DNA from: Terebella lapidaria
Taxonomy: Eukaryota > Annelida > Polychaeta > Terebellida > Terebellidae
DNA: 64,000 nt
Assembly: GCA_949152475.1 (NCBI GenBank)
Contig: OX424555.1
Span: 97,001,515 to 97,065,514 of the forward strand
Direction: 5' to 3'
Made by a program: the position numbers and the translations under genes. The notes beneath the pieces are model-generated. The model had not been told where the DNA came from and made no database searches. It worked only from the letters and a program-made list of their open reading frames with translations. Positions 1-64,000 of the stretch are shown in pieces; within the stretch, counting starts at the first letter, position 1, and each line of letters starts with the position of its first letter.

Positions 1-860
1 GTTCTTGAGCAGACGCGCTTCTCGTTTCTGTAATTTCTACACTGAATGGTCAGTGTTCAAGTACAAATATCGGTTGTTGCACAGTTCAATAATGATTCGA
101 ACCCTCACTTCATCAAATCCTCCCTCATGGCCAAAAGCAAAGATGCTCCCCGTGCATGATAAACAGTTGCCGTCACCCACAATCGTTCTTCCTTCCATAA
201 CTTTGGGAACATCATTCGGAACCATTCTCATTGTGATGTGGTCAACACACTTTGTATTGGAATGTTAGAAGAATGTTATAAAGGATCGCAAGCTATCATT
301 CTGTTCACCTCCGCGAATGGGATCTTTTGCAAAGACGTGAGCTCTCTGGTCATTAAGCTGAAACTCTCATGAAGTTTGCAGAGACAGGTATTTCTGTCCT
401 TCTCTGAAGCGAATGTGACCCAATATGGTCGCAAAGAGCAGAACAGCGCATAGTTCAGTTTGATCATTGGGTTCTGTGCACAAAACTTTGCATGCAGGTT
501 CTTGAACTTTGTGACTGTTTCTTTTTTTCCAGTTGTCATGCAGGCATTGTCCTCTCGGGTGAAGAACCTTCTGACAGCCACCCCGAAACGCACTGATTTG
601 GGAGTCGAAAGCCTCTTTCTGAGGATGTCCTTGGATGTTGTTGTGGAGTTGCTCTTGAATCATTTCAAGGAGAAACCAAACATTTCTTGGAGGATTTTTT
701 TCAGCCGGTATCCCTTCACAAGTTTGCCAGATAATATCCGGGAATACACACTCCGGATTCTTTGTTCCTTGATTTGTTGTTGATATCGCATCTTCATTTC
801 ATGCACGAATACATTCTGTGCAAAAAGCTCTCGTTTGACTGTCGGCGATAGTGGGTACAA
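1..860 (-). pseudogene. Decayed ORF of an unnamed repeated protein family, with OTU/vertnin-like end
   Basis: Read on the minus strand, three blocks in different frames follow one another. The first (860-660) is a charged helical stretch. The second (593-276) contains FFTREDNACMTTGKKET, KNLHAKFCAQNP and FASEKDRNTCLCKLHES, a pattern I recognise from a protein family repeated in many invertebrate and fish genomes that has no settled name. The third (231-37) contains VGDGNCL followed by FGHEG and VRVR, which resembles the catalytic-cysteine end of OTU/vertnin-like domains. Frame changes and stops between the blocks show that it is not an intact gene. It probably comes from a mobile element. The copy runs off the left edge of the window. 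Confidence 0.5.
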
Positions 861-1523
861 TCATAGCTTCTCGATGAGGTTCTTTGTCTTGCTTCTTGGA
901 CTAGGCTCCCCATTGCGTGTTCATTTTTCCCATCTGTTTTCTATATTTTGCTGATCATTTTCTTTCTTCTGCGAGTTTTTCGTTTGTTATTTTTTAGTTT
1001 TCGTTTGATTTTCTCCATTTTTTCCCAGTTATTTTGCCTTGTTCTGCTCACTTCCTTTGTGGAGCTGATACTTCTTTACAGGTGATGTTGGCGGACTGTT
1101 GAGCACTACTGGTAGGACAGCCTTGGCGCGCCTGCGATAATCTCAGTGATCAATTCATATCAGTGATCAATTTGCTTTTGCTGCTGCCATCTTTCCCTGT
1201 CTTTCCGTCTATCTTCTGAGATATTAATAGCATCCATTTTTATTATTTCTCGCCGTCTTCCTGCAGCACTTAACGCCATCTGGAAAAGGTAAGTATGACC
1301 TAGACATCAAGGTTTAAAGATTTTGTGGACGAACTTTGGTGTAAAGTTAAATTTTCACACTTACTTGGTGTAAAGTATACTTTTTTTAGATTTAGGGAAC
1401 TCCATAACATCGCACTATATACCCCGGGTTTTATTCGCTGGATGGACTACTGATGCATTGGTCGGAACGCTGTACATCAATCGTCTTGCTACTGCCAAGT
1501 AATAAAAGCACAAAGACTATGTT
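861..1523. other. No gene seen between two divergent decayed ORFs
   Basis: AT-rich sequence with T-rich runs near 940-1030. It separates the minus-strand decayed ORF from the plus-strand one. If both belong to one element this would be its shared upstream region. No repeat or RNA gene was recognised. Confidence 0.4.
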
Positions 1524-2188
1524 TTGCGGGAAGTGCATCTTTACTCTGACAACATAGACAACACTCGCAAGATACAGCCTTCCGTGAACATTTTGAAATC
1601 AGCAATAGAAGTGTGCTCAAAAGAAGAGTTTCCTTCTGTCGTGAGCGATCTTTCCATGGGGGCATTTCGGAAACGTATGACCGATATCTGTGGACCCACC
1701 TTTCATACCAACAATATCCTGCAGCCAGTGACTTCACAGCTGTCAAGGTCCAACCTATGAGTTTCCTGGAAAAAGTCTACGAACAAATCCTGGTGCCTGC
1801 AACACAAGTGATGGCGTTTCTTCTCGCTGATATGGAGATGTTCCTCAAACCACATCAGAGCCATGGTACCTGCATTGGGTACGCTTTGATGGGTGCCAGT
1901 TGTCCAGTGAAAGTAATATAAGGATTTAGAGAAAAAATTAGAACATCTCTACACAATCAAGGATTACATGTTCCTGTGGTCTGCAGTGATGGAGAGTGGT
2001 ATCTGATGGGCGTCGATGATGCTGGATCACCACCGACTGTGTTCAACCTCGCTCGTCGCGTTTATCAGCGCTCAAAGAAAATGAGCAGGAACGTCATCAT
2101 GGACCTCATATCATCTGCAAACCTACAGAGAATTACACCACAAAGCACGAGAGAAGTCCTTGGTGGAGTTGGTACCATCTCCTTGTAA
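1524..2188 (+). pseudogene. Decayed plus-strand ORF, unnamed repeated family
   Basis: Overlapping open stretches encode MSFLEKVYEQILVPAT, then CIGYALMGASCPVKVI, a stop, and then HVPVVCSDGEWYLMGVDD. The order 'YALxG / hydrophobic / GxxVxxxxSDGxWxxL' recurs in transposon-associated proteins of molluscs, cnidarians and fish, and I cannot put a firm family name on it. An in-frame stop near 1919 and a change of frame near 1757 indicate decay, unless introns explain them. It lies head to head with the minus-strand fragment at 1-860, so the two could be the two genes of one element. The 3' flank is cut by a PLE fragment that begins near 2353. Confidence 0.4.
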
Positions 2189-2352
2189 TATTTCGTAAGA
2201 ACACGCTGAAAACGAGAACACGCAGTGATATGTTTGAGCTTCACATCAAGTAGTTGATAGCTATGGATGCTAAAAAAATGTTTTGTGGGCTGTGATGAGG
2301 CAACTAAACTACGGATAAAGGATCTTAAAAAATGTGTGCCACAGTAAAAAGA

Positions 2353-3153
2353 CCTGTTTTTATACTCATATGAATCATATTTTATCCAACATTTACAACG
2401 AGGAGGTTCTAAGAAACTAACATGTAATTTTAATTTCAATTTCCGATACATAGATGATGTATTATCGCTAAATAATCCCAAGTTTGGTGATTATTTGGAT
2501 GTCATATATCCTAAGGAACTTGAAATTAAGGATACTACAGACTCCGCTAATTTTTCCAACTATCTAGACCTGAGGTTGGAGATTGATAATGATTCTAACC
2601 TGTCAACTAGATTATATGACAAACGTGATGATTTCAACTTTTCCATAGTCAATTTCCCTTTTCTAAGCAGCAACATTCCTATGTCACCGGCATATGGTGT
2701 GTTTGTTTCTCAACCTATTCGCTTTTCCAGAGCTAGTTGCAAATATGAGGGCTTTGTTTATCGAAGTGCCCAGCTAGTCTCTAAACTGCTGCGACAAGGA
2801 TATGTTTTACCAAGACTTATAGCTGCGTTTAAGAAATTCTATGGACGTCATCATGATCTGGTTGATAAATACAGCAAATCCATGTCTGCCATGCAACTAG
2901 ATCTATTTTCATGTTAATTTTGGGGAATTCATGACGGGTGCCACTAGTGGGGCAGGAAATGCTCACTCTTTCCGGAACGCCTGATTTCACCTCCTAATGG
3001 CCATTTTTGGGGGTTCATGAGTTTCCCTGTCATTTTTATTTTCTCTCACTTCGTATGCCTGATTTGACTTTCTGTCCCCGGACTATGAGATTGGATAACG
3101 GACCCTGTTTTGTTTGCTCGGAATACTTAATACTGGGTATTGATTCCACGTCT
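2353..3153 (+). mobile_element. Penelope-like element, 5'-truncated 3' end
   Basis: The sequence matches the last part of the full PLE at 40-43 kb. It begins within the RT domain at about the GTNCAPLLADLFLYS region, continues through FRYIDDVLSLNNPKFGDYLD (2445-2504) to the stop at 2915-2917, then a 3' untranslated part ending in GATTCCACGTCT. Truncation at the 5' side is usual for copies made by target-primed reverse transcription. The coding part is nearly the same as in the other copies, with small differences such as DTTDS for DTTES, so the copy is young. The last 264 bases also form the start of the 2.4-kb tandem duplication. Confidence 0.85.
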
Positions 3154-3394
3154 ATGAATGATGATTGTGCCAGAGCCGTTTTCAAAGAATAAAACATTCG
3201 AAAACTTTGACCACTTTGTGCTGCGTGTGTTATTCGATCAAATGATGTCACTCATTCAGCAAAAGCTAGCCTACTTTGTATGTATCATTGGGTGCACAAA
3301 AATGAACCGGACTTGCCTATCACCATCTTTGACTAAGTGAACGCGTGTTCACGCAGTCGGTTTCCACTGTGCACATCATCTCACCAGTCAGCGG

Positions 3395-3985
3395 AGAAGA
3401 AGCAGCACTCCGGAGCAGCACTGCTGGTGTTTTCGGACATCATCGGAGATGGCAACAATGCAATGCTACTCATTCTCCCTGACCTCAGCGCTGCTTTTGA
3501 CAGTATCTCTTACATCCAACTTATCAACCGTCTTCACTTTGATTTTTGTGTGTCAGACACCCCATTGTCCTGGTTCAGGTCATACATTGATGGGCGTACT
3601 CAGCGGGTAAATTCCCCAACCACAGCGTACCTCAAGGCTCCGTGTTGGGGCTGAGTCTGTTTTCAACCTAAACCATATTTGCAGTTCTCGCAGGTGTTTA
3701 ATCAACGCGGTATGTTGGTTGAACACCTGCCGGTCACGGCTGAGTAGATTTCTGTATGGTTTAAAATAGAGAAACCTCTTCGAGTAACAGGGAGTCATTC
3801 AACATAGTCTCGGGCTGCCGCCCTCGACCATGTTAAATAACCTCCTGTACAACTCCGCTAAATAACATCATCAACAACTTTGGTATCAACTATCACAAAT
3901 ATGCTGATGACTTGCAATTGTATGTGGCAATCGATCGCAACCACCACCTCAGCAGAACAAATGCATATAATGCTATGTTTCACTA
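3395..3985 (+). pseudogene. LINE (non-LTR) reverse transcriptase fragment, copy 1
   Basis: The open frame reads LLVFSDIIGDGNNAMLLIL, then DLSAAFDSISYIQLINRL and LSWFRSYIDGRTQRV, which are the fingers and palm of CR1/Jockey-type reverse transcriptases (the DLSAAFD aspartate is catalytic). YADDLQLYVAID follows at 3899-3934 in a different frame, carrying the YADD active-site motif. A roughly 180-bp palindromic insertion (about 3655-3865) separates the two parts. There is no endonuclease or 3' end, so this is an internal relic without function. Confidence 0.75.
3669..3763. repeat. Nested inverted repeat inserted within the LINE RT relic
   Basis: Outer arms TAAACCATAT (3669-3678) and GTATGGTTTA (3754-3763) enclose inner arms GCAGGTGTT (3690-3698) and AACACCTGC (3722-3730). 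It interrupts the RT reading between the conserved V-L-G turn and the YADD segment. The same structure is at 6076-6170 in the second tandem unit. It looks like a small fold-back element inserted before the duplication. Confidence 0.5.
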
Positions 3986-4140
3986 CATCGATGAAAAGAT
4001 CTAATAGCTATCTAATGCATACTCATTCAAGCACATCATCTTCGCCAGTTTGGTGCATCACCCCTTCGTGTTGGCAACACTGTCGTTAAATATAAACATT
4101 ATGTTTGTAATATGGGGGTTACACTAGAACACCATCTAAC

Positions 4141-5296
4141 AATGTCTTCCCAAGTGTCCATTGTTGTAAAGTCGTGCAACTATCATATCTACCAAATTGA
4201 TCTATTATTGGCCACAATAAAATAGTTAAGAAACGAAACATGTATTACTTGGCTCAAGTGAAGTATCTGGTCAGTATCTAATTTGATGGTTGTAGTGATA
4301 ATGGTCATATTGTAATAAAAGTTGGTTAATATACATTTTGGCTAGTTTAGTTTATTGATAGTTGGGTGGGGAGGGGGGGGGGGGGGTAGGGATGATGGGG
4401 TTACGGGGGATACATCCCAGCGGTCGTCAGCGACCAGAGAGCATCTAGTTATTACATGTATTCGTTTAAGCGAGTGATGAGAAAAACTGAATGAACATCA
4501 GAACTGCTCCTTCTCTCTCAAGATGAAGCCATGCATGCCAATAGACGAAAAAAATACACATGTTACAACCACCATACGTATCAAAATATATTTACGGGCT
4601 GTTTATGTTCAGATATGCACAGTAGATACGTAAAGTTTCGTGACATCAGCAAATCAAGATCGACAGTCTATGATAAAACTTTAATTACCGTTCAAATTAA
4701 TTACTGTCTGCTTTTCTTTGAAGTGATTCACCATACGAAACAAAGGTTAGTAGACTAGTTTGTAACATTTTGACTTCATGTTTCATGACGTTTGAGTTTG
4801 ATAAATGTGAAATCGAGTAACTAACGCAATAGTGTGTTTTGTAGTTCGAACGTAGTTCGAATTTCAATGAATGTTTATGTTGTCGAAGACTATATGAGAT
4901 TTAAATCTTATCCGGCACAACCGAGTTATCATATAACCTCACGTTCGTTACGTGCTATCCGCCTATATTCGTCACATCCCCAACTTCACCAACAAACGAT
5001 TTTGCTGGTTGTTCCAAAACAACCACTGAAACTCAAATCATGGCTACGTGCAGTTTCATTTGTTTGCATCAGAATCAACGTCAACAGATTTCACCGAGAT
5101 CAAAAGACTATCGGTGAATATACATGCACGGGTGAGGCTAATTATGAGGTACTAGTATATCTCGTATAGAGGATTCCGTATCTGGTAGATGGAGGAAGCT
5201 CTGAAAACCAGCCAGGTACATCTAGGTCAGTGGGATATTCTCTAGATTTGTTTAGCATGGGACTGAATTGGCTGGCAGTTACCAAAGACTCAAAGT
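4141..5296. other. Gene-free part of tandem unit 1
   Basis: No coding region was recognised. It contains a 14-base G run at 4373-4386 and AT-rich sequence. Small ORFs near 4531-4758 and 4834-5169 have no recognisable motif and are repeated unchanged in unit 2, as expected from the recent duplication and not from selection. Confidence 0.5.
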
Positions 5297-5560
5297 CATG
5301 CAACTAGATCTATTTTCATGTTAATTTTGGGGAATTCATGACGGGTGCCACTAGTGGGGCAGGAAATGCTCACTCTTTCCGGAACACCTGATTTCACCTC
5401 CTAATGGCCATTTTTGGGGGTTCATGAGTTTCCCTGTCATTTTTATTTTCTCTCACTTCGTATGCCTGATTTGACTTTCTGTCCCCGGACTATGAGATTG
5501 GATAACGGACCCTGTTTTGTTTGCTCGGAATACTTAATACTGGGTATTGATTCCACGTCT
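5297..5560 (+). mobile_element. Solo PLE 3' end (pseudo-LTR length) at start of tandem unit 2
   Basis: 264 bases identical or nearly so to 2890-3153, starting at CATGCAACTAGAT and ending at GATTCCACGTCT. It has no other PLE sequence upstream. Its 5' edge lies within about two bases of the 5' edge of the pseudo-LTR upstream of the full-length PLE (39,876). Confidence 0.8.
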
Positions 5561-5801
5561 ATGAATGATGATTGTGCCAGAGCCGTTTTCAAAGAATAAA
5601 ACATTCGAAAACTTTGACCACTTTGTGCTGCGTGTGTTATTCGATCAAATGATGTCACTCATTCAGCAAAAGCTAGCCTACTTTGTATGTATCATTGGGT
5701 GCACAAAAATGAACCGGACTTGCCTATCACCATCTTTGACTAAGTGAACGCGTGTTCACGCAGTCGGTTTCCACTGTGCACATCATCTCACCAGTCAGCG
5801 G

Positions 5802-6392
5802 AGAAGAAGCAGCACTCCGGAGCAGCACTGCTGGTGTTTTCGGACATCATCGGAGATGGCAACAATGCAGTGCTACTCATTCTCCCTGACCTCAGCGCTG
5901 CTTTTGACAGTATCTCTTACATCCAACTTATCAACCGTCTTCACTTTGATTTTTGTGTGTCAGACACCCCATTGTCCTGGTTCAGGTCATACATTGATGG
6001 GCGTACTCAGCGGGTAAATTCCCCAACCACAGCGTACCTCAAGGCTCCGTGTTGGGGCTGAGTCTGTTTTCAACCTAAACCATATTTGCAGTTCTCGCAG
6101 GTGTTTAATCAACGCGGTATGTTGGTTGAACACCTGCCGGTCACGGCTGAGTAGATTTCTGTATGGTTTAAAATAGAGAAACCTCTTCGAGTAACAGGGA
6201 GTCATTCAACATAGTCTCGGGCTGCCGCCCTCGACCATGTTAAATAACCTCCTGTACAACTCCGCTAAATAACATCATCAACAACTTTGGTATCAACTAT
6301 CACAAATATGCTGATGACTTGCAATTGTATGTGGCAATCGATCGCAACCACCACCTCAGCAGAACAAATGCATATAATGCTATGTTTCACTA
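5802..6392 (+). pseudogene. LINE reverse transcriptase fragment, copy 2
   Basis: Second tandem copy of the relic at 3395-3985, with the same palindromic insertion. At the site where copy 1 reads NNAMLLIL it reads NNAVLLIL. It arose by the local duplication and not by retrotransposition. Confidence 0.75.
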
Positions 6393-7700
6393 CATCGATG
6401 AAAAGATCTAATAGCTATCTAATGCATACTCATTCAAGCACATCATCTTCGCCAGTTTGGTGCATCACCCCTTCGTGTTGGCAACACTGTCGTTAAATAT
6501 AAACATTATGTTTGTAATATGGGGGTTACACTAGAACACCATCTAACAATGTCTTCCCAAGTGTCCATTGTTGTAAAGTCGTGCAACTATCATATCTACC
6601 AAATTGATCTATTATTGGCCACAATAAAATAGTTAAGAAACGAAACATGTATTACTTGGCTCAAGTGAAGTATCTGGTCAGTATCTAATTTGATGGTTGT
6701 AGTGATAATGGTCATATTGTAATAAAAGTTGGTTAATATACATTTTGGCTAGTTTAGTTTATTGATAGTTGGGTGGGGAGGGGGGGGGGGTAGGGATGAT
6801 GGGGTTACGGGGGATACATCCCAGCGGTCGTCAGCGACCAGAGAGCATCTAGTTATTACATGTATTCGTTTAAGCGAGTGATGAGTAAAACTGAATGAAC
6901 ATCAGAACCGCTCCTTCTCTCTCAAGATGAAGCCATGCATGCCAATAGACGAAAAAAATACACATGTTACAACCACCATACGTATCAAAATATATTTACG
7001 GGCTGTTTATGTTCAGATATGCACAGTAGATACGTAAAGTTTCGTGACATCAGCAAATCAAGATCGACAGTCTATGATAAAACTTTAATTACCGTTCAAA
7101 TTAATTACTGTCTGCTTTTCTTTGAAGTGATTCACCATACGAAGCAAAGGTTAGTAGACTAGTTTGTAACATTTTGACTTCATGTTTCATGACGTTTGAG
7201 TTTGATAAATGTGAAATCGAGTAACTAACGCAATAGTGTGTTTTGTAGTTCGAACGTAGTTCGAATTTCAATGAATGTTTATGTTGTCGAAGACTATATG
7301 AGATTTAAATCTTATCCGGCACAACCGAGTTATCATATAACCTCACGTTCGTTACGTGCTATCCGCCTATATTCGTCACATCCCCAACTTCACCAACAAA
7401 CGATTTTGCTGGTTGTTCCAAAACAACCACTGAAACTCAAATCATGGCTACGTGCAGTTTCATTCGTTTGCATCAGAATCAACGTCAACAGATTTCACCG
7501 AGATCGAAAGACTATCGGTGAATATACATGCACGGGTGAGGCTAATTATGAGGTACTAGTATATCTCGTATAGAGGATTCCGTATCTGGTAGATGGAGGG
7601 AGCTCTGAAAACCAGCCAGGTACATCTAGGCCAGTGGGATATTCTCTAGATTTGTTTAGCATGGGACTGAATTGGCTGGCAGTTACCAACAACTCAAAGC

Positions 7701-9300
7701 CAGGGCGTTATTCGTTGTGTTTGAATCAGCTGAACAAGTAAGCGTCAGGGAATGTAGTAAAAGACACGTGTCGCCACTTAGCAGTGCACAGCTCGATTCC
7801 AATGTGGGGAATGGGAAGTTTCTTTGAGTTTATTCGTAGACATACATACTGCAATTGTAATCACTGTTCTGTGAATAACAAGATCAGGGACTTTCCAGAC
7901 TCAAAGTGGAACAATTTCTAGACCCTCTCCAGACCCAGATTGATTCGAAAACCCTATGCACGATAGCTCGTTAATATACTTTAAACATGCTACATAAACT
8001 TAACTTGTACGCTTAGGCTCCATTATTCACATCTATACATATAGTATTCGACTTGTAAAACAACATTTTTTCGGGTGAAACATTTTGTCAAACTGCATCG
8101 AACGGGAAAAATCGCTATAAAATATATTTCCGCAAAGCATTGTGCACCCTGTAACCAGTTCCGAGTAGAAAATCGATACAGAGAACAGCGGTGTCTTGAC
8201 CACTTGTCCCCTTCTGGCTGTTCTTAATTGACTGTCATACCTATATAGTTCCATAAAGATTGTGTAGATTTGAAGATATTCATATGTCTTTATGCAAATG
8301 CCTTTATGCCCAATCGATCATGTTCAAAACTTCATGATCGCAAGTATACTGGGGGTACATCGGTTGAAGGATCTGTTACGTGCGCAAATATTTTTTGACA
8401 AACTTTTTTGCCACCGACCATTATCATAATTAGAATGGTCAGCAATACGTCCGCATTCAAAATGACATCTTTCGGAAAAGTGCTCAAGCCCTGGTGATAT
8501 CAACAAGCCATCCCCACAAAGTCGGGGAATTCCAGGGGAGCCGCTGTCTGATCGGTTAAATCTTTCGAAGTACTCGCAATATTTTGCGGTTGTCAGGCAT
8601 GAAGAAAATTTCAGAACAATTCACAAAACTGGATTATATTTTTTTTAGTGATTGCCTCCATCTGCTTGTTGACACTGAAATTTAAAAAAAATGCTGCGGT
8701 ACTATTGCAGGACCGGACCAACGCATCTATTCATGGGCCGTTTTAATCGTATTTGAGTATGTCGCCTCCTGATGGAGACGACAATAAATGTGGGTCGTCA
8801 ATGCCCAAAAATTGCTATGAATTCGAAATTTGTGCTGTGGCAACCTCCCTTTCCGTGTAATATTTCGGGAAATGGATCATGTATGCAACCATATGCAGTA
8901 ACATCGCTTGATAGAACTGCAACGAGAAGATAAGTTCATGTTCACCTGTAGCATTGGTTTCTCGGGTGGATAAATTTTCAGAATGCCTGCGAACGAAATA
9001 GGCCTATTTGTGTTGACTTTCGCCATTCTGAGTTTGATTTGGACGTAGTTCGACCGTGATTTGTGCCTTCGGTAAATTACAAATTACTTTCAATGGTTGT
9101 TATAACAGTCAACACGAGATATCGGAGTACCAGACTAAATATAAACTTTTCTTTATAGTGAACATACAGAGCTGACTCGCCTTTTACTGACTTTCGTTTT
9201 CCCCGTACTACCAAGCTAAAACTCTTATTTCATTCCCCTGGGCCACAAATTTTTATTCAATCTATTGATTTTTTGTTCTGTTGATTTCGTTGACACATAG
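7701..9300. other. Intergenic, no gene recognised
   Basis: AT-rich unique-looking sequence. Short ORFs on the minus strand (8033-8254, 8324-8506) show no signal peptide, domain or conserved motif. No repeat shared with the rest of the window was seen. Confidence 0.4.
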
Positions 9301-9501
9301 ATGGCTTGCCTTGTATGGACCAAGGTCGTGCTGAGCCTTTTCCTGAACAACATTGCCGCATCGGGCGCCTTTAAGTTGACTGCCACAAACGTGACTTTTT
9401 CGTCAGAGAACAACACCAGCGGTCTGATCTCTTATGATGTCCAGACACTGCAGACGGGCACACCTTGGATCTTTATCTGTTTCACAGTGATAACTATCGG
9501 A
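9301..9501 (+). CDS. Possible first exon of a secreted protein
   Basis: ATG at 9301 opens a 67-codon stretch beginning MACLVWTKVVLSLFLNN and then IAASGA, a fair signal peptide with a small-residue cleavage site. NVT and NNTS follow as possible N-glycosylation sites. It ends at a good donor, ATCGGA/GTAAGC, in phase 0. No following exon could be found: the next 2 kb is occupied by inverted-repeat elements from 9566 on, which may lie in an intron or may have destroyed the gene. I do not recognise the family. A chance ORF is a real alternative. Confidence 0.25.
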
Positions 9502-9565
9502 GTAAGCATAAGCCTGCATGTAAAGTTAACATGGTATTTAAAACACCGGCGACACCTATGTTGAA

Positions 9566-9922
9566 GTTCTCCCCTATGCGAATTTACTATGCGAATTTGT
9601 CACGGATCCGTCATGTTTCAGTCGACACAAGCACACTTTCAAGATATCACACGGATGTCATGCGACTATAACGTGCGACTCGTGCCCGCAAGTCACAAGA
9701 GTACCCCGTGCGACTCCATACGAATTACATACGCGTGTGTGTTATTCGACACCCACGAGGCTAAAAGAACGCCATATCTTTTCCATGGGACGCGAATCTT
9801 GTGTCAATACGGAAATGCCCCCATACGAACGAATGCTAGACCCTGAGGTGTTTTGGTTAGACCGAAATGTGGGCACGACCAATCAGAATTGTGAGTCGCA
9901 TGACATTCGTGTAGGTGAGAAC
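9566..9922. mobile_element. Small inverted-repeat element (MITE), 357 bp
   Basis: It starts GTTCTCCCCTATGCGAAT and ends ATTCGTGTAGGTGAGAAC, an imperfect terminal inverted repeat. The interior is built of short motifs such as CATACGA, GCGACTC and CATGCGA in repeated, inverted order, so almost the whole element can fold. No coding capacity is present. It belongs to the same family as the larger element that follows 15 bases later. No clear target duplication was found. Confidence 0.65.
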
Positions 9923-9937
9923 AGGGTGTAATACCTA

Positions 9938-11615
9938 GTTCTCACATATACGAATTTCTATGCGAATGCCATGCGATTCACAATTCTGATTGATCGTGTG
10001 GGAGTCGTACGAGAGTCGCATGGGAGTCGTATACAACTCGCACCATGTCGTGTGGCAGTTGGCAAAATTCGTCCAAATTCGCATGCCCACACGACCAATT
10101 TGTTCTGACCAAAATGGTCGTGTGACATTCGGGTAACTTCGTGATCGTGTGGGGGTACGCATGGGAGTCGAACGGGGTTCGTGTGTGTTCGTATGGATGT
10201 CTTGCTGCATTCTTATTGATCACGCGGGAGTCGCGTTTGACGCGGATGATATTCGCATAGCCGGCAACACGAACCCCTTGAGAAACCCACAATAATATCA
10301 TGCGACAGCCTGCAGACCCCTATGAGACTCCCATACGATTTTTAGGAATGTCGTTCGATATCCATACGACTCTGTGCGTTTCCCGTGCGACTCACACACG
10401 ATGTTCGAAGATCATGATGCATGAGCCACACGATTGTTATTGTACCATCACTCGGACCCTCCAAAACCATATAAAGGTTCAGGGTTCATGATATGTATGG
10501 GTGAATCCACCCTAATGTGCCTTGTTTTATATCGATTGGCGAGATCAAGCAATGTCTCACGGTAGTCGTCACTGTAACGATCGTTAGTGCATCCCACAAT
10601 GGCGAACATCACTCGCGGTTCGTTTGAATTTTCTTCATTTTCCCGATAATTACGATTGTGATCGATACACACATACATCTGCTGATTCTTATGCGCACGA
10701 AACAACCGTTCGTTGCAAATACATGGCGATTTATGTTGGTTTGAGCATGAAAAACTCGTCTGAAAAAAGCCGAAAGATTCCCTAACGATGTTTTTTGTAA
10801 AATCGAAGATTCCCTAACCATGCTAACGAACATCTTAAGATTCCATAACGATTTTTTCTTTATTAATTCAAATATACGGTATTTGAATGTTAAACGTGGA
10901 ATAAAGTACCAATTGACATGTATTGATGTCTACAGATGATCTTCTAGTACAGATTTCATATTTTTAATGTGACATTCGCTAATTTATGTCGCTTAAATCA
11001 ACGAATTCACAATGGTGTACGATATGGACCTGTTACCATATACACATATTAGGCCTATATCGTTAGGGAATCTCACTTTTGTCGTTGGTGAATCTTATCG
11101 CTAGTTCTTTTCCTCGACATATCCCAACAAAAAAACGTGATCTGCTTGAAATAACTACGCATGTCTTTGACCAAAACACTAAGCTACCTTCGAAGTATCC
11201 ATTTATCACAAATGGACCTGTCGATTGATAAAATACGGTTAAAAACCAAACTGACCGTGTTTACTGTCCGCCATTGCGGGATGCACTAACGATGGTTAGT
11301 GCATCCCGTTCACCACAGTGAGTTGTGTGGCATTCGACTTAGTCGTGCGGGTGTCGCACGGTATTCGTACAGTACGCATGGGAGTCTCACTGGTGTCGTA
11401 TGGAGTTCCCATAGAGTCGTGTCGAAGTCGTTTGGTAGTTCGGTGACTTGCGGGAATGATTCGTATGAGTTGCATGACATTCGTGTGATAATCGTGGAAG
11501 TGAGACTGTGTCGACTTAAACATTAGAGATTCGTGTTAAATTCGCATAGCCACACGAGAATTGCTAAATCACGTGGTCGCGTGGCATTCGCATACAAATT
11601 CGTATAGGTGAGAAC
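9938..11615. mobile_element. Inverted-repeat element of the same family, 1.68 kb, with an inner insertion
   Basis: The left end GTTCTCACATATACGAATTT continues into CTATGCGAATGCC. The reverse complement of the right end reads GTTCTCACCTATACGAATTT and then GTATGCGAATGCC, giving a terminal repeat of nearly 40 bp. Both arms are rich in GGGAGTCGTA- and CATTCGTGTG-type motifs in opposite orientation. The middle (10,582-11,292) is a different element. There is no transposase, so this is a non-autonomous element moved by an enzyme supplied from elsewhere. Confidence 0.65.
10582..11292. mobile_element. Nested element with 22-bp TIRs
   Basis: CGTTAGTGCATCCCACAATG followed by GC (10,582-10,603) is matched in reverse complement at 11,270-11,291 with one mismatch. 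The 0.7-kb interior contains repeated AT-rich motifs of the type GATTCCCTAACGAT in both orientations and no recognisable gene. Just outside the right end GTTAGTGCATCCC is repeated (11,295-11,307), so that 11,278-11,307 forms a perfect 13-bp-armed palindrome. Confidence 0.55.
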
Positions 11616-12860
11616 GGGGCATAATGTAACTGTAAGAACAAAACACGGTGTTGGGGAAATACTGCCAGGAAAATCAGTATACATGATATTGTGTCCGATG
11701 ATTTGCATCACCACATTTTAACAAGCCATGATGCATTGTTGTCATGTACTCCACCTTCCCGTTTCAGATGTTCGTATGCGGCATTCAGCGACTAGACAAC
11801 TAGTCATCACGTGATGTGCTTCACATTCCACAATGTGTTCGAATGAACATGTATATCGCTCTCTATCACATTCTCATGTTGAATAGTGTCTTTCACTGTA
11901 AGATAATATGGAGCATTCGGACAGACATACAACACGATGAGAGTGTTTGTTACCCATATGGACAATTGGACACTTCGACCTGACGCGCATGTCAAGTTCT
12001 CAAACTATGCATGTAATAAATTCACAAAACACACTCATCAAATTAGCAACATATTTTCAACAGGACAATAGGATATAATATATTTGTTGTCAATTCCCAC
12101 ATTTTAAAATAAAAGTATACACAATTGTATAGTATTTTTCGCGGGCTCAATACTAACCCAAAGTTTTAATCGATTCTTCTTAGCGCTGTGCTAAATCCGA
12201 ACGATGGGGACTTTACCAATTGTTCTTTGTTCAATCAAAACGATGAGGGTCAATGACACTTTCAAACACCAAAATTACCCAATCGATTAAGTAGTCCTAT
12301 TAGTCCAATATAGTAAAGTTGAGATCCAGTCAAAATGAAAAGTGTCTTAACTTTGACGTATGAGATTCAGGCAGTGTTCACAGCATATTGATATCTTAAT
12401 CCGGTGAAAAGTTATGGCGAGAGTTGTGTATTCATGAAGACACACCAGTACTTCAAAATGATTACACAATACTCTTTGAATGTTTACCTTTCTAGCACGT
12501 TTCGGGTTTAAACAACTAACTATTTTGTTGCATTTAGCATAAAACATGATCAGAATTTATTAGCCTAATGGCGTCACCAACCAGCCCAAGATATTACCCT
12601 TATTGCCTAAGATATAGGTGGTTGCTATGGCCCTAAACCTGATGAATATGAGATTTTTTCATGAAAAACATAACTTGCATGTCTTTCATGTGAAAGATAA
12701 AAGAAATGACTTGCCATCATGATATCACTTCTCAGTTACGAGTAACGGTCCTAACAACAGCGTTGTTATGGTTCGTATCTAAAGAGTGGTTGCTATGGCG
12801 AATGGACCCAAAGTGACTCGGCATCATAATATAACTAATGTAAACAACTATAGTGGTGTT
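11616..12860. other. Intergenic, no gene recognised
   Basis: AT-rich sequence between the inverted-repeat cluster and the P-like transposon. The minus-strand ORFs at 11,807-11,995 and 12,347-12,547 have no recognisable content. Confidence 0.4.
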
Positions 12861-12867
12861 GTGTCAT

Positions 12868-12975
12868 CATAGACCTGAAGGAGAGGGATAGCCGACTGTG
12901 ACGTCACTCACACTATCTGCAGTTTGCGTATCACAATTATTTGGGGGCGCCCCCATCGGTCGTCATAGAAAACTG
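12868..12975 (+). repeat. Left terminal inverted repeat of the P-like element
   Basis: Outer 26 bp perfect (12,868-12,893), a diverged middle, then GCGCCCCCATCGGTCGTCAT and the next nine bases (12,947-12,975) matching the right end at 27 of 29 positions. Confidence 0.85.
12899..12906. promoter_or_regulatory. CRE-type palindrome TGACGTCA
   Basis: Perfect consensus for CREB/ATF-type bZIP factors, 157 bases upstream of the ATG of the THAP gene and absent from the homologous right end. A promoter role is inference; an 8-base match can arise by chance. Confidence 0.3.
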
Positions 12976-13062
12976 ACATTCCTCATTTATCGCCCACAAG
13001 GTCAACATAAACAAGTGGTTCGTCTTTTGATATTTCGTTGGATTTCGTTTATATTCGTTTTC

Positions 13063-16000
13063 ATGGGTGGTGACCATTGTTGTGTTGTCGGATGTCACAA
13101 CAATGGTATTAAAACTAAAGGCACGGGTGTCAGTTATGTGAGATTCCCGAAGAAAGGCGTGAGCCAGATCCAGGATTCATGGAGGGCTAAACTGATAGCG
13201 GTCGTAGCCAGATGTGACAAAAGCTTCAACCCGGACACCATGAAAATCTGCACCACGCATTTTGAGCGTACATCCCTGCTATTCCATGGTAAGAAAATAA
13301 TAACTCAAAGTAGATTTAGTTGTCGACAGGTACTTGCATCAGGAGATAGAGATAATGAAGCCTACAGCTATTCAATGTACCACAATGACATAATACAGTC
13401 TACGGTAGCTATACATTTTGATAATATGTTTAGTATAGCATATTTAATATAACCATGAGGAAGCAGCAATTAATTATCGGGTTAATTTGAGTTTACTTCT
13501 GACAACTAGTTTAAATTACCGGTAATATCGCACCCCCCCCCCCCCCCCATCAATAAAATTCACAGGTGGTGGTTTTAAGTTAGTCCCTGGCAGTCTACCA
13601 ACGTTGAACATGCCCCAAAAGAGTATTGTTACACCACAGCCAATACCTAGACAGATGCCAGTGAGATATATTTAAGAGAATAATTAGCATACAATATTTA
13701 TTTCAGATACATGTGCTGTTTGTTGTTTTGTGAGTTCACTTCCCATGTTCATATTTTGCCTTCCACATTTTAACTGTTGTGTTTTAGCTGTATTCAAACA
13801 TGATTAAACATATTATATATTTCACACAGATTTCTACAAGATTTTAAAAACTAGACGATTGTCCGAACTTTGTTCGAGGGATACAATTATTAAACAGATA
13901 AAAGTCTCCTAATCACACTTCACAAAAGCCTGTTGCAAGTATCGTTGCTATATTGTCATGAAACATCTACATGTACATACAACATTAAGTTTCTATCTGT
14001 ATTGTCAACATGTTCAGTGATATAGGGTCATAACAAAAATAGCATACCATTATCATACTTAATTTAGTGACATTCATTTATTTTCTGACAGAAAGTAAGG
14101 CCCCCTCCAGTAGTACCAGAGAAGGTCAGCTACTACAACCTGGATGAGGTGCGGCGTGATGCGGCGGCAAATGCTGGTCGATGGACGGTGTTGAAGTCAT
14201 CCGAGTCTATCCTAGTATTGGGGTTGTACGAGCATGATCATGGGCAACTGACGAGAAAAGTTACCATCAGAGATGATTTGAGCACTTTGGTCAATTTTGG
14301 AGGTAATGATATGGTAACAGATATGCAATATATGAAATAATATTACATTTTCCTTTCTTTATATTATATGGGCGATACAGAAACAAAGTCATTCACATTC
14401 ACAGTATTTTTTATGACTATACATGTAATCTAGATGTAGTTATATCATTATGAATATCAATTCAAAGTTTCTGTAGGTAGTATCTATCAGGCAGGCATTG
14501 TTCACAAAATATATAATAGTGATCTTATACTACATGTACAATCATTTGTCTTTGCACAACATACACCTTTTGCTTTGTGATGTTTAAACAACCTTGTCAT
14601 TTACAGAGGTAACAGTGAACAGAAGCTGGTGTCTTGAGAAGCAGCCCCTCAAGATCTTTCTGCGCTCTGTCGACGACCTTCGTAAATGTGATGGCATTTG
14701 TGATCCACGCTTCCAAGACCTCCACTGTGGGCAAGCTTACAGATTCCTGAGTACAATCATCAGTGATGGCAAGCCTGTCTCAACATCAGTGATGCGGTCT
14801 AAGTCATGTGAAGGAGCCGTGACAGCAGATCACTCTCGATGTCCCCCTTGTGAAAAACTACTTGCAGTGATGGAAGGTTTACACAGTGGCTCCCAATCTC
14901 AACCAGTCACAGTTCACCCGAAGACGCCATTGTCAAATTTGTCACGTCAGCAACTGGTTCGCGAAGTCAAAACAAGTAGGGCTAAAGTCCAGAGCCTCAA
15001 ATCGAAGATCAAGTCTTTGAATATCTCGCTGCATGGGGTGGCCGTGTCAACAGAAGTCAGTGAAGGGCTTACCAGCGTCATCGACAATCACATTGACAAG
15101 GAAAATGAGATGATGTCACTCTTCTGGAGCGAACAGAAGAAAGCTTTTTCATGCCACACAAATGGTATGAGATGGCATCCCATGATGATCAGATTTGGGA
15201 TTTTCCTCCACTATCACAGTTCTCGTGCCTACGATGCTCTACGTGAGTCCGGTGTGTTACGACTCCCAAATAAATCAACACTCAAGGACTACACCAATGT
15301 TATCCAACCCCGTGCTGGCTTCCAGCCACATGTATTCAAGGTAATTTTAGTGACTGTACTAGAGTGTTAGGATGCAGGCATGTAATGGACTAATTGTCCA
15401 TGGAACATCTACAGTAACATACTAACACTGATGAAAAAACATCAAAAACTATTGTGTATTGATCCAGTAAGTAGTATTCCTTATTGAAAATCCATAATAT
15501 GCCATATGTCACACTACAGGAACTTCAACAGCAATGCTCCAGTCTACCTGAGGACAAAAAGTTTGTAGCCTTACTACACGATGAGATGAAGCTCCGGTCT
15601 GACCTGGTCTATGACAGAAGGAGTGGCGAGGTGGTGGGTTTTGTTAACCCAGCCAGTTGGACCTTCGACAAGGTATGTACCACATATAAATATCTTGAAA
15701 TTAATTCTACTGGATTGCTTTTGAAGATACTTGGACTTTTTCGCTCCATACACACTATTAGTGACGGTGGCATGATATATTATTGCAATTTGTTGCAGGA
15801 TCTGTGTGATGAAATTGCATCGTACGTCTTGGTCTTCATGGTCATCGGGTTAAATAGCCATATAAAGATGAGCATCGGGTACATCGCGACAAAGACTGCG
15901 ACTGGTGGCGAACTTTTTCCTCTCATGTGGAAGGCGGTATCGTACCTGGAAATCGTCTGTGGTCTCAAGGTATAGACATGTTCCATGTGATATGTGTACA

Positions 16001-16742
16001 GATATATAAATAAATTTATTTCAAAGTATATTTATATTAAATTTGTTGTAGGTGATTTCCTCAACTAGTGATAAAGGATCACCTAATATGAAGCTGTACA
16101 AGCTACACAAGCTGGCACACAATGAACCAGGCACCATCACCTACAAGGCTCTCAATCGCTTCGCCCCAGCCGATGAGCAGAGATACCTGTACTTCATCTC
16201 CGACCCACCTCATCTCATTAAAACGATACGCAACAACGTGCAAAAATCCCAACCCGGTGGAACGAGATATCTATGGGTAATATGGATATTTTGTTATGTT
16301 CATTGTTCTTGTGCAATAATACATGTAAATCCTCCACTAAAATGCCAAAAAAAAATTGTGCAATTTTGTCATGTTCTCCACTGTCATATCAAACTGACAA
16401 TAAATTTAATTACTCCTTCACTTTTTTTCAAGAACCAGGACAAGTACATTTTGTGGTCTCATGTGTATCGTCTGTACTCGGATGACACGAGCAAGGAGCT
16501 TTACCGAACCAAACTGACGTACGACCACGTAAACCTTACGCCTTCGTCTACAATGAGTGTCCGGCTTGCAGCACAGGTAACATTCAACTGTAACTTTGAA
16601 CGATATACATAAGTGTTAGTAGAAATGAGTATGTTTTTTTTTTTCTCAACAAATATATTTATGTACCTTATATATTTGTTCACAGTTATCAAGAAAACAA
16701 GTTGCGGTTGCAGCGCAGCCTGGCCTTCAAGTTCACTCCTAA
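13063..16742 (+). CDS. THAP-domain P-element-like transposase, N-terminal and catalytic half
   Basis: Exons that join in phase with GT-AG junctions: 13,063-13,288; 13,566-13,660; 14,092-14,302; 14,607-15,340; 15,520-15,672; 15,799-15,969; 16,052-16,276; 16,433-16,576; last exon from 16,686. Residues 1-75 are a THAP zinc finger (C6/C7, C11, W40, C63-T-T-H66), a DNA-binding domain typical of P transposases and THAP9. KLVPGSLPTLNMP follows, then a coiled-coil stretch (about 14,955-15,040), LLHDEMKLRSDLVYD (first catalytic aspartate region), VGFVNPA, ISDPPHLIKTIRNN (second acidic motif before the GTP-binding insert) and LTPSSTMSVRLAAQ. The product stops soon after, where related transposases continue. 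In phase 0 the last exon gives only 18 residues (stop at 16,740-16,742). Another frame of the same DNA, to 16,818, encodes GGKRKVV and KKLKRH, which look like a basic C-terminus, so the end is unresolved. AATAAA lies at 16,978. Start chosen at the THAP methionine. Confidence 0.8.
13533..13548. repeat. Poly-C run, 16 bases, in intron 1 of the THAP gene
   Basis: Mononucleotide tract just upstream of the acceptor of exon 2 (13,565). Length is likely to vary among individuals and may affect the acceptor. Confidence 0.7.
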
Positions 16743-16818
16743 AGGGAACACGAGCAGTGGCGGGAAGCGCAAGGTGGTAATCAGCCACAGCCCAATCAAG
16801 AAACTAAAGCGACATTGA

Positions 16819-17465
16819 ACGATATACATAATAGAAGGAATTTTGTGAATCTGAAACCGACGTCATGATGAATAACACATTTTTTCAAGTTTTAATGCAT
16901 GCTATGATTGTTGTTTCTGCCATATTGTGTGGAGATTGTCTGTGGAGATTGTCTGCAAATTTCATAACAATTCTCAGAATAAAAAAGGGCCTACAAGAAT
17001 CCTCATGTCTTGATGTTTACATGATTGTGTGAACTGACTCCACCTTGAGCTCTCTGCAAGGATATTTTGTATTCAATATCAATTTGCGAACCTTGTTTCC
17101 AGAGTATCACTGAATATCTGTTTCAGTTCTGATTGTATAAATATTGTCTCCAGCCTAAGTAACTGAAGCAGTTATTTTGTCATCCATGAACTTAAATGTT
17201 ACATGTAAGAAATCTATATGTTGTCATGCATGAAATGTTGTCTGAATAACTATTCAAGTAATTTGTGAGACTGTTCATAAAATGTTCTTCTGGACCAGTG
17301 ATCTGCATTGAAATTGTTACTCATTTTGGTAATCTACTGTGGACATTCACCGGTACTGTGTGTCATACAGCGTACTCTATGTAAAATAAACATCATGAAA
17401 TCAATTGGTGTAGTCCTGTAATAATTTGATGAAATCAATTTGCCTTTGTCTCGGTTTGATGAAAT
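16819..17465. other. 3' flank of the THAP gene, no further gene
   Basis: AT-rich untranslated or spacer sequence inside the P-like element, with AATAAA signals at 16,978 and near 17,384. TTTGATGAAATCA-type motifs repeat at 17,426-17,470. No extra transposase exon was recognised here on the plus strand. Confidence 0.5.
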
Positions 17466-17548
17466 CATTTATTTATGTCACTTCACATCACATATTGTGA
17501 TATACACCGGTAATCACAATATGTGATGTGAAGTGACATAAATAAATG
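17466..17548. repeat. Perfect palindrome with 36-bp arms
   Basis: The left arm 17,466-17,501 and right arm 17,513-17,548 are exact reverse complements around an 11-base loop ATACACCGGTA. It lies between the convergent genes and ends 23 bases before the 5' junction of the inserted PLE (17,572). It may be part of the transposon, or an inverted copy of target DNA made when the PLE inserted. Confidence 0.9.
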
Positions 17549-17571
17549 ACATAAATAAATGATGTCGGTTT

Positions 17572-19201
17572 CAGATCCCGTGGTTACTAATAGTTTGTTG
17601 AAACTTCAAGAAAGGTTCGTCATTGTCCCTGCAGATAAAGCTTCTAATAATGTTGTTTTTGTTTGTAAAACATACTATATACAGTGCCTGTTTGACGAAC
17701 TGGGTATTGCCAACAATACTAATTCCAATAGTACATACCAAGCCATTACCGTGCCCAAACAGGATATCTTATCAAATCATTTGTCTGTATTGCATTCGTT
17801 TGGTATTACTACCTCATGTAAAGATTCTAATCTACCGAACTTATATTGGATCCCAAAGTTGCACAAAAATCCACACAAACAAAGATATATTTCAGGTTCA
17901 GCATCATGTTCTACCAAAGCCCTTTCTAAAATATTAACTACTATATTGTCTAAAATTAAACAGGGTCTCCAAAAGTACTCTGAAACCATCTATTCTAGAA
18001 GTGGTATAAACCAAATGTGGATATTAAAAAATTCCAAATCTTTATTGGAATATCTACATTCTCACACACTTTCAAAAGTAACGTCTATCAAAACATTTGA
18101 TTTCTCCACTTTGTACACAACTATACCTCATTCTGAACTGAAATCTCAGCTTAAAAAACTAATCAATATTTCATTTTTCTCTAAAAAGGGACAACGTCGG
18201 TACCACTATATTGTAGTTAAATATAATACCGCTTATTTTGTTAAAGGCGACTCTGATGCCCCATACAAATATACTGAAATAGATGTGGTAAATATGGTTA
18301 ATTTTCTGATTGATAATATTTTTGTGGAATTTGGTGGTCGAATATTTCAACAAACTATTGGTATTCCCATGGGTACAAACTGTGCACCATTATTGGCAGA
18401 CCTGTTTTTATACTCATATGAATCAGATTTTATCCAACATTTACAAAGAGGAGGTTCTAAGAAACTAACATGTAATTTTAATTTCACTTTCCGATACATA
18501 GATGATGTATTGTCGCTAAATAATCCCAAGTTTGGTGATTATTTGGATGTCATATATCCTAAGGAACTTGAAATTAAGGATACTACAGAATCCGCTAATT
18601 TTTCCAACTATCTAGACCTGAGGTTGGAGATTGATAATGATTCTAACCTGTCAACTAGATTATATGACAAACGTGATGATTTCAATTTTTCCATAGTCAA
18701 TTTCCCTTTTCTAAGCAGCAACATTCCTATGTCACCGGCATATGGTGTGTTTGTTTCTCAACTTATACGCTATTCCAGAGCTAGTTGCAAATATGAGGAC
18801 TTTGTCTATCGAAGTGCCCAGCTAGTCTCTAAACTGCTACGACAAGGATATGTTTTACCAAGACTTATCGCTGCATTTAAGAAATTCTATGGACGTCATC
18901 ATGATCTGGTTGATAAATACAGCAAATCCATGTCTGCCATGCAACTAGATCTATTTTCATGTTAATTTTGGGGAATTCATGACGGGTGCCACTAGTGGGG
19001 CAGGAAATGCTCACTCTTTCCGGAACACCTGATTTCACCTCCTGATGGCCATTTACGGGGGTTCATGAGTTTCCCTGTCATTTTTTTTTTCTCTCACTTC
19101 GTATGCCTGATATGACTTTCTGTCCCCGGACTATGAGATTGGATAACGGACCCTGTTTTGTTTGCTCGGAATACTTGATACTGGGTATTGATTCCACGTC
19201 T
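17572..19201 (+). mobile_element. 5'-truncated Penelope-like element with open RT domain
   Basis: Begins at GATCCCGTGGTTAC, which corresponds to position 41,859 of the full PLE, and ends at the usual GATTCCACGTCT. An uninterrupted reading frame to 18,963 carries the whole RT: VPADKASNNVVFV, TFDFSTLYTTIPHSELKSQL, GIPMGTNCAPLLADL and FRYIDDVLSL. The GIY-YIG part is missing. It differs from the 40-kb copy at only a few codons (for example KTYY for KAYY, QTIG for QAIG), so insertion is recent. The first in-frame ATG (17,559) lies in flanking DNA and is probably not meaningful. Confidence 0.9.
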
Positions 19202-19353
19202 AATACAAGTGCCCACTAAGTCACTAGGTATCAGTTTCAACTTGCATTTATTCAAAGCTTTCTATTTATTGACAAATAAACATATCCGAAACAAGTAGTA
19301 CACCATCAATCTCCTGATAATATTATGGTAACACCAACACACATGATGATTCA

Positions 19354-20777
19354 TTAGTCATCTTCGGCTTTAGTAACACTCTTTCGCAAAGCCTTTTGTT
19401 TCTTAACTGAGTTCGTTTTCTGAGATCGAATTTCTAAAAACTGCCTGCATTTCGCATGGCACCTTAAATGGAAATAGAGCTGCAATACAAACAACAAAAC
19501 CGTCTCTTGAACGTCGGTCTCCACGCTCGAGTGATAGGTACAGGCATAAAATAGTGACACAATATCATCCCTGCTACAAATTGTATCAATAAACGCCTGT
19601 AAAGAAACCTCAATAAATGAGAATTGTTCTCTGAAAACTGACTCGCACAATACAAAAAATGATTTCATGTCGACTGTTGGTTCACATAATCCTCCTCTTG
19701 TTTTGGCAAGAATTAATTTGTTTGTGAACATTTTCTCATCACTGATCATCATTCTTGAGATAATAGGTGATTGTGGAAATTTATGCTTACATCGGAATAA
19801 AACAAAACCCCCAACATATACAACAATGTCCCGTTCATCATCTGTGATTTCAGCAGGAGACGAAGGTGTACATGGGAGCTGTCTGAAGTTGATACGGATG
19901 AGAGTTTCCATGGCTTGGAAGGCGATGAGAGAGGACAGTTGTGGATGATTCAGTAAGGTGTTAATAGAGGGTACGATCTGTTCCAGGGCGCGATGAAATT
20001 CTCCCCACGTCTTCTCTATGCATGATGGCGAGAATACACCTTCGATGATGCATTCGTTGAGTGGTGATAATTTCACCAACAGTTCATCCACTGCAATATT
20101 CATAGAGAAATATACTACATATTTGCAAATGAAAAAAAATACAACACGATATTTTGATATCCAGCTAGCAGAAAAAATACATGTCATATATCTTCGCTCA
20201 CCATTGACAAATGAGAGCACATCTTCAACACTAAATGGTGCCAGCTGCAGGACTGGATCATTGCTGACATCTCTGAGGATCTCTTGCAGCGTATCATTTG
20301 TCAGTGTCTTCTTTGGGGGTGGTTTAGGGAGAGTCGCACGTGAACTTTTCCTCTTACGTCGATTATCTGTTGACTTACTGCCAGACTTGGGTGAGGAAAC
20401 CTGCCCCTGGTCCTGGTCATTTTGTATGGCAGCTGGCACCAGGTCATTGATACTATCATCTCTTTTGACCTCCTCAGTGTCCAGTTGCTGGAATAAAATC
20501 AAGAGGAATAACACTAAATGGGCATCCAACTGCCCGTTCAGATCAAATGATGTATCATATTACAGATCTGGATGTATCTCGACGCAACGACAATAGCAAT
20601 CCAAGCTAATAAACACCCTATTATCGCCCAAATCACCCAGTTGTCAAGATCATTTAACAAGACTCAAACTTCCCATCATCACTGAATACAACACAGAAAT
20701 ATAAAAATATGCCTTTATATTATAGCAGAAGGTGTTCCTACCTGAGAAGCCAGGAGTAGATCGTCGTAAATGTCCAT
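19354..20777 (-). CDS. Second gene of the P-like element: C-terminal transposase-like protein
   Basis: Three exons on the minus strand join in phase: 20,777-20,742 (MDIYDDLLLASQ), 20,487-20,202 and 20,090-19,354, giving 352 residues. The frame is open further upstream to 20,924, but that ATG lies outside the transposon, so the ATG at 20,777 is preferred. The N-terminal part is acidic and lysine/serine-rich (NRRKRKSSRA, a possible nuclear signal). The C-terminal half has LTEDE-like ITDDERDIVVYVGGFVLF and TRGGLCEPTVDMKSFFVLCE. I associate these with the region after the GTP-binding insert in THAP9/P-type transposases (YVxGY..., RGGL...P). TTTATT at 19,264 on + gives AATAAA for this strand. The gene points toward the THAP gene. 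It could instead be an accessory protein. Confidence 0.65.
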
Positions 20778-20820
20778 TTCCAAAAACCAAACAAAAACGA
20801 ACCGTGCATGGGGGAAACCC

Positions 20821-20913
20821 CAGTTTTCTATGACGGCCGATGGTGGCGCTGTGCAAACAGCCACATATTTCCCGCCATTCACCAGTTGGCTATCCCTCTC
20901 CTTCAGGTCTATG
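20821..20913 (-). repeat. Right terminal inverted repeat of the P-like element
   Basis: Reverse complement starts CATAGACCTGAAGGAGAG, identical over 26 bases to the left end, with a second block at 20,849-20,821. It is followed outside by GTGTCAT (20,914-20,920), the copy of the left flank. Confidence 0.85.
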
Positions 20914-20920
20914 GTGTCAT

Positions 20921-21365
20921 GCATACTCTGTCTTACAAATATGAAATTTTACTGATAATTCAAAGACGTGTAATTCAAAGACGTAATAACATACAGTATT
21001 ACCTATAAATCGGCTGTTAACTAGTAGATTCTCGTTACTTTCCGAGGCGAAAATTCGGCAGTGGTCATGCGTTATGATTGAAACCCCAACACGCAAATAT
21101 ATTTACAGCCCGCATTTACGACGTAAATACTTCATAACAGCCCAGCAGTCACGTGATCTGATATAGCATAGCACATCAGGCAAGGATATTAATGAGGTTA
21201 GCAGTAAACATTGATTTGTACCAGCAATGTATGTTTGATGTGTTCTTGAAGTTATGTTTACCGGTAATTCTGGCCTCGTGATGTAACCTGGAAGGTAATA
21301 AATGATGTTTGTTGACTACTGTGTTTATCTCCTTGTAGACCAATTGATATAGGTAATAATAGTAA
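20921..21365. other. Spacer, no gene
   Basis: AT-rich, with a short direct repeat GTAATTCAAAGACGT near 20,955-20,985 and TTTACAGCCCGCATTTACG near 21,100, which recalls the fold-back element that follows. No coding content seen. Confidence 0.4.
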
Positions 21366-21534
21366 TAATATGTTTTTGGCGGGCGTAGTGATTATTTACG
21401 GCCCAGCTCAGATTATTTACAGCTCTCCAAGGTTTTGCAGCCCTCACAAGCTCGGGCTGCAAATGAACCTTGTCGGGCTGTAAATAATCTGAGCTGGGCC
21501 GTAAATAATCACTACGCCCTCCAAAAACATATTA
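21366..21534. mobile_element. Fold-back element, 58-bp arms
   Basis: Arms 21,366-21,423 and 21,477-21,534 are reverse complements with a single mismatch (GGCGGGCG against GGAGGGCG). The 53-base centre is itself a looser hairpin (AAGGTTTTGCAGCCC against GGGCTGCAAATGAACCTT). There is no coding capacity. High arm identity suggests a young insertion. Confidence 0.85.
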
Positions 21535-21612
21535 ATGTTATACTAAACCCTATGAGCTGATGATATTTGATCATTGACAAATGAACACATAAATAAAAGT
21601 CCACTTGACTAT

Positions 21613-21860
21613 TTATGTACAATGCTTGTGTCACAGAAGCTACAAAATACGAAACCATATGTTATGCCTGGTGGTGAGATACTATCGCTTACTACTAAGA
21701 GCTCCATACAGTGTGCAGGGCATTGTATCGCTTTAAACGGTTACCATGGATACAGCTACAAGCAGGATGGAAGTACACGTGCGCCTTGAAGACCCACGTG
21801 GCATATGACGTCGGCAGGGATTTGATTCCAGATAAATCCTACAACCAATACAGTAAAAAT
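21613..21860 (+). pseudogene. Dead PAN/apple-domain exon of the PAN-lectin family
   Basis: Homologous to exon 1 of the gene at 30,149: MPGGEILSLTTKSSIQCAGH, GYSYKQDG and DVGRDLIPDKSYNQYSK. A one-base loss near 21,775 shifts the frame after KQDGS. The cysteine in CHGYSY is Tyr here, the signal peptide is absent, and the following donor reads CAGTAAAA. The lectin exons are not found downstream, where a LINE fragment lies. The flanking DNA to about 22,790 is also homologous to 30,440-30,830, so this is a duplicated and decayed gene copy and not an isolated exon. Confidence 0.75.
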
Positions 21861-21961
21861 ATCAAGTTTTCATTAACAATCGTTTTGCCAATAACTCTGA
21901 TTGAACCATTGGATCAATTTGGAATTTTTCACTGTGTACCAATCCCAATTTTATATCTGGG

Positions 21962-22150
21962 GCAGTTGTATACTAATTCCATCAGGTGTACAGTGGAAAC
22001 AACTACATTTACCACACTGTCTGCCCTTGATGACGCCAGTGTGTCATTTGATAAAGTATCTGGTCGGGCTTTGTTTCTATTGCAAGATGTTGTATTTTAC
22101 ATTTGTTATTGGAATCATCAAAATTTGGATGTTTTGGTGGTGATAGATTG
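21962..22150 (+). repeat. Dispersed repeat, copy 1
   Basis: CCATCAGGTGTACAGT, then AACAACTACATTT, TGTCTGCCC and GCCAGTGTG. The inverse copy is at about 31,920-32,000, and the right part recurs at about 37,120-37,250. A short mobile element (SINE or MITE type) of unknown family; no RNA polymerase III boxes were identified with confidence. Confidence 0.5.
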
Positions 22151-22185
22151 ATATTTACAATTATACTTATTCTCGTATCGTTTAT

Positions 22186-22680
22186 TTATGATTATTACAC
22201 ATCTAACTGATATTGAACCGTATCTTGCACGGTTCAACGAATCCGATATTGTCGTATGTCACCAAACAATATCAGCCCACCCGGTCCGATATGTGCCCCG
22301 CTGGTCCGATATGAGTTCGCAATGACGTTTTTATAGTAAACTGAATAACAGACCGATGCCGCGTCATACGCTCCTAACATGCACAGTGACTTCATAATAC
22401 CGAATTAGAATGTTTTCTTTCGAACAATTGACCGGAACAGATGTAATGTTATATTTGAACAAATTTCCCAACAATTAAATCTAATGGTTTCTAGTCTATT
22501 GACTGGTAGTTAAGTTTCGATATGATGTGTAATAAGCAAATTAATACATGGTTAATTTCATAACAGACCGGTTATCGGGACCGCGTCATAACAGACCTCG
22601 CTGCCGCTCGGTCCGTTATTTGCCACTTGGTCCCGATAACCGGTCCGTTAGGAAATTAACCATGTATTAATAGGTACAAA
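22186..22680. mobile_element. Insertion defined by an empty site in the paralogous locus, with fold-back end
   Basis: Paralogous flank at 30,680-30,730 reads CTCATATCGTTTATTTAT directly into AAAATCAACCTCTAATG. Here about 495 bases are inserted between the same two sequences. The right part (22,540-22,671) is an inverted repeat with arms of about 42 bases (ATTAATACATGGTTAATTTC and ACAGACCGGTTATCGGGACC against their complements). The left part has GGTCCGATATG repeats and a GAACCGT/ACGGTTC hairpin. No gene. Confidence 0.6.
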
Positions 22681-22779
22681 ATCAACTACCAATGGGTTCA
22701 TAGGAGGAATGCATTTTAATAGAAAGTCAAAAGAAAGTCAGAAAAAAGAACTAATATATAATAGACATGGAACCAAAGT

Positions 22780-23105
22780 CGTTTTTGTGGCCACAAATGT
22801 GCATAATATTGTTCATGGCCAGGCTCCCCATCATCTCAACCAAATACTTCATACTTCATGTCAGAACAGTTCATGCAGATAATACTCGTTCCAGTGGCGC
22901 TGCTGTCGTTTTACCTCGTTTTGGATCAGTCTTAGGCCAAAATTCTTTAAAATCCACAGCTTCGTTTCTGTGGAACAAATTAGATAGTACAGTCCAATCC
23001 ATACAAAATTATACACACTTCAAGTCAGCATGTAAAACGTTTTTACATGGATCTTATTTTTCTGCTAACGCTAGCCTAGTCAATATGTTTATACCTAGCT
23101 TTTAA
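22780..23105 (+). pseudogene. LINE 3' end (C-terminus of RT ORF)
   Basis: VHNIVHGQAPHHLNQ in one frame is followed, after a shift near 22,850, by HADNTRSSGAAVVLPRFGSV, SFLWNKLDSTVQSIQNYTHF and KSACKTFL. This is the conserved end of CR1/Jockey-type ORF2 (HSHNTRS...LVVPR...RLWNSLP...FK..LK.HL). The stop is at 23,103. A short 5'-truncated insertion. Confidence 0.75.
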
Positions 23106-24290
23106 TGTAATTATTATTAGTATTTTTAGGTTGCCGTACCTATGGTCTGATAAACTATTGCCGTCGCGTTGCGTCCTTCCGTCCGGGCATACCAGAAGGG
23201 TTTAAGGGGAAAGCTTATGAGGAGAAAAGCTGAAAATGCCCCCTAACCATAGTTTAAGCCGAAAGTTCGGTTTCAGGAGTTACGGGGAAAGTTAAGATAG
23301 GAAATTTGACAATGGGTCTGCCCGTAACGCCCATTTGTTCGGACGTTCGTCCATCCATCGTCCGTCCGTCCACAATAGGTTAATATGGTCCGATAACCTA
23401 TTGGCATAGCGTTGCGTCCGGCGTCTGTCATCCGTTGTCCGTCGTCATCGTCCGTCGTTGCCGTTGTCCACATTTTTATCTCTTGTTTACGGGCGAATTT
23501 TTCTGAAATTCTGCGTAAAAATAGCTAAAAATAATTCAAGAAGGAAATATTTTTTAGTTTTTTGATTTTCGCATTTTTTTTTCAAAATGGCGGCCGTTTT
23601 CGACGAAAATTGCCTGATTTTGGACTTTGGCTCCATTTTCTCAAAATCTGTTCAGTAACTTTTTTCGGTTACAGACCTATGGTCCGAAAACCTATTGGCA
23701 TGGCGTTGTGTCCATCGTCGGCGTCGTTTCAAGAGGGGTTATTTTTTTGTTTCTTGATTTTCACATTTATTTCAAAATGGCGACCATTTTCGACGAAAAA
23801 CGGCCAATTTCTGACTTTGGCGGCCATTTTCTCAAAAACTATTTTGAGATTTTTACTTCAAAAGATTGCCCTCACATACCTTCGTGATGTGTGTAATTTT
23901 CGTTGCCGCTGAATTGCCGGTCTGCGTGTGGTGGCCATTTTCGTGTTCTCGACAGGTCCCAAATGGACTTTCCCATGTCAAATTCTCCTATGCTTTATAA
24001 TGGGACACATTATGCCTAATATCTCACTTAATATTGAGATTAGAGACGAGGAATCAATTTTGGACACGTAGGAAATGATATATGCTGATTATTGTCATGA
24101 CCTTGAATTTGACCTTTGACCTCATTTTCAAGGTCACAGCACAAAATGGCTAATATCTCGCTTATTATCGACTTTACAGCTTAGAAATCAATTGCGCATG
24201 TAAGAGACGGACTTCATTTTTTCTTAAAGTCGGTTATTTTCCGTCATCATATCCATACTTGTGGTCGGTGTTCTGAGTGTAATATGTTCT
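23106..24290. repeat. Half-site-rich composite repeat, copy 1
   Basis: The head part contains GGTCCGATAACCTATTGGCA and CCGTCGTC-type runs (about 23,380-23,470 and again 23,670-23,730), then TCAAAATGGCGGCC modules. The tail at 23,990-24,230 has monomers with AATATCTCGCTTATTATCGA and GACCTTGAATTTGACC. It carries TGACCTTTGACCT at 24,110-24,122. ORFs in the head part (for example 23,562-23,912) are products of the repeat and not genes. Confidence 0.8.
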
Positions 24291-24489
24291 TTCCGTTTCC
24301 GAGATTCGTTCACGCTAAAAAAACTTGTCAAAGTTTAAATGTTCGAGTATAGGTTAAATACAAGCCACGTTCACCTCCCAGACAGTATAAAGAATAGTTT
24401 GTTTCCTTTCTACAATGATTTCGTGGTAGTAGTAATAATATAAGGTTTTAAATCAGTTTGTCAGTTTTCATAGTTCATGGTAACATGTG

Positions 24490-27400
24490 CGGACGTGTAA
24501 CGCACCTGTCATACCACAGTAGGCAACAACATACCAGATGCATACAGCCCTCTGGAGGTCAAAGTTGGTCCAAGTGGTCCACTGCATGCTTCCAAGTCTC
24601 GTCTCGGGTGGATCGTCTGGAACCTGAGCCGTGATGTACCAAACAGCTACTAGTACACACAGTCATACATGAGCATGACAAATCACGCTGGCGTTCAAGT
24701 TCTACAAGAAAACAAGGGCCTCAGCCAACTCTACCAGAAAATACTGAACCATGACTTTCCAGAAGATTCCAAGCAACGGAAAAGCGTGAGATGTCACAAG
24801 AGGATCAAAGATTCTTACAGCACCTACAGAGGTCAGAGGAGAGGTGCTCAGGATCTTACGAGTATGCACTGCCCTTCAAGGACACCTCTGTCCTGCCAAA
24901 CGATGAGATGCTTGCACGTCAGCGACTGAGTGGCCTCAAGAAAAGACTAGCTTCAAGCTCCAGTTTCAGCAAAGATTACAATACTTTCATGGCAAGTCTA
25001 CTCGAAAAAGGGTTTGAAGAGTAAGTCCCAGAGTCACAGAAGAAAGCCAGAAAAGATCCGCGTGGTGTTTGACTGTAGTGCAAATACCAGGGCGTGTGTC
25101 TGAATGATGTCCTCATAAAGGGACCAGACCTGACAAACAACTTGATTGGGGTTCTGCTCAGGTTTAGGTCTGCACCAGTGGCAGCCATGGGGGACATCGA
25201 AAAGATGTTCTATCAGGTGAAAGTAAAACAAGAAGACCGTGACAGCTTACAGTTCCTTTGGTGGACTGGCGGTGACACTTTAAGAAACCCCGAGGTCTAC
25301 TGTAGGATGACAGTTCACCTCTTCGGGGCAGTGTCATTTCCCAGTGTAGCCACCTTTGCCCTGAGACGAGTTGTCGACCACTATGGAGACCAGTTCTCTA
25401 AACAGAGTAGAGACAGTATGAGAAATAGCTTCTATGTAGATGACTTTCTCGTCGCTCTTACAAGTCCAGAAGAAGCATGCCAGGTGGTACAAGAGGTCTC
25501 TGCTATGTGTTCACTAGGAGGTTTTGGAGTCACAAAATGGACATCCAACAACTTAGAAATGTTACAGAGCATTCCAGAAAGTGAAAGAGCGAAAGACCTC
25601 ACGACAATCAGCTTTGAACAGTTCCCACCAGAACATGCCCTTGGTGTACTCTGGGACATTCAGCATGACCAGTTCACCTTTGACGTCATTCCCAGAAGCT
25701 GTCAGCCTACAAGACGAGCCATCCTGTCAGTCGTGAGCTCGGTGTTCGACCCGCTCGGAATGGCGGCACCCTTCACTCTACAAGCCAAGATCATTCTGCA
25801 GGAGGCCTGCAGCCTCGGTCTGCAGTGGGATGATGAATTACCACTCATGGAAAGGGCGAGTAGCTGGATTCTGTAACTACAAGATATCTGCAAGCTAACA
25901 GTGCCAAGATCCTTCAGGCCAAGTAATCTAAACACGAATGCAGACACACAACTGCATTTCTTCTCAGACGCCAGTGAATCTGGATATGGGATGCCTTGCT
26001 ACATACGCTTTGAAGATGCATCTGGTGACGTAATCTGCAATCTGCTGATGGCAACGTCACGAGTGACCCCCCTCAAAAAGATAACAGTGCCAAGGTTGGA
26101 GCTGACGGCATCTGTGGTGGCAGTCAGGATGAGTCAGAAGGTCACAGAGGAGTTGGACCTGACTGCATCACAGGTTTTCTGGACAGATAGCATGGCCGTC
26201 ATTCGATACATCAACAATGAAACAGCTCGATTCTACACTTTTGTTGCCAACAGAATCACAGTAATCAGGAACCACACAGATCCAAGCCAGTGGCACTACG
26301 TGAAATCCGAGTGTAATCCAGCTGACAAGGCATCACGAGGCACAATCATTGATGCTCTGATCCAGAATTCTGATTGGTTAAAGGGACCATCTTTCCTTAG
26401 GGAACCAGAAAGTTCCTGGCCAGAAATACCAGATGCCATTGTACTTTCCGAGGATGACAAAGAAGTCAAATCCAATTCAAGATACACATCAAATGCAATG
26501 ACGACCAAGACATCTGACAATGAGTCGTCAGTGATCAGTCAAACACTGTCCAGAAGCTCGACCTGGCAGAAGGCCAAACGCATCCTAGGATGGATACTGC
26601 AAGTTACACGAATCAAGCGCCATCAATACAACACAAGATCCAAGAAAGTCAAGAACCTCAACTCTGAGCCCATCTTGTCACAAGAAAACATAGCATGTCA
26701 TCATCCCATGCAAGTCAAGAATCAGTGAACTCATTCTAAGGGACACACACAGGAAGGTTGGACATCTAGGGAAGAACGCCATGATATCTGAGGTCAGGAA
26801 AGTCTTCTGGATCCCCAAGATCGGTTCACTCTGCAAGGCTTTCACGTCTAAGTGTATCACATGTCGCAGGTACAAGGCTATTACATGCACACAGAAAATG
26901 GCGAACTTGCTGTCGGAGCGTCTAGAGCCAGACAAACCGCCATTCACGCATACAGGAGTGGACTACTTCGGGCCGATCGAAGTGAAACGTGGTCGAGTAT
27001 CCATAAAGCGCTACGGGGTCATCTTTATGTGCTTTATGTCTCGAGTAGTGCACCTCGAGGTGGCATACTCGCTGAGTGCAGACACGTGCATCTGTGCCAT
27101 AAGACGATTTCTGGCTCGACGAGGAAATGTCGAGTCCATCACCTCCGACAACGGTACCAACCTGGTTGGTGCAGAACGAGAAATGAGAGAAAGTCTACAA
27201 GGATGGAATCAGTCCATAATAGCCGATGACCTTGCACCTAGAATCCAATGGCGTTTCAACCCTCCGTCGGCCTCACACTTTGGCAGAGTGTGGGAGAGGC
27301 TCATCCGGACAGTGCCGAAGGTCATGTATGCGTTGCTTCACGAGCAAGTACTGCATATGGATGACGAAGGGCTACAAACATTGTTCTGCGAGGTAGAAAG

Positions 27401-27750
27401 TATCCTAAACAACAGGCCCATCACAGTCGTCTCCGAAGATGCTCACGACATCCAAGCTCTTACTCCAAATCACCTGTTTCTAGTGTATGCTTCAACACCC
27501 ATGCCAGCAGGAGTATTCGACGAAAACGACAACTATACCAGGCAACGATGGAGGCAGGTTCAATATCTGGCAGATTGTTTTTGGAAGCGCTGGAAATACC
27601 TCCACCTACTACAAGAAAAACAGAAATGGACAAGGGTCCGCAGAAACATCACAGAAGGAGATGTCGTCCTGACACTGGACAATCAGAGGAATTGTTGGAT
27701 CATGGGCCGTGTGCACAGCGTAAAGAAGGATCGCCAGGGACTGGTCAAGT
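24490..27750 (+). mobile_element. BEL/Pao LTR retrotransposon, broken fossil
   Basis: Parts in order: a protease remnant, a Pao-type reverse transcriptase with a YVDD box, a BEL/Pao RNase H, a zinc-binding integrase N-terminus and an integrase core. The gag part and both LTRs are not visible, and the ends run into the half-site-rich repeat on the right. The coding region has about four or five breaks, so the element is dead. Since the domains remain easy to read, it is of moderate age. Confidence 0.85.
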
Positions 27751-29580
27751 AATAAGCGTGATATTAGCCATTTTGTGCTTTGAGCTTTGACCTCATTTTC
27801 AAGGTCAAAGGTCAAAGCACAAAATGGCTAATATCACGCTTATTATCGAATTTACAGCTTAGGAATCGATTGTGCACATATAGGAAATGATATAGTACGA
27901 ATATTTTGATGACTTTGAATTTGACCCTTGACCTCATTTTCAAGGTCAAAGCACAAAATGGCTAATATTTCACTTAATGTCGACTTTACAGCTTAGGAAT
28001 CAATTGTGAACCTATAGAAATGATAAAAGCTGCACATTGTCGTGATCTCGAATTTGACATTTGACCTTATTTTCAAGGTCAAAGGACAAAAGGACTAATA
28101 TCTTGTTGATTATTGACACTACAAGTTGGGAATTGGTTGTGTACATGTAAGAAATATTATTTGCTGAGTATTCTCATGACTTTGAACTTGACCTCTGACC
28201 TTATTTTGAAGGTCAGAGCACAAAATGGCTATTTTCTTATTTGTTATCAACTTATCGGCTTTGGAATAAATTGTGAACATACAAGAAATAATATATGGTG
28301 AATATTGTTATGACCTTGAATTTGACCTTTGACCTCATTTTTCCTTCTTAATAAGCCAGTTCGGAAATGTTTCTAGGTCAAGTGTTATAAACAAAACGTT
28401 TGTACGCGCCATGTTCAAATGTGAGTGGCACGGTGAACTCGAAGTAAAGAAAGAATTTAATATTGTACAAGCGAAATCGAGTAATGTGTTGGTGACAGTG
28501 ACTTGACAATGGTAGCGTGACAGCATGGATTGACTATGTTTATACCACTTGACCCTGACCCAATTCCACTGACCTAACCGGGAAACATTCCCGAACTCAT
28601 GTATGGGAGCTGTATGGAGTAAACTCGTAGAACACTTCAAGATAGACCTTAAATATTGGCAGTATCAAGTGAAAAATCATATTGCAGTGTTCAATAATGA
28701 TATGTTCATTGGTAATCCCAAATTTCACCTTCAATGACCATGAAAGGTCAATATGACAATTTTGATAAACAGTTACGGTTTAAAACTAAACATTCCTCCG
28801 GTGACCTCTCTTAGCCCTTGGGCTAATTTTTTTTTTGATACATAACACTCCTCATATGTACTCCTATGATGTCTATAAATTTCGTTGCACTTGAATCGCT
28901 CGGAGTGGGCCATTTTGGCCCAAACTCGGCCCAAATGGGACTTTCCCATGTGAAATTCTCCTATGCTTTATAATGGGACACATTATGCCTATCTCACTTA
29001 ATATTAAGATTAGAGACTAGGATTCAATTGTGGACATATAGGAAATGTTATATGCTGAATATTCTCGTGACCTAGAATTTGACTTCTGACAAGGTCAGAG
29101 CACAAAATGGCTTATATCTCGCTTCTAATCGACTTTACTGCTTAGGAATCAATTGTGGACATATAGGAAAAGATATATGCTGAATATTCTGATGACCTTG
29201 AATTTGACCTTTCACCTCAGTTTCAAGGTCACAGGACAAATGGCTAATATATCGCTTGTTATCTACCTTACAGCTTAGGAATCAATTATGCAGATATAAG
29301 AAGTGATATATGCTGAATATTTGTATAACCTTGAACTTGACTTTTGACTTCATTTTCAAGATCACAGGACAAAATTGCTACTATATCTTTCTTATTGTTG
29401 AACTCAGCAATCAATTATGGACATAAAGGAAATAACATATGCTGAATATTCTCGTAACCTTGAATTTGACCAGGGATTTTATTTTCAAGGTCATGAGACA
29501 AATTGGTTAAAATCCTAAATATAAAACATACATTGTTCGGTATGTCTTTTATGTCTAGGGACCTCAGTGGAAATATTGGG
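27751..29580. repeat. Half-site-rich composite repeat, copy 2
   Basis: Tandem monomers of about 130-140 bp, each with a variant of AATATCTCGCTTATTATCGA, CTTTACAGCTTAGGAATCAA, TATAGGAAATGATATATGCT and GACCTTGAATTTGACC, lie at 27,760-28,340 and 28,980-29,520. A unique-looking piece and the head module CCATTTTGGCCCAAACTCGG separate them. Perfect AGGTCAAAGGTCA occurs at 27,802-27,814 and its reverse complement at 28,323-28,335. The BEL/Pao fossil lies next to and probably inside this repeat. Confidence 0.8.
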
Positions 29581-30148
29581 ACTTTTTTTTAGTAATCCCG
29601 GTCTAATTTTTTTGTTGGACACATATTTATTCAATTATTTACATTGTTTTACATCTGTGTGGATCATATGAATTTTTATATGTTTGGATTGTATGTGACA
29701 TGAATTTTTATACTGAAATAAATAAATCAATCAATTATGTAACGGCAATATCAGACAAACATCTACACGATGTTGAGTTGCAACGTACATTATTTATAAG
29801 CAAAAATTTTAAGCTACGGGATATGTGTAATCTCATATGCCTCGATGCTCCTGTGGCGTCTGTTATTTTCAAACAACATCAATGCCCAAGATCAATATCA
29901 AGTTGTCTATGTAAACTATGAAACGATGTGTTTGTTTGCAAGTGCGTTATTGCATGCACCCAACAACAATATTCATATAATACCCAGGGCTGTCACAGGT
30001 GTAGTCTTACAATACACAAACAATATCTTCATGTCTCCGAGTCACAAGCTATTACATTTGTTTCGTGAACAATTCCTCTCCTGGCGACAGAGGATCGTAG
30101 TACATGTTCGTGGATTCAACAAATACAGAGCTTTCTGGGACACAAACC
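29581..30148. other. 5' flank of the PAN-lectin gene
   Basis: AT-rich, no conserved domain. Two overlapping ORFs (29,700-29,921 and 29,845-30,255) show no motif; the second overlaps the PAN exon in another frame. The promoter and 5' UTR of the lectin gene should be here, but no clear TATA box was identified. Confidence 0.4.
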
Positions 30149-31911
30149 ATGATACATGTCAGGTTCACAATTTGCTTGCTAACTGCAGCAGGATTTGTGT
30201 TTTCTTGTCAAAATCTCACGTTCTACAAAATACGAAACCATGTTATGCCTGGTAGAGAGATATCATCGCTTACTACTAAAAGCTCCATGCAGTGTGCAGG
30301 GCATTGTGTCAGTTTACACAGTTGCCATGGATACAGCTACAAGCAGGACGGAAGTAACACGTGCGACTTGAAGACCCACGGGGCATATGACGTCAGCAGA
30401 GATTTGATCCCGGATGTATCCTACAACCATTACAGTAAGTAGTGTAGCGTTATGACGTGATGGTTACATTAGTAGTGACACCACAGTTATGGCCCGAACG
30501 TGCTGATAGGTTTATAAGACATTCGCTGACACTCCAGTAATGGGGTATACCTCTTTATCGTGGGGTCGCCGAACTTTACAGAAGGTCAAGTTTTCATCAA
30601 CAATTTCGTATTGCCCAAAACTCCGTTTTGAACAATTGGATCATCGTGGAATTTTTCATTGAGTATCATTCCCAATTTTCGACTTATTCTCATATCGTTT
30701 ATTTATAAAAATCAACCTCTAATGTGATAATAGAAGGAATACATTTTAATAAAATGTAAGAAAAAATAGAACAATTAAATAATATAGACATGGAACCAAT
30801 GTCGTTTTTGTGGCCAAAATGGGCGTTTTGAGCACAAAATTGGACCAAGAAGCAAAAATAGGAACACATACCCTATGGAATGCCGGTGCGACATGCCAGA
30901 AGCGACAAGTGAGAAGCCACACGTGACATGTGAGAAGCGAGAAATATCGCCTACATGGCTAACTCGCCTACATGTGACCTGCGAGTTAGCCTATAAACTG
31001 CGACATGCAATCTATGAGCTATAAACTGCGACATGCGAATTGTTACAAACTGCGACTTGCGTGAAACAAAATGCAACTTGAATATCTTTTTTACGTTTTA
31101 AACCATGATTGACTACGGAATGAGTCAGAGTTTATAGTTCGCAGGTTGCATGTCTCTTCTCACTTGTCACTTCTCGCATTTCGCTTGTCACTTCTCGCAT
31201 GTCGTACTGGCGTTGAAATTTGATTAAGTATAAAAGTGAACAATCAGCGAATGAGTTGTTTTTATGTGTTCAAGTTTACCAACCTATTTTTCGCCCAACA
31301 GCCGTGCGGACAAAGTGTCCGTTCTGTGACACTTGCTGGCACGAGTCGTGTTACTATGTGGGTTCCCACAGCTTACAAGTCGTGTTCTCTGAGGCAGACA
31401 CTCAGTGCAGTGACCTCGGTGGTCAGCTTGTCGAACTGGAAACCCTGGAAGAGTCGGACTTTGTCAAAAAGCTCATCCTGAGTGAGTGCTCATACATGAT
31501 TGGCCATGGTCAGATTGACAGATTTATACTTTCCTTACTTGTTGAGCAACATACATGTACAAGTTTTGTTTTTGTATAAATATTGGTGGATGCAAACAGT
31601 TGAATCAGCTTTGCAGATGTAGAAATGTATGTATGAGTGCGTGTGCAACAGGCAGTGGTGGTTGGCCGGACGGAGCTGGATTCTTCATTGGGGCAAGACG
31701 AGATCCTGGTAAGGCACACTTCTACTGGCAGTCGACAGGCGAGATCATCGATAGGGACTTCAATGACTGGGGTCTGGCTTACAATCAGCCAAACCTTGGC
31801 AGCAACGAACTCTGCTTGATATTCGGCCGATATGGCTTGGAAAAAGCATGGCACGATCACTTCTGTACTCACCTCTCGGGATATGTCTGCGAGTTTCAGA
31901 TACTGGCCTGA
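30149..31911 (+). CDS. Secreted PAN/apple-domain plus C-type-lectin protein (paralogue 1)
   Basis: Three exons in matching phase: 30,149-30,434; 31,302-31,481; 31,652-31,911 (241 residues). Start chosen at MIHVRFTICLLTAAGFVFS, a good signal peptide ending before CQN. Exon 1 has a PAN/apple-like domain: CQN, SSMQCAGHC, CHGYSYKQDG, NTCDLKTH. Exons 2 and 3 form a C-type lectin domain: CPFCDTCWHESCYYV, FSEADTQCSDLGGQLVELET, then GFFIGARRDPG, WQSTGEI, NQPN, ELC, WHD and GYVCEF. The usual EPN and WND calcium/sugar motifs read QPN and WHD, so sugar binding may be altered. It is predicted to be secreted, possibly for glycan or microbe recognition (inference). A fold-back element sits in intron 1. Its closest relative is the minus-strand gene at 46.7-47.8 kb, with exon 2 the same length (180 bases). 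Confidence 0.88.
30879..31215. mobile_element. Inverted-repeat element in intron 1 of the PAN-lectin gene
   Basis: The left end TGCCGGTGCGACATGCCAGA is matched in reverse complement by the right end (ACGCCAGTACGACATGCGAG). The arms continue for over 40 bases at about 80 percent identity and are followed by repeated AACTGCGACATGCRA motifs. It carries no gene. It is absent from the intron of the 47-kb paralogue, so it inserted after the genes diverged. Confidence 0.6.
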
Positions 31912-31919
31912 TCTGCCAC

Positions 31920-32000
31920 ATAATATGGACGCACACTGGCTTCAACAGGGGCAGACAATGTCTAAAATGTAGTTGTTTATACTGTATACCTGATGGAGGT
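31920..32000 (-). repeat. Dispersed repeat, inverse copy
   Basis: The reverse complement reads CCATCAGGTATACAGT, AACAACTACATTT, TTGTCTGCCC and GCCAGTGTG, matching 21,962-22,045. It lies directly after the stop codon of the lectin gene and may form part of its 3' UTR. Confidence 0.5.
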
Positions 32001-33030
32001 CTTTCGATCACCGGGCACAGATTTAGTATCCACTAGCAGCGCCACAGGCTCAGTGAATGTCTTCATGTTCTAAATCTGCAACTTTCAATTGCAATTGCTG
32101 TTATGGCACATGTCAATTGGACAAACAAGGATCGATTTATTTCGTTTAATTCTCCAGAAAATATTCTTTGTAAATGATGCCAAATTATGCTACCTGATTC
32201 TAATTAATTACACAAAAAACTAATTCATCCCAAAGCAAAACAAAACCCATATCGTGAATGATGTCAATGTCATCCAGCAGTTCAATCACTGATTTCTATA
32301 ACTGTCTGCTTGTCTGGCTGGAGCTAATTTTGTCCATTTAATTGCGTGTTTTGCTTCACGATTTTAGACAAACCTGCAAGTTTAATCAATGATAATTAGG
32401 GTGAGGATTATTCTCCGATTTTAGAACCATTCGGTTTTAATCACTAATTCATATACATAGCTTTTTCTGGCAAGGCTTGTTATGCATTTGCTATGTCGAA
32501 ATAACCTATGGCTCTTGAGCCCACATGTGATTTGGAATAGCAAAAATAGCGGTCTAAAACACATGCAGTTTGTGATTTATTCAAACCAACATTTCCTTGA
32601 ACGTAGAATACAAAGCGAGTCAATTACTAGTTCAATTTGTTTAGATGTGAAATAACGATTTAATCTACATATATATCCTTGATTGACGTATGGAGGTATC
32701 GTAAGCAGGTTTATCAAATAATGCATCACTTACACTAGGTTATTTGTTACTTCAACGTCTGAGGTTATGATAAATCGTTTCGCCAGAGTATTCGTCCAAC
32801 TCCTTGCCATTTTTATGGGCAGCGGAGGGGGCAGATGTAGGATTTTTATTTCGTTTATCCATGCATTAGCAATATACGGTAATGTACAATAACGGTCGTT
32901 ATGATATTTTACCCCTGTTTTACATAAGACTATATTTTCGCGAACTTTTCACTCGGAATTGGAAACTATCCGAGGTTCTAGATAACTATGATTACAGCGA
33001 GTACATATATCATTCCATAAGTTCATCCCC
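32001..33030. other. Intergenic, no gene recognised
   Basis: AT-rich, without repeats shared elsewhere in the window and without coding motifs. Confidence 0.4.
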
Positions 33031-33602
33031 TATACTCGGATTTTTCTAACTCGTTTACACTGTTTTTCGCTAATATTTTTGTGATGCTAAACGCTATCGG
33101 TCTATAACTTGGCATACTTCACCTGGGAGTCAAACGGCAGTTTTCTACCAAATTTCAGACAGCTATCGCGAAAATTGAAAGAGTTGGCAATCTACCCCAA
33201 TGTTAAATTTAGCTCTATTATTTATTTTCTGGGCCCGCACACAATTTTGTGCATTTGCTCGGGTTTGTAGCGGTGCAATGTTTCAAAATCAACATGTTTG
33301 TGTAGAATACACCCCAGTGTATCTTCTGGTTCAAATTAACAAAAATATTTCGAATCCTGATGGATGTAAACAGGACCAATTCCTCGAATATGCTCAGATT
33401 CTCGAGATCCCGTTTTGGGCTGAAATTTAACATTGAGGTAGATTGCCAACTTTTTCAATTTCCGCGTTAGCTGTCTGAAATTTGGTAGAAAATTGCCGTT
33501 TGACTCCCAGGTGAAGTATGCCAAGTTATAGAACGATAGCATTTAGCATCACAAAAATAATAGCGAAAAACAGTGTAAACGAGTTAGAAAAATCCGAGTA
33601 TA
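33031..33602. mobile_element. Large inverted repeat, about 180-bp arms
   Basis: Left arm 33,031-33,210 starts TATACTCGGATTTTTCTAAC. Right arm 33,421-33,602 is its reverse complement with scattered mismatches (about 90 percent identity) and a small indel. The 210-base loop is unique. It has no coding capacity; the ORFs across it arise from the repeat. Probably a fold-back transposon; an inverted local duplication is the alternative. Confidence 0.7.
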
Positions 33603-33697
33603 GTTGTTTAGGAGTTAAAAGATACTAGTTCGTTCATGTATATTCACACAATGCTATTATTGAGTCTTCGAATCTTTGTGATTCTTTTTCAATACGG

Positions 33698-34688
33698 TGT
33701 AACGGATTTGGGGTGTTCCCAAATGTTCCCCAGGTTTTCCGTCAAGGAAACGGACGCATACTTATTTGAAGAGTGTTTATATACGATTACATATAATTGG
33801 TATTAGAGAGGCGGTCCGGCTCAGAACTTAGTATATTTTCTCACGTTTGAGACGGAGCCGCCGGACACCCTCTCGGTTGAGCCGGAGCATCCCGAGTACA
33901 GAAACGTCAAACTACGTAATTTCCAAAATGTCACGTGATCAGCCTCATTTTCGGTTTAAAAGGTGACGTGGCAGCCACTGATTGGTTCCAGCATGTTCAT
34001 AGAAATTCCGGAAAAATCAGTGTTTTGTCGGCCTGGGACGTCACAACCACTTGGTCACGTGACACCGGGTCTGTGTCTATAAAAGCCCTTGTCTCGGTGA
34101 GGGTCAGTGAAGTTGGTGTTCTGACGTCGATCTGTGCAGACTCATCTTTCAGAGCAGAGTTACTCCGGCTCACGGTAGAGTCATGCAGATGGTTTCAAAA
34201 TACATCTTCCGGCTGTAAACTTAGAAAATAAAGCTGTAAACTTTATTTTTTCCGTGTTCCTGAAGAAACTTGAGGAATGATAAAGTATCAGTAAATACAG
34301 AGAAATGAGAATTAACGGAAAAGATATACGAAGTTAGCAGTCGGTTAAGATAGAGCTGATAACGTCTGAGGGTGATCAAGAACCCAGATCATCTGAGAAG
34401 AAGACGGAGACGGGTGGAAAAGGGGAGCAGTTACGGAGACGGAAGCGGCGGAGCAGTTGCGGAGACGGAAGCAGCACGTGGCTGAGTTCTTCGTTTCAGA
34501 CGCAGTTGCAGAGACGGAGGCGGGCACGGCTGAGTTCTTCCTTCTAGGTGCAGTTTCAGAAAGCAGTCCGTACGGTTAGAGGTCAAATCCAGACCACGCT
34601 ACCAACCCTTAGAGATCTCTGACCATTTCACCAAGTAGTAGTAGCCGATAATCTTCCGTCAGTTCCGGCTGACCCCAGAACCGTTACA
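33698..34688. mobile_element. Solo LTR, 991 bp, with 4-bp target duplication
   Basis: It begins TGTAACGG and ends CCGTTACA (inverted termini of TG...CA type) and is flanked on both sides by ACGG (33,694-33,697 and 34,689-34,692). Inside are a CRE-like GACGTCAC and TCACGTGA, a TATA box TATAAAAG (34,078-34,085) and a polyadenylation signal AATAAA (34,227-34,232), the expected U3-R-U5 order on the plus strand, then a purine-rich repeated stretch. No internal retroelement sequence is attached, so it is a relic left by recombination between two LTRs. Superfamily is not certain; length and 4-bp duplication suit Gypsy-like elements. Confidence 0.72.
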
Positions 34689-34692
34689 ACGG

Positions 34693-36400
34693 AATTGAAA
34701 TTTGGTCAAATATGAAGTGGCACGGAATGTGCATCTATATTACGGTTTATTAACACAAATTTTCACCTATTTCCACACGCTGAGGTACTGCTAAAACTGA
34801 GCTATAGCAAAAAAAAGAGTAGTTTAGAAAAATGAGGTGGAATTCTTTAATCATGAACCTAATGGGGTATATTTCGGGTTTACGAATGTGAACTTCTTCA
34901 TGGAGTTTGCGTGATGTGCATGTTTGATATACATGTTATGAGTGCGTCATGATCACAGTGCGCAATCCGCTCGCAGAATTGTTAACTGGAAGTTGTCCGT
35001 CTCTGCCAACATCGAGAAAAACAGGTGAGGTGTATAGTGAGTAAGTAATCTATTTCCAAACTGCACACAAGATGAACACATTCAATGATTTTAGGCTGTT
35101 TAGTTTGATGATGCCAATGTAGCCTTATTTTCGTTAGGACTCATCACCAAAACCTATCTCCATGCAGTACATACACACTTATTTATTTATTCGACCCCGG
35201 GAAATTCCACTGTTCTTTGGGTCACATACAAAACAATATCATTACGTGACATTTCATCAGCGAACTTATGCTACCAGCAATTTATTTATTGCTCTTGCGT
35301 ACATTAGGGACATAAAAGACTCGCTGTATGCCAATCACAACACTGCTCATACTTGACATCAGCACACGACCTTAGTTTCTCCTACGTGTGCGCTGTTCTC
35401 GCGCTTTACCCCTGGCAGTGCTGACAAAAATACATATACTGCCATTTATTTCTGTCCCCGGTTAGTGGTTGTTCAGAGACCGAACGTGTTTCCTAGAATA
35501 ATTCATACAAAATAACTCAACAGAATAATGAAAAAATAGGAGGTTATCCATTAGGCATCAACTGCTCCCAAGAAAATTGGACTCAATTCCGATAAACGAG
35601 CGTCAGTCAATTACGCCCAAGACTCGAATATCGTCTCTAACTGGACATCGGGGATATCTTACTGTATCCTCCCTTCAAATCCCTGCTCTCCATCTCACAG
35701 ACATTGCCATGGACAACAGCGAGTGACCACGCATCACAAACAACCCCCACAGATTATCCCTAATCTCTAGGTGTTAATCTGCCACGCCACAAATCGGCCA
35801 AGGCGGGTCACTGACAGTTCCCTCTGGTATCGATGATGAAGTCTATATCTTTCCCTCCTGGACAATATCACTCTTAAGCGCATCAATTTGCTCACAGGAC
35901 ACATTTATCAGTCGATATTCTTATTGGCTTGTCCTTGATGAAAATAAATCAATGCTGGTACATTGAAGGACTTACAAACAATTTTGGTTCTAGTGATCGA
36001 AACAGACTGAGATATGGTATTTTCACTGAAAGCATATTTCCATTTGTTTTCAAGGAAAGACAAACATTGAAATTCTCCATGACAACACAAATTCCAACGA
36101 AGTAATTAATCTCATCTTCTCCCACAATGGAGTGCTCAAAGCATAATGGGCATATGATATAACCATAGGCTGGCTCGAGTTCTTTTACATGACTTCGTTA
36201 TGATAACAATATATTGGATATATCAGATTTTAATCAAGGCGAAGCTACATCTAGATAGTATCCGTTTTTTTCAGTGCGACATTGCATTTCCCACTAGTGT
36301 AAGGAATATGGGGTTTGGCAGTTTGGGTTTCAATAATTACATTAAAATGCATTTTGAGTTTGACTTCAAAAAATTATGCACAAAGTAGACATATTATTTG
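34693..36400. other. Intergenic, no gene recognised
   Basis: No domain, splice-linked ORF or shared repeat was recognised. Small ORFs at 35,162 and 35,908 have no supporting feature. Confidence 0.4.
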
Positions 36401-37119
36401 TCCTTGGAGTCCAAGACATCAAAACATGCTATCTCAGATTCACAACAAATACGAGTTAACACTGACGGATCAAAAACCGTGACGAGTGGCCGCTCAAAAT
36501 TCCCTCCTGTGAGCATGTTCCCCATTTATCCACATGTTGATGTACAGTACTAGACAGACTCCTCAAACATATCGTCAGAATGTGTCAGCAATGACCTAAA
36601 TCTGTATTTAACCGGTTACTGAATAAGAAATTAGGCACAATGCTATCTGGATTTATCGTTACTGAAATGTACTTTTTTCTACTTCTAGTTATACAAGAAT
36701 GAATGTGGATTTCTGCATGCTGCTGCACAGCACCAATGCTAGGGATAAACGACTATGTTCTTGGAATGTGTCACTGTGGAAATCCTCTAGGAAACATTCC
36801 CTGCTGAGTGATCTGCTAAATGGCGCATGCTTAGCGAGTCCCCGTCACATCCGAGGTGTGAGAACCGGTACTAAAAAACCAATTCAGTGGAAAACATTGA
36901 CCCAATCCCTGACACATAGGTTATGATTTGACTTTAATCCATCTTTCGGATGTCTTTGTGAGATATAGGATAACATGTATATATTTTGTTATAAAGTATA
37001 TAACAATGTGTGTACACACGGCCGACTTACACTGTTAACAGTGGTACCAGGATGATACCAGGATAAATGTCCTGAATGCACGAGCACATGTTTGAAAGCA
37101 AATACTATTAAATATAAGC

Positions 37120-37250
37120 GTCTTGTGACGCTGGTGTGTCTTTCAATAAAATATTTGGTCGGCCTCCATTTCGATTCCAAAATGTTGTATTGTAGGTTTG
37201 TTATTGGCACCATCAAAATCTGGTTGTATTGGTGTACATTGGATGGAACA
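37120..37250 (+). repeat. Dispersed repeat, partial copy
   Basis: GACGCTGGTGTGTCTTTCAA and the following bases match the right part of 21,962-22,150 (GACGCCAGTGTGTCATTTGA), including GTTATTGG and ATCAAAAT...TGG. Confidence 0.5.
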
Positions 37251-37542
37251 GCCGGTTAGATATTAAATTTCTTTGTAATTACAATCAAACGAGCTACTCT
37301 TAATCCAAAGCATCATTTCATATTAACTTCAAGCAATAGATCAAGTGCAGCTACGTAGTGGCAGTGATAACCTAGAATACTACTACTTAATAGCTAATAA
37401 TAAAAGCAATATAAAAGTATTAGCGGCATATTCAAATACATCGTACATATTGATATACTGTTTTGATAAGCAATCGGGTACGTAATAATCGCGGTGACTT
37501 CGGCCCTGTCATTAAAGGTTTGTGAACTGGGTCAATCCCACC

Positions 37543-37664
37543 GTCACCCCAAGGTCCTGTTGTGGTTGGTGGGGTCACGATTGAGGCTATCTAACACTGG
37601 TGTCACCCCAAGGCATGATCCTATATGGTTGCTGATGTCACGATTGGGTCTATCCAACACTGTC
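37543..37664. repeat. Two-copy direct repeat, about 60 bp
   Basis: GTCACCCCAAGG...GTCACGATTG...CTATC-AACACTG occurs twice. Copy B of the segmental duplication has only one related unit (about 45,482). Confidence 0.55.
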
Positions 37665-38601
37665 CAGTAACTTTCTGACCGAATGTATGTGTCCAATCAT
37701 CAATGATCCATCACTCTGTGTGTAATATAATGTGGATTCTAACAATCTGTGAACTTTAACATGTTTAATTGGTGAGCTAGTTAGGATCAGACGGGGTTGG
37801 GCCATATCGTTCTTGAGTAGTAATAGTATACATGCCAACACGTATGAACACTTGGCAACACCATTCATTCTCATACAAACAACTTTCATCCTTACCAGAA
37901 AATTCAGGTTTGGTTTTACAGCTCTATTCAGTGCTCTCCCATCTTTTGAATACTAAGTCATGTGTAACGGAAGGGTCGTAATATATTTAACGTTGCTTGT
38001 TGATTAAATTGGCACATATTTGAAGTTAAATGATATAAGCAATCACAACTGTAGTTAACTCCATTGAGTACTCTCGGGCATTTGTTGAGAGATGTGAATA
38101 ACCATTCAAAATTCAAAAGTAATGGCTGGGATATATGTTACATCAATCACACACAATATTAATTGAATATTATTTCGTCGTTTATATGATATAGGTACCA
38201 TGATATACCATGATATATACATATTCCTTCTAACAAGACTTAAACATTAACACGCCATAGTGAAACACCATTAGGGCAACAGCATCTATGGTGTGTCACT
38301 AGGTCAGGTCTGCACTGTGCCAGATAATCAAGAAAAATCCCTCATTTGCATGAATCAGTCGTATCTTACTGACAATGTCATGGTCTCCAATCAACCCTTG
38401 TGTTACATGACGTGAACGGCTGTAATATTGTGGATGAAATTCGGAATAATGTAGGATTAAGACGGATTATCGGGGCAAATGTCATGGCAGAAACAAAATG
38501 ACAGAGGACAAGTTGATGTTATCATATATATGAATGAGACTGCTACGCGAAGCAGATACCTCATACATTGTACGTGTAGCTGCCTGCTAAAGTTGCACAA
38601 T

Positions 38602-39583
38602 AGACGTGGAATCAATACCCAGTATTAAGTATTCCGAGCAAACAAAACAGGGTCCGTTATCCAATCTCATAGTCCGGGGACAGAAAGTCATATCAGGCAT
38701 ACGAAGTGAGAGAAAACAAAAATGACAGGGAAACTCATGAACCCCCGTAAATGGCCATTAGGAGGTGAAATCAGGTGTTCCGGAAAGAGTGAGCATTTCC
38801 TGCCCCACTAGTGGCACCCGTCATGAATTCCCCAAAATTCCGAGCGAGCAAAACAGAGTCCGTTATCCAATCTCATAATCCGAGGACAGAAAGTCATATC
38901 AGGCATACGAAGTGAGCAAACAAAACAGGGTCCGTCATCCAATCTCACAGTCCGGGGACAGAAAGTAACATCAGGCACACGAAGCGAGAGAAAACAAAAA
39001 CGACAAGGAAACTCATGAACCCCCCAAAATGGCCATCAGGAGGTGAAATCAGGTGTTCCGGAAAGAGTGAGCATTTCCTGCCCCACTAGTGGCACCCGTC
39101 ATGAATTCCCCAAAATTAACATGAAAATAGATCTAGTTGCATGGCAGACATGGAGTTGCTGTATTTATCAACCAGATCATGATGACGTCCATAGAATTTC
39201 TTAAACGCAGCTATAAGTCTTGGTAAAACATATCCTTGTCGCAGCAGTTTAGAGACTAGCTGGGCAGTTCGATAGACAAAGTCCTCATATTTGCAACTAG
39301 CTCTGGAAAAGCGAATAGGTTGAGAAACAAACACACCATATGCCGGTGACATAGGAATGTTGCTGCTTAGAAAAGGGAAATTGACTATGGAAAAATTGAA
39401 ATCATCACGTTTGTCATATTATCAATCTCCAACCTCAGGTCTAGATAGTTGGAAACATTAGCGGATTCTGTAGTATCCTTAATTTCAAGTTCCTTAGGAT
39501 ATATGACATCCAAATAATCACCAAACTTGGGATTATTTAGCGACAATACATCATCTATGTATCGGAAAGTGAAATTAAAATTA
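38602..39583 (-). mobile_element. Penelope-like element 3' fragment with repeated 3' UTR segments
   Basis: Read on the minus strand: the RT end from FRYIDD (about 39,570) to the stop at 39,116-39,118, then the 3' UTR. The UTR is not simple: 39,115-38,962 is followed by a second partial stretch (about 38,905-38,839) and then a third, complete terminal segment (38,838-38,602) ending in GATTCCACGTCT. The coding part has a deletion near 39,418 relative to the full copy. Tandem 3' segments are known from PLEs, where partial tandem copies (pseudo-LTRs) are common. Confidence 0.8.
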
Positions 39584-39875
39584 TTTCTAAGTTATCTGAT
39601 AAAATTAGATAAAATTTAGTTATCTGGCGAATGTTTTGTTTTTATTTAGCAAATTAGCCTGACTATAGCCTATTATTGACTATAGCCAAAACAAATGACT
39701 AGTCTTCGTCTGCTGAATAATTGTACACACAATTTTATACACATTTACGGGAAATAACTAGTAAAAGGATGGGAACTGGTATTATGATCATTGTTTTGCA
39801 GGACATATGTATCCATCGATTTTTATCATCGGACCATTCATGATAGATGGTCAACTAGATGGTCAACTAGATGGT
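39584..39875. other. Spacer with a short GATGGTCAACTA tandem repeat
   Basis: AT-rich spacer. At 39,847-39,883 the 12-mer GATGGTCAACTA is repeated about three times and runs directly into the PLE sequence CAACTAGATGTATTTTCAGG, so the 5' junction of the pseudo-LTR shows local slippage or microhomology. Confidence 0.6.
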
Positions 39876-40135
39876 CAACTAGATGTATTTTCAGGTTAAT
39901 TTTGGGGAATTCATGACGGGTGCCACTTGTGGGGCAGGAAATGCTCACTCTTTCCGGAACACCTGATTTCACCTCCTAATGGCCATTTATGGGGGTTCAT
40001 GAGTTTCCCTGTCATTTTTGTTTTCTCTCACTTCGTATGCCTGATATGACTTTCTGTCCCCGGACTATGAGATTGGATAACGGACCCTGTTTTGTTTGCT
40101 CGGAATACTTAATACTGGGTATTGATTCCACGTCT
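39876..40135 (+). repeat. Pseudo-LTR of the full-length PLE
   Basis: 260 bases, the same as the last 260 bases of the element (43,224-43,483). Both share GATGTATTTTCAGG and CACTTGTGG where other copies read GATCTATTTTCATG and CACTAGTGG, which ties this copy to the element directly downstream. Confidence 0.85.
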
Positions 40136-40247
40136 ATTACTATAACTGAGTCGGTGTCTTTGCTGGTGGATAATTATTTGTCCCCGCGGGCACCATCAAC
40201 TCAGTAAACCTAGTATAGTTAGGTTTAACCTAGTATTTGAAATAACT

Positions 40248-43247
40248 ATGCAGTACAAAGACAACGGAAACAAACTGGTTGACACGGCGCCCAGTATAAA
40301 AAGGTGTCAAAAAGCTGTGTCCAAGGGCACGGTCACAGCTTCCTCAGAAGGTGCCCCTAGACTCATCATATCAGATATTATGAAAACATCATACGTAATC
40401 TCTTCTGATCGTTCCCTATGGTACAACAACTCGGGTAATTTTATTAATATTAGAGATTGCAAAATCAAACTTCCAGATATAATGAAAGCAGAGGGTGATG
40501 ATTGTCAATATAGTATTAATAAATGTAGAGCTAAAAACTGCAAAACTTGTGATATATTAATTACAGATTCACAGTTCACAAGTTCACTTACCAAACGTAC
40601 ATATACTAGTAAAAGTTATGAAAACATCAATTGCAAGACCAGCAATATCGTATATGGAATTGAATGCACTATATGTGGTCTCGTATATATTGGAGAAACC
40701 AAAGGACAGCTTAACAAGAGAGTTAATGGTCATCGTTCCAACATCAATAATAATTCTAATCAACTACTTTATCAACATTTTAATCAGGATGACCATTCTA
40801 TTTTGTCAATGAAAGTTCGAGTCATAGAAAAAATATACCACCATACTAATAGTCCCTCATTAAGTACACCCACCCGCAGGAAACGAGAAGAACATTGGAT
40901 ACGTGAACTAGGCACAGCTACACCTTATGGCTGTAACGATAATATCAGCTCAGTGGGAAACCTGACAAGCCCAGGATGCAGCTCAGTCAATGTAATGAAT
41001 TTATTTACATCATTTAAACGTAGGAAACGAAGCCATGGACAACGACATTATAATCGACCATCTATTCATAATATTTCCTTTGATGGTCTACTCGAAATAT
41101 TGAAACAACCACTTGGACTGCACTATGTTCGCACTAAATTATTTGCCATACCTCATTTTAAACTTAAAGAACTAGAGGACCAATGTCCTACGCACTATAT
41201 CAGAAATACCAATAGCTATGAATTTCGTCTGTATTCCATTATCATGGATATTGTTTATCATCGGCTTTATAAGCCAACACAGAATTCCGAATATATACCA
41301 CCCAAACGGTCTTTTCTGAAGATAAAATTTGCCAATAAAGGTATTGATGCAATTAACATCGGTAATATATTACATCATAAGTCTGTTCAGTCCCAGGTAC
41401 CATCATACTTCACTGACACGGCCGCTCCATCTGTATCCTACTCATATACCAAATCTGTTGCTTCCAAGATTTTCAACTACAAACAAACATTGAATGATTT
41501 GGATATTGATGATCTCTTACATAACCCACCCTCCTGCACTTGCATTAACTCTCCGTTCATACACGATCCAGTTGGGCATGTTATTTCAGGCGACCTCAAT
41601 ATAGTGGAGAATGAATCATTGAAAGACATTTTGTCCAAAGGTCCCAAATATAGAGAGCCCACGTCGTTTTCATGGAGATACAATTTTAAGTTAATCATGG
41701 ATGCAGTTGAGGAGCATGCCAGAAAATGGACAAAGCGAGAAAAGGCAGAAACTGATTCTCTGTCAGAATGGGTCAAACAGATTAGGTCATTGGTAAACAA
41801 ACGCATTAATGTTTTGTCAAAGTCAGTTAGTACTAAATATAGCTCTGCCTTCAATGATCCCGTGGTTACTAATAGTTTGTTGAAACTTCAAGAAAGGTTC
41901 GTCATTGTCCCTGCAGATAAAGCTTCTAATAATGTTGTTTTTGTTTGTAAAGCATACTATATACAGTGCCTGTTTGACGAACTGGGTATTGCCAACAATA
42001 CTAATTCCAATAGTACATACCAAGCCATTACCGTGCCCAAACAGGATATCTTATCAAATCATTTGTCTGTATTGCATTCGTTTGGTATTACTACCTCATG
42101 TAAAGATTCTAATCTACCGAACTTATATTGGATCCCAAAGTTGCACAAAAATCCACACAAACAAAGATATATTTCAGGTTCAGCATCATGTTCTACCAAA
42201 GCCCTTTCTAAAATATTAACTATTATATTGTCTAAAATTAAACAGGGTCTCCAAAAGTACTCTGAAACCATCTATTCTAGAAGTGGTATAAACCAAATGT
42301 GGATATTAAAAAATTCCAAATCTTTATTAGAATATCTACATTCTCACACACTTTCAAAAGTAACGTCTATAAAAACATTTGATTTCTCCACTTTGTACAC
42401 AACTATACCTCATTCTGAACTGAAGTCTCAGCTTAAAAAACTAATCAATAATTCATTTTTCTCTAAAAAGGGACAACGTCGGTACCACTATATTGTAGTT
42501 AAATATAATACCGCTTATTTTGTTAAAGGCGACTCTGATGCCCCATACAAATATACTGAAATAGATGTGGTAAATATGGTTAATTTTCTGATTGATAATA
42601 TTTTTGTGGAATTTGGTGGTCGAATATTTCAACAAGCTATTGGTATTCCCATGGGTACAAACTGTGCACCATTATTGGCAGACCTGTTTTTATACTCATA
42701 TGAATCAGATTTTATCCAACATTTACAAAGAGGAGGTTCTAAGAAACTAACATGTAATTTTAATTTCACTTTCCGATACATAGATGATGTATTGTCGCTG
42801 AATAATCCCAAGTTTGGTGATTATTTGGATGTCATATATCCTAAGGAACTTGAAATTAAGGATACTACAGAATCCGCTAATTTTTCCAACTATCTAGACC
42901 TGAGGTTGGAGATTGATAATGATTCTAACCTGTCGACTAGATTATATGACAAACGTGACGATTTCAATTTTTCCATAGTCAATTTCCCTTTTCTAAGCAG
43001 CAACATTCCTATGTCGCCGGCATATGGTGTGTTTGTTTCTCAACTTATACGCTATTCCAGAGCTAGTTGCAAATATGAGGACTTTGTCTATCGAAGTGCC
43101 CAGCTAGTCTCTAAACTGCTACGACAAGGATATGTTTTACCAAGACTTATAGCTGCGTTTAAGAAATTCTATGGACGTCATCATGATCTGGTTGATAAAT
43201 ACAGCAAATCCATGTCTGCCATGCAACTAGATGTATTTTCAGGTTAA
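40248..43247 (+). CDS. PLE polyprotein: zinc-binding motif, GIY-YIG endonuclease, reverse transcriptase
   Basis: 999 residues, no interruption. Residues 86-101 hold cysteines C86, C93, C98 and C101 (CRAKNCKTC), a likely zinc-binding motif. Residues about 129-235 are a GIY-YIG nuclease: IVYGIEC, TICGLVYIGET (142-152), R158, H162, E215 and N230. A long linker follows. The RT begins around residue 549 with VPADKASNNVVFV (the conserved DKG motif of PLEs reads DKA here), then RYISGSASCSTKALSKIL, TFDFSTLYTTIP (catalytic Asp, about 712), GIPMGTNCAPLLADL (about 800) and FRYIDDVLSL (catalytic YIDD, about 843-846). The enzyme would nick DNA and prime reverse transcription of its own RNA at the nick. 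Start at the first ATG after the pseudo-LTR; the ORF reaches the expected end. Confidence 0.93.
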   Translation: MQYKDNGNKLVDTAPSIKRCQKAVSKGTVTASSEGAPRLIISDIMKTSYVISSDRSLWYNNSGNFINIRDCKIKLPDIMKAEGDDCQYSINKCRAKNCKTCDILITDSQFTSSLTKRTYTSKSYENINCKTSNIVYGIECTICGLVYIGETKGQLNKRVNGHRSNINNNSNQLLYQHFNQDDHSILSMKVRVIEKIYHHTNSPSLSTPTRRKREEHWIRELGTATPYGCNDNISSVGNLTSPGCSSVNVMNLFTSFKRRKRSHGQRHYNRPSIHNISFDGLLEILKQPLGLHYVRTKLFAIPHFKLKELEDQCPTHYIRNTNSYEFRLYSIIMDIVYHRLYKPTQNSEYIPPKRSFLKIKFANKGIDAINIGNILHHKSVQSQVPSYFTDTAAPSVSYSYTKSVASKIFNYKQTLNDLDIDDLLHNPPSCTCINSPFIHDPVGHVISGDLNIVENESLKDILSKGPKYREPTSFSWRYNFKLIMDAVEEHARKWTKREKAETDSLSEWVKQIRSLVNKRINVLSKSVSTKYSSAFNDPVVTNSLLKLQERFVIVPADKASNNVVFVCKAYYIQCLFDELGIANNTNSNSTYQAITVPKQDILSNHLSVLHSFGITTSCKDSNLPNLYWIPKLHKNPHKQRYISGSASCSTKALSKILTIILSKIKQGLQKYSETIYSRSGINQMWILKNSKSLLEYLHSHTLSKVTSIKTFDFSTLYTTIPHSELKSQLKKLINNSFFSKKGQRRYHYIVVKYNTAYFVKGDSDAPYKYTEIDVVNMVNFLIDNIFVEFGGRIFQQAIGIPMGTNCAPLLADLFLYSYESDFIQHLQRGGSKKLTCNFNFTFRYIDDVLSLNNPKFGDYLDVIYPKELEIKDTTESANFSNYLDLRLEIDNDSNLSTRLYDKRDDFNFSIVNFPFLSSNIPMSPAYGVFVSQLIRYSRASCKYEDFVYRSAQLVSKLLRQGYVLPRLIAAFKKFYGRHHDLVDKYSKSMSAMQLDVFSG

Positions 43248-43483
43248 TTTTGGGGAATTCATGACGGGTGCCACTTGTGGGGCAGGAAATGCTCACTCTT
43301 TCCGGAACACCTGATTTCACCTCCTAATGGCCATTTATGGGGGTTCATGAGTTTCCCTGTCATTTTTGTTTTCTCTCACTTCGTATGCCTGATATGACTT
43401 TCTGTCCCCGGACTATGAGATTGGATAACGGACCCTGTTTTGTTTGCTCGGAATACTTAATACTGGGTATTGATTCCACGTCT

Positions 43484-46040
43484 ATAACATGTTTTCAGCA
43501 TTTCAAACCAGCCTGTTGTATTCGTCTTAACATATAAGTCAACATGACCGATCAAAAATATTGTTACGGGGAGAGCCGCTCACTCAGAATACCTCGATGT
43601 GGGCATGTGCACCAGTTGTCCCTCTGTTGATGCACTAAAACACGATGTCAGCATGTGTCGGGGATGACATACCACAGTATTATCTAAATCTATCATTACT
43701 TTATTTTTTGACATTAGAGCGTTGGGGGCGAAGCCCCCAACCCTCTACATGTCTATGTGCTGACTTTTTTATGGGGGTTTCACGCCAACCTATCGACGCA
43801 CGTTTTGGCAAGTAAAGTTCAGATACCTACTTCAAATGAGGATTTTCTTCGTCCTTGACATAAAATCTCTCGAATTGATGGGAAACTTTGACTATTCCAC
43901 AGATATATCAGGCATGAATCGATGTGCTAGGTTTGAGAAAATTACGTAAAATGTTGAAATTATCTAAAAACGTCCCAAAATGGCGGAGCCGATGGAAATT
44001 GACGTTCCCAGAATGCAAAGCAAATTTTACCACAATCACGCGTATTCTGGAACACAATTTCTGTTCAGCAATTCGTGCATGCATACATGCATGTGGGCAA
44101 TTGTGTGTGGACATTTTTGGCATTATGAAGTAATCACAACGATTCGTCTGCGATGCCACGGCTACATTTACCGTAATTTGACGGATTTTATAAAATGACA
44201 ATTTAGCTGGTGTTCTGTTCTGTGTTGGATTGCGAAGTCTTTTTTATTCTTAACTGGTATTTTAATTTGCCCAGTAAAGGCATGTTTTAGGCTATATCTG
44301 ATGATATCAGATGCAGATACTCCTCATAATTTCCAATGTTTTGAGGATATTTTAATGAGGTTCAGGCGTAGGCTATCTGTTCCATTGATCGATTTTAAAA
44401 TAAATGTTTACTTATTAGTAATATGAATGAAGTAGGCCATGTTTTTCATCCTGGTATACGGAAATGAATTGGAATCATGTAGGGGATAAAATTATGGCTT
44501 CTTCTTTTTTTCTTTGGGAGGGGGGGGGGGTATGGTTGCGTAAGATACATTCAGCTGTCGTGGTGCTGATGATGTGCTCAAGCTCTAATGTCTTCTTCTG
44601 CAGTTTGCTGCATTTTCTTGTTTATACTTCTAGTTATGAATGAATGAATGTGAATTTCTGCATGCTGCCGCACAACACCAATGCTAGGGACAAACAACTA
44701 TGTTTAGTCCTTAGGCCATTTTCCAGGAGACCTCTAAAATAGGTTTTCGTCGCCAAATCGGGCATATTAGGTTTCTTGGTGTCATTCTGTAGGTTTTCAT
44801 GTCAGGAAAAATATTAGACCGGGTAACCTTCTCAAAAAGTGTCCAAACAATGGAAAAAATGACTTTTTCCAAGATGGCCGCCGTGTCGATCAAAAAGTTT
44901 TTTTTTTCTCTGCTTCTACACAAGCTAGAAGTGTAATCTTGGTGTCCTTTCTTAGGTTTTGAGGGTTGAGGAATCCAATCAAACACATCCCAATAACAAT
45001 TATGCTAGGGATGTACGACTATGTTCTTGGAATGTGTCACTGTGACAATCCCATAAGAAACATTCTCCAGCTGAGTGTGATTTCTGCTACCAATGGTGCA
45101 TGCGTTGGTCCCTGTCACGCCCAATTTGCGGGAAAAATATCGTATGAAACCAATCTAGGGAATCTCATCGGTATAAAATATCATACGCATGCGATTTGTC
45201 TTAAATCCATGGTCATTGTCATCAAATATATAATAACAGGTATACTACTTTATTGTTTGATCCCGCACCAGGGACAATGAAAACTAATTTATCACAAAGT
45301 ATGTAAGCATATGAATAGCTGATACTGGTCACAGTTGTCGAACTGATAGGACAAAAATTATCACCCCAACCGCATAATTGAATATTCATGAGTATATATT
45401 TGTTTTGGTTTGATAAAAAATCGGGAACAGTGCGATGGTTAGGGCCCTGATTACAGGTTCGTGTATTGGGGTCAATTGGAGTGTCACCTCAAGGCGCGAT
45501 CTTCTTGCGGAGATTGCTGATTCTCTTACTGAATGGACGTGTCCAATCATCAGTGGTCCTTCACCCTGTGTGTCGTGTGGCATCTAGCAGTGTGTCAACT
45601 CCATTTAAGGCGGATCAGGCAGGGTTACAAGTCGGATCACATCGTCCTTCAATAGTAATATTGCATTGAAGATATATTGCCGCCATACGCTCTCATCCAA
45701 ACCACTGATAAAACGACTGAGTTCAAATCTTTAAGGTTCCATCCCACATAAATATTAGCATATTGCTCTCAAGTATCAGAAGAATTAAACATTACAGCGC
45801 CATAATAGATCACCATTCAGACAGCAACATCTATGGTGCGAGTCATAAGTGCAAGTCCACTATGTGCGGGGCAATTCAGAACAAATCGCCAATTTGCATA
45901 ACTCAGTCGTATCTTACTGACGATCTCATGGTAGCCAATCATCTTTATGTCACGTGACCTATACCGCTGTAGTAATGTGGATGAATTTTGGAATAAAGTG
46001 GGATTATTGTGGGTTATTGGGTGAATGTCAATATAATTGA
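43484..46040 (+). repeat. Segmental duplication, copy B, with later insertions
   Basis: Collinear with 36,400-38,570, but interrupted by about 0.9 kb of other sequence (about 43,710-44,610, containing the perfect hairpin GTTGGGGGC-GAA-GCCCCCAAC at 43,731-43,751 and TCCCAAAATGGCGGAGCC) and by about 0.29 kb (about 44,705-44,995, with CAAGATGGCCGCC). The full PLE lies directly to its left. Short ORFs here have no recognised motif. Confidence 0.65.
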
Positions 46041-46670
46041 TGTCATATTTATAGCGCTACTGAGAACAGACCATTCCTGGTCACAAACTGACGTAGGAGT
46101 CCACGCCTTATGGTCACTTGATATCATTAATTCAACCAATCAGCGAGCGTTAACTTCAAATGCGCCATATAAGGAGGAATTGTTGCTGGGAAATAACGGC
46201 CAGGTTTTCAAGAAAATATATTGTCAGCATTCAGTCGATGAGCTGGAGAAACAAAGGGTGTTACGAAATGTGTTTCCAACCGGAGTCAATGGATGTCTAA
46301 CAGGCAGTGTCAAGGAATTTGACATGGTGATTTGAACATACCCCACCCCCACACTTTCAAACCACACTTTCGGCCTCATAGCAGATGTGTTTTGCCATTT
46401 TTCAAGATAGCAAGCTGGAACTTGGTAGAAAACCGTTGTGTGTTGAGTTACATCAAAATCTATCAGAGTCGACAAGAACGTATTAAAAAAAGTTATAAAA
46501 TCGGAGTATATTATGTGGTTGTTTTCACTGGGAAACCTCCTCTTCCAACATCGTATAGAAAAGGTTGTACAATATGGTTTCACAACTTCTCAATAAAGAA
46601 ATGATGCACAAATTATCTTTAATCATTGACAACCACGCGGATTTGATCGTTGTCCATATTGTGTACCACC
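46041..46670. other. Region between duplication copy B and the minus-strand lectin gene
   Basis: Contains an ORF on + (46,009-46,335) without motif or splice partner and a poorly coding minus frame. It probably includes the 3' UTR of the lectin gene that ends at 46,671. Confidence 0.4.
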
Positions 46671-47801
46671 TCAGCTCCGTATCTTGAACTCGCAGACATA
46701 GCCACATGGGGACATACAGTTGAAATCATGCCAGGCATTCTCTCCGAATAATGTATAAAACGTAACGCATTGCTCTGGGCCGAAGTTTGGCTGATTGTGA
46801 GCCAAGCCCCAGTCATTGAAGTCCTTGTCGATGGTCTTGCCAGTCGTCTGCCAGTAGAAGTACACTTCACCAGGTTCCCGTTTTGCTCCGGTGTAGAAAC
46901 AACCCGCACTTGGCCACCCGTTTACTGCAAGATCGCAGTAAAAATATTAATTTGAAATCTCAAATTAATCCTAGATTATGACTGACACCTAAATATACTC
47001 TCCGTCCTTTCCTACTTTTTGCAGAGCATGCATTTTAGTCACCTGAACTATCACTCAGAAGGGAAACGAAAACCTTTCAGCACTCACCCAGGATGAGCTG
47101 TTTGACGAAGTCTGACTCTTCCAGAGTTTCCAGCTCGACAAGCTGACCACCGAGGTCACTGCACTGAGTGTCTGCCTCAGAGAAAACGACTTGTAAGCTG
47201 TGGGAACCCACATAGTAACACGACTCGTGCCAGCAAGTGTCACAAAACGGACACTCTTTCCGCACAGCTGTTGGGAGAAATTATCACCGCTGGGGTGTAA
47301 TTATGTGATAAGTGCACATGAACATCAGTGTTCCATACTTGGAAACAAAGGACAAATACGTACAACGGAAACACTAAACCAAATGATGAGAAAGACAAAC
47401 AATAATAAAATATATTGTGAATCATAATATTGGGTCCTATGATACTGACACTCACTGTAATGGTTGTAGGATACATCCGGGGCCAAATCCCTGCTGACGT
47501 CATATGCCACGTGGGTCTTCAAATAGCACATGTTACTTCCGTCCTGCTTGTAACTGTATCCATGACAGCCGTGCAAAGTTGCACAGTGACTTGCACACTG
47601 TATGTGACTTTTCGTAGCACGCGACAAAATATGTCTACCAGGCATAACATAATTCCTTATGTTATAAAATTTGACATTCTGGCACGTAACCATAAATTCC
47701 GCTAAACATATGCACGCGATGAACATGAAATGGATCCGTCTGGATCTTCCAGTACAGTGGCTGAAAAAGTGCATCACAGTGCCATTGGCCTCACTGGACA
47801 T
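46671..47801 (-). CDS. Secreted PAN/apple-domain plus C-type-lectin protein (paralogue 2)
   Basis: Three minus-strand exons in the same phases as paralogue 1: 47,801-47,456; 47,267-47,088; 46,924-46,671 (259 residues from the first ATG). At the position of the start Met of paralogue 1 this gene has Arg, so an upstream Met is used. MHFFSHC (47,774) or the first ATG (47,801) are possible; the hydrophobic FMFIACICLAEFMVT before CQN is the signal segment. PAN part: CQNVKFYNIRNYVMPGR, IQCASHC, CHGYSYKQDGSNMC. Lectin part: ECPFCDTCWHESCYYV, CSDLGGQLVELET, GAKREPGEVYFYWQTTGK, NQPN, WHDFNC, GYVCEF. As in paralogue 1, QPN and WHD replace EPN and WND. Exon 2 is almost unchanged between the two genes while exon 3 differs more. 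It lies in opposite orientation to paralogue 1, 15 kb away. Confidence 0.87.
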
Positions 47802-49266
47802 GACGCTTTTTTGACAAACTGCGAGTCTGAAGAAACAACTTTACATGTTTTTGGTTGATCAATCAACAATAGGCCGGGAGTTTTAGGAGAGGCGAGTAAA
47901 CTTGTGTGAAGTGGCGAGAATGGATATATATTGACATTCGTGAAGTAACCCAAATAATATTGACCCATTGAAAAGTCACGGATATGCATAAGAGAATAAA
48001 AGGTTATTCTTTACCAAGTCCCAGAATAACATCCGCGCATGGAATCCACTAGTTTCTCTCAAATATTGTATAAGGTTCATGGTCAACATATCTCCTGGAC
48101 GTGTAAACATGGAACAGTGTACACGAGAATTTTCCTCATCGATTCTTTGTGCCTGCATGATTGTGGTCACACGAGCCAGCCCGTTTTGTCGACCTTCACA
48201 TTACGTACTGTTCATTGATTAGCAGTAAAGTTACCACACAAGGCTTTCGTTCCTATTCTTTACAGATCAGTTTATTTTAGTCTCGATACCTAAAACAATA
48301 CAATAGTCACGAGCATGTGTATATTTTATTATTTCAAAAATTATATAATATACACGAACATATAAAATATTACGTCAGTATATGTATATGAATCTAATTT
48401 TTTGGTGTTCAGAATGTGGGGTTCTCTGTGATCTATGCGTACATACACGGGTACACACAGTATAAAATATGTGGTTTATATCAGATAACATGTGGAAACT
48501 ATGTAGGTGGTGATGGATTGATTATTCAAGGCAAGCTTTACTTTGATAAGAATTACTCAAAATGTCAATAAATTCAAATTCTAGGAGTTCAAACCGCATG
48601 TACGTTTCGTTGGGGCGGAGTTGGATAGACTGCCTATGGTCCCAGAAGTTAACGACCTGTAGATGCTCTGTGGTGGATTCTGAGGCTCTCGGAGCTTGGA
48701 AATTTGTTGCTGATAAGCAGACAATTTTCATATAATACCATACTTTCAAATGATTATGTAGAATGTTCATTAAAGTGAAGAAAAAAACCCCTGCATAATA
48801 GGGCTTGTAAGTCACGTGATGTCATGGTGTGATTTCCGGTGGCAAACAAAATACATCGATTGTTTAACATGAGTATAGAACTTCATTCAAAACTCAAATT
48901 ACTCAGATAACGAAAAAGGTGTATGTTTGTTTGCCTCCAGAATCACACCAGAACGGCACGTAACTTACAGACCCTATACCCAACACATGTACTAATGTGA
49001 TAACTTTCTGTTTCCATATAATATACACTATATGTGTATAAGCATATAAGCGTAATATACATTTTATTTCCGGGTTGACAACAACAGTTACTGATATTGG
49101 CATGCTTACCAAACTTTTGAGTTTATGTTTTTTCCCTTTCCTTTATATATTTATTCTTATACCATCTTTAGTGTTATGTTCACTTTTAGTATAAACCTGT
49201 GTGATTTATGAAGAAAATTTATTAAAGTTATTAAAGAAAGCACGATGGCTCTGAAAGGACCTGTGT
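47802..49266. other. 5' flank of lectin paralogue 2, no further gene
   Basis: AT-rich. A repeated phrase GAGGCTCTCGGAGCTTGGAAAT at about 48,682-48,703 recurs in variant form at about 50,249 and 51,866, so a dispersed repeat lies here. Small minus-strand ORFs have no motif. Confidence 0.45.
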
Positions 49267-49310
49267 TTGAAAAAATATTATCTCGAAATACCAAAGCAAG
49301 TACTTGACAT

Positions 49311-49730
49311 TTATAGCGAGCGCTCAACATACTCATATCGCGCTCTCAACTTCGTCATCACGAGCGCTCTACATAGTATTTCAAGCGCTCGGAATATTAA
49401 AGCAATCGCTCCACATAATATAGTGAGCGCTCTGCATAATATAGCAAACACTCTACATAATATAGCAAGCATTCTAAATATTATAGCGAGCACTCTGCAT
49501 AATATAGCAAACACTCTACATAATATAGCAAGCATTCTAAATATTATAGCGAGCACTCTGTATAATATAGCGAGCACTCCACATAATATAGAGAACACTC
49601 TGTATAGTATAGCGAGCACTCTACATAATATAGCGAGTATTCTGTATAATATAGCGAGCACTCTACATAATATAGCGAGTATTCTGTATAATATAGCGAG
49701 CACTCTACATAATACAGTGAGCACTGCACA
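49311..49730. repeat. Minisatellite, 21-bp unit, about 20 copies
   Basis: Unit of the type GCGAGCACTCTACATAATAT plus A, with variants (CTGTATAATAT, ATTCTAAATATTAT) that alternate and form longer repeats. Because 21 is a multiple of three and no unit has a stop, frames on both strands stay open (IASTLHN-type heptads on +). The ORFs are therefore no evidence for a gene. Confidence 0.9.
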
Positions 49731-49744
49731 TCTATATAAGTAAT

Positions 49745-50440
49745 GTCTAAATGGAAACGGTCAGATACCTATATTTATATCGGATTATTATATAACAGCT
49801 ACATAATACCAACTGTAATTGTGCAAAAGCGCGTCTTTATATCACCATAAATATCGATTCAGAGACAGGTTAGCGTATCTATCTTTATTGACGAGTCATA
49901 AAATTACGATATTGATTACGATCACGCGATATTGAATCTGGCACTGATCAAACATCAGAGAGCTGTCAAAATCACAAACAACATGTCTTTCTTGTGTTTC
50001 ATAATTTTCATGAATTTTTAGCATTTCTATCGGTATTCTGATTAATACTCATCATGACTGATCCGAGTGTGAGTAGATCAATCGTAAATGTATTCTTCTC
50101 CAATGTATTTTGAGGTGACGAGTGCTGGTAAATAGAATGAGCCCTGGGACTTGGCTAGTTCTTGAACATATCTCGAATCATATTATATCATATAATAGCC
50201 CTAGGCGGGCCCCAGAAGCCAAGGACATCTGGAAGATCGATGGGAAATCGTGAGGCTCTCAGAGCTTGAAAATGTGAAGAGAACATTTCGGAAGAGTACA
50301 AATACCGAATTCTTGATGCGAGCTGTGCATAGAAAAGAGAGGCAAACATCGAAATATTCTGCAATATCATAATGGATATTTTAATGTTAGCAAACATTGT
50401 CAAAAATTGGAATAACAATAAATGTATATTTCGATGTTTG
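49745..50440. other. Spacer, no gene
   Basis: AT-rich; contains another copy of the GTGAGGCTCTCAGAGCTTGAAAAT phrase near 50,249, next to GGGCCCCAGAAGCCAAGGACAT. No coding content. Confidence 0.4.
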
Positions 50441-51830
50441 CCTGCTTTTTAGCTTACCGGCCCATAAGGGCCGATAAGCTATTGTCGTGGTTTTCGTCCG
50501 TCGTCGTCGTCATCGTCGGCGTCCGCCACATCATCTGTTAACATTTTTTATCTTTTTTTCGGGATGATAAATTTGTCCATAAACTTGTGTGAATATGTAT
50601 TGGGTTAATACTCCCAGACGTTTTTTTTTCATTTTTTTGATTGAATTGATTATGCAGTTTTGGCGGCCAGTTTCATGTCGGAAATGGCTGTTTTTGCATG
50701 TTTTCAACTTCAAAAAATATTTTCTCAAAAACTGTCTGATCAGTTTTGAGATTTTTGTTTCAAAATGTTTCCCTCATTTATCTTTATAATGTGTATAAGT
50801 TTCGATGCTCTTGAATCGCCGGTCTGCGTGTCGCGGCGGCCATTTTGATGTTGTTTACGGGGCCCAAATAGGACTTTCCCATGTTAAATTCTCCTATCCT
50901 TTATAATGGGCCACGATGTTCTTGATATCTCACTTAATATTGAGATTAGAGACTCGGAATTAATTGTGGACATATAGGAAATGATATATGCCGAATACTG
51001 TGATGACCTTGAAAATAACCTTTGACTTCATTTTCAAGGTCAGAGCACAAAATCGCTAATATCTCGCTTATTATTCACTTTACAGCTTGGGAATCAATTG
51101 TGGACATATAGGAAATGATCTATGCTGAATATTCTCGTGACCTTGAATTTGATCTTTAACCTCATTTTCAGGGTCAGAACGCAAAATGGCCAATATCTCG
51201 CTTATTATTGACTTTACAGCTTAGGAATCAATTGTGGACATAGGAGGTGATATATGCTGAATATGGCTAATATCTCGCTTATTATCGACTTTACAGCTTA
51301 GAAATCTATTGTGACCAAATAGGAAATGATATATGCCAAATATTCTGATGACCTTGAATTCGACCTTTGCCCTTATTTTCAAGGTCAGAGCACAAAATCG
51401 CTAATATCTCGCTTATTATTCACTTTACAGCTTGGGAATCAATTGTGGACATATAAGAAATGATATAAGCTGAATATTCTCAAGATATTGAATGTGACCT
51501 TTGATCTATTTTCAAGGTCAAAGCACAAAATGGCTAATATCTCGCTTATTATCGACTTTACAGCTTAGGAATCAATTGCGAACATATAGGAAATGATATA
51601 TGTCGAATACTCTGATGATCTTGAAATTGGCCTTCGACCTAGTTTTCAAGGTCAAAGCACAAAATGGATATTATCTCGCTTATTATCGACTTTACAGCTT
51701 AGAAATCAAATGTGGACATATAGGTAATGATATATGCTGAATATACTTGTAACCTTGAAGTTACCAGACCATCGGTCTGGTCACCTATCGGCTAGCCGGT
51801 AAGCTACAGGTCCCTTGGGCCTATCTTTCT
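50441..51830. repeat. Half-site-rich composite repeat, copy 3
   Basis: Starts AGCTTACCGGCCCATAAGGG, and near the end has CGGCTAGCCGGTAAGCT, so AGCTTACCGGC is present in opposite orientation at the two ends. Head with CCGTCGTCGTC, middle with GGCGGCCATTTTG, then about seven monomers of 130-140 bp (50,930-51,760), some shortened. Confidence 0.8.
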
Positions 51831-51959
51831 TTGCACAAAGGCGGATGATCTTTGGGGAATTGTGAAGCTCTCAGAGCTTGAAAATATGGGGGAAAAAAAT
51901 TCACAAAGGTACTAATACCGGATATGGCGAATGGGAACGTGTGCCATGCGAAGAGGGGG

Positions 51960-53280
51960 CAAGCATCGAAATTCCAGATTTTGGTCCGATAACCTATTGG
52001 CATGGCGTTGCGTCCGTCGTCGTAGTCCGTCGTCGTCGTCCGTATACATATTTATCTTTAAAGTTTACAGTTATATCTTTAAAGTTTACAGTCGAAATTT
52101 TTGAACAAGAATATCTAAAAATATTTTGAGAGGGTAGTACTTTTTATTTTTTTTATTTTTGCAATTTTTTCAAAATGGCGGCCATTTTTTACGAAAAATT
52201 GCCAATTTTGGACTTTGACGGTCGTTTTCTCAAAATCTGTTCAGTAATTTTTTTCTTATTGAAGCATAACACTCCTTGTATATGCCCCTGTCACGTGTAT
52301 AAGTTTTGTTACTCTTGAATCGCTCAAAGTGAGCCATTTTGGCCCAAAATCGGCCCAAATGGGACTTTCTCATGTTAAATTCTCCTGTGCTTCATGATGG
52401 GACACATTATGCCTAATATCTTACTTAATATTGAGATTAGAGACTAGGAATCAATTGTGGACATAGAGGAAATGATATATGATGAATATTCTGGTGACCT
52501 TGAATTTGACCTTCGACCTTATTTTCAAGGTCAAAGGACAAAATGGCTAATATCTCGCTTATTATCGACTTTACAGCTTAGGAATCAATTGTGAGCATAT
52601 AGGAAATGACATATGCTGAATATTGCCATGACCTTGAATTCGACATTTGACCTCATTTTCAAGGTCAAAGGACCAAATTTCTGATATCTTGCCCCTCTAA
52701 TGACTTTATAGCTTGGGAACCAATTGTGGACATATAGAAAATGATCTACACTTAATATTTTGATGACCTTGAATTTGACCTTGAATTTGTTTTCAAGGGC
52801 ATAGCACAAAATGGCTAATATCTCCCTTATTATCGACTTCACAGCTTAGGAATCCATAGTGAACATATAGGAAATGATTATGCTGAATATCTTGGTGACC
52901 TTGAATTTGACCTTTAACCTTATTTTCGAGGTCAGAAAACAAAATAGCTAATATCTCGCTTATTATCGTCTTTACAGCTTAGGAATTAATTATGAACATA
53001 GAGGAAATGATACATGCTGAATATTCTTATGATTTTGAACTTGACCTTTGACCTCCTTTTCAAAGTCAGATCACAAAATGGCTAATATCTCACTTATTAC
53101 CGACTTTACACATGTTATAGCATACTAATCAATTGTGGACATACTAGAAATGATGCTGAACGTTCTCGTGACGTTAGAATTGACAAATGACCTTATTTTT
53201 AAGGTCATGGGACAAAAGGCTAATATCTTGAATATATATTGTCCGGTAACCTTTCTCCCTTGAGCTAATTTTTTTCTTAA
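51960..53280. repeat. Half-site-rich composite repeat, copy 4
   Basis: Starts with GGTCCGATAACCTATTGGCA (51,982), CGTCGTCGTCCGT, then TTCAAAATGGCGGCCATTTT, the GCCCAAATGGGAC module and at least six monomers with a period near 133 bp (52,418 to 53,220). TGACCTTTGACCT is at 53,042-53,054. Ends with TTTCTCCCTTGAGCTAATTT, as copy 2 does near 28,810. Confidence 0.8.
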
Positions 53281-54657
53281 ATTACAGGGGGGCACGCGCC
53301 CCTTTCGCCCTCTCTAAATCCACCCATTTTAGTTTGTCAATGAAGTATTCCGATCTTCATCAAACTCTTGCTGGAAGTTCCAAACTCCCAGAATCGTAAG
53401 TATTGTTAAAGTAATTCAAATTTCTATGGGCAGCACCGAAAATAAATGCGGAAGCATAAAGTAACTCTCTATAGACAACTTGTGGGAATCTGTTCTTTCC
53501 CGAGGTTATTCAGCGTCAACCCGCTGCTCACCTGGTTCCACTGATTCGTCTGCTCCAGATTCGTCCACGATTCATTTAGTGTGATGCTCGCGCACATCAC
53601 CGGTACCACTGTACAAGCATAGTATGGAAACGAGTGCCAAACATAATAAAATGAATTAAAAAAGGGATCACCTGACGAGAAATATATCAAACGATGACCA
53701 TCCGGTAAAATGTGACAAAATATGGCAAACCCTTCAGAGATTGTGTAAATGAATAAACTTTCCGCCGAAGAACGCGCACATCAGCTGACCAGGAAAGGAT
53801 AAATGCAAACATTCTCGATGAAGCATGTTGTCGTACCTGTTTCATCTTCATCTCTAGGAAGAGACCATCATGATCCCATTACACGTGCAGTCCGATGTTC
53901 TATTCTGTTTTGAAGGTCAAGCTCAATGTTAACATATATTCATGGAAGAGAACTAGTGTCGCAATCTGAAGGTTCCATTCATTCAAGCCTCCAAATATAT
54001 CTCAAATAATTCTACGCGATGTTCCCTTCATCCAAGAGACATAATGAGTTCGTGATCACCATTCAGGTTAAAAATACATAAGTTCAAAATACATACGCTA
54101 AGATATTGGAGTAATAGCCCGAAGGCATTGGAGTAAATTTATACCCCCAAGAAAGCCATGAGTGAAAACAGGTGAAACAGACGAGAATGATTCGCCTTCC
54201 CTTAGATGTGGAAATGCTGTAAGTCTTTGTGTGGGGACCTTAATCTTCTCGACGTGAACAAACACACTGAATCATTTCAGCCAAACCTTAGCGATCAGAA
54301 GTAAAATCATGATCATATCTGAATAATTTAATCCACCGAACGACTCTCAGTGCGATTAGGATATCATAATAATTCATTTCACTCCATTGTGAATGTCAGT
54401 TGAACATGTTGAAATACCAACGCACATAATAGCGTTATATCAATTTATATATCTGAGATATCAGGTTCCCGCAGTTGTATTCATTCTCCCATGCAGGTTG
54501 TTTTTCTTCCATAACATTTCACCACTGAATATCAGTCAAATTCCATTTCAGTCTTACTCATATCTATATTCATAATGATATGAATAATTCAACTGTGTTT
54601 TTGCTACTATATCCAACATATTGACTCCTTTCTACTATTCATTTCCACAACTGGACA
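53281..54657. other. 5' flank of sulfotransferase gene 1, no other gene
   Basis: No domain or repeat recognised. A minus-strand ORF at 53,469-53,690 is without motif. The promoter should lie near the right end, but no distinct core element was identified. Confidence 0.4.
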
Positions 54658-56993
54658 ATGCCTCGTACTGGAGTGCCTTGTGCCAAATATTTACTTAGAG
54701 CATTGGCTATTGTGCTCCTCATCATACTTGTTTGTTTCACTATGAATACATTTGTTGATGATCGCCAACAATATGTCCCAGGGTCCGACATGATCAAGTT
54801 TACGCACCTGTTCCACGATTCCAACAAGAACTGGCATGGTAAATACAATCAACTGTCGGATAACAGAATAGCAGTTCCTGATCCATCCTTAGACACAGAC
54901 CAGCTAGGATACGATCCGTACTTCTCTATGTCAGTCTCCATGGCTCGTCAGGACAAATACACAGACGTGGTGAGTGTAGCTATATACAACGATTGTTACT
55001 ATGAATGACGATTGTAACGAACTGTTCAGCTCTGGAAAGCTATGGTAGTCTCTCAGTAATTGCTTGAAATCCATGCTTGATTTTCCTAGTGTTTTGTTTT
55101 CAATAAAAACAATCACTTACTTTACATATGATATTTCCTATCCTTCTGTATCATTCAGTACGATCTCGTCCATTCACTTGTCAAAATAATGGAATATGTT
55201 TTTCTAGAGACTGCCTCCTCTAATTCGCGGGATCAAGAACCCCTGCTGGTACGAGAAGATACCCAGACAGTTTTCCTACATGAACTCAAGTTATTCGTTC
55301 TACTACAACTATTTCCTGCAAACTCCCTCCCACCAGCCACGTCAAGCCAAGTGGCTTGAAAGGTTCTGTGACATGGAAAGCATTATGCAACACAAACTGT
55401 CCATGGCTTCTGGTTCGCCTGCTTGGCGATTGAGATGTTTCCCGTATGTCTTCCTGATTGGGTTCCCAAAATGTGGCACAAGCGACTTCCTTCACACTCT
55501 TCAACTCACATTCAACAGTATGCTGCAACCTCTTGTGAAAGAACCACAGTTCTGGCACGACATTCGGCACGACAAAGGTCTGATTGGATACATATCAAGA
55601 GCGAGTATTATTCACTAGCAAAATATATCAGTAGCATTGATATACATATACATTTGTAATAGTGATAAATACTTTATCAATCGTGTCGCTCACAATTTCT
55701 TTACTAGAAACCAGGCCGACTAGATTATCGGATTACCTTGACTTATTTGACTTGGAAGCAGAGTTCATCCACAACAATATGCGCCTAAAGTTACATAACC
55801 GATCAGGAGTTGACGATCCCATCGTCGGTTTGTGTATTATACAATGCAACGATTTAACGAGTTACGATCATAGAAAGATCTCTCATTAATGCACAGATAA
55901 TATGATACCTCCCCTCGCTTCCCAGGTGATTTCGATCCCAAAACCGCCAGTGACTTGTGGATGGTTCGGTTCAAGCGGAGTGCCGAGGAGCCCAGAACCA
56001 CGAGCGCAGATGTGCTGTACTCGCTGTACCCAGAAGCCAAGTTCATTGTAATGATGCGGGATCCTGTCGAGAGGTGACACTGAGATTCATATTTGGGGGG
56101 TATATAATATGTTTTAAGTGGGTGACAGGCTAACACAATATCATTCCTAGTGTTGATATTATATTTTGTATGTGCTTCTGAATACTGGAGAAATATATGC
56201 AGGAATCACTGAACATTAATTGTATTCAGCATGTGTTGTTGTCGACATTAGACTGGTCTCCCATTACACCGTGTTCTCTGATGATCCGTGGAGTAAAACT
56301 GCCGGACAAATCGACGCTGACTTCAAACATGCTGTGTTATATTTCAACCGCTGTAAATCGACATATTCTGTGCGACACTGTGCCTACTATATGAAACAGG
56401 TTTGACCACGAATGTTATTTTCATTCATTGTTCTGGTTACTTTTCATTTCTCCACGTCATGTTTAGATGTGTTCGCTGTACTATCGTACCCTATGTCTGG
56501 TGAACTTCTCCATTCTTATATCATTTCTCCAATGGAATCATGGCCTGTGACTCTACTCTTTTTAGAAAGGCTCCATTTCGGCTAGTCTCGTTACTGGTCT
56601 ATACGTGGTTTTCATTCATGACTGGTTGGATTTCTTTCCACGGAAACAATTCTTGATCATCAAAAGTGAGGAATACTTCCAGAACAGGACACTATACGTG
56701 GAAGCTACGCGAGAATTCTTAGAAATTGGTATGTGCTGAACATTAGAAACCAGTTGGTGTATAAAATGTGCAAATCAAGTGTGTCATATATTGTTTCCTC
56801 TTTCCTGCTTCATTCAGGCGAGGTCATACCTACTCATGTGCTTGGGGGCTTGAATAACCGAGCAGTCATTAATCCAACAGCAAAGAAGTTATCTTTCCCT
56901 GAGAGAACCAAACTATTTTTGAGACATTTCTACCAGCCATTTACGGATCAACTTGCGTCACTGCTCGGGGACGATACACTGGTCTGGCCCTGA
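54658..56993 (+). CDS. Golgi carbohydrate sulfotransferase, CHST15 (GalNAc4S-6ST)-like, paralogue 1
   Basis: Seven exons in phase: 54,658-54,969; 55,208-55,577; 55,708-55,827; 55,926-56,073; 56,252-56,399; 56,566-56,728; 56,818-56,993 (478 residues). A short cytosolic tail and one membrane helix (YLLRALAIVLLIILVCFTM) give a type II Golgi protein. The 5'-phosphosulfate loop is FLIGFPKCGTSDF (exon 2) and the 3'-phosphate site is FIVMMRDPVERLVSHY, split by the exon 4/5 boundary. DPWSKTAGQIDADFKHAV, FPRKQFLIIKSEEYFQNR and FYQPFTDQLASLLGD follow the family pattern. It would transfer sulfate from PAPS to a galactosamine-containing glycan, as CHST15 does on chondroitin sulfate; the substrate is inferred. 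The donor of exon 2 (AAAG/GTCTGA) is weak compared with its tandem paralogue. Start chosen at the only ATG before the membrane helix. Confidence 0.92.
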
Positions 56994-58291
56994 ATCAATG
57001 ACCATCATTTACATGAAATATCACGACTCCGCCACGTCATGCATGTAGGACATCAAATATGCTTTCATACTCGAATTTGGGAGTATGCCTTATAAGCGAA
57101 CATCTTTAACTTTTGGTGGGACTCGGGTGTAAGACCCTATAATTCCTTTACTTGAGTACATGTATCGTGTCGTGACATTCCACATTGTCCACCCATAGCA
57201 CACGCAGATGGGACAACACTCATTCACTGATTTCATCCGATGAACATATAGATGAAAGCCGATGACATATAGAGTATCACTGATCACTGTGCAACACGGC
57301 AAATCTTGTATCCTGACAAATTAATCCATAATGATGACTGAGCTTCCTTAACGTTACTGCAGGTTTAATTATTAGCAAAATTAGTAAACGATCATTAGTA
57401 AAATTTATGATTTATCATATATCTTTTTGCACGTGATAATATGAATTGATAATGTCATATTCCCGAAGTAGTAACATTTCTCCACAAAAGATATGTTTGC
57501 TCAAAACCTACGACTATAATTACTGAAATTACCAGACACTTCTATGACCAGTAGGACATGTTTTTTCAAAAAATTTCAGCTTCCTTCAACATAAATGTGA
57601 GGCACGAATTTTGCTCAGTGTTCTTGCTAGTAGACATTGCGACTTAGGTGACTTGCTTGGTTTTGATGGTCTCAACTGTTTAATACTTGTGAGTGGTTCA
57701 ATTGCCTGTCTATCGAACCACTGAAATGAAAACAATCTGTCAACAAGAATTTATACAAGGGATATATTTTCCCCGTGTTCAGTTCAATTATTCGTCTATT
57801 ATACTTTGCTGTCCAAACAAAGGCACCTTTAACACAGGCAATGATTTGCAACACATGTTGATTGATCATCGATCGAATTTATGTTGAGTTCCATAGTAAA
57901 ATAATAACAATAATGTGTTAGTGACATTTAGTCCCAAATTAATATACCTATAATTTACTAAATTCAAACAAATCGCATTATCGATTTATTGATAAATCTT
58001 CAATCGAAATGAATCCACAGTCGTTCATTCAAAATTCACCACAGATCCAATCACATGCAAAAGGAGAGTACTTTGACTATGTGAATTGATGAGATATTCC
58101 GCGATATGATTTTTCATCTAATTTGTCGAAGCAGATGGTGCATCAATACTTTCACGATTGCATAACAAGATGTTTTCACAATGCAATGGCACGGAGAGAT
58201 ACGCGTTATCAGTGAGTCATGTGTGTTTTGTCAGCAGTCTCCTGTATATGTTTATGATAGGTTCATTGCGACACGTTCCTACCAACCGATC
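56994..58291. other. Spacer between the two sulfotransferase genes
   Basis: AT-rich, no additional exon. The open frame upstream of 58,292 (from 58,181) extends the second gene but is not shared with paralogue 1. Confidence 0.45.
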
Positions 58292-61119
58292 ATGACATTG
58301 TTTTCCAATGGGATACTTGACACTAGGTATTTGGTTGGAGCTCTGATTACTTCGCTGGCGATTTTCATGGCAATCGTATGCTTTAAATCGGATATATTGT
58401 CATACGATCGCCAGCAATTTGTGATGGGATTTGGCTTCGATATACAACAAAGTCAGAAAATATCACATAGTATGGAGATGGAGTGCGGTGGCAAATACCA
58501 GCTACTGCCTTACAACCTGACAGCCACAGATCCATCCTTAGGTACAGACCAGCCGGAATACAATCCTTACTTCTCTATGGAGGTATCCATGGAGCATATC
58601 GACAAACAGACAGATGTGGTAGGTGGAGGCAAATAACTCTCCAATACATTATTGATGAATACGTGTCATATTATATTTATATTAATTATATTTATTTAAT
58701 AAATAACTATATTTATCCGACATAGTTTATGTAGTAAAACTCTTCTGGAACCAGTGGCTGATATATGTTATCATTAATTTCGCAACTATATTTAAAACTA
58801 TATTGGCACGTTCATAATTAGATTTGTACGCACAAAAATGATTAAGTTAATCATTTGGAGGATCAAACGTATGTATAAACGTATTACCACCAATATGAGA
58901 TTTTGATAATGACAATAGCGAAAACAATATTAACGTACGACGTTTTGGAGACGCAGCACCAATTCAAATATTTACATCAAAAGCCACGCTGGTGTCATCA
59001 GGGGCAGAGAGTGTGTACACACACAGATTCTACTGGACATTTGATGGAATCGAGTTATAAATGCAAAACAACATATTCAAATATTTTGGAATCCGTAAAT
59101 AAAACTCAGTAAATATGCGCATGACAAGTCCACAAATACTCAATCACATGCCAATGAGTGATTTTCAGGTCATCCATGTCATAGTCTATTTATTGGTAAT
59201 CACTAATTAAGACAGAAAAAATTACTGATGGTATATATCAGTTACTTCCCTCATATTATTGGTTAGTGCCTTTCCAGTCTCGCGTGTCACTGATATTTTT
59301 TTTTATAAATATTACATATTTTTTTCATAGAGACTGCCTCCTTCCATCCCCGGGATCAAGAGCACCTGTTGGTACGAGAAGATACCGAGACACTTCTCCT
59401 ACATGGACCCGACTTATTCCTTCTATTACAACTTCTATATGGAACACCCCGCTTACCGGCCGCATAATACCTGGTGGAATGATACATTCTGCCAAATGGA
59501 GAGCATTGTGCAACAAAAACTGTCGCAGGCTGATGCGGCTGGTTCGTCCGCTTGGCGACTGAGGTGTTTCCCTTCTGTCTTCCTGATTGGCTTCCCAAAA
59601 TGTGGGACAACCGACTTCCAAGTCACTCTAAAGTACACATTCAGGAGTATGCTGCAAACTCTCGTGAAGGAACCACACTTCTGGAATGACGTTCGACATC
59701 GCAAAGGTGAGTATGAACAGTGTATATTGTAGATAATGAACACTGCAGTACTGGTATGACATTATAAATACACAATTTTGATGATTTTGCATTGCCATTA
59801 GGAGTCAAGTTGTCCGATTATATTGACCAATTCGACCTGGAGGCGGAGACAATCCGCCAAAATTTGCACATGGAAGCGGAAAACCACTCATTAGTTAACA
59901 ATTCCATTATTGGTTCGTATAACCCTTTTCATGAATTTAAAATAAATGTTTTATATAAATAATGTTTTATATAAATAAACTTTGAATTATATTGAAATCA
60001 TCGGTTACAGTAATACCAAATGACCAGTTAAAGATTCCGAGAAGATCAGTTAAACCTACCAATCCATAACCAAAATCACACATATCTTGACGGTTCATTA
60101 CAGGTGACTTTGATCCCAAAACCATTGGTCAGTTGTTGGTGGCTCGGTTCAAACGGAATACCAAGGAGCCCAGAACCACTAGTGCAAACCTGTTGTACTC
60201 GCTGTATCCAGAAGCCAAACTGATTGTACTGATGCGAGATCCCGTCAAAAGGTTATATTTTCAGTGAATTCAATTGAATTGAAATCATTACAAGGATGTC
60301 ATATGTGTGGGTGTACGTAGCTGGTAGCTGTCCAAATTCAAATAACTCCCAATAATATTGTTAATTGAATTCTGATTTGGTTGATCTCAACCTGATCTAA
60401 CAGGTTGATCTCACACTACACAGTGTTCTCCAAGGATCCCTGGAATAAAACCGCACGCCAAATCAACGCTGATTTCAAATATGCTGTGTCATATTTCAAC
60501 CGCTGTAAAACATCATATTCTGTGCGACATTGTACGTACTACTTGGAACAGGTGCGTGACATCTTGCTTTTTTTTAAGGTTTATTCATTTAGTTCTAAAC
60601 TGAATGGTGGTTGTGTTGTTCTATGGGCTGTGATATCCATTTCCAGAAAGGACCCATTATGGCTGGCCTTGTTACTGGTTTATACCAGGTTTTCATTCGT
60701 GACTGGTTGAATATTTTCCCAAAGAAACAATTCTTATTCATCAAAAGTGAGGAGTACTTTCAAAACAGAACACTACACATGGAAGCAGCCCGACAGTTCT
60801 TGGGAATCGGTATGTACTGAACGTCTAATAACACTGATATGGGGAGAATTGCATTGTTCACGCGAGATACTCGTGAATATATATCGGGTAACGTACTTAG
60901 TACATCAGTTTTCGTCATAATTCAGAGGAGACCATACCAAGCCATGTGTTGGGAATGTTGACTGCTCTATCAGCCATAAATCCAACTGAGAAGACGATAG
61001 ATTTCCCTAAGAGAACAGAGGCAATGTTGCGACAGTTCTACCAGCCATTTACGGACCAACTTGTGTCTCTACTCGGAGATGATAGATACGACTGGCACTC
61101 AGGCAGCAAGAACGAGTGA
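58292..61119 (+). CDS. Golgi carbohydrate sulfotransferase, CHST15-like, paralogue 2
   Basis: Seven exons with the same phases as paralogue 1: 58,292-58,618; 59,331-59,706; 59,802-59,912; 60,104-60,251; 60,404-60,551; 60,647-60,809; 60,926-61,119 (488 residues). Exons 4, 5 and 6 have exactly the same lengths as in paralogue 1 (148, 148, 163). The frame is open up to an ATG at 58,181, but the ATG at 58,292 places the membrane helix (YLVGALITSLAIFMAIVCF) as in paralogue 1 and is preferred. PAPS motifs: FLIGFPKCGTTDF and LIVLMRDPVKRLISHY. DPSLGTDQPEYNPYFSMEVS near the end of exon 1 matches DPSLDTDQLGYDPYFSMSVS. It lies 1.3 kb downstream in the same direction, so it arose by tandem duplication. 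The C-terminus is longer and more polar. The donor after exon 4 (AAAG/GTTATA) is weak. Confidence 0.92.
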
Positions 61120-61869
61120 CATGAAGACAGCGTGTGATTTCTCTTCAAAATGACCTTTATTATGGAATAGCTGATCAGCATCCTTATACTGAGAAAGACA
61201 TTTTCGATCAAAATCACATTTATTTACCTGATATGACATACATTATGGCATTTATGCAATTTTTTTTGTCCATATACACATCTTGCATCGAGTTTTCCAT
61301 GCGAACGGATACGGTGACCCCCTATTTTCTTTTCAGTTTTAGGATGCTGATCAGCTTCTCTATAAAATATGTCATTTTAAAGCTCTAGAATATGTTGATA
61401 CATTTATTTATTTTCAAAAACTCTTTGACCCCCTCCCCTCACTGTTTGGAGCGGACTATCTTAAAATGCAGGTCATACAAAGAGTATCACTGTGAAGTAA
61501 CCGAGAATGTTCTTGGAAAAAAATGTTGCTGTTAAATATCAAACATTTTATATATGTATGTGATGCGTCAGACGTGCATAGCGTTTATACTTGCCGTCAT
61601 AAACCTCATAAAGTGTCTCGTTCTGATATCGTCCATGCTACTTAATCGTTTTTAGAGGAACTTAAATTTATTGACTGCGCGAGCAAAATTTGAACTCTGG
61701 CTGAATAAACATACACGTGTATACACATTATTTTCAGTAGGGACAATATGGACCAATCAAAATCCAGCATTGAAAACATTTGTTACAGACAGGCAATATT
61801 TGTAATTTTGATTAAAAATATTCGTGATCACGTTTGCTATCAACGGTTAGCCACTGAAACAAACATCCA
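61120..61869. other. 3' flank of sulfotransferase gene 2, no gene
   Basis: AT-rich, with a small ORF (61,134-61,388) without motif. Confidence 0.4.
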
Positions 61870-62160
61870 GACCGGAATCTACTCTGACGCCTCCCTCTAA
61901 AGACTGAAAGCGAACAAATATCCCTGCCCCTGATTCTATACATTTGAAAGGACACAAATCATTGAAATAGTCAGACAAGTAACGCCTCTCCGAAGACATA
62001 AAACTATTAGTGAATTAGTTTGGACTATGGACTAATGGTATGGGGCGTGTCATGTGGTTGGCCAGCCTATTGATCTGGTTTGGTTGTGATGGCTCACTGT
62101 ATTCTGTAACTGGCCTGGAAAGATCGCCAGTGCTCTGTCATAGCCTGAACGTGTAAATAG
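61870..62160 (+). repeat. Direct duplication, copy 1
   Basis: AAATCATTGAAATAGTCAGA (61,958) and ATGGTATGGGGCGTGTC (62,035) recur in the same order at 63,150 and 63,234. The blocks of about 290 bases are collinear, with substitutions and small indels. Confidence 0.7.
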
Positions 62161-63079
62161 TACCTGGTTATATATGTACGAATATGATGATGGTACATGT
62201 ATCATCATAATGAATGAGTGAGCAGTCTGCTATCGAACGCAACATATAAAATAATAATTACAAGATATGAGGCATTTCATGCTCAAATGTGACCAGCTCT
62301 CATATTGACCCCCCCCCCCGCCTCTCCGACTCTCATAGTTGTGTACCGGAGTTTACTGACGCTCATCCACGGACAATTCAAGTGACGTTTATGTGTTTTC
62401 TGTGTCAGTGCCGATCATAACGCTTACAATATAAATACTATGCTTTTAACACAAGTGGGCTCGATGGCCTACTGAAAGCACATTCGAACGAGAACGGTAC
62501 CGTCCAAATGTTTCCCTTATGAAACTAATATTATCAGGGTTTCCGGTTGAAGTAAATGAAAAATTATAATAGCTGTGTATTTTACTCTGACGATACGATT
62601 CCAATGATGAATTTCATCCAAATTCGATGATGCACTGTCATCTGAATTTTTTAATGGCACTGACATTTCGAAACAACTACGTTTTATATGAAACAATATT
62701 ATACATCAAATCACCTATAAAAATATAAAAAAAAATCATACAAATCTGTGATGCTGTCAACAAAATATGGATAATTGCATTCTTGTCATCAAAAGCAAAC
62801 AAGGCACATAGGCCTATACACTTAAAAATTTTGATACTCAGCGTGCTATTCTCTCTCATTACACATTTCCAAAATACAGATGGATTTCACAGCCTGAACA
62901 TGACATAAGGATGGAGATAGTCAGCCAGTATGGATCACTTGAGCACAAAACTCGGCAGAATGCCCAGAGAGGGTTGGCCGAAATAGAACCCAGATGCTGC
63001 GTTTCCATATACATATATTCGATGGATACCTTGCTTTTCGATACGTTTTGGAACATTTAGAACATAATTTGGAACCTGC
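62161..63079. other. Spacer between the two duplicated blocks
   Basis: AT-rich; a C-run (about 62,310) and no gene recognised. Confidence 0.4.
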
Positions 63080-63375
63080 TGTAAAGCATCCCTCTAACCA
63101 CTAAAGGAGACAAAATGTGTCTGTCCATGCTTGTAATACTCTGGAAGGGAAACAAATCATTGAAATAGCCAGATAAGTTACGCCTGTCGGAGGGCAAAAA
63201 ACTATTAGTGGATTAGTTTGGATTGTGGGCCAATGGTATGGGGCGTGTCGTGTGGTTGGCCAGACTATCAAAATGGTGTTCCGGTAATATGATGGCTCAA
63301 TATGTCCTTGTCTGAAACTGGCCAGGAATAGATATGCTCAGTGCTCTGTCGTCATGGCCTGAACGTGTACATCTT
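63080..63375 (+). repeat. Direct duplication, copy 2
   Basis: Collinear with 61,870-62,160 and ending at GCCTGAACGTGTA in both copies. Confidence 0.7.
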
Positions 63376-63419
63376 ATGCCTAAGTCACATTTGCACCGAT
63401 GCCTCCTCGGATGTGGTTT

Positions 63420-63960
63420 CGATGCGTGAAAAGGCTGAAATTTGGCCATTTCGGCCGGTCACCCACCGAGTGCCGGAGGGTCATCCGTGACTATCGGGCA
63501 GCAATCGGTCATCGTAGACACGTCGGTTGAGGCATCGGAAGAAAATAACGCACAGTTATTCTCTTGCGGCGACCGGTGGAAAAAATGACATCGCCTGTAA
63601 ACCGTTATCACACCTGCCGGCGACCGATCACAGCTCCTCCATGTTCCCACCGGGTGCCGAGGGGATGGACCAAATTTATCGGCCGATTGATATGAGTAGC
63701 TCACCAGGCGATCACCGCAATTATCCTGTCATGCGCCGATGGATGTGCGGTGGGTGTTTTTCAGATTATCGATCGATTGTGACACACGAGACGGTCAACG
63801 CAGGGTATCATGCCAGGCACCGATGTGCGGGAGGTGCTTTTCCGATATTCGGCCGATTTGTACATACGATACGGTCACCTAGCAGCTATCTGTAGGGTAC
63901 CATGGGGTATCCGGTAGGGCGTGATTGGTTGGCCGGTCGATACCCCATTATGTTATGGAT
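63420..63960. other. GC-richer segment built of short CGACCG/GCCGAT motifs
   Basis: Clearly richer in GC than its neighbours. GGTCACC, CGACCG, CGATCA and CGGCCGAT recur in both orientations, which recalls a small inverted-repeat transposon whose ends I cannot fix. The ORF at 63,527-63,895 is most likely a by-product. The end of the window follows. Confidence 0.35.
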
Positions 63961-64000
63961 AAAACTGTAGGCCTACATAAACGAGCACAGCGATTTGTCT

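Follow-up and report, generated by a model that had tools for sequence, protein, structure and literature searches.

A P-superfamily transposon lineage of the annelid Terebella lapidaria with a transposase probably divided between two convergent genes

Introduction

P transposases serve as a model of DNA transposition and have been described as single chains. For the Drosophila P element, only the 87-kDa full form is described as catalyzing transposition. It has a disordered linker and a C-terminal domain (CTD) that contacts both transposon and target DNA and is positioned between subunits; a truncated 66-kDa form is described as a repressor (PMC7776569).

Here we analyze an element in a 64,000-nucleotide stretch of Terebella lapidaria DNA (the window). 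It shares the THAP, HTH and RNase H domains and the GTP-binding insertion with the 87-kDa Drosophila transposase (6p5a/6pe2), and like the Drosophila element, as described, it has residues aligned at D303 and E531, 31-bp terminal inverted repeats (TIRs) and internally deleted derivatives (PMC7776569). In contrast to that element, as far as the source describes it, the CTD is encoded by a convergent gene instead of being part of the same chain, the target-site duplication (TSD) is 7 bp instead of 8 bp, the genes comprise 12 + 3 exons instead of four open reading frames, and the length is ~7.3 kb instead of 2.9 kb (PMC7776569).

Results

Boundaries and Condition of the Window Copy

The element in the window is a real transposon, as judged from its 31-bp TIRs and 7-bp TSD (Table 1). 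The ends proposed in the initial annotation were borne out, with 30 of 31 TIR positions identical between them. A TSD of 7 bp is found in all six two-ended copies (five full-length copies and the window copy), in line with the 7-8 bp of the P superfamily; it is exact and different in each of them, indicating that the family moved recently. TIRs and exact 7-bp TSDs were also found at four loci of other families (L016, L018, L020, and L021), two of which represent one family.

Compared with its siblings, the window copy is a damaged member, having lost ~950 bp, with plus-gene exons 9-11, and gained a retroelement. The deletion junction carries a 15-bp filler that is identical to positions 16817-16831, and exon 12 is out of frame with exon 8. 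The retroelement is missing from all six sibling copies compared, and at its start 37 bp of the flanking target recur in inverted orientation. We considered its reverse transcriptase (RT) frame as a possible part of the transposon and rejected this, as the frame is absent from these six siblings and belongs to a high-copy separate element. A PDB search with the RT frame gave no relevant match, and an Rfam scan of positions 12000-21500 gave no family at the gathering score.

Table 1. Features of the element in the window (positions in the window).
Feature	Position	Strand	Evidence
Left TSD, GTGTCAT	12861..12867	.	7-bp target-site duplication
Left TIR, 31 bp, 1 mismatch to right	12868..12898	+	end comparison
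Plus gene exon 1, start codon, THAP domain	13063..13288	+	Pfam THAP; exon model
Plus gene exon 2, THAP domain end	13566..13660	+	Pfam; exon model
Plus gene exon 3	14092..14302	+	exon model
Plus gene exon 4, P-element HTH domain	14607..15340	+	Pfam PF12017; exon model
Plus gene exon 5, RNase H N part, HDEMK motif	15520..15672	+	Pfam PF21787; exon model
Plus gene exon 6, RNase H N part	15799..15969	+	Pfam PF21787; exon model
Plus gene exon 7, Asp aligned to D303	16052..16276	+	alignment; exon model
Plus gene exon 8, GTP-binding insertion domain, LAAQ at end	16433..16576	+	Pfam PF21788; exon model
Internal deletion junction, ~950 bp (exons 9-11)	16598..16612	+	comparison with sibling copies
Plus gene exon 12, basic tail ending KRH, stop	16686..16818	+	exon model
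Retroelement insertion	17507..19202	+	open RT frame 17559-18965
Minus gene exon 3, CTD (YVGGFVLF, RGGL), stop	19354..20090	-	profile comparisons; exon model
Minus gene exon 2, basic stretch NRRKRKSS, DPVLQL motif	20202..20487	-	exon model
Minus gene exon 1, MDIYDDLLLASQ, start codon	20742..20777	-	exon model
Right TIR, 31 bp	20883..20913	-	end comparison
Right TSD, GTGTCAT	20914..20920	.	7-bp target-site duplication

The Plus Gene Encodes the Catalytic Core

Both ends and every exon are preserved in five full-length copies (C16, C14, C15, C2, and C3); the exons missing from the window copy are retained by four siblings of 7.27-7.28 kb and one 10.2-kb sibling with an intronic insertion. In gene models from genomic DNA, on which the gene anatomy and the open frames are based, the 854-aa plus coding sequence (11/11 introns GT-AG) and the 352-aa minus coding sequence (2/2) are uninterrupted in all five spliced copies.

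Matches of the plus gene to THAP (PF05485, 34.8 bits, cut-off 23.9), RNaseH_N (PF21787, 107 bits) and the GTP-binding insertion domain (PF21788, 54.6 bits) all exceed the Pfam cut-off. The P-type HTH (PF12017) reaches 25.1 bits in the exon query against a cut-off of 23, and 22.9, just below it, in the near-complete plus-gene query. When the plus protein of an intact copy is aligned to the P transposase chain 6p5a_A, an Asp falls on D303 and a Glu on E531. This alignment begins only after the HDEMK motif, which lies inside the PF21787 match and may hold the equivalent of catalytic D230.

The Glu aligned with Drosophila E531 is encoded by the exon QDPLEEHFGRHRG of the intact copies. According to the initial annotation the plus gene stops after the LAAQ motif, and the final acidic residue has moved to the minus-strand gene. 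The former holds for the window copy, only because ~950 bp were lost; the plus gene of intact siblings runs on through the E531 exon, without reaching a CTD before its stop. The latter does not hold. That the minus protein supplies the catalytic Glu in trans would agree with the absence of the E531 exon from the window copy, from which it was deleted, but this reading is refuted by the 6p5a_A alignment, by the invariance of the Glu across nine aligned sequences (L010 and eight relatives) and by the five spliced copies, every one of which has the exon on its plus strand, and we regard it as having virtually no chance of being right.

The 854-aa protein of the intact copies thus includes the E531 equivalent and then stops, with no CTD in the chain. 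Similarly, in 39/39 loci with a conserved tail, several of which are one copy fetched twice, the plus gene stops 0-3 codons after the match. The CTD, in the P superfamily a part of the same polypeptide, is present here, but on a separate convergent gene.

The Minus Gene Encodes a CTD-Like Protein

The inward-facing minus-strand gene with the YVGGFVLF and RGGL motifs is present as annotated, with three exons and 352 aa, and is intact in the window copy and in all five full-length copies. Profile comparisons support homology of its product to the C-terminal domain of P/THAP9 transposases, a relation that the initial annotation had proposed to look for. A profile of 15 relatives of the minus protein, searched against the PDB (177,635 sequences), gave a single match at E<=10, the P transposase CTD chain 6p5a_B (whole-sequence E 0.0015, best stretch alone 0.052). 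In hhalign, the family profile matched canonical CTDs with a probability of 97.5 and an E of 8.1e-12 over 137 columns, against a maximal probability of 0.9 and a minimal E of 0.061 in 60 column shuffles, and a probability of 0.1 for the reversed profile. One relative (L055) passes Pfam Tnp_P_element_C (8e-5); 12 of the 15 members of A1 have no match to this family at E<=1. The homology rests on the family profile, because the window protein by itself matches canonical CTDs weakly in hhalign (probability 47.5, E 2e-4) and has no match in Pfam. A PDB search with one canonical CTD yielded nothing relevant, and single-sequence AlphaFold prediction of the CTD structure was unsuccessful (pLDDT 37.8). 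The proposal of a C-terminal part on a separate convergent gene therefore stands for the post-catalytic CTD and fails for the final acidic residue.

Within families, dN/dS for 17 pairs ranged from 0.18 to 1.69 and was uninformative; 259 additional pairs exceed dS 1.2 or are saturated. A mirror-tree comparison detected no co-divergence between the plus and minus genes (r 0.15; 1447 of 5000 permutations as high).

The Convergent Layout Recurs in the Genome

Among the matches listed, a CTD gene lies within 12 kb of 76 of 79 last catalytic exons, and all 76 pairs are convergent (none same-strand, none divergent); many of these 79 rows are sister copies and they are not 79 independent cases. Conversely, 54 of 131 CTD matches have no catalytic exon within 12 kb among the exon matches listed. 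Of the RNaseH_N matches, 28 have a split CTD within 9 kb, and all 28 are convergent with it. Recurrence at dozens of loci, divergent families included, indicates an architecture rather than an accident of one copy; together with the intact siblings, it rules out that the layout in the window is a fluke of a single damaged element.

It is conceivable that the CTD is joined to the core after all, by trans-splicing or programmed inversion, giving a single-chain final enzyme. This would account for the opposite strands and found no support otherwise. Against it, the three-exon minus gene comes with a start codon, splice sites and a stop of its own, the plus gene closes with its own conserved tail and stop, and the inverted configuration was seen in 0/76 pairs; we consider this reading most improbable.

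For known CTD families the picture is different: of 23 matches, 21 lie downstream on the same strand (18/18 THAP9_C matches and 3 non-split Tnp_P_element_C matches), and the remaining two are split-type genes. Canonical single-chain P/THAP9 elements hence occur in this genome, and the two-gene elements could be their non-autonomous passengers, with the split as a decaying by-product. This appears improbable, as both genes are open with all splice sites kept in 5/5 spliced copies, as split-type CTD genes span identities to the window protein down to ~25%, and as the divergence by codon position (0.51/0.395/0.668) indicates that the CTD is under constraint.

All evidence was drawn from one genome. 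Searches of viral and GTDB collections gave no confirmed match among these virus and prokaryote sets, which are no test of the distribution in animals. Among the titles and abstract openings listed in searches of an open-access library, none describes a P element whose CTD sits on a gene of its own.

Discussion

Based on gene models and profile comparisons, the transposase of this P-superfamily lineage quite likely consists of two polypeptides from two convergent genes that form a two-subunit enzyme. The element is a cut-and-paste DNA transposon in which each gene begins near its own TIR. The plus gene product (proposed subunit A) combines THAP and HTH domains, an RNase H core bearing the catalytic acidic residues, and the GTP-binding insertion, and the minus gene product (proposed subunit B) is homologous to CTDs of the P/THAP9 type. 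In the proposed mechanism, A and B would enter the nucleus separately, B would join A non-covalently in the synaptic complex, and B would supply contacts to transposon DNA and target DNA. An enzyme of this kind is probably assembled from two proteins, and A by itself would be similar to the 66-kDa Drosophila P repressor, which lacks the C-terminal part. The window copy is a non-autonomous derivative, its A gene deprived of exons 9-11 by a filler-bearing internal deletion and the element further altered by the retroelement insertion, that still encodes an intact B.

Alternatively, the minus gene could encode a CTD-derived regulator, with the 854-aa plus protein transposing alone and the free CTD modulating it, for instance as an interface competitor. 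In agreement with this, divergence among nine families is higher in the CTD (56-72% differing residues) than in the last catalytic exons (21-42%), the CTD gene carries extra N-terminal sequence, and a truncated P protein is described as a repressor in Drosophila (PMC7776569). However, in the P complex the CTD is described as touching transposon and target DNA, and transposition as catalyzed by the full 87-kDa form only (PMC7776569). Moreover, the plus gene ends without a CTD in all 39 conserved-tail loci, so that an element without the minus gene would lack the domain, and a CTD gene adjoins 76/79 catalytic exons among the matches listed. We therefore consider a purely regulatory role unlikely.

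Taking the two-subunit enzyme as the preferred reading, there is a better than even chance, judged from sequence, that this is a large P-superfamily lineage with an obligate heteromeric transposase, made up of a catalytic subunit without a CTD and an activator subunit that brings the CTD from its own gene. The convergent genes would let the activator be controlled independently, as a counterpart of the switch by which splicing adds the C-terminal part in Drosophila P. This suggests that an element may also be turned on by producing a second subunit rather than by a change in splicing. If correct, a DNA-contacting domain has moved to a separate convergent gene and the layout has been kept through large divergence, which would make the P transpososome modular and offer a natural route to testing CTD function.

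Among related elements, the THAP9-type canonical P elements of the same genome and zebrafish Pdre2/zfTHAP9 have the same catalytic domain families and a homologous CTD. Unlike in the split elements, the CTD of the canonical elements lies downstream on the same strand in 21/21 matches, and zfTHAP9 is described with the CTD in its one chain; Pdre2 has 13-bp TIRs and 8-bp TSDs, compared with 31 bp and 7 bp here (PMC10983969). Galileo, a P-superfamily element of Drosophila, resembles the present element in its mostly 7-bp TSDs, and is described with long foldback-like TIRs and with a single predicted protein that holds both THAP and the catalytic residues (PMC4168063).

A second protein is also encoded by KolobokP, a DDD/E transposon, but it is described as a homing endonuclease and not as part of the transposase (PMC9587614). 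In the RAG-like transposons (RAG1L-RAG2L), two convergent genes lie within one TIR element, as here; they encode RAG1L and RAG2L proteins and make a 5-bp TSD, in contrast to the P-family Pfam domains and 7-bp TSD of the present element (PMC7204232). RAG2L would be an added partner, whereas here a domain would have split off an ancestral single chain. If so, a gene arrangement like that of RAG1/RAG2 was reached differently, by separating one protein and not by adding a partner.

Sibling copies and damage to the window copy

The P-type transposon in the window (Table) is bounded by terminal inverted repeats (TIRs) of 31 bp with one mismatch and by a 7-bp target site duplication (TSD), and a search of the genome (761.6 Mb, 438 contigs) identified six further copies with 98-100% identity across the first 2 kb. 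Five of these and the window copy, the six with both ends, carry six different exact 7-bp TSDs and therefore the family moved recently. Using predicted exon models, built from open frames, splice signals and conservation, the genes were spliced in the five copies in which both ends and every exon are retained. In each of these five, the plus-strand coding sequence (854 aa, 12 exons, 11/11 introns GT-AG) and the minus-strand coding sequence (352 aa, 3 exons, 2/2 introns GT-AG) are uninterrupted. One of the five, the copy on contig C3 (loci L052 and L009), reaches 10.2 kb through a 2.87-kb insertion in the exon 9-10 intron; both of its genes are intact. For the copy on contig C8, which was left out of splicing, the right TIR was not found in the stretch examined; a 716-aa open frame lies beside it, on the side without the right end (Table).

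Compared with the six siblings, ~950 bp are absent from the window copy between element positions 3730 and 3745, and a 1.7-kb insertion is present that none of the six carries. The plus gene of the window copy is broken, with exons 9-11 gone, and the minus gene is intact; this copy would yield a complete C-terminal domain (CTD) protein, but no more than a shortened core. At the deletion junction, 15 bp of filler reproduce exactly a sequence found ~220 bp farther downstream, and such templated filler suggests interrupted repair after excision. The retroelement insertion is probably 5'-truncated, and the target flank is repeated as a 37-bp inverted copy at its start. Counting the window's own, 40 near-identical copies of this retroelement were scored of 2490 candidates, partly in tandem with 3,348-bp spacing (contigs C9, C17, C6), an arrangement that we take to be reminiscent of Penelope-like elements.

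Coordinates of features in the window and at related loci
Feature	Sequence	Position	Strand	Remark
P-type transposon	window	12868-20913		
Deletion junction, filler	window	16598-16612		
Stretch identical to filler	window	16817-16831		
Retroelement insertion	window	17507-19202		open RVT_1 frame
Open frame beside C8 copy	L053	2617-4767	+	
Single-frame P-type RNase H	C8	13366192		
Single-frame P-type RNase H	C43	37243		
Single-frame P-type RNase H	C3	37000394		

Catalytic core and C-terminal domain

The plus gene matches the Pfam THAP, RNaseH_N and GTP-binding insertion families above their cut-offs; the HTH match is over the cut-off with the exon query and slightly below it with a near-complete query. 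PMC7776569 names D230, D303 and E531 as the catalytic residues of P transposase. In an alignment with 6p5a_A, a solved P transposase chain, the Asp of TSDKGSPN corresponds to position 303 and the Glu of QDPLE to position 531, so that the alignable catalytic residues all lie, as far as this comparison reaches, on the plus strand. The initial annotation had placed the final acidic residue in the minus gene, which is not borne out: the E531-equivalent Glu is on the plus strand, and is missing from the window plus gene because of the deletion of exons 9-11. The protein continues for ~70 residues past this Glu, and its end is a basic tail that is conserved (in several families as SPLKKIKRH), with a stop codon 0-3 codons beyond the tail match in 39/39 loci with the conserved tail, several of which are one copy fetched twice.

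The relation of the minus protein to transposase C-termini, also proposed initially, is supported by profile comparison. A profile of 15 aligned minus-gene relatives (A1) gave a single PDB match at E up to 10, 6p5a_B (E 0.0015 for the whole sequence, 0.052 for the best stretch alone), the chain in the P transposase complex that bears the CTD and is separate from the others. Tnp_P_element_C was matched at E<=1 by three of the 15 members and not by the other 12, the window protein included; of four members rescanned singly, one (L055) was above the cut-off. Against a profile of canonical CTDs (same-strand elements of this genome and a Drosophila piece), A1 reached prob 97.5 and E 8.1e-12 over 137 columns, and prob 97.0 with the Drosophila row removed; 60 column shuffles gave at most prob 0.9 (best E 0.061) and the reversed profile prob 0.1. 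As the window protein alone gives only prob 47.5, homology of the minus gene to the P/THAP9 CTD is, on these profiles, a family-level result. Divergence by codon position in the CTD gene (0.51, 0.395, 0.668) shows constraint at the protein level.

Two architectures in one genome

Among the matches listed, a CTD gene lies within 12 kb of 76 of 79 last-catalytic-exon rows, which include many sister copies of one family and are not 79 independent cases; all 76 pairs are convergent, none same-strand or divergent. For two of the remaining rows, a CTD facing the opposite way lies at ~16 kb; the third has no CTD near. Viewed from the other side, a listed catalytic exon lies within 12 kb of 77/131 CTD genes, convergent in every case; the other 54 have no such neighbour among the exons listed. 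With matches to the RNase H family of Pfam taken as an independent marker, a split-type CTD lies within 9 kb in 28/150 cases (28/28 convergent). The convergent two-gene layout first noted in the window copy recurs across the genome.

Known CTD families gave 23 genome matches (18 THAP9_C and 5 Tnp_P_element_C). Apart from two split-type genes, every one of them (21) lies downstream of an RNase H match and on its strand. Both architectures thus coexist in this genome, and the canonical elements are an internal control for the split layout. Because ~100 of the 150 RNase H matches have neither CTD kind nearby among the matches listed, further kinds of P-like element remain unclassified. At loci such as the three in the Table, P-type RNase H is encoded by one uninterrupted frame of ~700-820 aa, and neither kind of CTD is recognised within 9 kb among the matches listed; these loci may represent a third architecture.

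The 14 other A1 members are 25-43% identical to the window protein; among the exons listed, a convergent catalytic one is present for three of the four most distant members (L054-L057) and absent for L057. Both ends were sought at 18 loci of other families. L016, L018, L020 and L021 (L018 and L020 being one family) proved to have TIRs with an exact 7-bp TSD, which was not the case for the other two 10-kb loci, L017 and L019; the rest were short fetches.

Proposed mechanism and comparison with known systems

In PMC7776569, a 66-kDa P form without the C-terminal third is described as a repressor, and transposition is ascribed to the 87-kDa full form only. On this basis, we propose that the plus protein would act as a core without the CTD, binding and pairing the transposon ends, and that the minus protein would complete the active complex in trans. 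A split at the linker before the CTD could let both pieces fold, and basic stretches in the sequences of both proteins could be nuclear signals.

No P element whose CTD is encoded by a gene of its own was found in open-access titles and abstract openings; since Repbase was outside this scope, a catalogued precedent is possible. The closest published arrangement found is the convergent RAG1L-RAG2L pair, which differs, according to PMC7204232, in having other proteins and a 5-bp TSD. In its catalytic domains the split element belongs to the P superfamily, from which it differs in chain composition.
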